A DNA stretch of 60,385 bases from an uncultured Clostridia bacterium (GTDB taxonomy: Bacteria > Bacillota > Clostridia > Lachnospirales > Lachnospiraceae). The notes under the pieces were generated by a model that worked only from the letters and a program-made list of their open reading frames with translations, was not told the origin of the DNA and searched no databases. Made by a program: the position numbers and the translations under genes. Location: contig CAMIZL010000012.1 of assembly GCA_946403295.1 (NCBI GenBank), positions 1 through 60,385 of the forward strand. The letters are read 5' to 3'. Shown in pieces: positions 1 to 60,385 of the stretch. How positions within the stretch are numbered: the first letter of the stretch is position 1; each line of letters opens with the position of its first letter.

Positions 1-59
1 AACCTGGGAGAAAGGAAAAAATCCAATCATCAACTGATAATTGGATTATACGTGATAAC

Positions 60-572
60 ATGAATTTGAATGAAATCGGAAAATTTATAGCTCAGTTGAG
101 AAAAGAAACGGGACTGACCCAGGAGCAGTTGGGGGAGAAAACATGCGTCACGAACAAAACCGTATCGAGATGGGAAACAGGTACTTATCTTCCCCCGGCA
201 GATGCACTTCTTATAATGAGTGAGTTGTTCGGCGTTTCGGTCAACGAGCTTTTGAGCGGTAGACGGCTGAAAGAAGAAGAGTACCGGAAAGCTGCTGAAG
301 AGAATCTGACACAGACAATAAAGTCGAGTAGCTTTAACGCGAAGGATAAAATGGAATTTTTCAAGAAAAAATGGATAAAAGATCATGTTGCCTTTATAAT
401 ATTCCTTGGCATATGCGCTGTGGGAGTTTTGGTGGCGGGACTGCTACTCAATAATCCGTTGTTATGCAGTGCGGCTTTTTTGTCTTTTGTGGTTTTTTAC
501 GCAAGGACAAACAATTCCATGATGTCTTATACGGAAAGAAATGTATATGATCATAATGATCAAACATCCTGA
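60..572 (+). CDS. XRE-family HTH regulator with membrane anchor
   Basis: Residues about 5-60 form a Cro/C1-type helix-turn-helix, with the typical TQEQLGEK recognition region followed by TVSRWETG. A basic linker leads to two hydrophobic stretches (about 109-130 and 134-148), so the protein probably sits in the membrane with a cytoplasmic DNA-binding head. This layout is common in Firmicutes. Its targets are not evident; the next gene, a PhnP-like hydrolase, may be one. The ATG has no strong Shine-Dalgarno. The TGA at 570-572 is followed in the same frame by 23 sense codons and then TAA at about 642-644, so the C-terminus may be truncated by a nonsense change. DNA binding is secure; function is otherwise unknown. 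Confidence 0.85.
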   Translation: MNLNEIGKFIAQLRKETGLTQEQLGEKTCVTNKTVSRWETGTYLPPADALLIMSELFGVSVNELLSGRRLKEEEYRKAAEENLTQTIKSSSFNAKDKMEFFKKKWIKDHVAFIIFLGICAVGVLVAGLLLNNPLLCSAAFLSFVVFYARTNNSMMSYTERNVYDHNDQTS

Positions 573-665
573 CTTGGCAGCAACGAAGAAGATGCGGTGG
601 CAAAGTACATTGAGCTCCAAGAAACCGGTTCGGGAAAACTCTAAACTATGTGTGGGTGATGTAAA

Positions 666-1511
666 ATGAAAATACAGGTTTTAGGTACCGCAGCGGCTAC
701 AAGTATGCCGCTTGCATTTTGTAACTGTGATATATGCGTCAGGGCAAGAAAAATCGGCGGTAAGAATATCAGAAAACGTTCCGCGATCGTCATTAACGAT
801 GAATTGTTGATCGACCTTGGCCCTGACGTGATAAACGCTTGTAACATGTATGGAATTGATGCCGGCCGGATAAGGTATTTACTTCAAACTCACTCCCACA
901 GCGATCATTTTGATGCGGGACATTTCGTTACAAGATGGAGCGAATATGCGACCAAGAATCTGAAGCATCTTGATATTGTTTGCTCCCGGGGCACTGCCGG
1001 GGATATGGATCGTTGGATCAAACAAAATGAAAGCATCGATCTCTTTGAAAAGAAGTGGCAGGCAGATCTTAATTGCACGCTGCACATCGTCAGCCATGGA
1101 GATGTTATCCGCTTGGGTGATTACGAGATCGTTGCTGTTGATTCCGGGCACGATGCGCGGATAGAAGCACTTGTTTATATTGTTTCATATAAGGGCAAAA
1201 GTGTTTTCTATGGGACGGATATGCTGGAGATCGGCGAGGAGGCCTGGAAAATTTTGGATGGTCACAGATTTGATGTTGTTTTTCTGGATCAAACGTATGG
1301 AAAAGGTTTCAATGCGGGAGGACATCCGGATGCAGGGATGGTGTCCGAATATGTAAAAACCATGAAAAGAAAGGGTATCACAGACGAAAAAACTCTTGTT
1401 TATGCCACGCATATTTCTCATGAGGGAAATGCCACACATGAAGAAATGGAGGAAGAAGCCGGGGCAAACGGCTATCGGATAGCATATGACGGAATGGAGT
1501 TGTTGGTTTGA
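666..1511 (+). CDS. MBL-fold metallo-hydrolase, PhnP-like
   Basis: A 281-residue metallo-beta-lactamase fold protein. The dinuclear metal motif is THSHSDH at about residues 75-81 (H76, H78, D80, H81), preceded by an LLIDLGPD strand-turn. Near the N-terminus CNCDIC (C19, C21, C24) resembles the extra zinc site of PhnP, the cyclic ribose-phosphate phosphodiesterase of phosphonate metabolism. No other phn genes are nearby, so the substrate is uncertain and may be another cyclic phosphodiester. It is followed by a clear terminator, making a short unit with or without the upstream regulator. Confidence 0.85.
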   Translation: MKIQVLGTAAATSMPLAFCNCDICVRARKIGGKNIRKRSAIVINDELLIDLGPDVINACNMYGIDAGRIRYLLQTHSHSDHFDAGHFVTRWSEYATKNLKHLDIVCSRGTAGDMDRWIKQNESIDLFEKKWQADLNCTLHIVSHGDVIRLGDYEIVAVDSGHDARIEALVYIVSYKGKSVFYGTDMLEIGEEAWKILDGHRFDVVFLDQTYGKGFNAGGHPDAGMVSEYVKTMKRKGITDEKTLVYATHISHEGNATHEEMEEEAGANGYRIAYDGMELLV

Positions 1512-1551
1512 GAAAAATACAAACTGACAAAAAAATACTGATCATTTGTCC

Positions 1552-1593
1552 CCTCCGGGTCCGGTCGTCTGATCGTGCCCGGAGGATTTTTTT
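1552..1593 (+). terminator. Rho-independent terminator after the PhnP-like gene
   Basis: CCTCCGGG (1552-1559) pairs with CCCGGAGG (1578-1585) and is followed by a T-run at 1587-1593. Confidence 0.85.
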
Positions 1594-1669
1594 GATGAAA
1601 TCTGACGGGATTTATGGTATTTTCTATATGACCGAAGATTTGGATGTCCTACCGTGAAAGGAAAGTCAC

Positions 1670-2371
1670 ATGTCATATATCGAGTTTCAGAATGTACGAA
1701 AAGAATACAGAATGGGTGAGATGACCATTGAGGCGCTTAAGAACGCGACGTTCAATGTCGAGAAGGGCGAGATCTGCGTGATCGTCGGTCCTTCGGGCGC
1801 GGGTAAGACGACTCTTCTTAACATACTCGGCGGGATGGACACGCTCACCTCGGGTAAGGTTGTGCTCGACGGAGTCGAGATCTCGAAGCTTTCGGAGGCG
1901 CAGCTCACGCTCTACAGGCGCAACGACATCGGATTCGTGTTCCAGTTCTACAACCTCGTGCAGAACCTTACGGCGCTTGAGAACGTTGAACTTGCCGGGC
2001 AGATCTGCAAGGATCCTCTTGACGCTTATGAGACACTCCGTGAGGTCGGCCTCGCAGGGCGAACGGACAACTTCCCTTCACAGCTTTCGGGCGGAGAGCA
2101 GCAGAGAGTGGCGATCGCACGCGCGCTTGCCAAGAATCCGAAGCTTTTGCTGTGCGACGAGCCGACGGGAGCCCTTGACTACGTGACGGGCAAGTCGATC
2201 CTTTCGTTGCTTGAGAAAACGGCACACGAGAGAGGCATGACCGTTATCCTGATCACACATAACCAGGCGCTTACCGACATGGCAGACAGAGTGATAAGAG
2301 TGAGAAGCGGAGAGACGATCTCTAATGTGGTAAACCATCATCCTGTTTCTGTAGATACTATAGAGTGGTAA
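1670..2371 (+). CDS. ABC transporter ATP-binding protein (MacB/LolD type)
   Basis: A 233-residue ATPase with Walker [10 protein letters not shown] at residues 40-48, a Q-loop, signature [15 protein letters not shown] near 138 and Walker [12 protein letters not shown] near 160. It belongs to the MacB/LolD/FtsE class that powers FtsX-type permeases, which matches the permease gene 150 bp downstream. Such pairs move peptides or lipids, or respond to antimicrobial peptides by mechanotransmission. The start has an AAAGGA site. The substrate cannot be read from the sequence. Confidence 0.93.
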
Positions 2372-2525
2372 CATATGATAGAAGTCTGCCCGTTTTTTTG
2401 GGAAAGAAAAAGTATACCGGTTTAGGTATAAAAAGAGAGATATGATTCTATGATGAGTATCAAAAGATGCCAATAGCTTTCTTTGATGGGTCAGTTGCAG
2501 GAGATTAATATCGTAAAGCGAAATC

Positions 2526-5075
2526 ATGAGGAGACACGGAGAATTGAAAAGACATAAGTCCGTAATGAGTGCCATGACGAAGACAGGCGTCAGGGTGATA
2601 GTGAGCACGATCAGCAGGTATCTTGCGATCGCGCTTATTATCGCGCTCGGATCGGGCTTTTTTACAGGACTTAAGATCACCAATTCCGCCATGATACAGA
2701 CACTCGACGACTACGTTAACAGAACGAACATGTACGACGCGAGGCTGGTATCACCTCTCGGTTGGGACGATGAGAATGTCACTGCGTTTGAGGGGCTCGA
2801 GGGTGTCAGGGATGCCGAGGGCTCGAAGAGCACCGACTTCCTCGCATTGATCAATGACAACGAGACGGTTCTTAAGGCGATCAGCCTTCCGTCAAAGATC
2901 AATCACACAGAACTTATTGAGGGCAGGATGCCCACGAAACCCTACGAGTGCGTGATCGACAGCTACGAGCTCGGCGGTCTCGGGATCGGCGGCAGGATCG
3001 TCGTCGCCGAAAGAAACGACGAGGAGACGATCGACAAATTCGCATTTAAGGAGTACGAGGTCGTCGGATCGGTCCGTACGCCGCTCTACATAAACTTTGA
3101 AAGAGGCACCACGACTCTCGGGAACGGTTCGATCTCGGGGTTTGTCTACATGATGGACAGCGCCCTCAATATGGACCGCTACACCGACATCTACCTCACC
3201 TACAAAGAGTCCGGCTACGTCTACTCCGAGGAGTACAATAACGCGGTAGAGGCGATGCAGGAGGAGGTTGAAGACCTCGCGTCCGAGGAGGCCTGCAGAG
3301 GCACCGACGGAGTTTATGAGCTGATCGCTAAGGAGCAGGGAGTTGACCTTGAGTCTCTGCCTGCGATGGCACTCCCGATGTTTAAAGAGAAGGCCGACGA
3401 AGCCTTAAAAGAGGTCGGCAAAAACGTTTATGTACTCGGTCGTAAGGAGAACGTCGGTTATTACTGTTTCCAAAACGATGCCGATATCGTGAACGGTATC
3501 GCCGCCGTATTCCCCTTGTTCTTCTTTGCGGTTGCCGCGCTCGTGTGCCTGACGACCATGAACAGGATGGTTGTCGATGACCGCACCAAGATCGGAACGC
3601 TCAAATCACTCGGTTACGGCAAGGCCAGGATCATGGCTCACTACCTCGTCTATGCGGGCAGTGCGGCGGTACTTGGCTGCGGGATCGGAGTATTCGTGGG
3701 AAGTATCGTATTCCCGGTGTCCATCTGGCAGGCCTACTCGATCCTCTACAGCCTCTCCGAACTCACCATCGTATTCGATCCGCTTCTTATGTCGCTTTCG
3801 AGCGGCGGTTACCTTGTGCTCGTCCTCGGAGTAACCTTCCTTACGGCACGCAGCGAGCTTAAGGAATCTGCGGCAGAGCTCATCAGACCCAAGGCTCCCG
3901 CACCGGGCAAGAGAGTCCTTTTCGAGAGGATCGGATTTATCTGGAAGAGATTAAAGTTCCTGCACAAGGTTTCGGTCAGGAACGTTTTCCGTTACAAAAA
4001 GAGGCTGTTCATGATGATCCTCGGTATCGGCGGCTGCACGTCGCTTCTTCTGACGGGCTTTGGTCTTAACGATTCGATATCGCACATAGCGGACAGGCAG
4101 TTTAAGGAGATCACTTTCTACGACTGCTCCGCAAACTTTGCGGAGGACATGACTGACCTGAGGGACGATTTCCTCGCTGAGTGCGGCGACGTGATCGATA
4201 AATGCACGCTTCTCTACAGCAGACCCGCGTCATGCACGACCGAGCAGTCCACGGGAACCGTGACCCTGATCGCGGTCGACAGCTTTGACGGGCTTAAGGA
4301 TATGGTCGATTTCCATAACGATGGCGTGAGGCTCTCTACGCCCGCCGAAGGCTCCTGCTTCATCAGCAAGAATCTCTCGGATGCGTACGGGTTATTCGAG
4401 GGCGACCATATAAGCGTTAAGGTGGGCGACCGATATGATGTGGACCTCGATATCTCGGGTGTCTATGAAAACGTCATCTACAACTACATCTACACGACCA
4501 CGGGGTCGCTTGAGAAATTCCTGCCCGAGGTCGAGCGCAAGGTTGCGTACCTCAATTTTAAGGACGGAACCGACGTTTATGAGGCAGGCTCGAAGGTTGC
4601 CGCCTACGGCAGGACTGTCAGCATCTCGCTGACGGACGAGATGCTCAAAAGAGTCAATTCGATGCTCGACAGCATGAAGTACGTCGTAATGCTCGTTATC
4701 GGATGCGCTGCGGCGCTTGACTTTATCGTGCTCTTTAACCTGACGAACATCAACATCCTTGAGAGGATCAGGGAGATCGCGACCATCAAGGTACTCGGCT
4801 TCAAGAATTTCGAGACGTCGCAGTACGTGTTCCGCGAGAACCTCATTATGACGCTCTGCGGGGCGATCGTCGGGATACCGCTCGGGATAGCGCTGCACAA
4901 CTTTGTTATGAGCCGGATCAAGATCGAGCTGATCGCTTTCGAATCCATCAGGACGGTCTTTACGTACGGGATCTCAATAGTGCTCACGTTCCTGTTCACT
5001 TTCTTCGTGAACCTGATGATGAAACGACGGCTCGCACGTATCAATATGGCGGAAGCTTTAAAGAGTGTGGAATAA
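2526..5075 (+). CDS. FtsX-like ABC transporter permease
   Basis: An 849-residue permease. There is one N-terminal membrane span (about 32-52), a large extracytoplasmic region, three spans near 330-440 followed by a RAP-type linker, then a second copy of the same arrangement: a span near 500, a soluble region, and three spans near 715-825. This duplicated FtsX topology is typical of MacB-like exporters of Firmicutes. It partners the ATPase upstream. The start is uncertain: the ATG at 2526 lacks a well-spaced site, while a TTG at 2544 follows GAGGAG. Confidence 0.9.
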   Translation: MRRHGELKRHKSVMSAMTKTGVRVIVSTISRYLAIALIIALGSGFFTGLKITNSAMIQTLDDYVNRTNMYDARLVSPLGWDDENVTAFEGLEGVRDAEGSKSTDFLALINDNETVLKAISLPSKINHTELIEGRMPTKPYECVIDSYELGGLGIGGRIVVAERNDEETIDKFAFKEYEVVGSVRTPLYINFERGTTTLGNGSISGFVYMMDSALNMDRYTDIYLTYKESGYVYSEEYNNAVEAMQEEVEDLASEEACRGTDGVYELIAKEQGVDLESLPAMALPMFKEKADEALKEVGKNVYVLGRKENVGYYCFQNDADIVNGIAAVFPLFFFAVAALVCLTTMNRMVVDDRTKIGTLKSLGYGKARIMAHYLVYAGSAAVLGCGIGVFVGSIVFPVSIWQAYSILYSLSELTIVFDPLLMSLSSGGYLVLVLGVTFLTARSELKESAAELIRPKAPAPGKRVLFERIGFIWKRLKFLHKVSVRNVFRYKKRLFMMILGIGGCTSLLLTGFGLNDSISHIADRQFKEITFYDCSANFAEDMTDLRDDFLAECGDVIDKCTLLYSRPASCTTEQSTGTVTLIAVDSFDGLKDMVDFHNDGVRLSTPAEGSCFISKNLSDAYGLFEGDHISVKVGDRYDVDLDISGVYENVIYNYIYTTTGSLEKFLPEVERKVAYLNFKDGTDVYEAGSKVAAYGRTVSISLTDEMLKRVNSMLDSMKYVVMLVIGCAAALDFIVLFNLTNINILERIREIATIKVLGFKNFETSQYVFRENLIMTLCGAIVGIPLGIALHNFVMSRIKIELIAFESIRTVFTYGISIVLTFLFTFFVNLMMKRRLARINMAEALKSVE

Positions 5076-5159
5076 AAATAAGTAAGATCATATCAATAAG
5101 TGATAAGTAAACAATGGCTTTAAGGGCTAACATAGTGAAAAAACAGAAGGAGAGCAAGA

Positions 5160-6290
5160 ATGAACACAAGACTTTTTGATGAGTACCTTGACAGTCTTGA
5201 AGGACTGGGGATTCCCTCGATAGATGTCAGGATCAATAAGGATCACAAGGAGATCTACAGATATCTAAAGGGTGATGCCGATCCCGTAAAGGGGATAAAG
5301 GCCGGTGACGACACGAGATATCTTGTATTCTCGATGACCAAGATACAGACCATGACGGCACTTATGCAACTTGTTGAGGCGGGAAAAGTTTCACTTGAGG
5401 ACGACGTTGCGAAGTATCTTCCGGCTTACGGAAAGCTCACGATGAAGACTTCTGACAATGGGACCGCACCGTGCGGGCCGATGCTCATCAAGCATCTTGT
5501 TTCCATGCAGTCGGGACTCGACTATGATCTTGAACGCAATGGGATCGTTGAAACGCTTAAAAAATTCGGACAGAAGGCTACCACGAGACAGATCGTTGAC
5601 TCCTTCGTCCTGACTCCTCTCGAGTTCGCGCCCGGAACACATTTCTTATACAGCCTGAGTCACGACGTTATCGCTGCCGTGATCGAGGTCGTTTCCGGGA
5701 TGAGTTACGGCGAATATCTCAAAAAGAACATATGGGAGCCGCTCGGAATGAAGAATACATTCTTTGCCAAACCCATGAACGACGACGATCCGCTTCTGGC
5801 ACGTCAATATATCTGGGATGATCCCTCACAAAAGATCATTCCCATGGACAGCAGTTGCTGCTATCAGCTTTCGGAGAATTATGAGAGCGGCGGAGCCGGT
5901 CTTATGAGCACATCTTATGATTATTCGCTTATCGCCGATGCGCTCGCATGCTTCGGTGTCGGCAAGACCGGCAACAGGATCCTTTCGGAGCAGAGCGTAA
6001 ATACAATAAGGACCAACCTTTTGGGTCCCGCAAGCCGTGAGGACATAAAGAATACCATGGGACGCAAGGGTTACGGCTACGGTGTCGGAATGCAGATACT
6101 GCTCGAACCCGAGCTCCTGGGTTCGATCGCAAAACCCGGAGTGTTCGGATGGGACGGCGCTGCCGGCGCCGCAACGATCATGTATCCCGAGGAGAATCTT
6201 TCACTCGTGTTTATGATCCATGTCAGAAATTACGGCTATTCCTACGGAACGATCCATCCGAAGATGAGGGATCTGCTTTTTGAAAAATAA
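5160..6290 (+). CDS. Serine hydrolase, beta-lactamase/esterase family
   Basis: A 376-residue class C beta-lactamase-fold protein. The nucleophile motif SMTK (S-x-x-K) lies near residue 59, a YSLS tyrosine motif near 162, and GWDGAAGA near 329, close to the GWGGAAGT seen in family VIII esterases and EstB-like hydrolases. There is no signal peptide, so it is probably cytoplasmic and an esterase or peptidase rather than an antibiotic-hydrolysing enzyme. It has its own AGGAGAG ribosome binding site and follows the ABC exporter by 84 bp. Confidence 0.88.
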   Translation: MNTRLFDEYLDSLEGLGIPSIDVRINKDHKEIYRYLKGDADPVKGIKAGDDTRYLVFSMTKIQTMTALMQLVEAGKVSLEDDVAKYLPAYGKLTMKTSDNGTAPCGPMLIKHLVSMQSGLDYDLERNGIVETLKKFGQKATTRQIVDSFVLTPLEFAPGTHFLYSLSHDVIAAVIEVVSGMSYGEYLKKNIWEPLGMKNTFFAKPMNDDDPLLARQYIWDDPSQKIIPMDSSCCYQLSENYESGGAGLMSTSYDYSLIADALACFGVGKTGNRILSEQSVNTIRTNLLGPASREDIKNTMGRKGYGYGVGMQILLEPELLGSIAKPGVFGWDGAAGAATIMYPEENLSLVFMIHVRNYGYSYGTIHPKMRDLLFEK

Positions 6291-6313
6291 TATGACATAT
6301 CAAAGGTAAGAAT

Positions 6314-6928
6314 ATGACTAAAGGAAAGATGATACTTACGCTCTTTCTGACATTCCTTAAGATCGGAGCCTTTACATTCGGAGGCGGATATGCGATGATA
6401 GCGCTCCTGGAGGAAGAATTTGTCGAAAAGCGTAAATGGCTTACACATGAAGAGTTTCTGGATATTGTGGCGATAGGAGAGTCGACACCCGGACCGCTTG
6501 CCATAAACAGCGCTACGTTTATAGGCAACAGACAGGCCGGATTCTTCGGGTCTCTTGCATCGACGCTCGGAGTTGTTATCCCGTCCGTAATCATTATCAT
6601 GATGGTCTCGCTTGTTTTTGACAGGTTTATGCAGCTGCGGTACGTACAATATGCCTTCGACGGCATACGCGTGTGCGTTGTATATCTCATCTTTTCCGCA
6701 GGCTGCAAAATGTTTAAGGGGCTCAAAAAAAAGCCCGTTACATATGTGATCTTCGGTGTCGTTGCGGCATTGTTCATCGGTTTTTATCTGTTCGGATACG
6801 GTTTTTCTTCCGTTATATGCATTCTTGCCTGCGGATGTGTCGGCCTTTTTATTTTTGCGTTCGATAATGTGCGCGCAAAAAAGGGATCGGCCGCGGATAT
6901 GAAAGAAAAAGGGGGTAAAGACGAATGA
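6314..6928 (+). CDS. Chromate transporter, N-terminal-half subunit
   Basis: A 204-residue membrane protein of the CHR family, with the signature FTFGGGYAMIALLEEEFV at the N-terminus and GESTPGPLAINSATFIG. The C-terminal half is a series of hydrophobic spans. It is one half of a split ChrA; the other half overlaps it by 4 bp downstream. Such pairs act as heterodimeric anion transporters. True substrates in anaerobes may be sulfate-like anions rather than chromate. Confidence 0.92.
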   Translation: MTKGKMILTLFLTFLKIGAFTFGGGYAMIALLEEEFVEKRKWLTHEEFLDIVAIGESTPGPLAINSATFIGNRQAGFFGSLASTLGVVIPSVIIIMMVSLVFDRFMQLRYVQYAFDGIRVCVVYLIFSAGCKMFKGLKKKPVTYVIFGVVAALFIGFYLFGYGFSSVICILACGCVGLFIFAFDNVRAKKGSAADMKEKGGKDE

Positions 6929-7509
6929 TCTTATTAGAGATTTTCCTTGCCTTCTTAAAGATCGGTGCCGTTTCGTTCGGCGGCGGTTACGGAATGATAT
7001 CGCTTGTGCGTGAGACGGTCGTTTCGCACGGATGGCTTACCGATACCCGTATGATGGATTTCATCGCGGTGTCCGAATCGACACCCGGCCCGATCGCCGT
7101 AAATATGGCGACTTTTGTGGGTTATTCGCAGGGCGGGGTGCCCGGTGCGATACTCGCCACTGTCGGTGTTATACTGCCTGCGTTCCTTATCATGCTCCTT
7201 ATTTCTTCCGTAATGAAGAATTTTATGAAGCTAAAGGGTGTAAATGCCTTCCTTGACGGTGTAAGACCGGGTGTTGTGGCGCTTATCATGTCGACGGCAG
7301 TGACCATGGGTCTGTCTTTACTTTTTGGCATTGGTGATGAAAAAAGCTCGATTAATTTTTTTGGAATGGGACTGCTTGTGGTTATAGTCGGAATAGCAAC
7401 AGGATACAAGAGACTTCGCAAAAAGAAAATTTCTCCTATCGTTTTAATCATTATTTCCGCAGTGATTGCATTGGCTGTAAACTTAATATTCCCTAGCATA
7501 AACACTTGA
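6925..7509 (+). CDS. Chromate transporter, second subunit
   Basis: A 194-residue CHR-family protein with VSFGGGYGMISLVRE and SESTPGPIAVNMATFVG, paralogous to the upstream gene. The ATG overlaps the TGA of the first subunit (ATGA), so translation is coupled. Five or six hydrophobic spans are visible. Its stop codon lies inside the predicted -35 element of the next gene. Confidence 0.92.
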   Translation: MILLEIFLAFLKIGAVSFGGGYGMISLVRETVVSHGWLTDTRMMDFIAVSESTPGPIAVNMATFVGYSQGGVPGAILATVGVILPAFLIMLLISSVMKNFMKLKGVNAFLDGVRPGVVALIMSTAVTMGLSLLFGIGDEKSSINFFGMGLLVVIVGIATGYKRLRKKKISPIVLIIISAVIALAVNLIFPSINT

Positions 7510-7534
7510 CGTAAGCACGTTTTCGGTATACAAT
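7506..7534 (+). promoter_or_regulatory. Predicted sigma-A promoter for the EAL gene
   Basis: TTGACG (7506-7511), a 17-bp spacer and TACAAT (7529-7534). Confidence 0.6.
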
Positions 7535-7572
7535 TATTCAATGTAAAACCACAAATCGTGAGGAAAAAAGCA

Positions 7573-8865
7573 TTGAGTGATCAGTTGACCGGATTAGAAA
7601 GCTATGAAGAGTTTGTGCCGAAGCTTAAGAAGGCAGTCAGTGAGATGCCCGAAGAAGCCGCTATAGCTATTGTCTATTCTGATATCAAGCATTTTAAGTA
7701 TTTTAACGATACTTACGGCTACAGAAGAGGCAATCGACTCCTGGCCAGGATGTCCGAGATGTTTTCGTCAGGCGGGGAAGATTTTCTTTGCGGTGCGAGA
7801 GTTGTTTCGGATAATATCGTATGCGCCAGATTTTGTGCGGACGGTGACACAAAGGCCTTCTTAGACGAAGTTAAATCGTCGATCTCCTACATTGAGCAAA
7901 TCCTGCGTAAGGAATTTTTATGTGAACGGATTCGCATGACTGCCGGAGTTTTCTTTATCGATGCCAAAGAACGCGGCATAAACGTTGAGACAGCGATCTC
8001 AAATGCAAATCTTGCCAGAAAACAGTCCAAGCTGGACGGCAACGATTCTGTTACGCTTTTCCTCCCCGAGATGGCTACCAAGATCGACAGCGAGCTGGAG
8101 ATCATTTCAACGATCGATGAGGCAATCAATAATCACGAGCTTGAAGCATATTATCAGCCCAAGATCGATTCGCGTACGGGAAAGATCATCGGAGCGGAGG
8201 CGCTCGTCAGATGGATCAAACCAAACGGCAAAATGATCTACCCCGATCAGTTTATTCCGATACTTGAAAAGAGCAGACAGATAATCAATGTTGATTATTA
8301 CATATACAACGAAGTGTTCGCATTCATCAGAGACAGGCTCGACAAGGGTGAGTGCGTCGTTCCCATATCGATGAACGTTTCGCGCCAGCACATGAAAGAT
8401 CTTGAGATAATTGATTATGTGAGAGATCTTTGCGATACATACAAAGTTCCGACAAGATACCTTGAATTTGAGCTTACGGAGACGATGTGCACGGAGCGTA
8501 CCGACAGAGTCATGGAATTCATCACGGCTTTCCACAAGATGGGCATGAAGGTATCCATGGATGACTTCGGATCGGGTTATTCGTCGCTTAAGTTACTCAG
8601 TCAGATACCGATCGATGTTATCAAACTTGACCGTTGTTTCTTGCGTTCGAGGGAACTCGGTGACAGAGAGAAGATCATCATCACAAGCATTGTAAACATG
8701 ACCAAGGAACTCAAGATGTGCTCTCTCTGCGAGGGAGTCGAGACAAGCGATCAAAGCTCGTTTCTTACAGGTATAGGCTGTGATGCACAACAGGGATATT
8801 ATTATTCGAAACCCGTTAAGCTTGATGATTTCAGAGAGCTTCTTGTGGCGGGATGCGCGAGATAG
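7573..8865 (+). CDS. EAL-domain c-di-GMP phosphodiesterase with degenerate GGDEF domain
   Basis: The N-terminal about 150 residues have a GGDEF fold, but VSDNI stands where GGDEF should be, so no cyclase activity is expected. The EAL domain (about 190-425) is complete: AEALVRW near 208, the asparagine in SMNVSR, ELTET, DDFGSGYSSL, the lysine in DVIKLDR, CEGVET and QGYYYSKP. It should hydrolyse c-di-GMP to pGpG. There is no sensor or membrane segment; the dead GGDEF half may bind GTP as an allosteric input. I prefer the TTG at 7573, which follows GAGGAAAAAAGCA, over the GTG at 7558. The product is about 430 residues. Confidence 0.88.
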   Translation: MSDQLTGLESYEEFVPKLKKAVSEMPEEAAIAIVYSDIKHFKYFNDTYGYRRGNRLLARMSEMFSSGGEDFLCGARVVSDNIVCARFCADGDTKAFLDEVKSSISYIEQILRKEFLCERIRMTAGVFFIDAKERGINVETAISNANLARKQSKLDGNDSVTLFLPEMATKIDSELEIISTIDEAINNHELEAYYQPKIDSRTGKIIGAEALVRWIKPNGKMIYPDQFIPILEKSRQIINVDYYIYNEVFAFIRDRLDKGECVVPISMNVSRQHMKDLEIIDYVRDLCDTYKVPTRYLEFELTETMCTERTDRVMEFITAFHKMGMKVSMDDFGSGYSSLKLLSQIPIDVIKLDRCFLRSRELGDREKIIITSIVNMTKELKMCSLCEGVETSDQSSFLTGIGCDAQQGYYYSKPVKLDDFRELLVAGCAR

Positions 8866-8929
8866 TCGCTCCGGAAACTTCCCGGGGAACAGGGTCCTTA
8901 CGGGACGACCCCGCATAATATGAGATTTC

Positions 8930-8958
8930 AAAGGCACCGAAAGGTGCTTTTGTTTTTT
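8930..8958 (+). terminator. Rho-independent terminator after the EAL gene
   Basis: AAAGGCACC, a GAAA tetraloop, GGTGCTTTT, then a run of T to 8958. The stretch 8866-8929 also holds GC-rich inverted repeats of unknown role. Confidence 0.85.
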
Positions 8959-9074
8959 GCCGGAGTCTTTTTTTTCTTATCGCGGTATAATATAATAAAT
9001 ATGAATGTTAAGATCTTTGGCTCGTACGGTACGGCAATGATCGATATACGATTTGGATACAGGGAGGTTTCGGT

Positions 9075-10694
9075 ATGATCTGTGACGGAAATATACTTGT
9101 CGGTAAAGTAAAAGACGGAACGGCGGATGTTTATATCCGTCCTTCGATGGCGAACAGGCACGGTCTTATTGCGGGAGCAACGGGAACAGGCAAGACGGTG
9201 ACGCTCCGTACTCTTGCCGAATCATTCTCTGAGATGGGTGTTCCGGTTTTCCTTGCCGATGCAAAGGGCGACCTTTCAAGCATGGTGGATCCGGGGGATG
9301 CGGCCGGAACAAAAGACAGAGCGGGAGTGATGGGCCTTTATGAGAGAGGTTTTGCTTACAGCGGGTTCCCCGTATGTTTCTGGGACGTATACGGACAGAC
9401 GGGACTGCCTCTGCGCACTACGATCTCCGAAATGGGACCGATGTTGCTCTCAAGGATAATGGGACTGAGTGACACTCAGAGTGAGATACTTAACGTCCTC
9501 TTTAAGATAGCAGACGACGAGGGACTGTTGCTAATCGATCTTAAGGACCTCAAGGCATTTGTTGCATTTGTCGGTGAACATACGAAGGAGTACAGCGTCA
9601 GCTACGGTAATATAGCTGCGGTTTCCCTTAATACCATCACGCGTGCGATCGTTTCACTCGAATCGGAAGGTGACGAAGTCTTCTTCGGGGAACCGGCACT
9701 CAATATCTCGGACTGGTTCCTTCCCGATGCGTCCGGAAAAGGTATGATACAGGTGCTTGATTGCAGAAAGCTCATGCTTTCTCCGAGGATGTACTCGATG
9801 TTCATGCTTTGGCTCATGTCGGAGCTTTTTGAGACCCTTCCCGAAGTCGGGGATCTTGACAAACCCAGAATGGTATTTTTCTTCGATGAAGCGCACATGC
9901 TCTTCGATGACGCTCCGAAGGTACTTCTCGAAAAGATAGAACAGGTTGTAAAGCTCATCAGATCAAAGGGTGTCGGAATATATTTCATCACACAGAATCC
10001 GAGAGACATCCCGGACGGCGTGCTTGCACAGCTCGGTAACAGGATACAGCATGCACTTCGCGCATATACTCCTTCGGAGATAAAGGGCATGAAGGCTGCT
10101 GCCGAATCATTCAGGGCAAATCCCGCGTTTGATACGATGAAAGCTCTCGGTGAACTCGGAACGGGCGAAGCTCTTGTTTCGGTGCTTGATGAAAAGGGTA
10201 TTCCGACCGTTGTTGAGAAGACGATGATCGCACCTCCCGAGAGCAGGCTCGGAACTCTTGATGACACGAAGAGGGATGAGATCGTTAAGAGATCGATCCT
10301 TTATACGAGATACAACGATTATTTTGACAGGGATTCGGCTTACGAGTTCCTTATGAGACATAAAGAGGCGGCCGCAAACGAGCAGAGTGCGGGAGACAGT
10401 ACCGTCTATCAGGGAACGGCTCCCGTTGCGGGAGTCTCTGCGGGCAACTCGCTTGCCGAAGCTCAGGAAAGAGCAAGACTTGAGAAGGAAGCCCTTAAGG
10501 CAAAACAACAAAGAGACAAAGCGGTCAGCAAGGCTACAACGAGCATTGCGAAGACCGTTACGGGAACGATAGGCAGAGAACTCGGTAACAGTGTCGGAAG
10601 CTCGCTCCTCGGAAAGGGCTTCGGCAAGAGGCTCGGAGGCAATGTCGGCGCCTCGATCGGAAGAAATCTTATCGGTATATTTACCGGACGATAA
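9075..10694 (+). CDS. HerA-like ATPase, DUF853 family
   Basis: A 539-residue P-loop ATPase with Walker A GATGTGKT near residues 31-38 and Walker B MVFFFDEAHMLF near 264-275, the order and spacing of DUF853/HerA-type helicases. The C-terminal 90 residues are a charged coiled coil followed by a glycine-rich GRELGNSVGSSLLGKGFGK segment, typical of this family. It is presumably a hexameric DNA or substrate translocase, but the cellular role is not established. It is probably expressed alone from a TATAAT at about 8986-8991 and is followed by the lysozyme gene 70 bp away. Confidence 0.88.
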   Translation: MICDGNILVGKVKDGTADVYIRPSMANRHGLIAGATGTGKTVTLRTLAESFSEMGVPVFLADAKGDLSSMVDPGDAAGTKDRAGVMGLYERGFAYSGFPVCFWDVYGQTGLPLRTTISEMGPMLLSRIMGLSDTQSEILNVLFKIADDEGLLLIDLKDLKAFVAFVGEHTKEYSVSYGNIAAVSLNTITRAIVSLESEGDEVFFGEPALNISDWFLPDASGKGMIQVLDCRKLMLSPRMYSMFMLWLMSELFETLPEVGDLDKPRMVFFFDEAHMLFDDAPKVLLEKIEQVVKLIRSKGVGIYFITQNPRDIPDGVLAQLGNRIQHALRAYTPSEIKGMKAAAESFRANPAFDTMKALGELGTGEALVSVLDEKGIPTVVEKTMIAPPESRLGTLDDTKRDEIVKRSILYTRYNDYFDRDSAYEFLMRHKEAAANEQSAGDSTVYQGTAPVAGVSAGNSLAEAQERARLEKEALKAKQQRDKAVSKATTSIAKTVTGTIGRELGNSVGSSLLGKGFGKRLGGNVGASIGRNLIGIFTGR

Positions 10695-10764
10695 GACCGA
10701 CCCGTAATAATACGGCTTCGCCGGGCAATAAGGGCGAGGGATCATAAGCGGTAAGGAGAACCAA

Positions 10765-12696
10765 ATGGACGAAAACAACAATCTCGAGGATCTTCAAAAG
10801 GCTTACGAAGCCGACCGTCAAAGGAAAGCTTCGCGAGAGGAAGAACTAAAGGATGCCAAGGAATATCTCGAACTTCTTCTCAAAGAGGTGGAAGGCAAGG
10901 AGCAGGAAGCTGCGACACTCAGGGAAAGTCTTGCCGAGAGCAGGGAGAAGATCGACCAATTGACAACGGGACCTAAGGCCAAGCAGAGCAGGCTGACAAA
11001 AAGGGTCCTTCTTGTGCTGGCTGTTGTTGAGCTTGTTTGTATCATAGGATTGCTCGCATATTTTGTTTTCATCAAGGATGATACACAGCAGCAGAACACG
11101 CCCGAGACGGTTAAGACCGGTCAGGTCGGTGAGGAAAATGCCGAGAACCCTGCGGAAGTGCATGAAAAGATAAAATACAGGGATGATCTGCAGGCCCTTT
11201 CTTCAACCGTTATCGCGGGAAATTTCAAGTGTTCGCGCGAGATCAGGGACGGTCTTGAATATCTGGTATTTTCGGACGGCAATATATCCGTCGGATACAA
11301 GAATGAATATTATGCCGACGAAGTTGCGCTCCGTAAGTGCGTATTCGTCGAAAAGAACGGAAGAAGATACCTGTTTACGGCAGATTATGACCTTACGGGT
11401 GACCCGCTCCGACTCGTGCCCACCATAACCCGTATCGGCGAGAGCAAATATCTGGTGTTTACGGGAGCTCCGGCCGCGGGCAGCGGTATCCCCTCAATAC
11501 TTCGTATATTTGATTGTGACGGTTTTAAGCTCTATGAGAGCGATCATCTCGAAAAACTGTTACTGGGGCTTTTCGATTTCGAATATACCGAGGAGCAGGA
11601 CGGAGAGGAATCTTATGTGGTCCTCGCCGCACAGACATCCAAGGCCAGATACCGTTATAAGCTCGACACCGCCGAATACGACCAGATAGTTTATATCGAG
11701 AGACATATCCCCGATATGTACGCGGATTTCGAATATGAGATCGCAGAAGACGGTATCCATTGGTCGACGCTCGTTAAACTCTACGACAAATATGTTCTCG
11801 GAACCCTTGAGGGGTCGTTTGCGGCTTTTGGTAACGAGATCGGAATAACGGATGCCAAATATGCTTCGTTCATACAAAAGGAATATGCCGATCCCGAGGG
11901 GAAAGGTCTTATAATCCCGCGCCAAAACGTTCCTGAACGTTATTATACGATCTATTGGGACGAGGGCGAGAGATTCCTTGTTGAGATTGACGAATCGCTT
12001 AAGATGATCCCCTATGATTTCTCGAGACTTAATACCGACGACCCCGATAATTTTGTTTATTTCGACGGCGACGGGCAGGAGATATCCGTAAGAGGAATCG
12101 ATGTTTCGAAATTCCAGGGCAACATCAACTGGAAGAAAGTGGCGGATGCCGGGGTTAAATTCGCCATCATAAGGCTCGGTTACAGGGGAATGAACGAAGG
12201 AACCCTTGAAATAGATAATTACTACAGGACGAACATTCAAAATGCGACGGCAAACGGTATACAGGTCGGTGTTTATTTCTTCTCGGAAGCGATCACCACG
12301 GAGGAAGCCGTTGAAGAAGCGGAATATGTTCTGAAGAATATCAAGGGTTATAACGTTACGTACCCGATCGTCTTCGATACGGAGAAGGTTACAACATTTG
12401 ACGCGAGAGCCAATAACCTTTCCATGAAAGAAAGGACGGACATCTGTCTTGCTTTCTGCGACAGGATAAGAGAAGCGGGTTATACACCGATGATCTATGC
12501 CAATACACGTTATATGCTCACGGGCATCGATCTTTCAAGACTTGAAGACGTTGAGAAGTGGTTCGCCGTTTATTCGAAAGACATCAAATTCCCGTACGAA
12601 TTCGGCATATTGCAGTATTCGGAGTCGGGCAAGATAGACGGCATCAGCGGTAATGTAGATCTTGATATCGCTTTCAAAGACTATGCAGCGAAGTGA
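10765..12696 (+). CDS. Membrane-anchored GH25 lysozyme-like protein
   Basis: A 643-residue protein. Residues 1-60 form a charged coiled coil, about 75-96 a single membrane span with the N-terminus inside, and the middle (about 130-435) an extracytoplasmic region of unknown fold. The C-terminus (about 443-643) is a GH25 muramidase: RGIDVSKFQGNINW at its start with the catalytic-type aspartate near 445, and the conserved D-x-E in VFDTEKV near 538. It should cleave the MurNAc-GlcNAc bond of peptidoglycan at the cell surface, probably in wall remodelling. RBS AAGGAGA. Confidence 0.88.
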   Translation: MDENNNLEDLQKAYEADRQRKASREEELKDAKEYLELLLKEVEGKEQEAATLRESLAESREKIDQLTTGPKAKQSRLTKRVLLVLAVVELVCIIGLLAYFVFIKDDTQQQNTPETVKTGQVGEENAENPAEVHEKIKYRDDLQALSSTVIAGNFKCSREIRDGLEYLVFSDGNISVGYKNEYYADEVALRKCVFVEKNGRRYLFTADYDLTGDPLRLVPTITRIGESKYLVFTGAPAAGSGIPSILRIFDCDGFKLYESDHLEKLLLGLFDFEYTEEQDGEESYVVLAAQTSKARYRYKLDTAEYDQIVYIERHIPDMYADFEYEIAEDGIHWSTLVKLYDKYVLGTLEGSFAAFGNEIGITDAKYASFIQKEYADPEGKGLIIPRQNVPERYYTIYWDEGERFLVEIDESLKMIPYDFSRLNTDDPDNFVYFDGDGQEISVRGIDVSKFQGNINWKKVADAGVKFAIIRLGYRGMNEGTLEIDNYYRTNIQNATANGIQVGVYFFSEAITTEEAVEEAEYVLKNIKGYNVTYPIVFDTEKVTTFDARANNLSMKERTDICLAFCDRIREAGYTPMIYANTRYMLTGIDLSRLEDVEKWFAVYSKDIKFPYEFGILQYSESGKIDGISGNVDLDIAFKDYAAK

Positions 12697-12703
12697 ATGT
12701 GAT

Positions 12704-12729
12704 AAAAGTCGCCGGTAACGGCGGCTTTT
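12704..12729. terminator. Bidirectional terminator between convergent genes
   Basis: AAAAGTCGCCG, loop GTAA, CGGCGGCTTTT. A and T tracts flank both sides, so it can serve the GH25 gene on plus and the MATE gene on minus. Confidence 0.85.
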
Positions 12730-14131
12730 ATTCATCCCCGGGCATATTGCCGAAAAAACGAACGGCAAACGGGATAGCGAGCAGAGAAGAGAGAACGTCC
12801 GCTATCGCCTGTGAACATTCGATACCCGTAAGTCCCATAAGATTACTGAGGATGATTATGGTCGGGATAAAGAACAGTCCGCTCCTTGTTGCGGAAAGGA
12901 TTGTTGCCCGCACGCTTTTTCCGGTACTTTGGAAAAGCATGTTGGTTGTGACCTGAATGGGCATGATAAAGATCACGGCCGCCTGGTACCGCAGAGCGGG
13001 AACTCCGACTGCGATGGCCCGGGGATCGCTGATGAAACGGGAGATGATCGGTTCCGCAAATATACACCCCGTAAAGCCTATGATCCCGAGCGTGATCGTT
13101 CCGAGGATAAGCGTAAAGCGATATGCGCTTTTGACACGGCTGAATTTTCGGGCACCGTAGTTGAATCCCGCTACGGGCTGAAAGCCCTGACCGATGCCGA
13201 GCCCGACACAGAAAATAAAATTAACAACCTTCGATGCGATGGCCATGCCGGCGATAGCTGCGTCACCGAAGGGGTTCGCATATGCGTTAAGGATTATAGT
13301 CGAAAGGCTTCCGAGACCCTGTCTCATAAGGCTTGGAAGACCGATCGCAAGGATGCTCCCGAGAACGAAGATCATGGGTTTATATGCCCGGTGATCCGAA
13401 TCCTCGCGGGCATTTTGTTTTCTTGAAAATACATCACGCAAATTGATCCGGGACTGGGTTTTTCCTTTTAAAAACGGGGTGAGGAGGATCACGGCGGAAA
13501 TACACTGAGATACGGCCGTCGATATTCCCGCACCCGAAACTCCCAGATTCAGGATCTTTATCGTCACAAAGTCTCCCAGAATGTTTAAAAGTCCGCCGGA
13601 GACAAGTCCGATCATTGCAAATGTGGCTTTGCCCTCGTATCGGAGTATGTTGTTGAGGATACAGCAGAGAACCATTATAGGAGCGGCAAGAAGAATGTAA
13701 AAACTGTATTGAAGGGCGTAAGGAAGTATGGTATCCGTACTTTTGAGCAAATACATGAGAGGGGTATGATAACATAATCCGAAGACAGAGAGGGTAATAC
13801 CGGTAACAAGGCCGAAAAATACGCTTGTGGAAGCATAACGTCCGGCTTCATGCGCACTGTTCTTGCCGAGGAATCTTCCGATATTGCTTCCGGCTCCGTG
13901 CCCAAACGTAAAGCCGATCGCCTGGATGATCGCCATAAGGCCGAAAACAACACCGATCGCGCCGCTTTGACTTGTCCCCAGACTGCTCACAAAATATGTG
14001 TCGGCCATATTGTAGATGGTCGTAACGAGCATGCTCACGGTCGTGGGAAGACCAAGCTTCAAAACGAGACGTGATGTGGATGTCTCGGTCATGAATTTAA
14101 GTTGTGATTGCTTTTTCTCCGTATCGCTCAT
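12728..14131 (-). CDS. MATE family efflux transporter
   Basis: A 467-residue protein with about twelve hydrophobic spans in two homologous halves. It begins near TSRLVLKLGLPTTVSMLVTTIYNMADTYFV, a typical MATE entry helix, and has the repeated GFQPVAGFNYGA motif in the second half. It is a Na+ or H+ coupled exporter of drugs or metabolites in the cytoplasmic membrane. The frame is open to 14176, but the ATG at 14131 (MSDTEKK) is the likelier start. It is convergent with the lysozyme gene and divergent from hemW. Confidence 0.92.
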   Translation of the reverse strand: MSDTEKKQSQLKFMTETSTSRLVLKLGLPTTVSMLVTTIYNMADTYFVSSLGTSQSGAIGVVFGLMAIIQAIGFTFGHGAGSNIGRFLGKNSAHEAGRYASTSVFFGLVTGITLSVFGLCYHTPLMYLLKSTDTILPYALQYSFYILLAAPIMVLCCILNNILRYEGKATFAMIGLVSGGLLNILGDFVTIKILNLGVSGAGISTAVSQCISAVILLTPFLKGKTQSRINLRDVFSRKQNAREDSDHRAYKPMIFVLGSILAIGLPSLMRQGLGSLSTIILNAYANPFGDAAIAGMAIASKVVNFIFCVGLGIGQGFQPVAGFNYGARKFSRVKSAYRFTLILGTITLGIIGFTGCIFAEPIISRFISDPRAIAVGVPALRYQAAVIFIMPIQVTTNMLFQSTGKSVRATILSATRSGLFFIPTIIILSNLMGLTGIECSQAIADVLSSLLAIPFAVRFFGNMPGDE

Positions 14132-14266
14132 TATCTTTATCCGTTTCCTCGGTTGATTAGGATTCCATTTTATCATCTTTTGTGGGGGAGGGGATATTCA
14201 TTTTTGTTCAATTACGTATGCATTTTTTGTCTCAAAAGACATAAAAGTGGAAAAACATGTTATGAA

Positions 14267-14275
14267 TGTTATAAT
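14267..14275 (+). promoter_or_regulatory. Extended -10 promoter upstream of hemW
   Basis: TGTTATAAT (extended -10, TATAAT at 14270-14275). The -35 is poor (GTGGAA at 14247-14252). It lies 58 bp before the hemW ATG. Confidence 0.45.
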
Positions 14276-14332
14276 CATATTATCGGCCCGTCGGATAACG
14301 AAGAACAAAGACGTCGCCCAAATGGAGTTGCC

Positions 14333-15550
14333 ATGGAGTTATATGTTCACATTCCTTTTTGCGTGAGAAAGTGCAGGTACTGCGATTTTTATTCGCTGCC
14401 CAACGGCGGACAGGTCCCGGAAGCGGAAGATTATGTGCGCGCGCTTTTAAGAGAACTCGACTCGCGAAAGGAAGAGATCGGCGGTAGCGGATTTACGAGC
14501 ATTTTTGTTGGCGGAGGAACGCCGACGGTCTTGTCATGCAAAGATCTCGAAACGCTCATAACGGGGATCTTTGACGGTGCCCCGGTAACAAGAGATGCGG
14601 AGATAACGGTTGAATGTAACCCCGGAACGCTTGATACAGAAAAACTAACGCTCATGCGGCAGCTCGGGGTCAACAGGCTGAGCATCGGCCTGCAGTCAGC
14701 TGCCAACGCGGAGCTCAAGGCCCTCGGAAGGATCCATACATATGAGGAGTTTCTGAAGAATTACGAAACAGCCCGGAAAGTCGGGTTTTGCAACATAAAC
14801 GTTGATCTCATGAGCGGGATACCGGGTCAGACCATCGAGTCTTTTGAGAGGACACTGAGGACTGTCGCAGGGCTTGAGCCCGAGCATATCTCGGTCTACA
14901 GTCTGATCCTCGAGGAGGGGACACCGCTGTACAGCGATGTGGAGGCGGGGAGAATTCTGCTGCCCGGAGAAGACGCGGACAGGCAGATGTACGAGCTTAC
15001 GGGCAAGGTGCTTGCCGAATACGGTTACGAACGTTACGAGATCTCGAACTACGCACGTCCCGGACACAGGTGCCGTCACAACATGGGCTACTGGACCGGA
15101 GAGGAGTACCTCGGACTCGGACCTGCGGCGGCTTCGTACCTAAGAGACAAATCAGGCAATGGGGTTATCACAGAAGAAAGCGTAAGACAGGAGCAGGGCG
15201 GACAGGCAGGGAACTTTGGTGGCCGGATCGACTATGCTGTCATGTACCGCTACAAGAATCCCCCGGATATTACGGCTTACATAGCGGATCCCGTGGGGGT
15301 GAGGACGGTTGAGGAGCGTCTTGAAAAGAAGGACCTGATGTCTGAATATATGATCCTGCGGCTTCGTCTTACCGGGGGAGCGGACAGGGAAGAATTCCGT
15401 AAGCTGTTCGGAAATACGATGGACGAAATATTTGGGGATACCATCAGAAAGTATACCGGGCTCGGCCTTCTTGAGGACAGGGGAGATTGTGTCGCGCTGA
15501 CGGAAAAAGGTTTTGACGTGGCAAACAGCGTAATGTGTGAATTTATATAA
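14333..15550 (+). CDS. hemW: Radical SAM protein HemW (coproporphyrinogen III oxidase-like)
   Basis: A 405-residue radical SAM protein with the HemW signature at the very N-terminus: MELYVHIPFCVRKCRYCDF, cluster cysteines C10, C14 and C17. GGGTPTVL, ECNPGTL and the GLGPAAASYL region with following C-terminal HemW domain are present. HemW proteins are heme chaperones or trafficking proteins rather than true HemN oxidases, and this one has the short HemW N-terminus. The frame is open upstream to 14108, but only the ATG at 14333 has a good site (TGGAG) and yields the family start. Confidence 0.92.
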   Translation: MELYVHIPFCVRKCRYCDFYSLPNGGQVPEAEDYVRALLRELDSRKEEIGGSGFTSIFVGGGTPTVLSCKDLETLITGIFDGAPVTRDAEITVECNPGTLDTEKLTLMRQLGVNRLSIGLQSAANAELKALGRIHTYEEFLKNYETARKVGFCNINVDLMSGIPGQTIESFERTLRTVAGLEPEHISVYSLILEEGTPLYSDVEAGRILLPGEDADRQMYELTGKVLAEYGYERYEISNYARPGHRCRHNMGYWTGEEYLGLGPAAASYLRDKSGNGVITEESVRQEQGGQAGNFGGRIDYAVMYRYKNPPDITAYIADPVGVRTVEERLEKKDLMSEYMILRLRLTGGADREEFRKLFGNTMDEIFGDTIRKYTGLGLLEDRGDCVALTEKGFDVANSVMCEFI

Positions 15551-15617
15551 TATAATACGGGATACGGAACGCTTGCTTCGTGGTTGTAAGGGTGATGTAT
15601 CAGGTGAGAGGTTTACC

Positions 15618-16403
15618 ATGAAGGGTGCTTTAAAAACTACGGATAAAGTCCTTGCTTTCCTTGAAAAAAACAGGGGAAAGTTTATTTCCGGTACTGAAAT
15701 GGCCGTGGAGTGCGGAATTTCACGCAATGCCATATGGAAAGCAGTTAAGGAACTCAGGGAAAAAGGATACATGATAGAAGCTGTAAGTAATAAAGGTTAC
15801 AGCCTTGGAAGCGGCAACGACATAATCTCGGCTGAGGGGATCAAAGCAAACATGGAGATTCCTTTAGCCGAAACCTTAAACATATACGTTTATGATACGA
15901 TTGATTCAACAAGCAATGTTGCTAAGGAACTTGCTCTTAAAGGATTCGGACACGGAACGCTGGTAGTTTCATCGAAGCAGACGCGTGGGAGAGGAAGAAA
16001 AGACCATGAATTCTTTTCTCCGACAGGAGGGCTTTATATGAGCATGATCCTTTCGCCGGAAAAACTCAGGATCACTGACAACGAATCAATCACCGAAGAG
16101 ATCGGAAATGAGGTGCGGGATGCGATAAAAGATCTGACCGGAGTTTTATCCGAAAAAAAGGGTATCAATGACCTGTATATCGGGGAGAAAAAGATATGCG
16201 GCATTCTTATAGAGTCGGGAAGCGAGTTTGACAGCAATACGCTTCAATGGCTTGTGGTTGGGATAGGGATAAATTTTGATTCCGATATAAAGATTTTTCC
16301 TCGGGATCTTCGGAATAAGGCCTCGAGTCTGTTTACGCCCGGGAGCGCCACCATTACCAAGAATGAACTGATCGCAGGCATAGCGGGCAGGATTCTGGCT
16401 TAG
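15618..16403 (+). CDS. birA: Bifunctional biotin protein ligase / repressor BirA
   Basis: A 261-residue protein. An N-terminal winged helix (about 1-65, with SGTEMAVECGISRNAIWKAV) precedes the biotin ligase domain: the biotinyl-AMP loop QTRGRGRKDHEF near 119-130, GLYMSMIL, and KICGILIE near 193. It activates biotin and attaches it to carboxylase lysines, and represses biotin genes when loaded with biotinyl-AMP. The bioY gene lies directly downstream behind a matching operator, which supports the repressor role. The start at 15618 has GAGAGG upstream; the frame is open earlier but lacks a site. Confidence 0.93.
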   Translation: MKGALKTTDKVLAFLEKNRGKFISGTEMAVECGISRNAIWKAVKELREKGYMIEAVSNKGYSLGSGNDIISAEGIKANMEIPLAETLNIYVYDTIDSTSNVAKELALKGFGHGTLVVSSKQTRGRGRKDHEFFSPTGGLYMSMILSPEKLRITDNESITEEIGNEVRDAIKDLTGVLSEKKGINDLYIGEKKICGILIESGSEFDSNTLQWLVVGIGINFDSDIKIFPRDLRNKASSLFTPGSATITKNELIAGIAGRILA

Positions 16404-16464
16404 GATAATAAGCGTTTTCCTGACAATTTAATAATCAAATGGTTTATAAACACCGCAATGCTAA

Positions 16465-16498
16465 ATTGTCAACTCAAAGCGAATAACAAGTTGACAAT
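16465..16498 (+). promoter_or_regulatory. BirA operator upstream of bioY
   Basis: A perfect inverted repeat: ATTGTCAACT (16465-16474), 14-bp spacer, AGTTGACAAT (16489-16498). Arms and 14-bp spacing match the known BirA box of Firmicutes. A possible promoter lies just upstream (CTGACA at 16420-16425, TTTATA at 16443-16448), which would put the operator at the transcription start. Confidence 0.9.
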
Positions 16499-16548
16499 CG
16501 AAACGTGCTGTGATACCCTCTCGTAAGAATAAAAAGGGGGTTATAAAA

Positions 16549-17112
16549 ATGCAGACTGTCACAAATGATAACAGAAAGAAGATCAGAACGATCGATATGG
16601 CGTATATAGCCATCGGGGCGGTACTGATCGCCATATGTTCGTGGATCAGTATCCCTGTGGTTGTACCTTTTACGCTTCAGACTTTTGCGGTGTTTTTTCT
16701 TATAATGCTGCTTGGCGGGATGAAGGCAACGATCTCGGTTTTTATCTATATTCTGGTCGGAGCGGTCGGACTTCCGGTGTTCGCGAGCTTCGGCGCCGGG
16801 ATAGGTGTGTTGTTCGGAAAGACGGGTGGTTACATCATCGGATTCCTGCTTATGGGACCGCTCTACAGTCTGATCACCAAATGTTTCGGGAAGAAGCTTT
16901 GGATTCAGATAACGGCACTTGCGGCGGGACTCATCGTTTGCTACACGTTCGGAACCGCATGGTTTATGTACATATATTTAAGGGACACGGGAGAGGTCGG
17001 GCTTATGACGGTTCTTTCATGGTGCGTGTTCCCGTACATTGTTCCCGATGCGGTCAAGATGGCACTTGCGGTCTTTATTTCGAAGAAGTTCGGAAAGAGG
17101 CTGTATCATTGA
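16549..17112 (+). CDS. bioY: Biotin transporter BioY
   Basis: A 187-residue integral membrane protein with about six hydrophobic spans and BioY features: the IPVVVPFTLQTFAVFF segment and the GVLFGKTGGYIIGF motif. It is the biotin-binding S component of an ECF transporter and probably uses a shared energising module encoded elsewhere. No biotin synthesis genes are here, so the cell probably scavenges biotin. The AAAAGGGGG site precedes the ATG at 16549. Control by BirA is strongly suggested by the operator 50 bp upstream. Confidence 0.95.
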   Translation: MQTVTNDNRKKIRTIDMAYIAIGAVLIAICSWISIPVVVPFTLQTFAVFFLIMLLGGMKATISVFIYILVGAVGLPVFASFGAGIGVLFGKTGGYIIGFLLMGPLYSLITKCFGKKLWIQITALAAGLIVCYTFGTAWFMYIYLRDTGEVGLMTVLSWCVFPYIVPDAVKMALAVFISKKFGKRLYH

Positions 17113-17147
17113 TATAGGAATTCAAACAGGGAAAGGAGCGTCTGAAC

Positions 17148-18533
17148 ATGTCTGTAATTGCGGCTTTTGTGGTACCTCACCCTCCGATGATCATTCCGGC
17201 GGTCGGCAGGGGCAGTGAAGATCAGGTGAAGCTTACCACAGCTTCTTATCAGAAGGTGGCGAAAAAAATAGCCGAACTTCGCCCCGATACTATCGTTATT
17301 TCAAGTCCCCACTCCGTCCTTTACTCGGATTATTTCCACATTTCGCCCGGGAAAAGAGCCGGAGGGTCCTTTGCTGAGTTCGGCGCGCCCGGAGTGACTT
17401 TTGATGTCACGTACGATACGGATTTTGTGAACGCCCTCTCAGAGGAAGCGGTACGGACGGGGTTCCCTGCGGGCACGATGGGTGAAAAGAGCAAGAACCT
17501 CGACCACGGAACGATGGTTCCTCTTTGGTTCATACTGAAAGAATATACTGATTTTAAACTGGTGAGAACAGGCCTTTCGGGCTTTGATCTCCTCAAGCAC
17601 TACGAGTACGGCATGATGATAAAAAGGGTGGCCGATGCTCTCGGAAAGCGTGTTGTCTTCGTGGCGAGCGGCGACCTTTCGCACAAGCTCCGGGACTACG
17701 GACCTTACGGCTTCGCACCCGAAGGACCCGAGTACGACAGAAGGATCATGGAGACTCTCGGGAGCGGTAACTTCGGCGAGCTCTTTGACTTTGACGAGAC
17801 GTTCTGCGACAAGGCGGCAGAGTGCGGTCACAGATCCTTCGTGATCATGGCCGGCGCGCTCGACGGATGTGCTCTCGATATTGAGAGGCTTTCTCATGAG
17901 GACGTAACGGGTGTCGGCTACGGGATCTGCACCTTTGAGGTCAAAGGTGAGGACAAAGACAGGCATTTCCTTGCGCAGCGCATCAGACTTGAGGAAGACA
18001 TCCTCAAAAAGAAGAAAGAGGCCTCCGACGCCTATGTGAAGCTGGCGAGAGAATCCGCCGAGTATTTTGTGACTAACGGGCGAAAGATGGATGTGCCCGC
18101 CTGGGTTCCGCAGGAGCTTTTAAACGAGAAGGCCGGAGCCTTCGTCTCGATACATAAATTCGGAAGACTCAGGGGGTGTATCGGAACGATCCTTCCCACA
18201 ACAGGGTGCCTCGCCGAGGAGATCATCAGGAACGCCGTCAGCGCTGTGTCCGAGGACAACCGTTTCGACCCCGTCGAAGAGGAAGAGCTGCCGTGGCTTG
18301 ACATAAACGTTGATGTCCTTACGCCTCCCGAGCGGATATCGTCCGAATCGGAGCTCGATGTCAAAAAGTACGGCGTGATCGTGGAGTGTGGGTATAAGCG
18401 CGGACTCCTGCTGCCGGACCTCGACGGCGTCGACACCGTTGAGCAGCAGATCACCATCGCTATGCGGAAGGGCCACATCGCCCCCGGAAGCAGTATCGAT
18501 CTGTACCGGTTTGAGGTGAAGAGGCATTACTAA
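17148..18533 (+). CDS. Memo-like dioxygenase domain fused to AMMECR1 domain
   Basis: A 461-residue protein. Residues 1 to about 275 resemble the Memo / class III extradiol dioxygenase fold (PHPPMIIPAVGRG at 10-22, SSPHS, VVFVASGDLSHKL). Residues about 290-461 are an AMMECR1 domain (GAFVSIHKFGRLRGCIGTI, LDINVDVLTPPERI). It matches the AmmeMemoRadiSam family, in which such a protein is paired with a radical SAM enzyme; the substrate of that system is unknown. Here the partner gene is reduced to a stub immediately downstream. Confidence 0.9.
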   Translation: MSVIAAFVVPHPPMIIPAVGRGSEDQVKLTTASYQKVAKKIAELRPDTIVISSPHSVLYSDYFHISPGKRAGGSFAEFGAPGVTFDVTYDTDFVNALSEEAVRTGFPAGTMGEKSKNLDHGTMVPLWFILKEYTDFKLVRTGLSGFDLLKHYEYGMMIKRVADALGKRVVFVASGDLSHKLRDYGPYGFAPEGPEYDRRIMETLGSGNFGELFDFDETFCDKAAECGHRSFVIMAGALDGCALDIERLSHEDVTGVGYGICTFEVKGEDKDRHFLAQRIRLEEDILKKKKEASDAYVKLARESAEYFVTNGRKMDVPAWVPQELLNEKAGAFVSIHKFGRLRGCIGTILPTTGCLAEEIIRNAVSAVSEDNRFDPVEEEELPWLDINVDVLTPPERISSESELDVKKYGVIVECGYKRGLLLPDLDGVDTVEQQITIAMRKGHIAPGSSIDLYRFEVKRHY

Positions 18534-18547
18534 CATGAAGGAGTATT

Positions 18548-18589
18548 ATGTTTAAGGAATATTTTGAAAAGCTTGTGAAGTGTAATTGA
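18548..18589 (+). pseudogene. 13-codon remnant of the AmmeMemoRadiSam radical SAM gene
   Basis: An AAGGAG site (18538-18543) precedes an ATG that reads MFKEYFEKLVKCN and then stops. The radical SAM partner of AMMECR1/Memo genes normally follows here, and its N-terminus typically reads Y-(Y/F)-E-K-L ... K-C-x-L-C-P. The match ends exactly at the first cysteine of the extra cysteine motif. No further part of the gene is seen downstream; the sequence after it is low-complexity TTGAAGTTG-type DNA. Identification rests on position and a short match, so it is tentative. Confidence 0.5.
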
Positions 18590-18672
18590 ACCGAACTTGA
18601 AGTTGACTTTGAAGTTGTATTGAAGTACTATCCCCATTGGTGCCTGTCACTGCTCGAGCGGAAAACTCGTGA

Positions 18673-18701
18673 TTGTTTTCTGTCGGGAAAGGTGATATCA
18701 T
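18673..18701 (+). promoter_or_regulatory. Predicted promoter of the ABC-F gene leader
   Basis: TTGTTT (18673-18678), 17-bp spacer, TATCAT (18696-18701) with an extended -10 TG. It implies an untranslated leader of about 250 nt. Confidence 0.55.
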
Positions 18702-18775
18702 ATCAAACAGTAAAAAGAAAGGAATGCTTCGGCGTTAGGGTATCGGAATGATAAACAGATAATTTGATTTGGTGA

Positions 18776-18847
18776 ATGCAAGCAAGAGTTTATGGCCTTA
18801 GGGGCCCTGTTTGTGTATGCCGAATCGGATTATCGTATTCATTTTGA
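18776..18847 (+). other. Possible leader peptide ORF in the ABC-F attenuator
   Basis: A 23-codon ORF starting ATGCAAGCA that spans the upstream arm of the leader stem (18816-18824). A shorter ORF, MINR, lies just before it at about 18748. Ribosome stalling on such an ORF could change leader folding. The Shine-Dalgarno of the longer ORF is poor. Confidence 0.35.
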
Positions 18848-18949
18848 GACCACTGGGAGCCCCGGGGCTGTGCGCGTTTCGGCATATCAGGTTTTCATTT
18901 GTGCGATCAATCTGCTTTCGGCTACACCGGAAGCAGTTTCTTTTTATTT
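18816..18949 (+). promoter_or_regulatory. Transcription attenuator in front of the ABC-F gene
   Basis: TATGCCGAA (18816-18824) pairs perfectly with TTCGGCATA (18878-18886), enclosing the palindrome AGCCCCGGGGCT (18858-18869). Then CTGCTTTCGG (18912-18921) pairs with CCGGAAGCAG (18927-18936) and is followed by a T-rich tract to 18949, an intrinsic terminator just 2 bp before the gene's GGAGG. GCCGAA of the first arm could pair instead with TTCGGC of the terminator stem, giving an antiterminator. Such leaders commonly induce antibiotic-resistance ABC-F genes when ribosomes stall. Confidence 0.75.
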
Positions 18950-18964
18950 CGGAGGTGGTAAAAC

Positions 18965-20497
18965 ATGGCACAGATACAGGTGACAAACCTGACATTTGCA
19001 TATGACGGAAGTGCGGATGACGTCCTTAAGGACGTGACATTTAATATTGATACTGATTGGAAGCTCGGTCTGATTGGGAGAAACGGAAAAGGGAAGACAA
19101 CACTCCTTAATCTGTTTATGGGAAAGTACGAGTATCAGGGAAACATTACAACGAGTACCCGGTTTGATTATTTCCCTTACAGGGTTACCGAACGGGACAA
19201 CTTGAGAACCGCATCGGAACTCATCGAAGAGTGGAAGCCGACTGTCGAAAGCTGGCAGGTCATGGTACAGATGAATGAGCTTAAGATGGACCCCGAATGC
19301 TTATACAGGCCGTTCGGGACCTTGAGCTACGGAGAACGGACGAGGGTGATGCTGGCGGTTCTTTTTGCCGATGAGAACGAGTTCCTTCTGATCGACGAAC
19401 CGACTAACCACCTGGACAGTGCGGCTCGTGATATTATAAAGGAGTACCTTGAGACGAAGAAGGGCTTTATCCTCGTGTCCCATGACAGGGATCTCCTTGA
19501 CGCGGTCTGTGATCATGTGCTTGTACTGAATCGCGCGAGCATAGAAGTTCAGACAGGTAATTTTTCGAGCTGGTGGGAGAATAAAGAAAAGACTGATGTA
19601 TTCAGACAGGCCGAGAATGAAAAGCATCTTAAAGAGATCGGAAAGCTAAGGGGTGCGGCGGACAGGACCGGCAGGTGGGCCGATAAAAGCGAAGGTTCCA
19701 AGATCGGATTCGATCCGGTCAAAGAGCATGACAGGAGCATTGCAACAAGATCCTTTATCGGAGCCAAGACCAAAAAGATGCAGGCAAGGGTCAAGGCAGT
19801 GGAGAAGCGCATTGACAGAGAGATCACGGAGAAAGAAGGCTTACTGCAGGACATCGAGCGGGTGAATGACCTCAAGCTTCAGCCGCTTCGCTATCACAAA
19901 GAAGTGCTGATCAACGCTTATGACCTCTCGCTCAGGTACGCTGACGCGGACCGGGAACTCTTCCGGGGCTTAAGATTTCAGGTCAGACGCGGTGAAAGAG
20001 TGGTACTTTCGGGTGATAACGGATGCGGTAAATCAAGCGTCCTGAAGGCAATACTCAGAAAGAACGATCCGGAGGGACATGAGTCTGAGAACAAGCTTAT
20101 TACAGAAGGTACCTTAGATGTCGCATCGGGACTTATCGTATCTTATGTCAATCAGGATACGTCCTTCCTCCGAGGTACACTTCGTGAATTCTGCAAGAAG
20201 AGGGGACTTGAAGAAAGCATGTTCCTTGCGGTCCTCAGACAGCTCGACATGCAACGGGAGCAGTTTGTCAAGAACATGGAAGATTTCTCCGAAGGACAGA
20301 AAAAGAAGGTGCTTATAGCCGCGAGCCTTATCACTCCGGCACATCTTTATATCTGGGATGAACCGCTCAATTACATAGACGTGTTTTCTCGGATGCAGAT
20401 CGAGAAGCTTATCCTCGAGTTCGAACCGACCATGCTGCTCGTAGAGCATGATGTGAGTTTCCGTAAGAAAGTGGCAACAAATGTGGTCGTTCTATAG
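18965..20497 (+). CDS. ABC-F ribosomal protection protein, Lsa-like
   Basis: A 510-residue soluble protein with two ATPase cassettes and no membrane span. First cassette: Walker A GRNGKGKTT near 37, LSYGERTR and DEPTNHLD. Second: GDNGCGKSS near 352, FSEGQKKK and DEPLNYID. The sequence (VSNLTFSYEG-like start, YFPY, FSSWWENKE, variant DEPLNYIDVFSR) resembles Lsa proteins, which bind stalled ribosomes and dislodge lincosamides, streptogramin A and pleuromutilins. The attenuator upstream fits antibiotic-inducible expression. Whether it confers clinically relevant resistance cannot be told; housekeeping ABC-F translation factors are the alternative. Confidence 0.88.
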   Translation: MAQIQVTNLTFAYDGSADDVLKDVTFNIDTDWKLGLIGRNGKGKTTLLNLFMGKYEYQGNITTSTRFDYFPYRVTERDNLRTASELIEEWKPTVESWQVMVQMNELKMDPECLYRPFGTLSYGERTRVMLAVLFADENEFLLIDEPTNHLDSAARDIIKEYLETKKGFILVSHDRDLLDAVCDHVLVLNRASIEVQTGNFSSWWENKEKTDVFRQAENEKHLKEIGKLRGAADRTGRWADKSEGSKIGFDPVKEHDRSIATRSFIGAKTKKMQARVKAVEKRIDREITEKEGLLQDIERVNDLKLQPLRYHKEVLINAYDLSLRYADADRELFRGLRFQVRRGERVVLSGDNGCGKSSVLKAILRKNDPEGHESENKLITEGTLDVASGLIVSYVNQDTSFLRGTLREFCKKRGLEESMFLAVLRQLDMQREQFVKNMEDFSEGQKKKVLIAASLITPAHLYIWDEPLNYIDVFSRMQIEKLILEFEPTMLLVEHDVSFRKKVATNVVVL

Positions 20498-20746
20498 GTT
20501 TCTGTACCCCGGAAGCAGTTCAAGACTCTAAAAACGAAGAAATATGTTCAGGAAAGATTTGACATCTGAAACACGCTGAAATAAATACGAATAAATAAAA
20601 TAAATACAAATAAATAAGAATAAATAAGAATAAATAAGATACCGTATCGGATATGCCTCGAAGGCAATATCTCTATGTTGGGTGGTAATAAGATTTTTAA
20701 CGATATGAAGTAAGTTGAAGTTATTAGAAGAAAAAATATTAGGGTG
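20498..20746 (+). repeat. Intergenic stretch with AT-rich tandem repeat
   Basis: Between the ABC-F gene and the hrcA promoter no gene is seen. From about 20578 to 20638 there are roughly six imperfect copies of a 10-bp unit like AATAAATAAG. An 11-13 bp motif at 20507-20519 repeats one at 18482-18494. Confidence 0.7.
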
Positions 20747-20775
20747 TTGACATTTATGAAGGGTAGTGGTATCTT
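20747..20775 (+). promoter_or_regulatory. Promoter of the hrcA heat-shock operon
   Basis: TTGACA (20747-20752), 17-bp spacer, TATCTT (20770-20775), immediately upstream of the CIRCE element. Confidence 0.75.
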
Positions 20776-20786
20776 GTTCATAGATG

Positions 20787-20813
20787 TTAGCACTCTATTT
20801 GTTTGAGTGCTAA
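20787..20813 (+). promoter_or_regulatory. CIRCE operator (HrcA binding site)
   Basis: TTAGCACTC, 9-bp spacer, GAGTGCTAA: an exact CIRCE inverted repeat at the expected transcription start. HrcA binds it to repress the operon until heat shock titrates GroE away. Confidence 0.97.
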
Positions 20814-20880
20814 CAACACGGAGACGGCACAAGGAAATAGCAGGGATGTCCCGTATTATTCTGAGGGCAGGAGGATTCAC

Positions 20881-21936
20881 ATGGAGAGTGACAAGCTTGA
20901 TTCGCGAAAGATGGCGATCCTGAACGCTATCATCAGAAACTACCTCGAAACCGGTGAGCCCGTTGGTTCAAGGACCATCTCGAAGTTCACCGACCTTTCG
21001 CTCAGCTCCGCCACCATCCGAAACGAGATGGCCGATCTTGAGGAACTCGGATATCTTGTACAGCCCCACACATCGGCGGGTCGTATTCCTTCCGACAAGG
21101 GCTACAGGCTTTACGTCGACAAGATGATGGAAGAAAAGGTTGAGGAAGTCAACAACATGAAAGAAGTCCTCGACCAGAAAGCCGACAGGATCGAGAATCT
21201 TCTTAAAAAGGTTGCGAAACTCCTTGCGGTGAACACGAACTACGCTTCCATGATCACCACTCCGAAGTACCGCAGCAGAAAGCTTAAGTTCATCCAGCTT
21301 ACAAATGTGGATGACTCACATCTGCTCGCGATCATCTTCCTTGAGGGCAACATCCCCAAGAACAAAGTGATCGATGCGGATCACAGATATGAAGAGTCGG
21401 TTCTCCTTAAATTAAACATTGTGCTCAATTCGCTTCTTCAGGATCTTGATCTTGAAGAGATAAACATGAACATCATACAAAAGATCAAGGAGCAGGCCGG
21501 TGAGGACAGCGCACTTATAGGACGTGTGCTTGACGCGATCGGCGAGGCGATCCGTGAGGAAGACAACATCGAAGTCTACACGAGCGGTGCCACAAATATC
21601 CTCAATTATCCCGAGCTTTCGGGAGATGACAGCGCGAGAAGGCTTCTTTACACGCTTGAAGACAAGCAGGAGCTCGCAGAGCTTGTCGACGACAAGCTTT
21701 CGAATGAAAACGGAGACAATTCCGGAAAGAGGGGCGACATTCAGGTCTACATCGGAAACGAGACACCGATCGACTCCATGAAGAATTGTTCGGTAGTTAC
21801 CGCAACATATGAGATTGAAGAAGGTGTTTACGGAAAAGTGGGTATCATAGGACCCAAACGAATGGATTACGACAAAGTGGTCGGAACACTCAAAACGCTT
21901 ATGACGCAGCTTGATGAGATCTTTAAGAAGAAGTAA
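20881..21936 (+). CDS. hrcA: Heat-inducible transcription repressor HrcA
   Basis: A 351-residue protein. An N-terminal winged helix contains the family signature SSATIRNEMADLEELGYL followed by PHTSAGRIPSDKGYR; the C-terminus has the GAF-like HrcA domain ending in VGTLKTLMTQL. The frame is open to 20803, but the GGAGG at 20870-20874 fixes the ATG at 20881 and gives the usual length. First gene of hrcA-grpE-dnaK-dnaJ and autoregulated through the CIRCE just upstream. Confidence 0.96.
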   Translation: MESDKLDSRKMAILNAIIRNYLETGEPVGSRTISKFTDLSLSSATIRNEMADLEELGYLVQPHTSAGRIPSDKGYRLYVDKMMEEKVEEVNNMKEVLDQKADRIENLLKKVAKLLAVNTNYASMITTPKYRSRKLKFIQLTNVDDSHLLAIIFLEGNIPKNKVIDADHRYEESVLLKLNIVLNSLLQDLDLEEINMNIIQKIKEQAGEDSALIGRVLDAIGEAIREEDNIEVYTSGATNILNYPELSGDDSARRLLYTLEDKQELAELVDDKLSNENGDNSGKRGDIQVYIGNETPIDSMKNCSVVTATYEIEEGVYGKVGIIGPKRMDYDKVVGTLKTLMTQLDEIFKKK

Positions 21937-22020
21937 TGACGGTGAAGTGATGTTTTACCGAACCGCATGAATATATGAAAAGCAGCTTTGAAAGAAGCTG
22001 AAGGAAAGGAATGAGACGTA

Positions 22021-22743
22021 ATGTCAGACAACATCAAGGAAAAATTATTAAAGGAATCGATTGATGCTGCCAAGGCTTCCGAGAACGGTGCGGAGTATGC
22101 AGACCGTGAGGACGAGGTTACCGGGGATAAAGACGTATCTGCAGATACGGAGAATCCCGGTACGGCCGAGGTGCATGATGAGATAGATGACAGTCCCGAA
22201 GAGGAGACCGCCAAAGACGCTCCGGAAGGAGATAATGCCGGCGAAGCGGATGAAAAGAGTGCTTCAAAGGGTAAGAAAGGTCTCTTCGGCAAGAAGGACA
22301 AAAAAGACAAGAGGGATGAGCAGATAAAGGAACTTAACGACCGGCTTCTGCGAAACCTTGCGGAGTTTGACAACTTCAGAAAGCGTACCGAGCGTGAAAA
22401 AGCGCAGATGTTTGAGATCGGTGCGAAGTCGATCATCGAGAAGATACTTCCCACGATCGACAACTTCGAGAGAGCGATAAGCGCCGTGCCCGAGGAACTT
22501 AAGGGCAACGCGTACTGCGACGGAGTGGAGAAGATCTACAAGCAGCTTATGACAAATCTCGAAGATGCGGGAGTCAAACCAATTGAAGCCCTTGGGGCGA
22601 AGTTCGATCCCAACCTTCACAATGCGGTAATGCATGAGGAAAATGAGGAATTCGGCGAAGACACAGTCAGTGCCGAGCTTCAGAAAGGGTACACCTATCA
22701 TGACAGTGTCATCAGACACAGCATGGTAAAGGTGGCAAATTAG
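22021..22743 (+). CDS. grpE: Nucleotide exchange factor GrpE
   Basis: A 240-residue protein. The first about 85 residues are acidic and disordered, then a basic patch KGKKGLFGKKDKKDK, a long helix (EQIKELNDRLLRNLAEFDNFRKRTEREK) and the GrpE beta domain (GVKPIEALGAKFDPNLHNAV, GYTYHDSVIRHSMVKVA). It drives ADP release from DnaK. RBS AAGGAAAGG. Lies between hrcA and dnaK in the same operon. Confidence 0.96.
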   Translation: MSDNIKEKLLKESIDAAKASENGAEYADREDEVTGDKDVSADTENPGTAEVHDEIDDSPEEETAKDAPEGDNAGEADEKSASKGKKGLFGKKDKKDKRDEQIKELNDRLLRNLAEFDNFRKRTEREKAQMFEIGAKSIIEKILPTIDNFERAISAVPEELKGNAYCDGVEKIYKQLMTNLEDAGVKPIEALGAKFDPNLHNAVMHEENEEFGEDTVSAELQKGYTYHDSVIRHSMVKVAN

Positions 22744-22832
22744 CAGGCGGTATAAAGCTGCGGCGGGATCGATTCAGATAGATATCCGCAGAGGGACGGA
22801 CATGTCCCGGAAACATTTTAACAACGAAGTAA

Positions 22833-24743
<1,911 letters not shown>

Positions 24744-24744
24744 A

Positions 24745-24921
24745 CTGAATATTGCTTTGCAATATTCAGTTGCCTCCGGCAGGATGCGCAGAAAATCGCA
24801 AAGGTAGGCACTACGTGCCGCGATTTTCGCGCGGGAAACGCTTGAAAGCGTTTCCATTAGGACTGCTGCGCAATATTAAGTTGCCTCCGGCAGGATGCGC
24901 AGAAAATCGCAGGTGTAGGCA
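24745..24921 (+). repeat. Hairpin-rich duplicated element between dnaK and dnaJ
   Basis: A 52-bp direct repeat (24759-24810 and 24870-24921) differing at only a few bases. Hairpins: CTGAATATTGC/GCAATATTCAG (24745-24769), GAAAATCGC/GCGATTTTC (24791-24828, with an inner GGCAC/GTGCC), and GGAAACGCTT/AAGCGTTTCC (24834-24855). No T-run follows any of them, so they look like RNA processing or stability structures or a small repeat element rather than terminators. Confidence 0.85.
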
Positions 24922-24937
24922 TTAGGAGTACCATCAA

Positions 24938-26074
24938 ATGGCTGACAAAAGAGATTATTACGAAGTCCTCGGGGTCGCAAAAAATGCGACCCCTGAGGAG
25001 ATTAAAAAGGCATATCGTGTTCTCGGAAAAAAATATCATCCCGATGTTAATCCCGGGAACAAAGAAGCTGAAGAAAAATTTAAGGAAGTCGGCGAGGCAT
25101 ATGCTGTACTTTCCGACCCCGACAAGCGCAAACAGTATGACCAGTTCGGACATGCCGCGTTTGAACAGGGCGGAGCCGGTGCAGGCGGTGGATTCGGCGG
25201 CTTCGGTGGTTTTGGCGATATCGATTTTACGGATATGTTCGGCGACCTTTTCGGAGGCATATTCGGAGGCGGTTCGAGACGCTCGGGCGGTGGTCCCCAG
25301 AAGGGAGCAAACCTTTACGAGTCGATAAGGATCACCTTCGATGAGGCAATGAAGGGTGTCGATAAAGAGATAGAGATCACTCTTAAGGATGAATGTCCCA
25401 CATGTAAAGGAAGCGGCGCAAAACCCGGAACAACGCCTCTTACATGTCCGAAATGTAAGGGTAAGGGTCAGGTCGTTTATTCCCAAAACACTCTTTTCGG
25501 AATGACGAGAAGCGTTCAGGTATGTCCCGATTGTCGCGGAACAGGAAAGCTTATCAAGGACAAGTGCCCCGATTGCGGAGGCTCGGGATACAAGAGTACC
25601 AGAAAGACTCTTCAGGTCTCGGTACCTGCCGGCATCGACGACGGACAGAGTATCAGACTCTCAGGGAAAGGCGAACCCGGAGTTATGGGCGGCCCGAGAG
25701 GCGATCTGCTTGTTGAGATCAGGGTACAGGATCATCCGATATTCCAAAGAGAAGGCACGAACATCTTCTCCGTAGCACCCATGAGTTATGCGACGGCGGT
25801 ACTCGGCGGCGATGTGAGGATCTCAACCATAGACGGTGATGTTCTTTACGAAGTAAAACCCGGCACCGCAACTGATACACGTATCAGGCTTCGCGGAAAG
25901 GGCGTTCCTTCGCTCAGGAACAAGAACAATCGCGGTGACCATTATGTTACGCTCGTTGTCGACGTTCCTACCAAGCTTACGAACGAGCAAAAGGAGCTCT
26001 TAAAGAAATTCGACGATTCTCTTAAGGGTAAGACGCCCGATGACGGCGCCAAGAAAAAGAAGCGTCTGTTCTGA
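24938..26074 (+). CDS. dnaJ: Chaperone DnaJ (Hsp40)
   Basis: A 378-residue class I Hsp40. J domain with the HPD triad in KKYHPDVN (about 34-36), a Gly/Phe-rich region (about 78-125), four zinc-binding repeats [24 protein letters not shown] and CPDCGGSG, and the C-terminal substrate-binding domains. It delivers clients to DnaK and stimulates its ATPase. It lies 194 bp from dnaK behind the repeat element; an AGGAG site precedes the ATG. Confidence 0.98.
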
Positions 26075-26136
26075 CGGGACTGTTGCCGCGCCCCGGCCGG
26101 CATATTCATAAATGAAACGAACAAAAGGAAAAGCTA

Positions 26137-27546
26137 ATGACTCAGAAAGCAAAAAGCAGCATTTTTATTGTTATTGTTTCGGCGGTACTTCTTGCGATCA
26201 TAGGATGTTCTGCCGGAGAAAGCAAGGTAACGGAGCCGATCGAAATTAAGCCGGAGATCACCGTGATCTCTGATCCCGAACCGACTCTTTCACCTACGCC
26301 GACGCCGGTTGTGGATATGGAGGAGGGCTCCTATGACATAAGCGAAATGCCGCTTTTTGCTATTGAAGGAGCAGATTTTGTTCCCTTCTCGCTCGGATAC
26401 GAACAGATCAGTGCCGAAAGAGAGGACGGAACTCCCGTTATAGCGGAAGAGCCCGAAGAGACCGGTGAAGAAGAGGAAGAAACAGAGGGCGAAGAGGACT
26501 CCGAAGAAAAGGAAAAATCCGAAAGCAAAGAAAAAGAAGCCGAAGCCGGGGATGAGGAGACTCCCGTGGATGCGGAGGCTGAAAAGATCTACAATACATA
26601 TAAGATCACGCTCAAGAGCGGTCTTAAATTTGCAGACGGTACGCCGGTCACCGCGGAAGATGTGCTCTTCAACATCAAGGCACATGCTGCGAAAGGCTAC
26701 AGAGGCGACTATGGTCTCGGAGATCTTGATATCCCCGGAATGGCCGAATTCCACACACAGGTTCCCGCCGAGGAGCGCGAGAAGGTCGATACGATCATCA
26801 GAGCCGGCGGATTTGATCCCGAAGAGGAAAAATATCCCGAGATCGAAGGCATCGATCCCAAGGACCAGGACGAGGTTTGGGGATGCTATGATGAAGCGGG
26901 CGTTGTGTTTGCGCAGGAGATCATTGATTACGTAAATTCAAACTATGCCCTTAATGCCTATGTAAATGCGTTCATGTCGGGATATCTGACATACGCGAAG
27001 GTCGAGGCGAGCGAGAACTTAAAGACTGCATTTGCATTTATCGTATGGGGCTACGGAAGATCAAAGAATCCTTACAACTACAGAAAGAATACACTTACAA
27101 CCGTATCCGGAAAAGTTTATGAATTAAACGAAGAGGAGATAGGCGCCATCGAGCTCTGGGAGGAGATCAAGGAATACTATAAAGGCGATCTTTCGGAAGA
27201 CGGCATCGACAATGATGTGGTTCCCGGAGGAAAAACGATAGAAGAATTGATGGCGGATGCTTATTTCGCAAAGCAGGATTATGTTGTAAAAGATATCCGC
27301 GGGATCATATGCGGTACCACGAGGGATGAAAAAAATATTGAAAGAGAATGCATTTATCTGACTCTTTCGAACGAATACAGCTTAAGCGACTTTAATTTCT
27401 TCCTGACAGCTCCGAAGGATTATGAGAGCACGGGCGAGCTTAACGACCCGGAGGTGATCATTGAGATCGAAGAGGAAAGCGAAGAAGACGCAGAGGAAGG
27501 CGAAGAGGGCGAAGAGGGCGAAGCTCAGGCCGGAGGTGAGTCGTAA
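26137..27546 (+). CDS. Lipoprotein with partial oligopeptide-binding-protein similarity
   Basis: A 469-residue predicted lipoprotein: signal peptide with lipobox IIGC (cysteine near residue 25), then a proline-rich stretch and a strongly acidic low-complexity segment (about 105-150). The part beginning YKITLKSGLKFADGTPVTAEDVLFNIKA (about 155-185) matches the conserved entry of family 5 extracellular solute-binding proteins, but little of the rest does and the usual length is not reached. The C-terminus is again Glu/Gly-rich. No permease genes are nearby, so it may be a diverged or truncated binding protein. Function unknown; it lies in the heat-shock/prmA cluster. Confidence 0.75.
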   Translation: MTQKAKSSIFIVIVSAVLLAIIGCSAGESKVTEPIEIKPEITVISDPEPTLSPTPTPVVDMEEGSYDISEMPLFAIEGADFVPFSLGYEQISAEREDGTPVIAEEPEETGEEEEETEGEEDSEEKEKSESKEKEAEAGDEETPVDAEAEKIYNTYKITLKSGLKFADGTPVTAEDVLFNIKAHAAKGYRGDYGLGDLDIPGMAEFHTQVPAEEREKVDTIIRAGGFDPEEEKYPEIEGIDPKDQDEVWGCYDEAGVVFAQEIIDYVNSNYALNAYVNAFMSGYLTYAKVEASENLKTAFAFIVWGYGRSKNPYNYRKNTLTTVSGKVYELNEEEIGAIELWEEIKEYYKGDLSEDGIDNDVVPGGKTIEELMADAYFAKQDYVVKDIRGIICGTTRDEKNIERECIYLTLSNEYSLSDFNFFLTAPKDYESTGELNDPEVIIEIEEESEEDAEEGEEGEEGEAQAGGES

Positions 27547-27547
27547 T

Positions 27548-28555
27548 ATGAAGTGGACAAAGCTTACTCTCAATACGACGACACAGGCACTCGATTACCT
27601 CGGAGCGATCGCAATGGACCTCGGACTTGAGGGGTTTGAGATCGAGGACAACGTGCCTCTTACCGAAGAAGAGAAAAAAAGGATGTTCATTGACATCCTT
27701 CCCACACTTCCTCCCGATGACGGAAGCGCGCGTGTCAGCTTTTATGTCTCGGAAGACACCGATACCGACAGGCTTCTTGAGGACATTAAGGATGCCGCTA
27801 AGGATTATTCCGATTTTTGCGATTTCGGAGAAATGACGTTCGCGGTCGGAACGACCGACGACAAGGACTATATAAACAACTGGAAGAAGTATTTCAGATC
27901 GTTCAGGGTTAATGAGCGGCTCGTGATCAAGCCTACATGGGAGGAAAAAGCGCCCATGGCCGGTGAAGGCGACACCGTGATCGAGATAGACCCCGGAACC
28001 GCTTTCGGAACGGGCGCGCATGAGACGACCAAGCTTTGCCTGCTCGCCATGAGCGAATATTTAAAGAAGGGCGATACCTGTATCGATATAGGATGCGGAA
28101 GCGGGATCCTTTCGATAGCTTCGATCCTTTTCGGCGCGAAATATGCGTTCGGATTTGATGTCGATGACAATGCGTCGAGGATATCGGTCGAGAACGCGTC
28201 TGTCAACAAGATCCCGGCCCGGTATTGTGAAGATCTTGAGAGCTGCGATATTGACGGCATAGAGGACAGAACGATCCTTTTCGCGACGGGAAATCTTCTT
28301 TCGTCCGAGGATTTGCCCAAATCTCTCGAGGGACACGAATTTGATTTTACGGCCGCAAATATCCTTGCGGATATAATAATCCCCCTTGCGCCTTATGCAA
28401 GGAAACTCACAAAAAAAGGCGGATATATCACTTGCTCAGGAATCCTTACGACCAAAGAGGATTCTGTTGCGAAAGCACTTGAGGAAAACGGTTTTGAGAT
28501 CGTTCGCACAGAGCGGATGGGAGAATGGTCCGGAATAACGGCAAGAGCCGTTTAA
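27548..28555 (+). CDS. prmA: Ribosomal protein L11 methyltransferase PrmA
   Basis: A 335-residue class I SAM methyltransferase with the PrmA N-terminal domain, the segment IDPGTAFGTGAHETTKLCL, motif I CIDIGCGSGILSIAS and the N-I-L-A motif in AANILADIIIPL. It trimethylates ribosomal protein L11. GGAGGT overlaps the end of the lipoprotein gene and fixes the ATG at 27548, one base past its stop, so the two are probably co-transcribed. The prmA-rsmE order is conserved in many Firmicutes. Confidence 0.96.
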   Translation: MKWTKLTLNTTTQALDYLGAIAMDLGLEGFEIEDNVPLTEEEKKRMFIDILPTLPPDDGSARVSFYVSEDTDTDRLLEDIKDAAKDYSDFCDFGEMTFAVGTTDDKDYINNWKKYFRSFRVNERLVIKPTWEEKAPMAGEGDTVIEIDPGTAFGTGAHETTKLCLLAMSEYLKKGDTCIDIGCGSGILSIASILFGAKYAFGFDVDDNASRISVENASVNKIPARYCEDLESCDIDGIEDRTILFATGNLLSSEDLPKSLEGHEFDFTAANILADIIIPLAPYARKLTKKGGYITCSGILTTKEDSVAKALEENGFEIVRTERMGEWSGITARAV

Positions 28556-28576
28556 GAACAAAAAGCGGAGTTAAAA

Positions 28577-29341
28577 ATGCAGCATTTCTACATTGACCGT
28601 GAGATCCTTCCCGGCGAGCGCACAGAGCTTTCGGGAGAAGATCACAATCACATTAAAAATGTTCTGCGCATGAAGCGCGGAGAGAAAGTCGTCATCAACG
28701 ACACAAAGGGAATCTCGCATATATGTGCCCTTGCCGGTTTCGGCGAGGGCTGTTCTTACTTTGATGAGGAAGAAAGTTTCCCGTGTGAAACCGAGCTTCC
28801 CACAACCATTGTTCTCTTTCAGGGATTGCCCAAAAAGGACAAGATGGATCTGATCGTCGAAAAGGCGGTTGAGCTCGGATGCAGCAGGATCGTCCCTGTG
28901 ATGACGAGGCGTGTGATCGTAAAGATCGAAGACGAAAAGAAAGAAGCAAAAAAGATCGAGAGATGGAACGCGATATCAAAGAGTGCGGCGATGCAATCCG
29001 GACGCGGTATCATTCCGGTCGTGGATAAGGTGATGACGTTTAAACAGGCGCTTATTGAAGCCGGAAAGCTTGAAAGAACGATCATTCCCTACGAAGAGAG
29101 CGAAACACTCGGATGCACGATGGAAGGCTCGAGGGAGACCGTCAGGGGCCTAAAGGGAACAAAAAGCGTGGGGATCTTTATAGGACCCGAGGGCGGATTC
29201 GAGGCCTCCGAAGTGGAAGCGGCGATACAGATGGGAGCGGTACCGGTCAGTCTCGGAAAGAGGATCTTAAGAACCGAGACCGCGGGACCGGCAGCTCTTG
29301 CCGTCATTATGTTTGAGATTGAAAACGGCGCTCGGAAATGA
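28577..29341 (+). CDS. rsmE: 16S rRNA m3U1498 methyltransferase RsmE
   Basis: A 254-residue SPOUT methyltransferase: an N-terminal PUA-like domain (DHNHIKNVLRMKRGE), then the knotted domain with LFQGLPKKDKMDLIVEKAVELGC, IGPEGGFEASEV and LGKRILRTETAGPAAL. It methylates N3 of U1498 in the ribosomal decoding region. It follows prmA by 21 bp and precedes the cysteine desulfurase by 10 bp. Confidence 0.96.
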   Translation: MQHFYIDREILPGERTELSGEDHNHIKNVLRMKRGEKVVINDTKGISHICALAGFGEGCSYFDEEESFPCETELPTTIVLFQGLPKKDKMDLIVEKAVELGCSRIVPVMTRRVIVKIEDEKKEAKKIERWNAISKSAAMQSGRGIIPVVDKVMTFKQALIEAGKLERTIIPYEESETLGCTMEGSRETVRGLKGTKSVGIFIGPEGGFEASEVEAAIQMGAVPVSLGKRILRTETAGPAALAVIMFEIENGARK

Positions 29342-29351
29342 GGGAAGTGTT

Positions 29352-30539
29352 ATGAATATATATCTTGATAATGCCGCAACCACAAGAGTTTGCGATGCTG
29401 CCGCGAAGGCGGTTCTTGACGCGATGCAGACGGATTTCGGAAATCCCTCGTCTAAGCATGTCAGAGGACTTGATGCGGGAAACATAATTAAAAACGCGGC
29501 AAAGACCATCGCGGAAACGATAGATGTTAAGCCGGGTGAGATCGTGTTCACTTCGGGAGGGACCGAGTCAAACAACATGGCGCTCGTAGGAGCCGCACTT
29601 GCGGCCAAGAGAAGGGGAAATCACGTGATCGCTTCGGGCTATGAGCATGCGTCCGTATACAACCCTCTCATTTCACTCAAGGATTTCGGATTTGAAGTTG
29701 AATTTGCGCCTGTAGATGAACTCGGGCATATCAAAACGGATGAGCTTGTTGCTATGATAAGACCCACGACAGTGCTCGTTTCGGTCATGTATGTCAACAA
29801 TGAGGTCGGTTCCGTCAACGATATCGGGGCGATCGCGGAAGCCGTTCATAACACGAACAAAGACATCGTTTTTCACTGCGATGCCGTCCAGGCCTACGGG
29901 AAATATGTTATCTACCCCGCGAGACTCGGGATAGACCTCATGAGCGTGAGCGGTCACAAGATCACGGCGCCTAAAGGAAGCGGATTCCTTTATGTCAAAG
30001 ACGGAGTCAGGTTAAGACCTCTCATCTTCGGAGGCGGACAGCAAAAAGACAGACGTTCGGGAACGGAAAACGTGCCTGCGATCGCGGGACTTGCCGAAGC
30101 GTCGAAGCAATATTATAATGAACGACGCGAAGCGGTCGAGCGTCTTTTCGGATTAAAGACCATGTTCATAAACGAACTCGTGAAGATAAACGGTACGCAT
30201 GTACATGCGGTAAAGCCGGAAGAGGACGGCTCTTTCAGTGAGACCGAGGTCAGAAAGACCGCACCGCACATCGTCAGCGCGGGATTCACGGGAGCCAGGG
30301 CGGAGGTGCTCCTTCACGCGCTTGAGGAGTCGGGTATCTACGTGTCGTCGGGTTCGGCATGTTCAAGCAACCATCCCGGTATAAGCGGAACGCTAAAGGC
30401 GATCGGGGTCGGAAAGGATCTGCTTGATGCGACACTAAGATTCAGTTTTTCATTTTCGACGTCACGCGAGGAGCTTGAAAAAACGATCGGGGTACTTAAA
30501 GAGATAGTACCTTTCTACACGAGATTTGCAAGAAAATAA
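29352..30539 (+). CDS. Cysteine desulfurase (NifS/IscS family)
   Basis: A 395-residue PLP enzyme beginning IYLDNAATT. The PLP lysine is in SGHKITAPKGSGF (near 203), and the sulfur-carrying cysteine in SSGSACSSNHPG near 338, within the long flexible loop of class I desulfurases. It releases sulfur from cysteine as a persulfide. thiI is the next gene and iscU is absent, so its likely job is to feed ThiI for 4-thiouridine synthesis, as NifZ does in Bacillus. The ATG at 29352 has a GAGGGA site; the longer reading overlaps rsmE. Confidence 0.94.
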   Translation: MNIYLDNAATTRVCDAAAKAVLDAMQTDFGNPSSKHVRGLDAGNIIKNAAKTIAETIDVKPGEIVFTSGGTESNNMALVGAALAAKRRGNHVIASGYEHASVYNPLISLKDFGFEVEFAPVDELGHIKTDELVAMIRPTTVLVSVMYVNNEVGSVNDIGAIAEAVHNTNKDIVFHCDAVQAYGKYVIYPARLGIDLMSVSGHKITAPKGSGFLYVKDGVRLRPLIFGGGQQKDRRSGTENVPAIAGLAEASKQYYNERREAVERLFGLKTMFINELVKINGTHVHAVKPEEDGSFSETEVRKTAPHIVSAGFTGARAEVLLHALEESGIYVSSGSACSSNHPGISGTLKAIGVGKDLLDATLRFSFSFSTSREELEKTIGVLKEIVPFYTRFARK

Positions 30540-30620
30540 GACGCAGCCGGCCGCAGGATCGGACATATATGCGGCGGATCGGAACACCCGGAATATACGC
30601 AGCAGATGAAAGGAACAGCC

Positions 30621-31844
30621 ATGACATACAGGGCATTTTTGATCAAATATTCGGAAATAGGGATAAAAGGAAAAAACAGATATGTTTTTGAAGACGCCCT
30701 TTGCGCAAGGATCAGGGAGAATCTTTCGCGTATCGCGGAAGGTTTTGAGACTGTCAGGGAGCAGGGAAGGATATTCCTGTCCTGTCCCGAGGATTACGAC
30801 TACGAAAAAACGGTGAGGGAACTTAAGAAGATCTTCGGTATCTGGGCTATCTGTCCCGTAAAGGTGATCCCCGACAACAGCTTTGAAAGTCTCAAAAAAA
30901 CCACGGGCGATTATGTCGAAGAAGTGTACGGCGATAAAGAGATCACTTTTAAGGTTGAGGCAAGGCGTGCCGATAAGCGTTATCCGATCGAATCCCCGAA
31001 GATCTGTTCCGATATGGGCGAATATCTTCTCGGCAGGTTCGGGAATCTCAAGGTGGATGTACGTGATCCGCAGGTCAGGATCCATGTTGAAGTCCGCAAT
31101 AACGCTTATGTATATTCGGAGATAATTCCCGGCCCCGGCGGAATGCCCGTCGGCGCAAACGGAAAAGCAATGTTGCTTCTTTCGGGCGGGATCGACAGTC
31201 CCGTTGCCGGATATATGATAGCAAAGCGCGGCGTTACGGTCGACGCCGTATATTTCCACGCACCGCCTTATACAAGCGAGCGCGCACTTCAGAAAGTTGT
31301 TGATCTTGCACAGATAATCAGCGCATATACGGGTCCGATCAGGCTTCATATAGTCAATTTTACAGACATTCAGCTCGACATTATCGAGAAATGTCCGAGA
31401 GACGAGCTCACGATCATCATGAGACGTTATATGATGAGGATCGCCGAGCATTTTGCGCGCGAGTGCGGATCGCTCGGGCTTGTTACGGGCGAAAGCATAG
31501 GACAGGTTGCCAGCCAGACCATGCAAAGCCTGAACGTGACGAATGCCGTTTGTGAAATGCCCGTATACAGACCGCTTATCGCGTTTGACAAACAGGACAT
31601 CATCGACATCTCGGAGAAGATAGGAACGTACGAGACGTCTATCGAACCTTACGAAGACTGCTGCACGATCTTTGTCGCAAAGCATCCCGTTACAAAGCCG
31701 CTCCTTCATGTGATCGAAAAATCGGAAAGAAAACTTGAAGGCTCGGTGGAGGCTCTCGTAGAGAAAGCGATCGAAACAGTAAGAGTCATGAACGTCACGA
31801 GCAGCAGGATCTACGACAAGGGAACTCCGTACGCAAAGGAATAA
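30621..31844 (+). CDS. thiI: tRNA 4-thiouridine synthetase ThiI
   Basis: A 407-residue protein: N-terminal ferredoxin-like and THUMP domains (about 1-170), then the PP-loop LLSGGIDSPVAGYM near 183 and the ATP-pyrophosphatase domain with GESIGQVASQTMQSL. No C-terminal rhodanese domain is present, as is usual in Firmicutes. It makes s4U8 in tRNA with sulfur from the upstream desulfurase. The ATG at 30621 is preceded by AAAGGA at good spacing, better than the ATG at 30606. Confidence 0.95.
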   Translation: MTYRAFLIKYSEIGIKGKNRYVFEDALCARIRENLSRIAEGFETVREQGRIFLSCPEDYDYEKTVRELKKIFGIWAICPVKVIPDNSFESLKKTTGDYVEEVYGDKEITFKVEARRADKRYPIESPKICSDMGEYLLGRFGNLKVDVRDPQVRIHVEVRNNAYVYSEIIPGPGGMPVGANGKAMLLLSGGIDSPVAGYMIAKRGVTVDAVYFHAPPYTSERALQKVVDLAQIISAYTGPIRLHIVNFTDIQLDIIEKCPRDELTIIMRRYMMRIAEHFARECGSLGLVTGESIGQVASQTMQSLNVTNAVCEMPVYRPLIAFDKQDIIDISEKIGTYETSIEPYEDCCTIFVAKHPVTKPLLHVIEKSERKLEGSVEALVEKAIETVRVMNVTSSRIYDKGTPYAKE

Positions 31845-31893
31845 GGAGATACAACAAACCCCGTGCGAGAAAAAACAAAGAGAAAAACAGGAC

Positions 31894-31927
31894 AAAAAAA
31901 GAGCAGTACCCGTAATGTGTACTGCTC
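31894..31927 (-). terminator. Rho-independent terminator of the HPr-like gene
   Basis: GAGCAGTAC (31901-31909) pairs perfectly with GTACTGCTC (31919-31927). Read on the minus strand it is followed by seven T. Confidence 0.9.
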
Positions 31928-31962
31928 AAATTCTCAATCAATAGCGATCTCGCGTTTTCTCA

Positions 31963-32196
31963 TCAGCCAACGATGTAGGGCTTAAGAGCAGCGAGGATGT
32001 CGTCGATATTATCGGCTGCATGAATGTTAAGGTCGATCGGCTTTGAAAGATCAAGGCTGAAGATACCCATGATAGATTTAGCGTCGATAACATATCTGCC
32101 TGAAACCAGGTCGAAGTCCGAATCAAATTTTGTTACGGCATTAACAAATGACTTTACCGCATCAATTGAGTTGAGATTAATCTTTACTGTCTTCAT
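31963..32196 (-). CDS. HPr-like protein lacking the catalytic histidine
   Basis: A 77-residue protein of HPr fold. The regulatory serine region AKSIMGIFSLDL (serine near 41, equivalent to HPr Ser46) is intact, but the active-site GLHARPA is replaced by SIDAVKSF with no histidine. It therefore cannot carry phosphate from Enzyme I in the sugar PTS. By analogy with Crh of Bacillus it may be a HPr-kinase target acting in carbon catabolite control. It stands alone between its own promoter and terminator, opposite to its neighbours. Confidence 0.88.
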   Translation of the reverse strand: MKTVKINLNSIDAVKSFVNAVTKFDSDFDLVSGRYVIDAKSIMGIFSLDLSKPIDLNIHAADNIDDILAALKPYIVG

Positions 32197-32239
32197 AAAA
32201 TCACACTCCTTTACATCAAATATTAGTATTTATGAGTAC

Positions 32240-32267
32240 AGTATAAAGGTAAATGTTTTTTTGTCAA
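32240..32267 (-). promoter_or_regulatory. Promoter of the HPr-like gene
   Basis: On the minus strand TTGACA (32267-32262), 16-bp spacer, TATACT (32245-32240); AAAGGAG lies before the ATG. Confidence 0.8.
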
Positions 32268-32352
32268 GAGTAAACACTTCCGAAAAACGGTATCGTCAGC
32301 GGGTCGAAGATTGTAAGAAGTGCACTATTAACTTTTGGAAAGAGGAAACGAG

Positions 32353-33720
32353 ATGAATACTAATCCGTCCGTTATCAGTGGCAAGCGTGTGGCGCTCATG
32401 TCTCTCGGTTGCAAGGTGAATGCCTATGAAACTGAGGCCATAAGAAGAATGCTTGAAGAAAAGGGCGCCGTTATCGCTGAAGAAGACGGGAACGTCGATA
32501 TATACGTTATCAATACATGCTCTGTGACGGGTATTGCCGACAAAAAGTCGAGACAGTCCGTTCACCGCGCCATGAAGCTTGACGAAAACGCGCTTATAGT
32601 AGTCACGGGCTGTTATGCACAGGCGGCCGGCAGTTCCGCTTTTGAGGGGGATGACCGCGTTATAGTGATCGGAAGCAACAAAAAGGATGAGATGATCGGG
32701 GCGATAGAGACATGGTTCGGTGAGCACAGGGCCGCATCGGTGGTTTCGGATCTTTTCACCGACAAGAAATACATGGATCTCAGCATAGACGGTTTTAATG
32801 ACAAGACGAGAGCGTTCATCAAAGTGGAAGACGGATGCGATCAGTTCTGTACTTATTGCATCATTCCGTATGTGCGCGGAAGGGTGCGGTCGAGAAGCTG
32901 TGAAGATACGCTCGCGGAGATAAGCGGTCTCGCCGAAAAAGGATACAAAGAGATCGTTCTTACGGGGATACATCTTTCTTCGTACGGTCGCGACGATTAT
33001 GACAAAAAGGCGGGATTTGTCCACGGACCGCTTCTTGATCTCATAAAGAAAGCGGCGGCGGTACCGGGGATAGAAAGAGTAAGGCTCGGAAGCCTTGAAC
33101 CGCGCATAATCACAAAGGAATTCGTAAGCGAGCTCGCCGGAATAAAAGAATTTTGTCCACAGTTTCATCTGTCGCTCCAAAACGGCTGCAACAGCGTTTT
33201 AAAGAGGATGAACAGACATTACACGATAGAAGAGTATTCCGGGCGTGTGGAACTTATCAGGGAAGTGTTTGACAGACCTGCGATCACCACCGACATAATC
33301 GCCGGATTTCCGGGAGAAACGGACGAGGAATTTGAAACATCGATCGCCAATCTCGAGAAGATCGGATTCGCCAAGATGCATGTTTTCAGGTATTCCAAGC
33401 GAAAAGGCACACCTGCGGCAACAATGAAGGATCAGGTTCCCCCGCAGGTATCGGCGCAGAGAAGCGACAGACTCATAGAGCTTGATAAAAGAATGCATGC
33501 GGAATACCTTAAATCATTTACAGGCGAAAAGCAGCAGGTGCTCGTCGAGAGGATCCGGACGGAAAACGGGGTAACGATCGCGAAGGGTCTGACGACGCGG
33601 TATGCGGACGTTGAAGCTGTTGTGCGGGGAGCCGTGCCCGAGGTCAACTCGCTCATAAGCGTCAGCTGCGAGAACGTGTCCGCGGAAGGCGTATTACTCG
33701 GAACAGTAGCTGAGGCTTGA
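32353..33720 (+). CDS. mtaB: tRNA t6A37 methylthiotransferase MtaB
   Basis: A 455-residue MiaB-family radical SAM enzyme. The N-terminal domain has SLGCKVNAYETEA and cysteines in NTCSVTG and GCYAQ for the auxiliary cluster. The radical SAM motif is CDQFCTYC (C162, C166, C169) followed by IIPYVRGRVRSR, and a C-terminal TRAM domain is present. The CKVN variant marks the MtaB branch, which converts t6A37 to ms2t6A in tRNAs reading ANN codons. The ATG at 32353 follows GAGGAAACGAG. Confidence 0.94.
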   Translation: MNTNPSVISGKRVALMSLGCKVNAYETEAIRRMLEEKGAVIAEEDGNVDIYVINTCSVTGIADKKSRQSVHRAMKLDENALIVVTGCYAQAAGSSAFEGDDRVIVIGSNKKDEMIGAIETWFGEHRAASVVSDLFTDKKYMDLSIDGFNDKTRAFIKVEDGCDQFCTYCIIPYVRGRVRSRSCEDTLAEISGLAEKGYKEIVLTGIHLSSYGRDDYDKKAGFVHGPLLDLIKKAAAVPGIERVRLGSLEPRIITKEFVSELAGIKEFCPQFHLSLQNGCNSVLKRMNRHYTIEEYSGRVELIREVFDRPAITTDIIAGFPGETDEEFETSIANLEKIGFAKMHVFRYSKRKGTPAATMKDQVPPQVSAQRSDRLIELDKRMHAEYLKSFTGEKQQVLVERIRTENGVTIAKGLTTRYADVEAVVRGAVPEVNSLISVSCENVSAEGVLLGTVAEA

Positions 33721-33745
33721 AAAACATCTGTTCCTGATATATAAT
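33717..33745 (+). promoter_or_regulatory. Promoter of the ireB cluster
   Basis: TTGAAA (33717-33722), 17-bp spacer, TATAAT (33740-33745). The -35 overlaps the mtaB stop codon. Confidence 0.75.
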
Positions 33746-33788
33746 GAATTGATAATGTATTGGCGTATAGCCGGAAATGAGGACAATC

Positions 33789-34058
33789 ATGCAGAACGGG
33801 ATCAGTACGGACACACAGTTTTTTAAACCTGCGAAAGAACAGGACAAGATTGTTAAGAGCACGATCGACAGTGTTTATATCGCACTTACCGAGAAGGGCT
33901 ACAACCCTGTAAGTCAGATTGTTGGCTATATCATGTCGGGTGACCCTACTTACATTACAAGTCATAACGGTGCGAGAAGCCAGATCATGCGCGTTGAGCG
34001 TGATGAGATCATCGAGGAGCTCCTTAAAGAATACATCAAGAACAATTTCGGTTCGTGA
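33789..34058 (+). CDS. ireB: IreB family regulatory phosphoprotein
   Basis: An 89-residue protein of the IreB/YrzL family (DUF965), with the core NPVSQIVGYIMSGDPTYITSHNGARSQIMRVERDE. In Enterococcus IreB is a substrate of the PASTA kinase IreK and opposes cephalosporin resistance. The ireB-ruvX-DUF1292 order here equals yrzL-yrrK-yrzB of Bacillus. The ATG at 33789 has GAGG at 33779-33782; the ATG at 33777 lies in that site. Confidence 0.94.
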   Translation: MQNGISTDTQFFKPAKEQDKIVKSTIDSVYIALTEKGYNPVSQIVGYIMSGDPTYITSHNGARSQIMRVERDEIIEELLKEYIKNNFGS

Positions 34059-34097
34059 TGTATTTGAGTAACGACTAATGATCATTGGAATGGTTTT

Positions 34098-34523
34098 ATG
34101 AGGATAATGGGACTTGATTTTGGCGGCATGACTTGTGGTGTCGCTATTAGCGATGAGCTCCTGATCACGGCGCAGCCCATCACTACCATCAGACGCAAGC
34201 ATGAGACAAAGCTTCGCCAGACATATGCCGCGATAGAGGAACTTTGCGCGCAGTATGAGGTGGAGAAGATCGTTGTGGGTCTTCCCAAGAAGCTTGATGA
34301 TACCGAAAGCGAAAGAACTTCCCTTTGCCGCGAATTCGCCGCGAATGTGGAGCGACGTACGGGCAGGGAAACGATACTTTGGGACGAACGTCTCACTACG
34401 GTTCAGGCGAGCCGTGTTCTTGATGAGGCGGGACTCTCGTATAAAGAAAAAGGACAGGTTGTTGACAAGATAGCTGCTGCAATAATTCTCCAGAGCTATC
34501 TTGATTCTCGTTTAACAAAATAA
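34098..34523 (+). CDS. ruvX: RuvX/YqgF RNase H-fold nuclease
   Basis: A 141-residue protein of the YqgF family: [20 protein letters not shown] at the N-terminus (first aspartate of the active site), [25 protein letters not shown] and [14 protein letters not shown]. Members process the 5' end of pre-16S rRNA and were first proposed as Holliday junction resolvases. Conserved between ireB and DUF1292. Confidence 0.94.
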
Positions 34524-34540
34524 TTTTTCCGTCTATTCCG

Positions 34541-34656
34541 GTTGAGTGTACGACAAGGAAACGGAAGCGGCTTACAACCGCATTCAATGATAACTTTTCT
34601 ATTCTAGTTGAGTGTACGACAAGGAAACGGAAGCGGCTTACAGCCGCATCCAATGA
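34541..34656 (+). repeat. 50-bp tandemly arranged direct repeat before the DUF1292 gene
   Basis: Two nearly identical 50-bp units (34541-34590 and 34607-34656) separated by 16 bp. Each begins GTTGAGTGTACGACAAGG and contains a small hairpin, GCGGCT TAC AGCCGC in the second copy and a weaker version in the first. The second copy ends in the ribosome binding site region of the DUF1292 gene. Confidence 0.9.
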
Positions 34657-34665
34657 GGAGAAAAA

Positions 34666-34944
34666 ATGGACAACAAGATAATGTTTACTACAGATGACGG
34701 TGAGAATGTGGAATTCACCATTATCGAAGAGGCCAGGCTTTCGGGAGAGACATATCTCCTTGTCACGGCCGATGAAAAAGATGAGGACGAAGTGGCATAT
34801 GTCCTCAAGGAAGTTAAGACAGAAGACAAAACGGAAGCGTCCTACCTTATGGTTGAGGATGACGATGAGCTAGCCGCGGTTACGGGTCTCTTTAACGAGG
34901 TTCTTGACGGTGAGATGGATATCGTTGTCGAAAAACAGGACTGA
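34666..34944 (+). CDS. DUF1292 family protein (YrzB-like)
   Basis: A 92-residue acidic protein (ITTDDGENVEFTIIEEARLSGETYLLVTAD) of the DUF1292/YrzB family, always found beside ruvX and ireB in Firmicutes. Function unknown. GAGGAG precedes the ATG, and the 50-bp repeats lie immediately upstream in its leader. Confidence 0.9.
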   Translation: MDNKIMFTTDDGENVEFTIIEEARLSGETYLLVTADEKDEDEVAYVLKEVKTEDKTEASYLMVEDDDELAAVTGLFNEVLDGEMDIVVEKQD

Positions 34945-34970
34945 ACCGAAAAAACAGATGAGGAAAAAAA

Positions 34971-36632
34971 TTGAACGATAATAAACCTACTGTAAAAGTC
35001 ATTCCGCTCGGTGGACTAGAGCAGATCGGAATGAACATTACGGCCATAGAATACGAAGATACCATAGTGGTCGTTGATTGCGGAATAGCATTTCCGGAGG
35101 ATGATATGCTCGGCATCGACCTCGTCGTGCCGGATGTTACATATCTGACGGATAATATTGAAAAAGTAAAAGGCTTTGTCATAACACACGGTCATGAAGA
35201 TCATATAGGAGCACTTCCTTATATCCTTCCCAAGATACCCGTTCCCGTTTATGCGACAAGGCTTACGATTGGCCTTATAGAGAACAAATTCAAGGAATTT
35301 GAGATACCGAAGAAGGTCAAATTAAAGACCGTTGTTTACGGTCAGAGCGTTGTCTTCGGAAAGATCAGGGTCGAATTTATCAGGACAAATCACAGTATTG
35401 CCGATGCGGCGGCTCTTGCTATACATACACCTGCCGGCGTGATCGTGCATACGGGGGATTTTAAGATCGATTACACACCCGTATACGGAGATACGATCGA
35501 TCTTGCGAGATTTGCCGAACTCGGAAAGAAAGGCGTTCTTGCGCTGATCTGCGATTCGACAAATGTTATGAGACCCGGATTCACCATGTCTGAGAAGACG
35601 GTCGGGAAAACGTTTGACAGTCTTTTCGCGGAGCACAGCTCGAGGAGGATCATTGTCGCGACATTCTCGTCGAATGTCGACAGAGTACAGCAGATCATAA
35701 ACAGTGCGGAAAAATTCGGAAGGAAGGTCGTCATAGAGGGAAGAAGCATGGTAAACGTCATAAAGACGGCTTCGGAACTCGGATACCTCAAGTTTAACGA
35801 GAATACGATCATCCCGATCGAAAACATCAAGAGCTATCCGGAAGAAAAGACCGTGATCATAACGACGGGCAGCCAGGGCGAATCCATGGCGGCACTTTCG
35901 AGGATCGCCGGCAATATCCATAAAAAGATAAGCCTTCAGCCCGGAGACGTCGTTATCTTCAGCTCATCGCCGATCCCCGGCAACGAAAAGAGCATTTCAA
36001 AGGTCATCAATGAGCTCTCCATGAAGGGAGCAAAGGTAATATATCAGGATGCGCATGTTTCGGGCCACGCCTGCCAGGAGGAGATCAAGCTCCTTTATAC
36101 GCTGACAAAACCCCGTTATGCGATCCCGGTACACGGAGAATACAGACACCTGCAGACTCACAGCGAGCTTTATCAAAGCCTCGGGATGTCGAAGGAAAAC
36201 GTGTTCATTCTCCGCTCGGGAAATGTTCTTGAGATGAATGACGAGCATGCGGCGATCACGCACAACGTTACGGCCGGAAGCCTCTTCGTTGACGGACTCG
36301 GAGTCGGAGATGTCGGCAATGTCGTTCTCAGGGACAGACATATGCTTTCGGAAAACGGACTTATCGTTGTCGCGATGTCGATCGAGAGCGAGACGGGGCT
36401 TGTTGTTTCGGGTCCCGACATCATCACGAGAGGATTCGTATATGTTCGTGAATCCGAAGTCCTTCTTGCGGAACTGGCGGAAGTTTGCAACAAAACACTC
36501 GATTATTGCATAGAAAACCAGCTTTCGGACTGGGGTAAGATAAAGAACAGATTTAAGGATGATCTGAGTGATTATCTGTGGAAGAAGATGAGGCGCAGTC
36601 CCATGATACTTCCCATCATCATGGAAGTGTGA
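34971..36632 (+). CDS. Ribonuclease J
   Basis: A 553-residue beta-CASP metallo-beta-lactamase: the zinc motif ITHGHEDHIGALPY (HGHEDH near 74-79), HTGDFKID, the beta-CASP domain with TTGSQGE and DAHVSGHACQEE, and a C-terminal dimer domain. It acts as endonuclease and 5'-3' exonuclease in mRNA decay and rRNA maturation. The start is TTG behind GATGAGGAAAAAAA; the nearby ATG is out of frame. It follows DUF1292 by 26 bp. Confidence 0.96.
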   Translation: MNDNKPTVKVIPLGGLEQIGMNITAIEYEDTIVVVDCGIAFPEDDMLGIDLVVPDVTYLTDNIEKVKGFVITHGHEDHIGALPYILPKIPVPVYATRLTIGLIENKFKEFEIPKKVKLKTVVYGQSVVFGKIRVEFIRTNHSIADAAALAIHTPAGVIVHTGDFKIDYTPVYGDTIDLARFAELGKKGVLALICDSTNVMRPGFTMSEKTVGKTFDSLFAEHSSRRIIVATFSSNVDRVQQIINSAEKFGRKVVIEGRSMVNVIKTASELGYLKFNENTIIPIENIKSYPEEKTVIITTGSQGESMAALSRIAGNIHKKISLQPGDVVIFSSSPIPGNEKSISKVINELSMKGAKVIYQDAHVSGHACQEEIKLLYTLTKPRYAIPVHGEYRHLQTHSELYQSLGMSKENVFILRSGNVLEMNDEHAAITHNVTAGSLFVDGLGVGDVGNVVLRDRHMLSENGLIVVAMSIESETGLVVSGPDIITRGFVYVRESEVLLAELAEVCNKTLDYCIENQLSDWGKIKNRFKDDLSDYLWKKMRRSPMILPIIMEV

Positions 36633-36672
36633 GCTGCGCGGGGCAGGAAGTGTTCCTAAGAGGAGTGTCGTT

Positions 36673-37110
36673 ATGAAAAGAAGCAGAAGTTCGTTTATAA
36701 TGAAATTGCTCACGAGGCTATCCCTTACGATCCTTATCGTGGGAATAAACGTGATCTTTTATGTTTTTGTCTTCAACAAGATCTCCGATCTTGCGGGGCA
36801 GTCTTACGATATCTCGTACAGAGTGTTCGGCGATGAATGTGAGAACGAGGGACCGGCCCGTGATGTCAGGATCCAGATCCTTAAAGGTGAATCCACTATG
36901 AACATAGCGAGAAAACTCGAGGATGCAAAACTCATTCCCGACAGATACTCGTTCTATCTCAAATTGAAACTCGAAGAATATGAGATAATGCCCGGAACGT
37001 ATAAGCTCAATACTTCCATGAGTTATAACGATATCCTGAACGAAATATCATCCATTTCGAATTCGGTAGATAAGGAACAGACGGTCGAAGATCTTGAATC
37101 GCAGATTTGA
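36673..37110 (+). CDS. Membrane protein with MltG-type N-terminal domain only
   Basis: A 145-residue protein: a basic N-terminus, one membrane span (about 14-36) and an extracytoplasmic LysM-like segment (RIQILKGESTMNIARKLEDAKLIPDRYSFYLKLKLE, then IMPGTYKLNTSMSYNDILNEI) that matches the substrate-recognition domain of endolytic transglycosylase MltG/YceG. The catalytic YceG domain is absent. It occupies the place of mltG (yrrL) in the Bacillus order, so it is probably a reduced relative and not an enzyme. Confidence 0.82.
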   Translation: MKRSRSSFIMKLLTRLSLTILIVGINVIFYVFVFNKISDLAGQSYDISYRVFGDECENEGPARDVRIQILKGESTMNIARKLEDAKLIPDRYSFYLKLKLEEYEIMPGTYKLNTSMSYNDILNEISSISNSVDKEQTVEDLESQI

Positions 37111-37125
37111 TGAGGAATACATAAA

Positions 37126-37755
37126 ATGATCGTAAATGAATTGATCACGGGGTATCTTGCGTCACTTTCGCACGATCTCCCGCCCGCGCTCGAAGATCTT
37201 AAAAATCGGGCGAGGAAAGAGCAGGTTCCGATCATCAGGGATGACATGCTCGAATTAATCAGATTCCTATTGCTTAAGGAGAAGCCGAAAACCATCCTTG
37301 AAATCGGGACGGCAGTCGGCTTCTCGGCTTTATTTATGAAGTCGCTGCTTCCGGAAGCTGAGATCACCACCGTCGAGAAGGTGGAGATGAGGCTTAAGGA
37401 GGCAAGGAAAAACCTTGCGGGAAGCGGTATCAGGCTTATTGAGGGGGACGCCGGAGAAGTGCTTTCCGGCTTGTCCGGAACATATGATATGATCTTCCTC
37501 GATGCGGCAAAAGGACAATACGGAAAATTCCTTCCGGACATCAAACGACTTCTCGCGCGGGGAGGAATATTGCTTTCGGACAATGTCCTGCTTGAAGGAT
37601 CGATAGCAAAGTCGAGATTCGGTGTCGAAAGACGTGACAGAACGATACATGAGAGAATGAGGGAATTCCTTCGTGAGATAACGCACACCGAGGGCTTTTT
37701 AACAGTCATCTTACCTGTCGGTGACGGGGCGGCGCTCACGTACAAGGAAGCATAA
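37126..37755 (+). CDS. O-methyltransferase, TrmR-like (tRNA wobble mo5U)
   Basis: A 209-residue class I SAM methyltransferase of the O-methyltransferase 3 family: ILEIGTAVGFSALFM (motif I), TTVEKVEMRLKEA, IFLDAAKGQY and LSDNVLLEG with metal-binding aspartates. In Bacillus the gene at this position (yrrM/trmR) methylates 5-hydroxyuridine at tRNA position 34. The U32 peptidase-like gene that makes ho5U follows, so the same pathway is likely. Confidence 0.88.
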   Translation: MIVNELITGYLASLSHDLPPALEDLKNRARKEQVPIIRDDMLELIRFLLLKEKPKTILEIGTAVGFSALFMKSLLPEAEITTVEKVEMRLKEARKNLAGSGIRLIEGDAGEVLSGLSGTYDMIFLDAAKGQYGKFLPDIKRLLARGGILLSDNVLLEGSIAKSRFGVERRDRTIHERMREFLREITHTEGFLTVILPVGDGAALTYKEA

Positions 37756-37773
37756 ACAGAAAAGGAAACGACT

Positions 37774-39021
37774 ATGACCGAACAGAAAAAACCGGAGCTC
37801 CTGATGCCCGCGGGAAGCCTGCCCGTACTCAAAACGGCAATTGATTTTGGGGCAGATGCCGTTTATATCGGCGGAGATATCTACAGCCTTCGTGCGAAGG
37901 CGGTTAATTTCTCGGCAGACGATATGAAGGAAGGCATAGCATATGCGCATGCCCGCGGAAAAAAGGTTTACGTTACGGTCAATATAACCGCACATAACGG
38001 GGACCTCAACGGGATCGAGGGATATTTAGAGGAACTTGAAGAGATTGGACCCGACGGACTTATCATTTCGGATCCCGGTGTGTTCATGCTCGCCCGCGAA
38101 CACGCGCCTTCCATTGAGCGTCATATCAGCACTCAGGCAAATAATACGAATTATCTTACATACCGTTTTTGGTATGAGCAGGGAGCGACAAGGGTCGTTT
38201 CGGCCAGAGAACTTTCACTTGAAGAAATAAAGGAATTAAGAAGCAATATCCCCGCCGATATGGAGATCGAGAGCTTTGTTCACGGGGCGATGTGCATTTC
38301 GTATTCGGGAAGATGTCTGCTCAGCAATTATCTTACGGGCAGAGATGCCAATCTCGGAGAGTGCACGCATCCCTGCAGATGGCGATATCATCTCATGGAG
38401 GAGACACGTCCCGGAGAGTACCTCCCCGTTGTCGAAAACGACCGCGGAACATTTATTTTCAATTCAAAGGATCTTTGCATGGTCGACCACATCGATGATC
38501 TTGTAAAAGCCGGGATCTCATCATATAAATGCGAAGGCAGAATGAAGAGCGCCCTTTATGTGGCGACTGTGACAAGAGCATACAGAAATGCGATAGACGA
38601 TTATTTTACGGATCCCGCGGTCTACGAAAAGAACAAGGCAACATATGTTGAGGAAGTAGGAAAGTGCACAAACAGAAGATTCTATACCGGATTCTATTAC
38701 GGAAAGCCCCCGAAGGAAGCCATGGTATATGAGGACAGCACTTATGTCAAAGAATACGTCTACTACGGAACGGTAGAAGAGAATGCGGGGGAAGAAAGCA
38801 TATGCGTTATCACGCAAAAGAACAAATTCTGCGTCGGAGACACGCTTGAGGTGCTTGAGCCCGGACCTGTCGTACCGCGTTATGTGAAAGTGCTTTCGAT
38901 AACCGCACAGGACGGAACGGCCATGGAGAGTTGTCCGCATGCAGGACAGAGACTGACGGTTGCTTTTGACGGCCCGGTAGGAAGAGGATGCCTGCTGAGA
39001 GGCAAAGATAAGTGGGGATGA
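37774..39021 (+). CDS. U32 family protein, TrhP-like (tRNA ho5U34 hydroxylation)
   Basis: A 415-residue peptidase U32 family protein with LMPAGSLPVLKTAIDFGADAVYIGG and the U32 signature ESFVHGAMCISYSGRCLLSNYLTGRDANLGECTHPCRW, whose cysteines may bind an iron-sulfur cluster, then YKCEGRMKS. Relatives TrhP/YegQ use prephenate to hydroxylate U34 of tRNA; true peptidase activity is doubtful. It follows the trmR-like gene by 18 bp. Confidence 0.9.
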   Translation: MTEQKKPELLMPAGSLPVLKTAIDFGADAVYIGGDIYSLRAKAVNFSADDMKEGIAYAHARGKKVYVTVNITAHNGDLNGIEGYLEELEEIGPDGLIISDPGVFMLAREHAPSIERHISTQANNTNYLTYRFWYEQGATRVVSARELSLEEIKELRSNIPADMEIESFVHGAMCISYSGRCLLSNYLTGRDANLGECTHPCRWRYHLMEETRPGEYLPVVENDRGTFIFNSKDLCMVDHIDDLVKAGISSYKCEGRMKSALYVATVTRAYRNAIDDYFTDPAVYEKNKATYVEEVGKCTNRRFYTGFYYGKPPKEAMVYEDSTYVKEYVYYGTVEENAGEESICVITQKNKFCVGDTLEVLEPGPVVPRYVKVLSITAQDGTAMESCPHAGQRLTVAFDGPVGRGCLLRGKDKWG

Positions 39022-39024
39022 TAA

Positions 39025-42000
39025 ATGATTCAGCTGAACAGACAAATTATACGAGCGCTCGCATCAAGTGAACTTACTTATTCTCGCGGCATCAGATGCT
39101 TCCGTAACGGCAATGTGCGCAGAATGAGCACAGAACGTCTCACGGGCAAGATCCGCGTGGAGGTTTTGGACGGAGTCGAATATACCGTTATGCTCTCCGA
39201 GGAAAACGGAGAGGTGGGTTTTACGTGCAATTGTGCGGGAAGTCTCAAGGAAAAAGGTGCATGCAAACACTCGATCGCCGCGCTTTTTGCGGTGATGAGA
39301 CGCCAGGAAAAGAACAGATTTCAGGAGATCGAAGACCCTGAGGACAGAAGGGCGTGCATGTGCATCGATCATTTCCGGAGCACGCAGGACAGTGTCAGTT
39401 CGGTTGAGGTATTCCATCTTGAACCCATAATCACCATTCCGCAGATGGTCTCGGACAACGAAAGCAGAGCTTTCCTTTCGGTAAAGGTCGGAAAGGACAG
39501 ACTCTACAAGGTTCAGAATCTGAAGCGCTTTATCAGCGATTATCTTACACATCAGGATATCATTCTCGGCAAGGATGTCAGATTTGTCTGGTGGGAGAGC
39601 GAATTTGACAAGTCATCAAAAGAGATACTTGATTTCATCATTGAGGGCTATGAGCTCCTCGAACTCGGCGACGATATCACGGGCACGCGGATCTTTAACA
39701 GGGCCATGATGACCCTTTCGAAGAACCTGCTCATGAGACTCCTTCACAGCGTCGGGAAATACACGTTCACACTCATCCTCGGGGAGAGGGTCTATGAGAA
39801 TGTCAGGATATTCGACAAGAACCCCAATATCAAATACGATCTTGATATAGTGGATGACGCCATCCTTCTTGATTATCACGACAAGGAAGCCGTGATACCG
39901 CTGATGAAGAGCGGAGAACTCATATACTATAACGGAGCGGTCTTTGTTCCGGATGCGCGTTTCAGACGTAATTACGCTCCTTTCTTTAATACGCTCGGCA
40001 CGGAAAAGCCGCCTCTTATCTTCAGGGACGATAACAAGAAGAGATTTCTCGAAGAGGTGCTTCCGAGGATCGGTGACCTTATGGATATCGATATCCCGGA
40101 GGAACTCGCGGACAGATATATCTCGCCGGAGCTTTCCTGCAAGATATTCTTTGACAGATATCAAAACGGCATAAAAGCACAGGTAAGGTTCGTTTATGCG
40201 GACTATGAATTCAGCAGCTTTGAAAACCCCGACAGCGACCATTTTATCATCCTTCGTCAAAGGGACAAAGAAGATGATATCCTTTCGCGCCTTGAGGATC
40301 TCGGATTCGAAGCGCGCACGGGATTCTATCTTTTGAAGAACGAATCGGCGCTTTACGAATTCCTTATAAGCGATAAGACAACTCTCACAGAAGTGGCTCA
40401 GATCTATTATTCCGAGGACTTTAAAAAGCTTAAGGTCGTTTCGGGAGGAAGCTTTAATGTGGGACTCAGGGTCAGCAGCGATATGGATCTGTTGCAGATG
40501 GAATTCTCCTACGGCGATATGAGCCCCAAGGAGCTTGAGCGTCTTTTCCGCTCGCTCAGGGTCAAGAAAAAATATTACAGACTGGAAAACGGAAGTTTCA
40601 TCAATCTCATGGATGATGATTTTGAAAAGCTTGCCGTTATCATGGACAATCTCGGTGTCACCTCCAAGAATTTCACGGAGGGCGGTATCAAACTTACGAA
40701 AAGCAATGCGTTCTATCTCGACGGCGCGTTCGACAGGAGCGGTTTTTCCGTTACCAAGAACGACGATTTTATCAGGCTGATCGAGAATATAAGCACGGTG
40801 CATGAAGAGTCTTACGAGATACCCGCGGGTATAAACGCGCAGCTCCGCGAATACCAGGTCAGAGGTTTCGGCTGGATGATGACGCTTGCGCGCAACAGTC
40901 TCGGCGGGATCCTTGCGGATGATATGGGTCTCGGAAAGACACTTCAGACGATCGTATATATCCGTGCGATGCTTGACGGCCCCGAAAGACAGCATCCGCA
41001 TTTCCTGATAGTTTGCCCGAGCTCGATCATCTATAACTGGATGGAAGAGTTCCAAAGCTTTGCACCCGACATCCGCGCCTGTGTCGTTACGGGAATCCCG
41101 GAGGAACGGAAAAAGCTTATTGCCGCATATGAGGATTATGATGTTCTTATCACGTCTTATCCGCTCATGAGACGCGATGTCGGATTATACAGAAAGATCA
41201 CGTTCGGTACGGTGTTCCTTGATGAAGCGCAGTTTATAAAAAATGCGGCATCCCTGAATGCCCAATCCGTTAAGCTGCTTTGCGCGGACCACAGATTCGC
41301 ACTCACAGGCACGCCCATAGAGAATTCGCTTTCCGAGCTCTGGTCGATATTTGACTTTATCATGCCGAACTTCCTCATGACACACAGCAAGTTCGCGACA
41401 AGATATGAAAAGCCGATCATAAACGGTGACAAAGAAGTACTTGAGAATCTTAACATGAGGATCAGTCCGTTTATCATGAGACGTATGAAGAAGGATGTTC
41501 TTAAGGAACTTCCCGGAAAACTCGAGGAAAAGATCGTTACGCCCATGTCGGAAGAGCAGCGTAATGTATATCTGTCCTACATGAATGAGATAAAGGGTGA
41601 CCTGTTCGGTCAGATCGAGACCATAGGCATTGAAGGAAGCAAGATGAAGATCCTTGCGGCACTTACGAGGCTAAGACAGATATGCTGTCATCCCTCGACG
41701 TTCCTTGACAATTATAAGGGCGGCAGCGGAAAACTGGACCTTTTGATGCAGCAGATAGACAATGCTATCGCGAACGAACACAGAACCCTTGTGTTCTCGC
41801 AATTTACCGGCATGCTTGAGATAATCGGCAGGGAGCTGCAGGAAAAAGGCATAAGTTATTTTTATCTTGACGGGAGTACTCCGCCGCAGGAGCGTCTTGA
41901 TATGGTCAAGAGGTTTAACGGAGGAGAGAATGACATATTCCTGATCTCGCTTAAAGCCGGCGGTACGGGACTAAATCTCATAGGCGCCGATACCGTGATC

Positions 42001-42240
42001 CATTACGATCCATGGTGGAATCCCGCGGTCGAAGATCAGGCGACGGACAGAGCGTACAGGATCGGACAGACACAGAATGTCTATGTACTTAAGCTGCTCA
42101 CAAAAGGAACGATCGAAGAGAAGATATATAAGCTTCAGCAAAAGAAAAAGGAGCTCTCGGATTCGTGCCTGACGGGAGGAGAAGTTTTCCTCGGCAAGCT
42201 GACTCGCGAAGAGCTCGAAGATATCTTTTCGTTTGATTGA
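39025..42240 (+). CDS. SNF2-family helicase with SWIM zinc finger
   Basis: A 1071-residue protein. An N-terminal SWIM motif (CNC then CKH, about residues 65-82) is followed by a long middle region and a Swi2/Snf2 ATPase core: Walker A DDMGLGKT near 632, DEAQ box near 731, LTGTPIENSLSELWSIFDF, and in the second lobe FSQFTGMLEII, LISLKAGGTGLNL and DRAYRIGQTQNV. It is a chromosomal DNA translocase common in Firmicutes, of unknown substrate, probably interacting with RNA polymerase or DNA-bound proteins. It starts 3 bp after the U32 gene. Confidence 0.94.
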   Translation: MIQLNRQIIRALASSELTYSRGIRCFRNGNVRRMSTERLTGKIRVEVLDGVEYTVMLSEENGEVGFTCNCAGSLKEKGACKHSIAALFAVMRRQEKNRFQEIEDPEDRRACMCIDHFRSTQDSVSSVEVFHLEPIITIPQMVSDNESRAFLSVKVGKDRLYKVQNLKRFISDYLTHQDIILGKDVRFVWWESEFDKSSKEILDFIIEGYELLELGDDITGTRIFNRAMMTLSKNLLMRLLHSVGKYTFTLILGERVYENVRIFDKNPNIKYDLDIVDDAILLDYHDKEAVIPLMKSGELIYYNGAVFVPDARFRRNYAPFFNTLGTEKPPLIFRDDNKKRFLEEVLPRIGDLMDIDIPEELADRYISPELSCKIFFDRYQNGIKAQVRFVYADYEFSSFENPDSDHFIILRQRDKEDDILSRLEDLGFEARTGFYLLKNESALYEFLISDKTTLTEVAQIYYSEDFKKLKVVSGGSFNVGLRVSSDMDLLQMEFSYGDMSPKELERLFRSLRVKKKYYRLENGSFINLMDDDFEKLAVIMDNLGVTSKNFTEGGIKLTKSNAFYLDGAFDRSGFSVTKNDDFIRLIENISTVHEESYEIPAGINAQLREYQVRGFGWMMTLARNSLGGILADDMGLGKTLQTIVYIRAMLDGPERQHPHFLIVCPSSIIYNWMEEFQSFAPDIRACVVTGIPEERKKLIAAYEDYDVLITSYPLMRRDVGLYRKITFGTVFLDEAQFIKNAASLNAQSVKLLCADHRFALTGTPIENSLSELWSIFDFIMPNFLMTHSKFATRYEKPIINGDKEVLENLNMRISPFIMRRMKKDVLKELPGKLEEKIVTPMSEEQRNVYLSYMNEIKGDLFGQIETIGIEGSKMKILAALTRLRQICCHPSTFLDNYKGGSGKLDLLMQQIDNAIANEHRTLVFSQFTGMLEIIGRELQEKGISYFYLDGSTPPQERLDMVKRFNGGENDIFLISLKAGGTGLNLIGADTVIHYDPWWNPAVEDQATDRAYRIGQTQNVYVLKLLTKGTIEEKIYKLQQKKKELSDSCLTGGEVFLGKLTREELEDIFSFD

Positions 42241-42249
42241 CAGGGATGG

Positions 42250-42552
42250 TCATTTGAGCTGCGGTGCACGGGGGATGCGGCCGAATACCATGTCGTATCC
42301 GTCATTACCGTAATTGAGGGATCTGTTTACGCGGCTGATGGTTGCTGTGGAAGCACCCGTCTTCTCGGCGATGTCGAGATATGTCTTGCCGGCGCGGAGC
42401 ATGGCAGCCACCTCGAAGCGCTGGGCAAGTGACAAAAGCTCGTTTATTGTGCAGATGTCTTCAAAAAAGGTGTAACACTCGTTTTCATCCTTAAGGCTCA
42501 AAACAGCCTTGAAAAGATAATCGACAGCTTCGGTATGTATCTTGGGATTCAT
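42250..42552 (-). CDS. YerC/YecD family TrpR-like protein
   Basis: A 100-residue helical protein with a Trp-repressor-like HTH: ELLSLAQRFEVAAMLRAGKTYLDIAEKTGASTATISRVNRSL. YerC/YecD proteins are presumed DNA-binding regulators of unknown target. Convergent with the SNF2 gene (9 bp apart) and divergent from rlmD. AAGGAG precedes the ATG. Confidence 0.93.
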   Translation of the reverse strand: MNPKIHTEAVDYLFKAVLSLKDENECYTFFEDICTINELLSLAQRFEVAAMLRAGKTYLDIAEKTGASTATISRVNRSLNYGNDGYDMVFGRIPRAPQLK

Positions 42553-42679
42553 ATTGTCACTCCTTTGAAAAATGAAGGTTTGCGTTTATAATGTAATATT
42601 TTAACACTTTGCAGAGATAAAGTAAAGAAGTAAATCGTCTGCAGAACAGATAAAAAACAAATGGCAGGAAGATAAGAAA

Positions 42680-44431
42680 ATGAAAAAAGGCGTCGAATAC
42701 ACAGGTAAGGTTGAAACAACCGAGTTTCCGGGAACGGGAGTGCTTTTTTGTGAGGGCGAGAAAGTCAAGGTAAAGGGTACCCTCGAGGGTCAGACCGTCA
42801 GATTTGCGATGGGAAGAAAGCATTCGGATCACATAAGCGGAAGACTCCACGAGATAATCGAGCGTTCGCCGCTCGAGTCGAGAAAGCCTGTCTGTCCCCA
42901 CTTTGAGAGATGCGGAGGCTGTACTTATCAAAGACTTGAATACAAGGATGAGCTTGCGATAAAAAAAGCCCAGGTCAAGAAGCTTATCGACGCAGCGGTA
43001 GGGGAAGAGTACGATTTCACCGGGATCGACCAAAGCCCGCTTGAGTGGGGATACCGTAACAAAATGGAATTTACGTTCGGCGACTGCGCAAGGGGCGGAG
43101 AGCTTACACTCGGACTTCACAGACAGGGCAGTTTTTACGATATCGAGCAGATCACCGATTGCCATATCGTAAGTATGGATTATAACAGGATCATTGATAC
43201 CGTCGTTTCGACGTGCAGACAGTTCGGACTTACCTATATGCATAAACTGACTCACGAGGGATATCTTCGTCATCTCCTGATCAGACGTGCGGCAACGACG
43301 GGTGAGATCCTCGTGAACCTCGTTACGACATCGCAATGGAAGTGTGAACCGCTTCCGAAGGATTCCGGGATCGTCGGTGAGATACTTGCCCTTCCGATGT
43401 TTGAGGACGAAGACGACAGGCCTGTGTTCAGGGCGGGATGCCTTGACATTACGGAGAGAATGTTTCTTGAGGTTCTTGCAAAAAGGCTGCGTGAACTCAA
43501 TCTCGACGGAAGCATAGTCGGGATCAGCCGTGCGCTCAATGATGATCCCGCAGATGCGTTAAAGGCACAAAGCAAGCTCGATATTTTCGGAAAGGACTTC
43601 TTTTTTGAGGAGATCCTCGGACTCATATTCAAGATCACGGCATTTTCATTCTTTCAGACAAATTCGTTCGGTGCCGAGGTCCTCTACAGGATCGCGCGTG
43701 ACTTCCTCGGCGATGTGACCGGAAAGGTTGTGTACGACCTTTATTCGGGAACGGGAACGATCGCGCAGGTCATAGCGCCCGTGGCAAAAAAAGTGATCGG
43801 CGTCGAGATCGTTGAAGAGGCGGTAGCGTCGGCGCGAGAAAATGCCGAACTCAACGATCTGCAAAATTGTGAATTTATATGCGGAGATGTTCTTAAGGTC
43901 CTTGACACTATCAAGGAGGCGCCTGATGCGATCATCCTCGATCCTCCGCGCGAAGGCATCCATCCCAAGGCGCTCAAACAGATAATCTCGTACGGCGTGG
44001 ACAGGATAATCTATATCTCATGCAAGCCTACGAGCCTCGCGCACGATCTGCTTGATTTTGTGGAGGGCGGATATAAGGTCGTTAAGGTAAGGTGTTGCGA
44101 TATGTTCCCGCATACGGTGCACGTGGAGACGGTTTGCCTTTTGTCCCAACGCAAACCTGACACGACAATTGAAGTGGATCTGGATATCTCAGAGCTTGAA
44201 GTATCCAGTGCGGAAACCAAGGCAACCTATGAAGAAATCAAGTCCTACGTGTTGGAAAAATACGGGCTGAAGGTGTCGAACCTTTATATCGCCCAGGTCA
44301 AAAGAGAATGCGGAATTGTAGAGCGGATCAATTATAATCTGCCGAAGACAGAGGGGAACAGAGTTCCTCAGTGTCCGGAGGATAAGAGAAAAGCCATCAA
44401 GGATGCATTCGTACATTTTCAGATGATTTAA
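42680..44431 (+). CDS. rlmD: 23S rRNA m5U methyltransferase RlmD-like, with C-terminal tail
   Basis: A 583-residue protein. The N-terminal TRAM-like region is followed by iron-sulfur cysteines in CPHFERCGGCTYQ, then FQTNSFGAEVLY, motif I DLYSGTGTIAQ, DPPREGIH and the catalytic ISCKP. It methylates uridines in 23S rRNA (U1939/U747 type). Residues about 509-583 are an extra module (ETKATYEEIKSYVLEKYG to the final HFQMI) not part of the enzyme fold. I recall this tail from Clostridia, often near integrated elements, and mobile-type genes begin right after it. The specific position methylated is not certain. Confidence 0.9.
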   Translation: MKKGVEYTGKVETTEFPGTGVLFCEGEKVKVKGTLEGQTVRFAMGRKHSDHISGRLHEIIERSPLESRKPVCPHFERCGGCTYQRLEYKDELAIKKAQVKKLIDAAVGEEYDFTGIDQSPLEWGYRNKMEFTFGDCARGGELTLGLHRQGSFYDIEQITDCHIVSMDYNRIIDTVVSTCRQFGLTYMHKLTHEGYLRHLLIRRAATTGEILVNLVTTSQWKCEPLPKDSGIVGEILALPMFEDEDDRPVFRAGCLDITERMFLEVLAKRLRELNLDGSIVGISRALNDDPADALKAQSKLDIFGKDFFFEEILGLIFKITAFSFFQTNSFGAEVLYRIARDFLGDVTGKVVYDLYSGTGTIAQVIAPVAKKVIGVEIVEEAVASARENAELNDLQNCEFICGDVLKVLDTIKEAPDAIILDPPREGIHPKALKQIISYGVDRIIYISCKPTSLAHDLLDFVEGGYKVVKVRCCDMFPHTVHVETVCLLSQRKPDTTIEVDLDISELEVSSAETKATYEEIKSYVLEKYGLKVSNLYIAQVKRECGIVERINYNLPKTEGNRVPQCPEDKRKAIKDAFVHFQMI

Positions 44432-44436
44432 GAGAA

Positions 44437-44468
44437 AAGGCAGTCAGGAATCAGATCCCGGCTGCCTT
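44437..44468. terminator. Terminator between rlmD and the RHH gene
   Basis: AAGGCAG (44437-44443) pairs with CTGCCTT (44462-44468). The minus-strand side has the better T-run (TTTTCTCTT), so it mainly ends the RHH transcript. Confidence 0.6.
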
Positions 44469-44480
44469 GTTCTTTGTGCT

Positions 44481-44705
44481 TCATTTCTTCTTTGATTTTT
44501 GGTCACGTGCCATTGTTTCGTCAATCGCTCTGTTGATGAATGCGGTGGCGCTTTCTTCCATCTCCTGAGCATGCTGCTGAACCTCTGTACGGCGCTCAGG
44601 AGTCATTCTGACCTTCACTTCTACGAACTTATCAATATAACGCTTATTGGCCGCCTTGCGTGCCTCTGTGAGGGTTCTGCGGCGGGTATCCTTTTTCTCA
44701 GCCAT
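44481..44705 (-). CDS. Arc-like ribbon-helix-helix protein
   Basis: A 74-residue basic protein with the RHH pattern VEVKVRMTPERRTEVQQHAQ then ESATAFINRAIDETM. Such small Arc-type proteins are carried by conjugative elements and plasmids and repress their own promoters. It is divergent from the symE-like gene, and the 175-bp region between holds three copies of a GGACATGCGAC motif, the likely operator. AAGGAG precedes the ATG. Confidence 0.85.
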   Translation of the reverse strand: MAEKKDTRRRTLTEARKAANKRYIDKFVEVKVRMTPERRTEVQQHAQEMEESATAFINRAIDETMARDQKSKKK

Positions 44706-44760
44706 TTCAGCATCTCCTTTATGGTCATGTTTTCACCCAAATAGAGTATAGCACATTTTT

Positions 44761-44837
44761 GGACATGCGACCATACATTTTTCTTGACGGACATGCGACT
44801 ATGTCCTATAATACGAACTGAGGGACATGCGACCATA
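44761..44837. promoter_or_regulatory. Divergent control region with three GGACATGCGAC repeats
   Basis: Copies start at 44761, 44789 and 44823. The second begins at the last base of the plus-strand -35 and fills the spacer: TTGACG (44784-44789), 17 bp, TATAAT (44807-44812). The first lies beside a minus-strand extended -10 (TGCTATACT, about 44744-44752). The layout suggests one repressor shutting both genes, probably the RHH protein. Confidence 0.75.
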
Positions 44838-44879
44838 TCCCGACATAATGACAATCTATGAAAAAAGGAGGACTTCAGA

Positions 44880-45203
44880 ATGACAAAGAAAAAAGATTAC
44901 AGATCGCTTAAGATCAGCAGCATTTGGAACTATGGCAGTAATCCGGCACCGCAGCTTCGACTTCAGGGGAAATGGCTGGAAGAGCTTGGATTTCAGATCG
45001 GAGCACCGGTGCTAGTGAAGTGTGAAGACGGAAGGCTCATCATTACACCGGACACCATGAGAGCGGAGACAGAGAGCAGGGAAAAAGAATTCCTTGATAA
45101 GGAGATGGCGCTGCTCCAGAAAAAGTTTGATGCAGAAAAGAAAAAGATCCGGCAGCAGATCGTGGCAGAGAGGGAGGCAATGTATGTAGCGGAAGGAAGG
45201 TGA
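44880..45203 (+). CDS. SymE family toxin-like protein
   Basis: A 107-residue protein. Residues about 8-62 match SymE (LKISSIWNYGSNPAPQLRLQGKWLEELGF, then VKCEDGRLIITPD), an AbrB-like fold; the rest is a charged coiled coil (EKEFLDKEMALLQKKFDAEKKKIRQQ). SymE toxins of type I modules degrade RNA or bind DNA and are held down by an antisense RNA. An antisense gene would lie over the 5' end; I cannot identify its promoter. GGAGGA precedes the ATG. Confidence 0.82.
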   Translation: MTKKKDYRSLKISSIWNYGSNPAPQLRLQGKWLEELGFQIGAPVLVKCEDGRLIITPDTMRAETESREKEFLDKEMALLQKKFDAEKKKIRQQIVAEREAMYVAEGR

Positions 45204-45209
45204 TCGCCT

Positions 45210-45491
45210 ATGTTTGATGTAAATGAACTGGCTTCTTTGGATTCAAAATACTTTACTGTCATCTACAAGGATATCTACGATATTACAATCAAATCAAACA
45301 ACACCGGGCATTACTGGAGCCTGCACAGTCCGGGTTATCCGGAGCCCGGAACAGTTATCATATTTCATTCGCATTTTGCATCCTGTCCGTATCACCAGCA
45401 TGGACGGGCAGGGAGTCTGAGACAGGCGGTAAAAAGTATCAAGAGTCATGATCGGTTCCAGCTGAATGGACGTAAGCCGGTCGGGAGATAA
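45210..45491 (+). CDS. Small hypothetical protein, mobile-element type
   Basis: A 93-residue protein starting 7 bp after the symE-like stop, with GGAAGGTG before the ATG. It has a hydrophobic-aromatic middle (HYWSLHSPGYPEPGTVIIFHSHF) and a basic C-terminus (KSIKSHDRFQLNGR). I do not recognise a characterised family. Probably co-transcribed with the toxin; a role as antitoxin or accessory factor is possible but unsupported. Confidence 0.7.
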   Translation: MFDVNELASLDSKYFTVIYKDIYDITIKSNNTGHYWSLHSPGYPEPGTVIIFHSHFASCPYHQHGRAGSLRQAVKSIKSHDRFQLNGRKPVGR

Positions 45492-45537
45492 AAGTGTGGC
45501 GCTATTGGAGGATATCCAGTAGCGCCATTCGTGCGTT

Positions 45538-46230
45538 TTACAGTTCGAGGAACTTCTTAGCAAGCTCTTTTGCAGTGTTGATCTCCTGATAGCCGCGTGA
45601 CGGCTTCAAACCGAGCTCAGCGATGATCTGTTCTTTTGAATAATCTTTCATGCCGAGGGTTGCGATCTTTGCGTAACGCGGACTGATCTTACCGAGATAC
45701 TCCACCAAATCCGTGAAGAAAGATTCGAGGATCACCTCTTCCTCAGGCGTAGGACGGGGATCGGCAACTTCGATTCCAACCATATTGCCATCTTCATCTT
45801 CGTGAGTGTCCTGGAAGGATACAAAGGTGATGAAGTCTTCGCGGCTCTTATAGCGCGGAAGGTGCTCTGCACGTCTGGGACAATCCTTGCAACGGTTTCC
45901 TTTACCGCAAAGGATCGGGAAGCCTTCGGAATCCCAACCGAGTACACATCTGCCGGGACGGAACTGCGGATGTTCATCAAAATAATCGTTGATGCAGCCG
46001 TAGTAGAGGGAGAGCATCTTATCGAAATCTGCTTCGTCCACTACCATGAAGCCTACTCTGAACGGAACACCATAGTGCTTCCATGTCTTAAGGTTCTCCG
46101 GGATGATCGTGTTGTTGTACTTGAATTCATCGTCCGAGATCATGACCGGTGCGAGAACCTTGCCTTCAGTTACCTTTTCGCCGTTGTAGCTATTGTATTT
46201 GCCACAGTAATCAATTGTGATTTTTGCCAT
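45538..46230 (-). CDS. Hypothetical protein with zinc-ribbon-like cysteines and sigma-like HTH C-terminus
   Basis: A 230-residue protein. The middle has clustered cysteines (CVLGWD, CGKGNRCKDCPRR), a possible zinc site. The C-terminal about 50 residues (SPRYAKIATLGMKDYSKEQIIAELGLKPSRGYQEINTAKEL) resemble a sigma-70 region 4 helix-turn-helix. Proteins of this kind occur in conjugative elements and prophages of Clostridia, presumably as regulators; the function is unknown. A strong GGAGGAA site precedes the ATG. Confidence 0.8.
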   Translation of the reverse strand: MAKITIDYCGKYNSYNGEKVTEGKVLAPVMISDDEFKYNNTIIPENLKTWKHYGVPFRVGFMVVDEADFDKMLSLYYGCINDYFDEHPQFRPGRCVLGWDSEGFPILCGKGNRCKDCPRRAEHLPRYKSREDFITFVSFQDTHEDEDGNMVGIEVADPRPTPEEEVILESFFTDLVEYLGKISPRYAKIATLGMKDYSKEQIIAELGLKPSRGYQEINTAKELAKKFLEL

Positions 46231-46310
46231 TTGAATTTCCTCCGTAGGTTGTCATTGCTGGAGGAAATCCGTGGCAAAATGTCTTTTTTGGCAATAGTTG
46301 ACCAGCCCAT
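46170..46310 (-). CDS. Possible 46-residue ORF overlapping the next gene
   Basis: On the minus strand an ATG at 46310 behind GGAGGATTTCCATT opens a 46-codon frame (MGWSTIAKKDILPRISS...) that runs 61 bp into the 5' end of the sigma-like gene in another frame. The Shine-Dalgarno and start lie within a hairpin (see 46298-46342). It may be a leader ORF controlling the next gene rather than a protein gene. Confidence 0.3.
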   Translation of the reverse strand: MGWSTIAKKDILPRISSSNDNLRRKFKWQKSQLITVANTIATTAKR

Positions 46311-46342
46311 AATGGAAATCCTCCGTTATCGGTTCCTGGTCA
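46298..46342 (-). promoter_or_regulatory. Hairpin enclosing a ribosome binding site
   Basis: TGACCAG and CTGGTCA close a stem; inside, ATAATGG pairs with CCGTTAT (one wobble). On the minus strand it covers the GGAGG and ATG of the small ORF. A further 7-bp repeat, GGTGAGC/GCTCACC, lies at about 46384-46425. The region 46311-46464 otherwise has no gene. Confidence 0.5.
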
Positions 46343-46464
46343 GTTGCTGAAAAGACTGACTCAATATTCAGTTGTTCGCCTGGGTGAGCCTTTTCAGCAT
46401 GCCTACGTCTAGGACAGCTCACCGTTGGCGGAGCAGTTTAATGTCTTGCTCAGGACATATTTGG

Positions 46465-46659
46465 TTAATTCAAGTCGGCTTCGATAGCGTACAGTTCATT
46501 GAAAATCTCAGGGAGATCTTCTGGATTTGCATCCTCAGCGCTGTTTGCACCGAAGCGCCTGAAAACTGATTCAACTACTGCTGAGTCCAATTCGGAACAG
46601 ATAGCAGCAGCTGTGTTTTCGATGTTAGTGATCCAATGTTCACGCTTACTCTTTTTCAC
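46465..46659 (-). CDS. Small hypothetical protein, mobile-element type
   Basis: A 64-residue acidic-helical protein (KKSKREHWITNIENTAAAICSELDSAVVESVFRRFG) with GTG start behind GGAGG. The type is familiar from integrative elements of Clostridia but has no known function. Lies upstream of the sigma-like gene on the same strand. Confidence 0.7.
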   Translation of the reverse strand: MKKSKREHWITNIENTAAAICSELDSAVVESVFRRFGANSAEDANPEDLPEIFNELYAIEADLN

Positions 46660-46782
46660 TGCTTAGCCTCCTTCCTGTCTCAGCTGTTTTATCCGGATAA
46701 ATCGCTAGGACTATTTCTTTGGCGCTTTCGCCTCAAAAAAATCTTTCACGGAGCAAAAATGTCCATATCGCGAACGTTTTGT

Positions 46783-46811
46783 TTGACAAACGGACACGCT
46801 TTTGCTATAAT
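46783..46811 (+). promoter_or_regulatory. Consensus promoter of the defence block
   Basis: TTGACA (46783-46788), exactly 17 bp, TATAAT (46806-46811): a full consensus match. GTTTGACAAAC, an inverted repeat, overlaps the -35, and AGCGTT/AACGCT (46839-46855) forms a hairpin just after the expected start. Confidence 0.88.
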
Positions 46812-46897
46812 GGCTATGTACGCATATTTTGCTTCGCGAGCGTTTCCCTAACGCTGCTGCCATTATAGAAAATGGGGTATTTAGGTTTGGGGATAGA

Positions 46898-48088
46898 ATG
46901 GTTCACCGTGGTTCATCGTGGTTCAAATCTGAGGAAAGGAAGAATGCATTCGTGGAATTTAAGGACTTCTTCAACATGATGAAAAATCGAATATCTGATG
47001 GTGCAGATGTGCCTTATTTCTTTAGAGATCTGATGGCTATGATCACGGATGTTACTGAAGATGAGTGGGGGACGCCAAAGGATCCCTCCACAAAACTTAC
47101 CAAGGAAAACACTCTTCGTACTTATGCAAAGCGTGGCTTCTCTAAAAAGTTCGCGGAGAGTATTGTTTACAGGCTCTCTCCGGAGATGTTTGTGAAATCC
47201 CTGAACACGAGACCCAAGGCGGTGATTGCGCTTCTGGCAGATGATTATAAAAGCTATGACTCATCAACGAATGCAACCAACGTGTCAAAGAAACTGGCGG
47301 ATTGTTTTGTCGATATTATTCGCACGGCAGCAGGGTTGGTGCCGCAGAGTGAATTTGAAAGACAGAGGTTGATGCAGCAGGCATATGATCTGAAGATGCG
47401 GTTTGGAGAGTACTTGCGAGATGAGGCAGATAATGTGTGTACATTTCCTGGATGTGGAAGGCTGCTGTCTGTGGCAGAGAATGGAGTGGTTTCCTACCTG
47501 TTCGAGGTTGGGCTTATAGACAAGAGCAAGGAAGCTAAAGTTGATAATCTACTGGCTTTTTGTCCGTATTGTCATGCCACCTATCTCTTTGACAGCAATA
47601 AGAAACGCTGCAAAGAGCTGGCTGGCATTAAGAAGATTCTTGTGGCTCATAAGCAGAGCATGAGGCTATTAGACGGGATGCCATTAGAAAAAGAAATAAT
47701 TGGCGTGATCACAAAGATAAAGAATCTTAAAGAAAAGGATTTGCTTGATCCGTCTCTGGATCCGAAAGATATCAAGGAAAAACTGATTCCGGACGATAAC
47801 CTTGCTTTGTATAAAACAGTCAAGGGGTACGTGGATACATATTATGTAACACTTAAAGAGATCATAGAGAGCGCTGATAAGCGCGGAGAGATTGACTACG
47901 ATGAAGTCCAGGATCAAATGAAAGCTATTTATAAAAGACTTAAGAAAGCAAACAAGTCCAATGTAGAGATATTCAATGAGATATCTGAGAAGGTACATAA
48001 AGTCAGCCTGCAGGAGGACATATACTGTCAAATAGTAGTTGCGTATTTTATTGCAAAGTGCGAGGTGTTTGATGCAGTTTCCGAATAA
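46898..48088 (+). CDS. ABC three-component (ABC-3C) system protein with HNH-like zinc motif
   Basis: A 396-residue protein. Helical N-terminal part, then cysteine-rich CTFPGCGR (near 181) and FCPYCHATY (C222, C225, H226), the layout of an HNH-type treble clef, though the usual central DH pair is not obvious. The C-terminal half is helical. Followed by a small middle component and a DUF2326 ATPase, it fits the effector/C-terminal-domain protein of an ABC-3C conflict system. The frame is open to a TTG at 46829, but that is too close to the promoter; ATG 46898 or GTG near 46952 are better starts. Confidence 0.78.
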   Translation: MVHRGSSWFKSEERKNAFVEFKDFFNMMKNRISDGADVPYFFRDLMAMITDVTEDEWGTPKDPSTKLTKENTLRTYAKRGFSKKFAESIVYRLSPEMFVKSLNTRPKAVIALLADDYKSYDSSTNATNVSKKLADCFVDIIRTAAGLVPQSEFERQRLMQQAYDLKMRFGEYLRDEADNVCTFPGCGRLLSVAENGVVSYLFEVGLIDKSKEAKVDNLLAFCPYCHATYLFDSNKKRCKELAGIKKILVAHKQSMRLLDGMPLEKEIIGVITKIKNLKEKDLLDPSLDPKDIKEKLIPDDNLALYKTVKGYVDTYYVTLKEIIESADKRGEIDYDEVQDQMKAIYKRLKKANKSNVEIFNEISEKVHKVSLQEDIYCQIVVAYFIAKCEVFDAVSE

Positions 48089-48296
48089 ACTTTACTCATA
48101 TAAAAACAGCACACTATCCCTAATTCCGGTTGTTCTTGATGAGATCAAACAGACTCCAGTTCCTGTTGGAGAATTGTATAACCGGGTAAAGCCATCATTA
48201 AAAGATGCTACGGACTTTATATCTGTGATGGATTGTCTGTATGCATTAAGGGCGGCGGACATAAATGACGATGGGGAGGTGTTCATATGCTTATAG
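48072..48296 (+). CDS. ABC-3C middle component
   Basis: A 74-residue protein (NSTLSLIPVVLDEIKQTPVPVGELYNRVKPSLKDATDFISVMDCLYALRAADINDDGEVFI), a compact winged-helix-like fold typical of the middle component. It overlaps the upstream gene by 17 bp and the ATPase gene by 10 bp. GAGGTG precedes the ATG at 48072. Confidence 0.82.
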   Translation: MQFPNKLYSYKNSTLSLIPVVLDEIKQTPVPVGELYNRVKPSLKDATDFISVMDCLYALRAADINDDGEVFICL

Positions 48297-49948
48297 AAAT
48301 GAAATCACCAGCCTTTAAAAAGCAGGGAAAAGAGAGACCGGCGATCCAATTCAAAGAGGGACTTAATGTCGTATTGGGCAAGGAAGATGGAGCTATGTCT
48401 ATCGGCAAATCTTCCTCATTGCTTGCTATAGATTTTGTCTTTGGTGGTGATACCTATATCAAGAGTGACGGAGTGCAGAAAGAAGGGCATCACACGATAT
48501 TCTTCACATTTCTCTTTGATGGGGTAAAGTATTTCTTCGCAAGGAATACCGGAGATAGTAATACTATCTTCATTTGTGATGAGAACTATGAACTTACAGG
48601 GAATCAGTACACAAAAGAAGAATTCACAACCTGGCTGAAGAAACAGTATCACATGGATTTCGCAGGCCTGTCGTTTCGTATTGCACTGAGTAGTTTTTTC
48701 AGGGTTTATGGAAAGAAAAATACGGATGAATTGAATCCTCTACAGGGAATTCCCGGGCAGAATATGGATAAATCCATTACTTCAATTCTGACTCTGTTTG
48801 ATAAATACAAAGATATTGAAGAGTTTAAAACCAATGTAACTGAACATAAGAAAAAGCTGGATGCATATAAAGAAGCAAGACGATATCATTTCATTTCTGA
48901 TCTTGTTGGCGGACAGAAGAAATATGAAGAGAACCTTGCTGTTATTCGAGATTTGGAACTGCAGCTTGCAACGCTTATGGAAGAGGCTGAAAAGGGACAT
49001 TCGGAAGAAGAGATAGAGCTCAATAAGAAAAAAGCAGCCCTTACAACCCAGAAATTGAATTATGAAAAAGCAATCCATGCGAAGGAAATGAAGCTTAGGC
49101 TTGTGAATATGAGCCTTGATTATGGACTCTATCCTACGGAAGCTGATATCTCCGCATTGCAGGAGTATTTCCCTGATGTAAATGTGCGCAAGCTGTATGA
49201 GGTGGAAAAATATCATCAAAAGCTGGCAAAAATACTGGATGCGCAGTTTGCGGATGAGAAAAAGGCTATAGAAGAAGATATAGCAAGTCTTAAAAAACAA
49301 TTGGATGGAATTAATGCTCAGATACGAGAACTTGGATTTGTTGGTAATATCTCCAGAGAGTTCCTGGACAGACATTCAGAGCTCAAAGGTGAGATCGATG
49401 CGTTAAAAACACAAAACGAAGCATTCCTAACACAGAATGAATTACAGGCGGCTAAAGCAAATGCGGATGCTGTGCTAAAACGGAGCATCGAGGATATTCT
49501 TCGAGAAATTGAGGAAACATTGAATGCGAAGATGGAGGAATTCAATGACACGCTCTTTGACACAAAAAAGAAGCCGCCGCATGTTCACTTTAATGCATAC
49601 AACAGCTATAAGTTTGAGACCCCAGACAATACCGGAACAGGATCAAATTATAAAGGAATGATCGTTTATGATCTTGCAATGCTGTTTTCTACGGCGTTAC
49701 CGGCATTGGCACACGATTCCTTGTTGTTTAAAAACCTGGGCAAGGATGTCGAAGATGGGATTATGAGGATATATGCAAGCACCAAAAAGCAGATTTTCAT
49801 TGCTTATGATAAACAGGGAGATTGCAGACCAGAAACGCAAAAGATTCTTGAAAGTAATTGTGTATTGAGACTGTCAACTAATAATTGTGAGCTTTATGGA
49901 AGGTCATGGGACACGGAAGAGGTAAAGAAAGATGAAGATGAGTTATAA
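48287..49948 (+). CDS. DUF2326 SMC-like ATPase of the ABC-3C system
   Basis: A 553-residue SMC/Rad50-like protein. The N-terminal ATPase half has a Walker A variant GKEDGAMSIGKSSSLLAIDF (31-50), about 190-430 is a coiled coil, and the C-terminal lobe (about 455-540) completes the ABC head. DUF2326 proteins are the ATPase of ABC-3C systems and probably sense invading DNA or its replication. Start behind GAGGTG; coupled to the middle component. Confidence 0.85.
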   Translation: MLIEMKSPAFKKQGKERPAIQFKEGLNVVLGKEDGAMSIGKSSSLLAIDFVFGGDTYIKSDGVQKEGHHTIFFTFLFDGVKYFFARNTGDSNTIFICDENYELTGNQYTKEEFTTWLKKQYHMDFAGLSFRIALSSFFRVYGKKNTDELNPLQGIPGQNMDKSITSILTLFDKYKDIEEFKTNVTEHKKKLDAYKEARRYHFISDLVGGQKKYEENLAVIRDLELQLATLMEEAEKGHSEEEIELNKKKAALTTQKLNYEKAIHAKEMKLRLVNMSLDYGLYPTEADISALQEYFPDVNVRKLYEVEKYHQKLAKILDAQFADEKKAIEEDIASLKKQLDGINAQIRELGFVGNISREFLDRHSELKGEIDALKTQNEAFLTQNELQAAKANADAVLKRSIEDILREIEETLNAKMEEFNDTLFDTKKKPPHVHFNAYNSYKFETPDNTGTGSNYKGMIVYDLAMLFSTALPALAHDSLLFKNLGKDVEDGIMRIYASTKKQIFIAYDKQGDCRPETQKILESNCVLRLSTNNCELYGRSWDTEEVKKDEDEL

Positions 49949-50180
49949 CAAGCTTTGGAAGCTACTGATTGATAAGCAGATGAAAAAGTCTGATCTTCGG
50001 AAAAATGCCGGCATCAGCTCTTCTTCGCTGGCCAAACTTACAAAGGATGAAAATGTTACAACAGAGGTTCTGGCTAAAATATGTCGAGAGCTTAAATGTG
50101 ATGTGGCTGATATTATGGAATTTGTTCCGGATGAGATTACGGAAAAGACAAGCAATCAGGAGTCCCATTTATCGGACTAG
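49932..50180 (+). CDS. Small XRE-family HTH regulator
   Basis: An 82-residue protein that is almost entirely a Cro/C1 HTH (MSYNKLWKLLIDKQMKKSDLRKNAGISSSSLAKLTKDENVTTEVLAKICRELKCDVADIM). It overlaps the ATPase gene by 17 bp and sits just before the methyltransferases, like controller proteins of restriction-modification systems. An 18-bp palindrome at 50237-50254 may be its operator. Confidence 0.88.
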   Translation: MKMSYNKLWKLLIDKQMKKSDLRKNAGISSSSLAKLTKDENVTTEVLAKICRELKCDVADIMEFVPDEITEKTSNQESHLSD

Positions 50181-50216
50181 GATTCATATAAAATGTATAG
50201 CATAGATTAAAAAAAC

Positions 50217-50254
50217 TATACTGAAAACGGTTAGAATCTGATCAACTGATCAGA
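50217..50254 (+). promoter_or_regulatory. Possible promoter and palindromic operator before the methyltransferases
   Basis: TATACT (50217-50222) is a candidate -10 with a weak -35. Downstream TCTGATCA, 2 bp, TGATCAGA (50237-50254) is a perfect inverted repeat, placed to block early transcription when bound. Confidence 0.6.
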
Positions 50255-50277
50255 GATTACTTAATGTGGAGGATTAT

Positions 50278-51396
50278 ATGGAACAGATGACACTCGCTGA
50301 ATTAGGTTTAGTGAAACCTGATACTGATTCTAAAGTCGAGGAAAAAGAAAGCACTATTGATAATAGTCAGAGGATTAGCGGTTCAAAAACTATGCAAATT
50401 TTGGGGCTTTCAAGGCATACATTTGATAAGGCTGTAAAAGGCGGTTTTCTTGTTCAGCACGTAGATGGAAAGAAAAAATACTATATTCTCTCTGAAATTG
50501 AGGCATTCATGACCACAGAAGAATATAAACAGATGTCTGAGGGATCTGTAGATAAACGAAATACATTAAATGATTTGACAGGAAAGGATTGGTTACCGGA
50601 AACAAAAAGTTTCTTTTATCAAAAAGGCCTTGGTGCTGACAGCCCAGAAGCTCAAATTGAAAAACTGCATCCTGCACCATATTCATTTCAAGATATAGGG
50701 CATCTGATTCGCTTTTTTACAAAGAAGGGGATGCGAGTTCTTGATCCGTTTGGCGGCGTTGGATCAACTGCTAAGGCATGTGAGGTTGATGGAAGAGTTT
50801 GCACCAGCATAGAACTTTCTTCCAAATGGCATGAATTATCTATAAAAAGGTTAGAAACTGAAGTTGGTGAAGGGACTAGCAAAAACCATATCTTCATTAA
50901 TGGTGATTCATGTGAAGAGTTGTTAAAACTTGATGATAATTCTGTTGATTTTGTCGTTACCAGTCCGCCTTATTGGGGAATACTGGGGAAAATAGATCAG
51001 AAGGTCAGCAAGAACAGGGTGGCAAATAACTTGGAAACAAAGTATTCAGAAGATGATAAGGACCTTGGCAATGTAGATAATTACGAAGATTTCTTGGATA
51101 TACTGGTAAATAAAGTATTTATGCAGTGTGCTCGATTATTAAGACCAGGGAAATATATGGCTCTGGTTGTGTCAGACTTTAGGGATAAGTCGGACTTTAT
51201 AAGCTTCCATAGTGATTTAGTTCAAAAAATGAATAAATCTCGCATCCCTGGAGGAGGAATCCTGAACTTACAAGGAATAAAGATACTGTTGCAAAATCAT
51301 AAGAGTTTACTTCCTTATGGATATCCATTCGCGTATGTTGAGAATATACATCATCAATATATTCTCATTTTTAAGAAAGAGGCTAAAAAGAAATGA
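50278..51396 (+). CDS. DNA methyltransferase with N-terminal HTH (TSPPYW type)
   Basis: A 372-residue protein. Residues about 26-75 form an excisionase/MerR-like helix-turn-helix (SGSKTMQILGLSRHTFDKAVKGGFLV). The catalytic part has SAM motif I DPFGGVGST near 156-164 before motif IV TSPPYW near 228-233. That order and the SPPY form suggest an N4-cytosine or N6-adenine enzyme of the class with motif I first. GGAGG fixes the ATG at 50278. It overlaps the second methyltransferase by 4 bp. The extra HTH could serve target binding or autoregulation. Confidence 0.88.
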   Translation: MEQMTLAELGLVKPDTDSKVEEKESTIDNSQRISGSKTMQILGLSRHTFDKAVKGGFLVQHVDGKKKYYILSEIEAFMTTEEYKQMSEGSVDKRNTLNDLTGKDWLPETKSFFYQKGLGADSPEAQIEKLHPAPYSFQDIGHLIRFFTKKGMRVLDPFGGVGSTAKACEVDGRVCTSIELSSKWHELSIKRLETEVGEGTSKNHIFINGDSCEELLKLDDNSVDFVVTSPPYWGILGKIDQKVSKNRVANNLETKYSEDDKDLGNVDNYEDFLDILVNKVFMQCARLLRPGKYMALVVSDFRDKSDFISFHSDLVQKMNKSRIPGGGILNLQGIKILLQNHKSLLPYGYPFAYVENIHHQYILIFKKEAKKK

Positions 51397-52229
51397 ATCA
51401 ATTTGAAGGCATTATTTGTGGGGATATGGACATAGTATTAGATGATCTCATCCGGCAGGGAGAAAAATATGATCTGATCTTGACTGATCCTCCCTACAAT
51501 ATCAATAAAGACTTTGGAAACGATAGTGACAAATTATCAATAGAGGATTTTGTTGAAAAATCCTCTGAAAGAATTAGAAAACTGAAAGAAGTCCTTACCC
51601 CAACGGGAAGCATTATTTGGTTTGGAATACACGATTATATTTGTTATATACAGATCGCCATGTATAATGCGGGACTATATTATCGCAGATTGAATATTTG
51701 GCATTATGAGAATGGCTTTTCTAGATCTCAGAAAGAACCTGCCACACATTATGAACCATTTCTTTGGTTTTCCAATCATCCGAAAAAATGGACATATAAT
51801 GTCGATGAGGTAAGAGTCCCATATAAAAGCACGGAACGGCTTAAATCACCTGTCAAGTATAAGGGGAAAGACGGAAGTACAAAAATATGGCAACCTAATC
51901 CCAAAGGATCAATGAGAGGAGATGTATGGGATTTCCCTACATTAGCAGGTAAAAGATTTGAAAAAGAAAAGACAGAACACCCAACACAGAAACCGGAGTC
52001 TTTAATAACTGAGCTTATAAAAGCTTTTTGCCCTATGCAAGATGGTATTTTTAATGGACGAATATTAGATCCATTTCACGGATCTGGAACACTTGGTGTG
52101 TGCTGCGAAAAACTAAATGCCGCTGGTAATAAAATCACATGGACTGGTATAGAACTTGAACAAAGATGGTGTGATATTGCTAATGCGAGGTTAGAAGCAC
52201 TGAAGGATACAAGAGGTGACGATGAATGA
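51393..52229 (+). CDS. Second DNA methyltransferase (beta class, DPPY)
   Basis: A 278-residue enzyme with motif IV DPPYN at 32-36 and the SAM site DPFHGSGT near 226, the reverse order to the first methyltransferase (beta class). Likely N6-adenine specific. Two different methyltransferases beside one endonuclease usually mean an asymmetric recognition sequence, each enzyme protecting one strand. Overlaps both neighbours by 4 bp. Confidence 0.92.
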   Translation: MNQFEGIICGDMDIVLDDLIRQGEKYDLILTDPPYNINKDFGNDSDKLSIEDFVEKSSERIRKLKEVLTPTGSIIWFGIHDYICYIQIAMYNAGLYYRRLNIWHYENGFSRSQKEPATHYEPFLWFSNHPKKWTYNVDEVRVPYKSTERLKSPVKYKGKDGSTKIWQPNPKGSMRGDVWDFPTLAGKRFEKEKTEHPTQKPESLITELIKAFCPMQDGIFNGRILDPFHGSGTLGVCCEKLNAAGNKITWTGIELEQRWCDIANARLEALKDTRGDDE

Positions 52230-53923
52230 TTAGATTTCGTAATCCAGGAACACAATATACAACTCAGATTCAAGTATTTCGAGAATTATATAATGAATAT
52301 AAGGATGCACCAAGTTTTAGTCTTGACGATATGGCTGAGACCATAGCAAGGACAAAACTTATGACGGCTTATGGTTATGCTGGCGATGCGGCATTGGCAT
52401 TAAGCAATACAGATAATGATAGTTTGAATTCAACTAAGATGAACGCAAAGATGTATGCCGAGGTATTTCGGTTGTTGGGATGGATTACCTCGGCTGGAAG
52501 TGGCTCATATCCTCTTGTCTTTACCTATATCGGAGAACATGCGGCCTGTACGGATGAAGTTCTGCCTTTATATGAGCAGTGTGTACTGGGAATCAATAAT
52601 CCTCAGAGGATAATGGATGTCAAGTATGACGAGAAGGTTAGATTCTTTAAAGCGGCATTATTTTCGCTGGAGGATCTAGGGGGAATAATGTACAAACATG
52701 AATTATGTTTGGGACCAATGTCCATTGATGATCTAGATAGATCACAGTATGCCAGAATGATTACATACTTACAGAAACTGCGAGGGTCTTATAAGCGTTA
52801 TGAGGAAGCTTACAAGGGTTTATGCGAAGATCTGGATGTAAAACCCACACTTCCAGACAATTCCACTAGGTTGCCCATTGCTTTTATGAAAACCTGTAAT
52901 TGGATAGATAGTAAACGAACAAAAGATCTGTATCCGCCAAAATCCTTGGAGTGTATTTGTCTTACTGACCACGGGCGCGAAGTTGCGAAGAGCTTGCACA
53001 ATGTGAAAGATTTACGATTAGATGAATATGTTACATACTCTGAAGCTAAGCAAAGGGCACTAATCAGATTAGGGGTTTATTCCATGCTCTTTAGAGCGGG
53101 ATACAACACTGATCCAGTAAAAGAGACAATACAGAATGATACTAATGAATGCAAAGATATACTGGCGGGAAAGCCTCTGCTGTTTTCTCCATATCAAACA
53201 CTTCATCATGATGAGGTTGATGATGCGTTAAATCTGAAACGGAACCACGGATCGTACCACAGGAATAGAACAATTCTTCCTAACGTATCGAGGCCCGATC
53301 TCGTTATTAATGATTTGAATCTTTCTGTAACAGTAGAAACTGTATCAAGAAATGAAGATGCTGAAGTTGAAAGATTTACATCTTATGTGAATAAATTAAA
53401 ACTAGCTGGGAAGAAGAAAAGAGAAATAATAGATAGAGTTTTTGAAGAATGCATAACGGACACACAGACTCGTTTCTATCCTTTTGTTGCAACACTATTC
53501 AGAGTAATGGGTCTTGATTGCACTGCATCAAGACCAGGCGATAATGGAGCAAGATGGGATGCAATTATAGTAGATGACGAGGAAAGCATTCCAATTGAAA
53601 TAAAGTCGCCAACAGAAGAACAGCATCTGTCGCTTAAAGCAATAAGACAGGCTCTCGAAAATAAAGTAATTTTGCTTTCAAGGGAGACACATCCAACAAA
53701 GCCAGAAACTACTTCTTTGGCCGTAGGATACTATCTGCCAAATGATAGAGCGGAAGTGACAAATTTAATGATAGATTTTAAGAACACATATGGATACAGC
53801 ATAGGTGTCATAGACTTAAAAACGCTACTGACTATAGCTATTACAATTTTATTGGACGGTAAAACGATAGATATACAGAAGCTTAATAGATTGGAGGGTT
53901 TTGCAAATGCCACTTTTAAGTAA
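52226..53923 (+). CDS. Type II restriction endonuclease, PD-(D/E)XK fold
   Basis: A 565-residue protein with no membrane span. The first about 380 residues are a presumed DNA-recognition part. The C-terminal domain has C432, S435-R436-P-G-D439, R443, D445-A and E458-I-K460, a D-x12-E-x-K active site. Its place directly after two methyltransferases supports restriction. Family and cleavage site are not identified; with two methyltransferases a type IIS or two-subunit enzyme is likely. It overlaps the next gene by 17 bp. Confidence 0.85.
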   Translation: MIRFRNPGTQYTTQIQVFRELYNEYKDAPSFSLDDMAETIARTKLMTAYGYAGDAALALSNTDNDSLNSTKMNAKMYAEVFRLLGWITSAGSGSYPLVFTYIGEHAACTDEVLPLYEQCVLGINNPQRIMDVKYDEKVRFFKAALFSLEDLGGIMYKHELCLGPMSIDDLDRSQYARMITYLQKLRGSYKRYEEAYKGLCEDLDVKPTLPDNSTRLPIAFMKTCNWIDSKRTKDLYPPKSLECICLTDHGREVAKSLHNVKDLRLDEYVTYSEAKQRALIRLGVYSMLFRAGYNTDPVKETIQNDTNECKDILAGKPLLFSPYQTLHHDEVDDALNLKRNHGSYHRNRTILPNVSRPDLVINDLNLSVTVETVSRNEDAEVERFTSYVNKLKLAGKKKREIIDRVFEECITDTQTRFYPFVATLFRVMGLDCTASRPGDNGARWDAIIVDDEESIPIEIKSPTEEQHLSLKAIRQALENKVILLSRETHPTKPETTSLAVGYYLPNDRAEVTNLMIDFKNTYGYSIGVIDLKTLLTIAITILLDGKTIDIQKLNRLEGFANATFK

Positions 53924-54965
53924 AGAAGAGAAGAGAAATAGTATTGCATTACCCAAAATAAACCAGATTGATAGTGTTACTCAGCGTTATGGGGAAACCG
54001 CAATTATTAGGGGAAAAGGAAGAAGCATATCTGGCGCCTGTTTAAAGTGTAAGAATCCAAGGTGCATGAGATTTCCAGAGGCCTATATTTCATGCCCGGA
54101 ATTTGAGGATTTCTCATATGAAAGGAATAATAATGTTTGTCCAGTAGATGCAATTTCTTGGGACTATTCAAAAGACATTCCTAGGATTGATCATGAAAAA
54201 TGTATTAACTGCGGCATATGTGCTTTAATGTGCCCAATTGGCGCGATTTACTCTGACGGAAACAAGGTTTATGTTTCCGAACCTCGTAATGATTATAGTA
54301 TTCTGCCTGTTACTGCAAGCAATATTAGACTTCAAGAAGAATTGTTCACAAGGTTGATGACTTTGAATTGGCAACACCGTTTTCTACATGAGTCTCAATC
54401 TATCATGTCCAATATTTACAAAAAGGTTTCAAAATTTGATGGACGTTCTATGTCAGCGAATCTTTTGATTAGAAATCTTATGATTGCTGTAGGGCACCAT
54501 TGTTCAATCAGCAGAACAGGTGATGTATATACACGTATAGATGCTGTGTATTCTGATGGCGATATCTATGATGCCTGCTACGGGGCTATGGAAATAGAAT
54601 TTGGAAGAGACACATTGGATGCGTCAAGAGGGATTCTAGATGATATTGCAGTTCTTCATTCACGGAACGGTATAGATAAAGAAAAGAATACAGCTCTTGT
54701 GGCATGCCTATCGTTTCCGAATAAGAGGCAGGGCTATTTTCAAGTTATAAAGGATGTTAATAAGGTCTTGAATCTAAAGATTCAAACAGTCTCATTAGGG
54801 GCGTTGTTAATACTAGCATGGAATGGTATCGAGGTTGATTTTTCGCAAAAGGATTTTTATGCGGATTTTGACAATCTTAGTATACGTTCAGCTCTGAACA
54901 ACAACATAAAGCGTAGAGTTGAATTGCCAGAAGGCTTTTTGGGTATTTTGGAACCTGAAAAATAA
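53907..54965 (+). CDS. Ferredoxin-like iron-sulfur module fused to restriction-nuclease-like domain
   Basis: A 352-residue protein. Residues 40-125 have nine cysteines: C45, C48, C53, C63 and C78-P, then the classical C99-x2-C102-x2-C105-x3-C109-P with an IGAI turn, so one and probably two [4Fe-4S] clusters. The C-terminal domain (about 180-340) aligns with the nuclease domain of the upstream endonuclease: C199-x2-S202-R203-x-G-D206-x3-R210-x-D212-A, then E229-I-E231 in place of E-I-K, and a similar tail. The catalytic lysine is missing. I infer a second subunit of the restriction enzyme. GGAGGG sets the ATG at 53907; a TTG at 53901 is the alternative. Confidence 0.82.
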   Translation: MPLLSKEEKRNSIALPKINQIDSVTQRYGETAIIRGKGRSISGACLKCKNPRCMRFPEAYISCPEFEDFSYERNNNVCPVDAISWDYSKDIPRIDHEKCINCGICALMCPIGAIYSDGNKVYVSEPRNDYSILPVTASNIRLQEELFTRLMTLNWQHRFLHESQSIMSNIYKKVSKFDGRSMSANLLIRNLMIAVGHHCSISRTGDVYTRIDAVYSDGDIYDACYGAMEIEFGRDTLDASRGILDDIAVLHSRNGIDKEKNTALVACLSFPNKRQGYFQVIKDVNKVLNLKIQTVSLGALLILAWNGIEVDFSQKDFYADFDNLSIRSALNNNIKRRVELPEGFLGILEPEK

Positions 54966-54986
54966 GGACTAATCTAGGAGTAGGAT

Positions 54987-55451
54987 ATGGGAATTTCATT
55001 CAGGCATTCAGCCGGTTTCGGAAAAAGAATGGAATACAACTTAGTCGGAAAAATGCTCATGGAAGGCTTAGATGTATATCTTCCATTGGTAGATGATCAT
55101 GGAGTTGATTGCGTTATCAAGAAAGAGGATGGAACCTTTATAGAAGTTCAGATTAAAGCGAGATCAAACGAAGTTACCGATGGCGACGCTGCACTGTTTT
55201 CAGCAATCACTCATGATTTGACAAAGAACTTCTACTTTGTGTTCTATTCTGAGCGCCTGGAGATGATGTGGATCCTTTCGTCAGAGGAATTTTTGAAGGA
55301 ATGTGTGACCAATAAAACAGGAAAGAATGCTGGAAAGCGTAGTATTTGGTTTAACGGCAATAGGAAAGATAAGAAGACAGGTATCAAGAAAGAGTATTGC
55401 AAGAAGCAGTTCGAGAAATATATTGCAACAGACTTTTCAAGATTCCATTAA
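54987..55451 (+). CDS. Small PD-(D/E)XK nuclease-like protein
   Basis: A 154-residue protein with G-V-D41-C-V-I, then F-I-E53-V-Q55-I-K57, the core of Holliday-junction-resolvase-like PD-(D/E)XK folds (D-x11-E-x-Q-x-K). A lysine-rich segment follows (about 115-140). It may nick DNA or protect it; no domain tells which. It starts 21 bp after the iron-sulfur gene. Confidence 0.8.
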   Translation: MGISFRHSAGFGKRMEYNLVGKMLMEGLDVYLPLVDDHGVDCVIKKEDGTFIEVQIKARSNEVTDGDAALFSAITHDLTKNFYFVFYSERLEMMWILSSEEFLKECVTNKTGKNAGKRSIWFNGNRKDKKTGIKKEYCKKQFEKYIATDFSRFH

Positions 55452-55462
55452 GGTTAAGGAAA

Positions 55463-56104
55463 ATGGTGAAAACAGGAACTGAAAATCTTTACAGAGAATA
55501 TCTGAAAGCCGCCAATTCACGCTGGGAATATGGAAACAGCGTTCTCTACCGTATGTGTGATGAGCAGCCGGAGCACAAGGATATAGATGTCATTGTCGGA
55601 AAGATTTGGCTCATCGGCAGAAGCTATGCTGCAGCAATTGAGAGACGAAAGAACGCAGTCGATGGCGGCGATGATTTTTATTATGACGTGGTAGCTCCAA
55701 AACTATTGGAAATTGGACCGGAGCTTGATGATCGGATCGATGGTTTGAAAAAGAGCAAAGGCCATATTGTTGATGACGCAAAAGAGATTCTTAGTACACA
55801 TAAGTTCCTGATGGATACCTTCTATGAGCTGACCGGTCTGGAAAAGAGATCTCTTGCATCAAAGTACCTGCATTTCCATTGTCCGGAAAAATTCTTCATA
55901 TATGACAGTAGAGCAAGGGCTGCTATCGGAAAGATTGTAAAAAGACCAAATAAGAAGATCCTGTTAGGGAATGATGACCATGATGCAGAGTATGGTGACT
56001 TTGTATGCCGGATGCTTGAACTGCAGGAGTATTTGGATGAAAAGCTGGGAACGTATGAAAAGCCAAGGGCAATTGACAGCTTTTTACTGTCAGAAGTGAA
56101 ATAG
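55463..56104 (+). CDS. Hypothetical defence-associated protein with KYLHFH...IYDSRA motif
   Basis: A 213-residue helical protein. The most distinctive part is about residues 134-151: K-Y-L-H-F-H-C-P-E-K-F-F-I-Y-D-S-R-A. This kind of motif resembles the helix-hairpin-aspartate region of some DNA glycosylase-like proteins, but I cannot assign a family. ATG at 55463 has an AAGGA site. It lies 11 bp from the small nuclease gene and 14 bp before the GTPase pair. Confidence 0.78.
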   Translation: MVKTGTENLYREYLKAANSRWEYGNSVLYRMCDEQPEHKDIDVIVGKIWLIGRSYAAAIERRKNAVDGGDDFYYDVVAPKLLEIGPELDDRIDGLKKSKGHIVDDAKEILSTHKFLMDTFYELTGLEKRSLASKYLHFHCPEKFFIYDSRARAAIGKIVKRPNKKILLGNDDHDAEYGDFVCRMLELQEYLDEKLGTYEKPRAIDSFLLSEVK

Positions 56105-56118
56105 AAAAGTGGGGTAGC

Positions 56119-58221
56119 ATGGACGAAACGAATTTGAGGCAAGTGCTGAAAGAATGCAATAAGTCTGCAAAGACTGGATACAAGATCGCTTCAGCACAGG
56201 AGAAAAATTTGAATAGAGCTCTGGCTTCAGCACAGGAAAAAGTCCAGAGCACTATTATAGATTTCAATAGTTCTCCGTGTTACGCACCGGAGGCGACTGA
56301 ACTATTAGAGGTACAGCTGGTAGAAATCAGAGATGCATTTAATAAGCTCTCGTTTGCATTCAAGGAAGACTTACAGAATCTGCGAGAGAATTTGTCACAA
56401 TTTTCGATTACACTCTTTGGGCGGACAATGGCAGGAAAGTCTACACTGATGGAAATTCTGACTGAGGGGGACGGATCCTCAATTGGAAAGGGATCGCAAC
56501 GCACAACCAGGGATGTTCGGAAGTACACGTGGAATGGTCTGGAAATAACAGACGTACCAGGCATAGGAGCCTTTGAAGGAGAAGATGACGAACAGATTGC
56601 TTTTGAAGCAGCCAAGACTGCGGATCTGATTTTGTTTTTGATTACAGATGACGCTCCGCAGGTAGCAGAAGCAGAATGCTTCAGTAGAATAGTGAACCTT
56701 GGAAAACCCATCATTTGTATTATGAATGTCAAAGCCTCTATCGCGGAAGACAAGAGCTTGAAGTTGGCTCTTAGAGACGTGAATAAGCGCTTTGATATGG
56801 AACGGCTGGATAAAATCAGAAATCAATTTTTGCTGTTTTCGGAACAGTTTGGACAGACATGGAGTCATATTCCGTTTGTATATGTTCATCTTAAATCTGC
56901 ATATGCAGCATTGAAGGCTGAGGATCCGGAAAAAAGAAAAAGCTTTCACGAAGTTAGCAGGATTGATTACCTGAAAAGCCGGATCGTGGATCAGGTCAGA
57001 ACAAAAGGTGAGTTCTATAGAATTAAGACCTTCATCGATATTATTTCAAATCCGATTCTTGAATCGATGGAGAACCTTTTGGAACAAAGTCAGATAAATA
57101 GTGTCCAGGGACGAACCATCCTTGCTAAGAAGCGGCAGCTTGGGAGTTGGAAGGACGTTTTTTATCGAGACGGCAAGGCCCAGATTAAATCACTGATTGT
57201 AAAGATAAAGAGTGAGCTTAACGGGGAGATTGCTTCTTTTGCCGAAGATCACTTTGATGACAAGAATGCAGATAAGGCGTGGAATAAGCTGCTTAAATCA
57301 CGAAAAGTAGAAGTAAGATGTCAGGAGCTTCTTGAAGATCTTGAGGCTAAAAGCAACGATAAACTGAAGGAGATTTCCAGAGAGATTACGAATGAATTGA
57401 AGTTCGCTACATCCTTTGAAGGCGACAAATCTCTCCGGATGCATAAGATTATTGACGGGAAAAAGTTGTGGGATTGGTCTTCAATAGCTTTAGGCGGTGG
57501 ATTATCCATAGCAGCAGGTATTGCTTATCTGGTTGGCGCTGCAGCGGCAGGTCCTTTAGGATGGGCGGCGTTAGCTGTATCCGTTATAGGTGTCGGTGGA
57601 TCATTTTTATTCAAGAGCCGTGATAAAAAGGAATTTGAGGCTAGAACACGTCTTGAAAAGAAGCTTCGAGAAAATGTTTCACAGATATGTGATACTCTTG
57701 AAAAGCAGATGAACAAGAATCTGGATTCCTTGGTATCTGTCAGAATCGAAGGCCTGATGTCAGAGATGGACAAGATTAATTCCGTCATATTCCGTTTAGC
57801 TGATACACAGAAGGAACTGGCATGGGGGCTGAACAATCATATGCTTGAACTAAACAATCAGATTTTGACAGAAGCGATACGTCTTATCGGCGCTGAAGGA
57901 CTTCAGTATCACGTACAGTCTGTTGCAAGGATCCCCGGAAATACAAGTTTGATCCTGCTCAATGATGGGACGGTATTCCCTAAAGAGCAAAAGGATGGAC
58001 TGTATAAACTGATGGCAGAAAGAATAGGATTTGTTTATGATTCAGATAATAAGCGGGTTCTTATATCCAGAGTTTTGGGAAGAGAGATAGATAGGAACCG
58101 GATCAATATAGAAGAGAAAATCGGTGTAGCTCATATTCCTCTTGGTGACGCTACACCGAATATGAAAAACAGAGTCCGTCTGGCACAACAGTTTTCAAGA
58201 CTGTTAATAATGAATGAGTGA
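56119..58221 (+). CDS. Dynamin-like GTPase (first of a pair)
   Basis: A 700-residue GTPase. P-loop GRTMAGKST (101-109), switch I threonines in SQRTTRD, switch II DVPGIG near 145; the NKxD motif is degenerate (MNVKAS). Long helical regions flank two close membrane spans (about 455-496, glycine- and alanine-rich), the paddle typical of bacterial dynamin-like proteins. The tandem pair resembles LeoA/LeoBC (Eleos), a system with anti-phage activity. It could act on the membrane of infected cells. Confidence 0.85.
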   Translation: MDETNLRQVLKECNKSAKTGYKIASAQEKNLNRALASAQEKVQSTIIDFNSSPCYAPEATELLEVQLVEIRDAFNKLSFAFKEDLQNLRENLSQFSITLFGRTMAGKSTLMEILTEGDGSSIGKGSQRTTRDVRKYTWNGLEITDVPGIGAFEGEDDEQIAFEAAKTADLILFLITDDAPQVAEAECFSRIVNLGKPIICIMNVKASIAEDKSLKLALRDVNKRFDMERLDKIRNQFLLFSEQFGQTWSHIPFVYVHLKSAYAALKAEDPEKRKSFHEVSRIDYLKSRIVDQVRTKGEFYRIKTFIDIISNPILESMENLLEQSQINSVQGRTILAKKRQLGSWKDVFYRDGKAQIKSLIVKIKSELNGEIASFAEDHFDDKNADKAWNKLLKSRKVEVRCQELLEDLEAKSNDKLKEISREITNELKFATSFEGDKSLRMHKIIDGKKLWDWSSIALGGGLSIAAGIAYLVGAAAAGPLGWAALAVSVIGVGGSFLFKSRDKKEFEARTRLEKKLRENVSQICDTLEKQMNKNLDSLVSVRIEGLMSEMDKINSVIFRLADTQKELAWGLNNHMLELNNQILTEAIRLIGAEGLQYHVQSVARIPGNTSLILLNDGTVFPKEQKDGLYKLMAERIGFVYDSDNKRVLISRVLGREIDRNRINIEEKIGVAHIPLGDATPNMKNRVRLAQQFSRLLIMNE

Positions 58222-58231
58222 GGTGAAGGCT

Positions 58232-59929
58232 ATGTTTAAGATTGCTGGATTTGCTCAAAGAAGCATAGAGTTGAAAGAGAAGGCAAGGGCAGCCTTATTA
58301 TCTGCAGGATTAGATTTACAGATCCGAGATAATAAATCTGCTGCTATCAGGCTTGTGTTCGCTGGTCAATATAGCGCCGGTAAGTCATCTATTCTGAAGA
58401 TGCTTACAGGAAGAACCGATATTGCTATTGGTGCTGATATAACCACACAGCAAGCCCATACATATGATTGGAATGGTATTGAGGTGGTGGATACACCAGG
58501 TATACATACTCAGCTGAGACCAGATCATGATGAAATATCTTATGATGCGATAGCTTCAGCAGATATGTTGGTGTTCGTTGTTACCAATGAGCTTTTTGAT
58601 TCCTATATGGCTGCGCATTTCAGAAAACTGGCGATTGATAAAGATAAAGCTGGTGAAATGATTCTTGTTGTTAACAAGATGGACAGAACAGCAGAGGGGA
58701 ATACTGGAGAACAGCAGGATATTATACGAGAAGATTTGAAAAAAGTTCTGGAGCCATACACTCCAGAGCAACTTAATCTTTCATTCCTGGATGCCGAATC
58801 CTACCTTGAAAGTGTTGAAGAAAGAGCTGAGGATCCTGAGCTAGCTGATGAGCTTGCTGCACGTAGTGGTTATGCTCAGTTTATTGAAACACTGAACCGC
58901 TTTGTTGAAGAAAAGAGTATACCGTCAAAACTTACCACAGAGTTGTATGTTATAGATGATCGGTTGGAAAAGGCAATTAAAGATTTGCAACCAAAATCAT
59001 CTGATGCGGACATCGATGCTCTTGAAGAGAACTTCATGCAGCAAAGGCACTTGCTCATTGAGGCGAGAGGACGCATGCAGCAGGAAGTGAAGGATATATA
59101 CACCACGGCTGCATCTCAGATTCGTGATATAGGACTTGATGCTGCGAATCTTCTGGTAGAGGGCTGTAAGCAGGATGAAGTCGAGGATGAACTTCAGAAG
59201 TCAATTAGAAAAGCTGAGGATATCATTGAAAAGTGCCAGTCGGATGCCATTGAGGTAATCGATTCACGTTTGAATGAGATGGGGCAGCAGCTTGAAGTAA
59301 TTGAAAATTCTGAGTTCTCACGGGAACTAAAATCAAGACTCTCTGGAAAATTTGAAGGACTTCCTGAGGGAATACAGAAAATAATCGCAAATGCCGGTCC
59401 GGGTTTCCAGAAGGCAGGACAGGCTGTGTTAAATAATGCTTATAAAGCTGGAACTCAAGGTGGCTTAAAACTCACCAACTTCTCTGGAAGCACAATTCAT
59501 CAAATGGTTCTGAAAGTTGGGCATGGGATCGGCTTTAAGTTTAAGCCGTGGCAGGCAATTAAGATAACAAAGGGAATTGCCATTGGAGGCCAGGTGCTTA
59601 GTGCGTTAGGTGTTGGTTTCTCTGTATTCATACAGATAAAAGCTGATCAGGATGAGGAAAGAATCAGAGAGGATTTAAAGAATAATCGTCAGAATATCCG
59701 TAGCCAGTTTAATGTGGCAGCAAATGAACTGGAAGATTACGCAAGACAGTATATTAAAGATAATGTGAATCGTCCTTTAGAGACATCCATCGCGACGATA
59801 GATGGCAACATTCAGGAAATCAGAGATACACGATCAAACAGAAGCGCTGCGTGTCGTCAGCTTGAAGATCTCCAGAAAGAATGCAGATTGCTTATTCAGG
59901 ATATTCATTCTGAAAACGAAGCAGTATAA
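58232..59929 (+). CDS. Dynamin-like GTPase (second of a pair)
   Basis: A 565-residue GTPase with intact motifs: P-loop GQYSAGKSS (45-53), ITTQQ, switch II DTPGIH near 87 and NKMD near 148. A long coiled coil (about 250-380) and a hydrophobic segment near 449-470 (IAIGGQVLSALGVGFSVFIQI) follow. Start ATG 58232 behind GAGGTGAAGG, 11 bp after its partner; the ATG at 58214 overlaps that gene. Together they may form a heteromeric membrane-remodelling GTPase. A terminator follows. Confidence 0.85.
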   Translation: MFKIAGFAQRSIELKEKARAALLSAGLDLQIRDNKSAAIRLVFAGQYSAGKSSILKMLTGRTDIAIGADITTQQAHTYDWNGIEVVDTPGIHTQLRPDHDEISYDAIASADMLVFVVTNELFDSYMAAHFRKLAIDKDKAGEMILVVNKMDRTAEGNTGEQQDIIREDLKKVLEPYTPEQLNLSFLDAESYLESVEERAEDPELADELAARSGYAQFIETLNRFVEEKSIPSKLTTELYVIDDRLEKAIKDLQPKSSDADIDALEENFMQQRHLLIEARGRMQQEVKDIYTTAASQIRDIGLDAANLLVEGCKQDEVEDELQKSIRKAEDIIEKCQSDAIEVIDSRLNEMGQQLEVIENSEFSRELKSRLSGKFEGLPEGIQKIIANAGPGFQKAGQAVLNNAYKAGTQGGLKLTNFSGSTIHQMVLKVGHGIGFKFKPWQAIKITKGIAIGGQVLSALGVGFSVFIQIKADQDEERIREDLKNNRQNIRSQFNVAANELEDYARQYIKDNVNRPLETSIATIDGNIQEIRDTRSNRSAACRQLEDLQKECRLLIQDIHSENEAV

Positions 59930-59935
59930 AGAAGA

Positions 59936-59971
59936 AGCGGCCTCCGGCATTGAACCGGGAGCCGCTGTTTT
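59936..59971. terminator. Terminator at the end of the defence block
   Basis: AGCGGC (59936-59941) with an imperfect inner stem pairs with GCCGCT (59961-59966), then TTTT. Convergent genes meet here, so it may work both ways. Confidence 0.75.
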
Positions 59972-59975
59972 CATA

Positions 59976-60385
59976 TCAGTCTTTTTTATAAAAATTTGTC
60001 TCGTAGCCATCGGCGCGGAGCAGAATGTCCGGCATCCATGCAGGGGATCTGCCCATCTGCTCACAGACTGCTTTCAGGTCAACATTGGGGCTGCATTCGA
60101 TGATCAGCTCATCATGGACGTGCCCGACGATGAAGCAGTGCCGGAGAGTTTTCATGGCATTGCAGAGGATGTCCCTGCTGACAGCCTGCACGATGTTCTC
60201 CACAAACTTCGGACCGTAAGATTCGATGCGTTCCCACTTCTTTGTAGATCCTACACCTTCATAGGTGACGGATTCGCCGCCGAACTGGTTCTCTCCGATA
60301 CGAGGCTTCACATAGGAGAGCAGGCGACCGGAGGGAAGCTTGATGAAGAGCATTCCGCTCTTGTAAAAGAACTTGATGCCGCGAA
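59976..60385 (-). CDS. Family A DNA polymerase, phage/element type, C-terminal part (partial)
   Basis: The frame is open past the right end, so only the last about 136 residues are seen. They hold the finger-domain end KFVENIVQAVSRDILCNAM and motif C HVHDELIIE (catalytic V-H-D-E), hallmarks of DNA polymerase I. The short tail (PDILLRADGYETNFYKKD) is the form seen in phage and integrative-element polymerases of Clostridia. It probably belongs to the replication module of the element. Confidence 0.88.
   Translation of the reverse strand, partial: RGIKFFYKSGMLFIKLPSGRLLSYVKPRIGENQFGGESVTYEGVGSTKKWERIESYGPKFVENIVQAVSRDILCNAMKTLRHCFIVGHVHDELIIECSPNVDLKAVCEQMGRSPAWMPDILLRADGYETNFYKKD

Follow-up and report, generated by a model that had tools for sequence, protein, structure and literature searches.

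The 60,385-nucleotide stretch of DNA from an uncultured Clostridia bacterium analysed here (the window) probably carries a restriction-modification module of type II (C, M1, M2, R and S) that encodes a heterodimeric type IIT endonuclease, in which double-strand cleavage would depend on iron-sulfur clusters in the small subunit, S. The initial annotation had proposed a heterodimeric restriction enzyme with an iron-sulfur subunit and knew of no precedent; the type IIT gene set, the homologous nuclease domains, the folds and the pairing of the genes support the proposal, but the heterodimer is a known design and only the iron-sulfur subunit is a new element. The gene content, the nuclease homology, the BspD6I/FokI-like folds, the conserved residues and the regular co-occurrence were all read from sequence or prediction.

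If this is true, an iron-sulfur cofactor in a type II enzyme adds a cofactor class and possibly a new control of restriction. The textbook picture of a type II restriction enzyme is a metal-ion nuclease. Aerobic purification could have missed enzymes of the present kind, and one that a redox cue turns from a nickase into a double-strand cutter would also make a useful tool. The literature searched, which held few subscription papers and lay outside REBASE, so that absence is not proof, describes no iron-sulfur subunit in a type II restriction enzyme. None appears in the accessible text of PMC11779793, PMC12602166, PMC8533099 and PMC10853773, and that of a type II review (PMC4081073) contains no word beginning 'iron' or 'Fe-S'. 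A ferredoxin-type region is described, in the part of the source available, for a sulfur-transfer protein of a BREX type and some Ssp systems, where it is not a nuclease subunit (PMC12839542).

The gene module and its two nuclease domains

All genes of the module lie on the forward strand. M1 (50266..51396, 376 aa) and M2 (51393..52229, 278 aa) are DNA methyltransferases of the N6_N4_Mtase family, with motif I before TSPPYW in M1 and after DPPYN in M2; the N-terminus of M1 has a weak HTH_17 match below the cut-off (E = 0.09), and the recognition site is not predictable from the methyltransferase matches. R (52226..53923, 565 aa), the large subunit, has an N-terminal recognition region like that of Nt.BspD6I/BpuJI and a C-terminal PD-(D/E)XK nuclease domain (about residues 377-565, 53354..53920; D445, E458 and K460). 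S (53907..54965, 352 aa; ATG at 53907, stop codon at 54963-54965, frame open) consists of an N-terminal, two-cluster ferredoxin-like domain (about residues 40-125) and a C-terminal nuclease domain of the PD-(D/E)XK fold (residues about 176-310, 54432..54836; D212, E229 and E231) that is homologous to the R C-terminus. The end of R and the start of S overlap by 17 bp (53907..53923), and a GGAGG stands just upstream of the S start codon, within the 3' end of R; translational coupling is likely. Among 29 loci surveyed, one of which (L055) was left out because its start had been wrongly guessed, an R-S overlap of 8-62 bp is present in all 28 with a usable start.

FokI and BpuJI, which are type IIS enzymes, act through one kind of subunit, whereas a second dedicated nuclease subunit is encoded here. 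In type IIT enzymes, as far as the available text of the sources goes, site recognition and cleavage of one strand fall to the larger subunit and cleavage of the second strand to the smaller, and two methyltransferases are generally present (PMC4081073); BtsI is an example with two subunits and two methyltransferases (PMC2909958), and the small subunit of BspD6I works only with an active large subunit (PMC6261011). The module in the window likewise has two methyltransferases, M1 and M2, and appears from its sequence to encode two different nuclease polypeptides together, as in the unequal-subunit class (BspD6I, BtsI and BsrDI); R is predicted to combine a recognition region with a PD-(D/E)XK domain, like a type IIT large subunit. 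By their descriptions, BtsI and BsrDI have a matching gene set, with M1, M2, a large subunit that in them recognises and nicks and a small subunit that in them is inactive alone, and differ in that the accessible text mentions no iron-sulfur domain (PMC2909958, PMC4081073). In R.BspD6I/BstNBI (Nt.BspD6I and ss.BspD6I; PDB 2ewf and 2p14), the small subunit has 186 aa and is a catalytic domain only, whereas S has 352 aa and a ferredoxin domain.

The nuclease domains of S and R share a motif, as the initial annotation had noted, at C199-SISRTGDVYTRIDA in S and C432-TASRPGDNGARWDA in R, and E229-I-E231 of S corresponds to E458-I-K460 of R, with E-I-E in place of E-I-K. Chance likeness is ruled out by BLASTP (24% identity, 35/146, E = 2e-6), by a Smith-Waterman score of 76 compared with 29.7 +/- 4.9 for shuffled sequences (maximum 60; 0 of 2000 reach 76) and by a family-to-family comparison of the two nuclease domains with hhalign (97.8%, E = 1.1e-12). 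Furthermore, a hidden Markov model of the S nuclease built from 25 S proteins matched, at E <= 0.01, only S genes and R genes among 2170 ORFs from 41 loci, some of which are present twice. The S domain had been described as a copy of the R nuclease: homology holds, but at 24% identity a recent copy does not, and the S domain is, judged by sequence, an old diverged paralogue of the R C-terminus. The cysteine that opens the common motif is present in both proteins (C199 and C432) but is not conserved (C199 in 14 of 25 S proteins).

The S nuclease domain of the window matched 0 Pfam families at E <= 0.1, S had no PADLOC match, and R had no match in PADLOC or NCBIfam and none above the cut-off in Pfam, where the best was AHJR-like (E = 0.07, below the cut-off). 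A family search of 24 R proteins gave no family matched by more than one of them. No sequence link led from S or R to solved restriction enzymes at the limits used, and the S- and R-nuclease profiles did not find BspD6I in the PDB. The fold predicted for R can be matched to Nt.BspD6I along both domains and, over residues 1-326, to the BpuJI recognition domain. For the predicted S nuclease fold, with its conserved D-E-E residues and E-x-E vs E-x-K, 2p14 (the BspD6I small subunit) and FokI are tied as matches; that the fold search does not tell them apart is a point against the proposed model. Structure prediction, proposed earlier as a check of both C-terminal domains, gave BspD6I/FokI-like folds and not different ones.

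The ferredoxin-like domain of S

Nine cysteines in a ferredoxin-like arrangement had been noted from C45 to C109, and all are present (45, 48, 53, 63, 78, 99, 102, 105 and 109; codons in 54039..54233, forward strand, comprising the probable cluster ligands and the non-conserved C63); the Fer4 and Fer4_7 families match above their gathering scores (32.6 bits vs 21.1 and 31.1 vs 27, respectively; Pfam). Further cysteines occur at 199, 224 and 267. Eight of the nine are invariant in 25/25 homologues, the exception being C63 (17/25), and the same homologues share the pattern C-x2-C-x4-C ... C-P ... C-x2-C-x2-C-x3-C-P, in which the short spacers are constant and the two long ones differ by a few residues. 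The first motif, C-x2-C-x4-C, is a variant of the two-cluster ferredoxin C-x2-C-x2-C ... C-P. By its sequence, the domain fits a two-cluster [4Fe-4S] ferredoxin with eight predicted ligands. The best 25 of 83 NCBIfam family matches of S all fall on the ferredoxin part, and the best 60 of 123 matches of whole S to solved structures are ferredoxins. The predicted structure is one well-defined two-domain body (pTM 0.91). Fusion through an assembly error is ruled out, as all 25 aligned proteins, among them that of the window, carry this fusion in an open frame.

Cas4, Dna2/Bad and AddB resemble S in carrying a nuclease fold of the same superfamily and an iron-sulfur site in one chain. In AddB, one cluster is held by four cysteines, and in Cas4, AddB and Dna2 one cysteine stands before and three after the nuclease motifs. 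In S, on the other hand, eight cysteines lie in a separate N-terminal ferredoxin domain, with two predicted clusters, within a restriction-modification module; membership of S in the Cas4/AddB/Dna2 group is ruled out, since all eight conserved cysteines are N-terminal to the nuclease domain. Cas4/Dna2-type proteins have one cluster and four cysteines, according to the available parts of PMC4176176 and PMC7430649. The ferredoxin-like subunits of the tungsten aldehyde oxidoreductases WOR5 and AOR transfer electrons for metabolic enzymes and have no nuclease, whereas S has one.

The iron-sulfur part of S has a mean identity of 0.41 and the nuclease part one of 0.51. All 25 S proteins keep D212 and E229, and 24 of the 25 keep E231; this near-invariance of the D-E-E residues argues for nuclease activity of S, while the G that stands for E231 in L071 counts against the proposed model. 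In a set of 27 R-S pairs, from which L061 and L071 were left out and to which four divergent viral-contig pairs were added, the eight cysteines, D212, E229 and E231 of S and D445, E458 and K460 of R are all invariant. For the closest pair (L046/L047), dN is 0.066 and dS 0.39 in the iron-sulfur part, and dN is 0.030 and dS 0.56 in the nuclease part; dS of S was saturated in the other four pairs computed.

Distribution and pairing of R and S

A five-sequence S alignment, run against a species-genome collection (one genome per species, 84,980 species), found 28 loci, four of which are the same contigs as L042, L043, L044 and L039. Record titles place the carriers in five phyla (Bacillota, Actinobacteria, Elusimicrobia, Gastranaerophilales and Bacteroidota). 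Among the titles are Clostridium thermopalmarium, Ruminiclostridium cellobioparum (L052), Selenomonas felix, Lacrimispora, Lachnospiraceae and Oscillospiraceae; more loci come from an Erysipelothrix, Thermosyntropha, Gastranaerophilales, Elusimicrobiaceae, an Actinobacteria MAG and Niastella caeni, and Anaerolineaceae holds an S fragment only.

Are R and S found mostly together? Profiles of S, R, M1 and M2 placed R directly upstream of S in 23/28 loci (in L061 the R start is off the contig). In one more R is split into two ORFs (L071), one contig ends at the locus (L072), and three loci are broken (L067, L068 and L069), without R and without the S N-terminus, the M1 and M2 genes still being there; L069 keeps a 40-residue R remnant and has M1 in two frames, and in L068 just 0.9 kb upstream is visible and R could lie elsewhere. 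Joint loss is not universal, as S is open both where R is shortened (L083) and where it is split (L071). In L083 (1-2554), R is reduced to its nuclease domain behind an ORF that looks transposase-like by eye, with S, M2 and M1 open. The Niastella caeni locus (L071, 8302-9956), with R in two ORFs and E-I-G for E-I-E in S, could be broken or a two-piece variant.

Both methyltransferases are present at 24/28 loci, with one partial copy at 2 more and none visible at 2. Their side precedes R-S in 9/28 loci (L045 with part of M2 only) and follows it as M1-M2 in 13/28 (L046 with part of M1 only; L068 without R); R-S faces M2-M1 in 3/28 (L067 without R), the methyltransferases diverge upstream in 1/28, and the order is not visible in 2/28. 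These counts indicate that the R-S pair is constant while the methyltransferases move.

Searches that started from R gave the same picture. As a single query among 61 relatives, R found one genome besides its own (G702); the R profile found three (G367, G434 and G399) among 391 class genomes, one (G935) among 398 phylum genomes and 7 places in a viral-contig collection. S is the next gene in 10 of these 12 places, so the co-occurrence suggested as a check was borne out from both sides. In the two exceptions, the contig ends inside R (G399) or 98 bp past the frame of an R whose last part is missing (L080). The 10 places represent about 8 distinct loci, because L078 and L079 score identically and L082 and L083 nearly so. 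The two search routes are not fully independent, because the loci behind the R profile had themselves been located with S; G367 and G434 are in both lists. In the viral contigs, the single S query found 0 loci, the S profile 1 and the R profile 7, which indicates that S patterns miss divergent copies adjoining R.

The module is compact, and within a group it is rare. R occurs in 4/391 class genomes and S, counted over its nuclease domain, in 3/391 (samples that appear to be the same), and S is present in 2/295 genomes of the order sample, the own genome being included each time. At E <= 1e-6, S matched in 38/391 class genomes, 35 of which were on the ferredoxin side and were dropped as homologues. 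By tblastn, R was found in no plasmid record and S in no phage record, and S matched plasmid records by its ferredoxin part only, on one plasmid.

Proposed mechanism and surroundings of the module

Given its type IIT gene set and folds, R would be the recognition subunit and first-strand cutter and S the second-strand cutter. The N-terminal region of R would read an asymmetric site and its D...E-x-K site would cut one strand; S would dock on R, presumably as a physical heterodimer, and use its D...E-x-E site on the other strand; host protection would come from M1 and M2, each methylating one strand. BamHI is a precedent for D-E-E in place of D-E-K. The two-cluster [4Fe-4S] domain would have to be loaded with iron for S folding, docking or cutting, and the way S is built suggests, from sequence, a possible dependence of cutting on iron or on the redox state.

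Could the clusters be more than a scaffold? A purely structural role, in which they hold S stably on R or DNA without sensing or switching and the heterodimer is otherwise as proposed, comes close to an even chance. The single two-domain body of the prediction favours it, as does the Niastella host: Niastella is an aerobic genus, so the S protein is not confined to anaerobes. Clusters in Cas4 and AddB are held to be structural or required for DNA binding. On the other hand, eight ligands kept in 25/25 homologues are more than structure seems to need, and the 186-residue small subunit of BspD6I (2p14) has no such domain. A redox, oxygen or iron gate, by which intact (reduced) clusters permit R-S double-strand breaks and their loss or oxidation leaves R as a nickase whose nicks host ligase can repair, is somewhat less likely, as no redox partner gene is seen in the module and the carriers include Niastella and phage-like contigs without host assignment. 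With similar reserve, and rather doubtfully, R may be pictured as a site-specific nickase that is constitutively active, and the iron-sulfur state of S as what determines whether its nicks are turned into lethal double-strand breaks; restriction of phages would then be coupled to the redox or iron status of the cell.

It is unlikely that S is instead a regulator or specificity factor, made of a degenerate nuclease fold and an iron-sulfur sensor, while R cuts both strands as a transient FokI-like homodimer. D212, E229 and E231 are kept as for a used metal site, and the presence of two methyltransferases accords with two distinct catalytic sites, by the available text of PMC4081073. Chance proximity of a restriction enzyme to S, taken as a metabolic ferredoxin or a repair nuclease, is very improbable: the iron-sulfur part alone does have many metabolic relatives, but across phyla R and S adjoin and their frames overlap, the methyltransferase genes take up different positions around the pair, and S and R have a nuclease domain in common. 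An unrelated ferredoxin is rejected on the adjacency.

Directly upstream of M1 lies C (49932..50180, forward strand), an 82-aa Cro/C1-type HTH protein (HTH_26, 1e-21, Pfam) and possible controller, which we take to resemble the C proteins of type II systems. Homologues of C occur at 5 distinct loci, the window included (38 loci searched, 34 distinct); they adjoin R or M1 in L051 (the same as L042), L054 and L064 and lie 2 kb upstream of M1 in L057. Other small HTH_3 proteins stand ahead of R in L050, L077 and L082.

The module is flanked by further defence genes. An ABC-three-component/Lamassu-like cassette (46829-49948) comprises a CTD11 protein with an LmuA-like part (Pfam 9.9e-34; PADLOC LmuA 2.3e-7), a small ORF and a DUF2326/LmuB-like ATPase (6.7e-13; 8e-9), and a dynamin-like pair (56119-59929; PADLOC LeoBC 2.6e-99, LeoA 6.7e-121) follows shortly after the restriction module; together they form a defence island from ~44.9 kb to the contig end. 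Just past S, a 154-aa protein (54987-55451) has weak PDDEXK_5/DUF4365 similarity (6e-4 and 0.0045, below cut-off). A SymE-like toxin gene (44880-45203; Pfam 6.9e-15) stands at the island start, beside a uracil-5 methyltransferase gene (42680-44431; Pfam tRNA_U5-meth_tr). The same kind of uracil-5 methyltransferase gene flanks the module in Clostridium thermopalmarium (L042, 12360-13724), possibly an insertion spot common to both. Phage genes are close to the module in L078/L079 (lysozyme in L079), in L082 (portal and terminase gpA) and in L042 (DNA_pol_A and DUF2800); the module can thus apparently travel on prophages.
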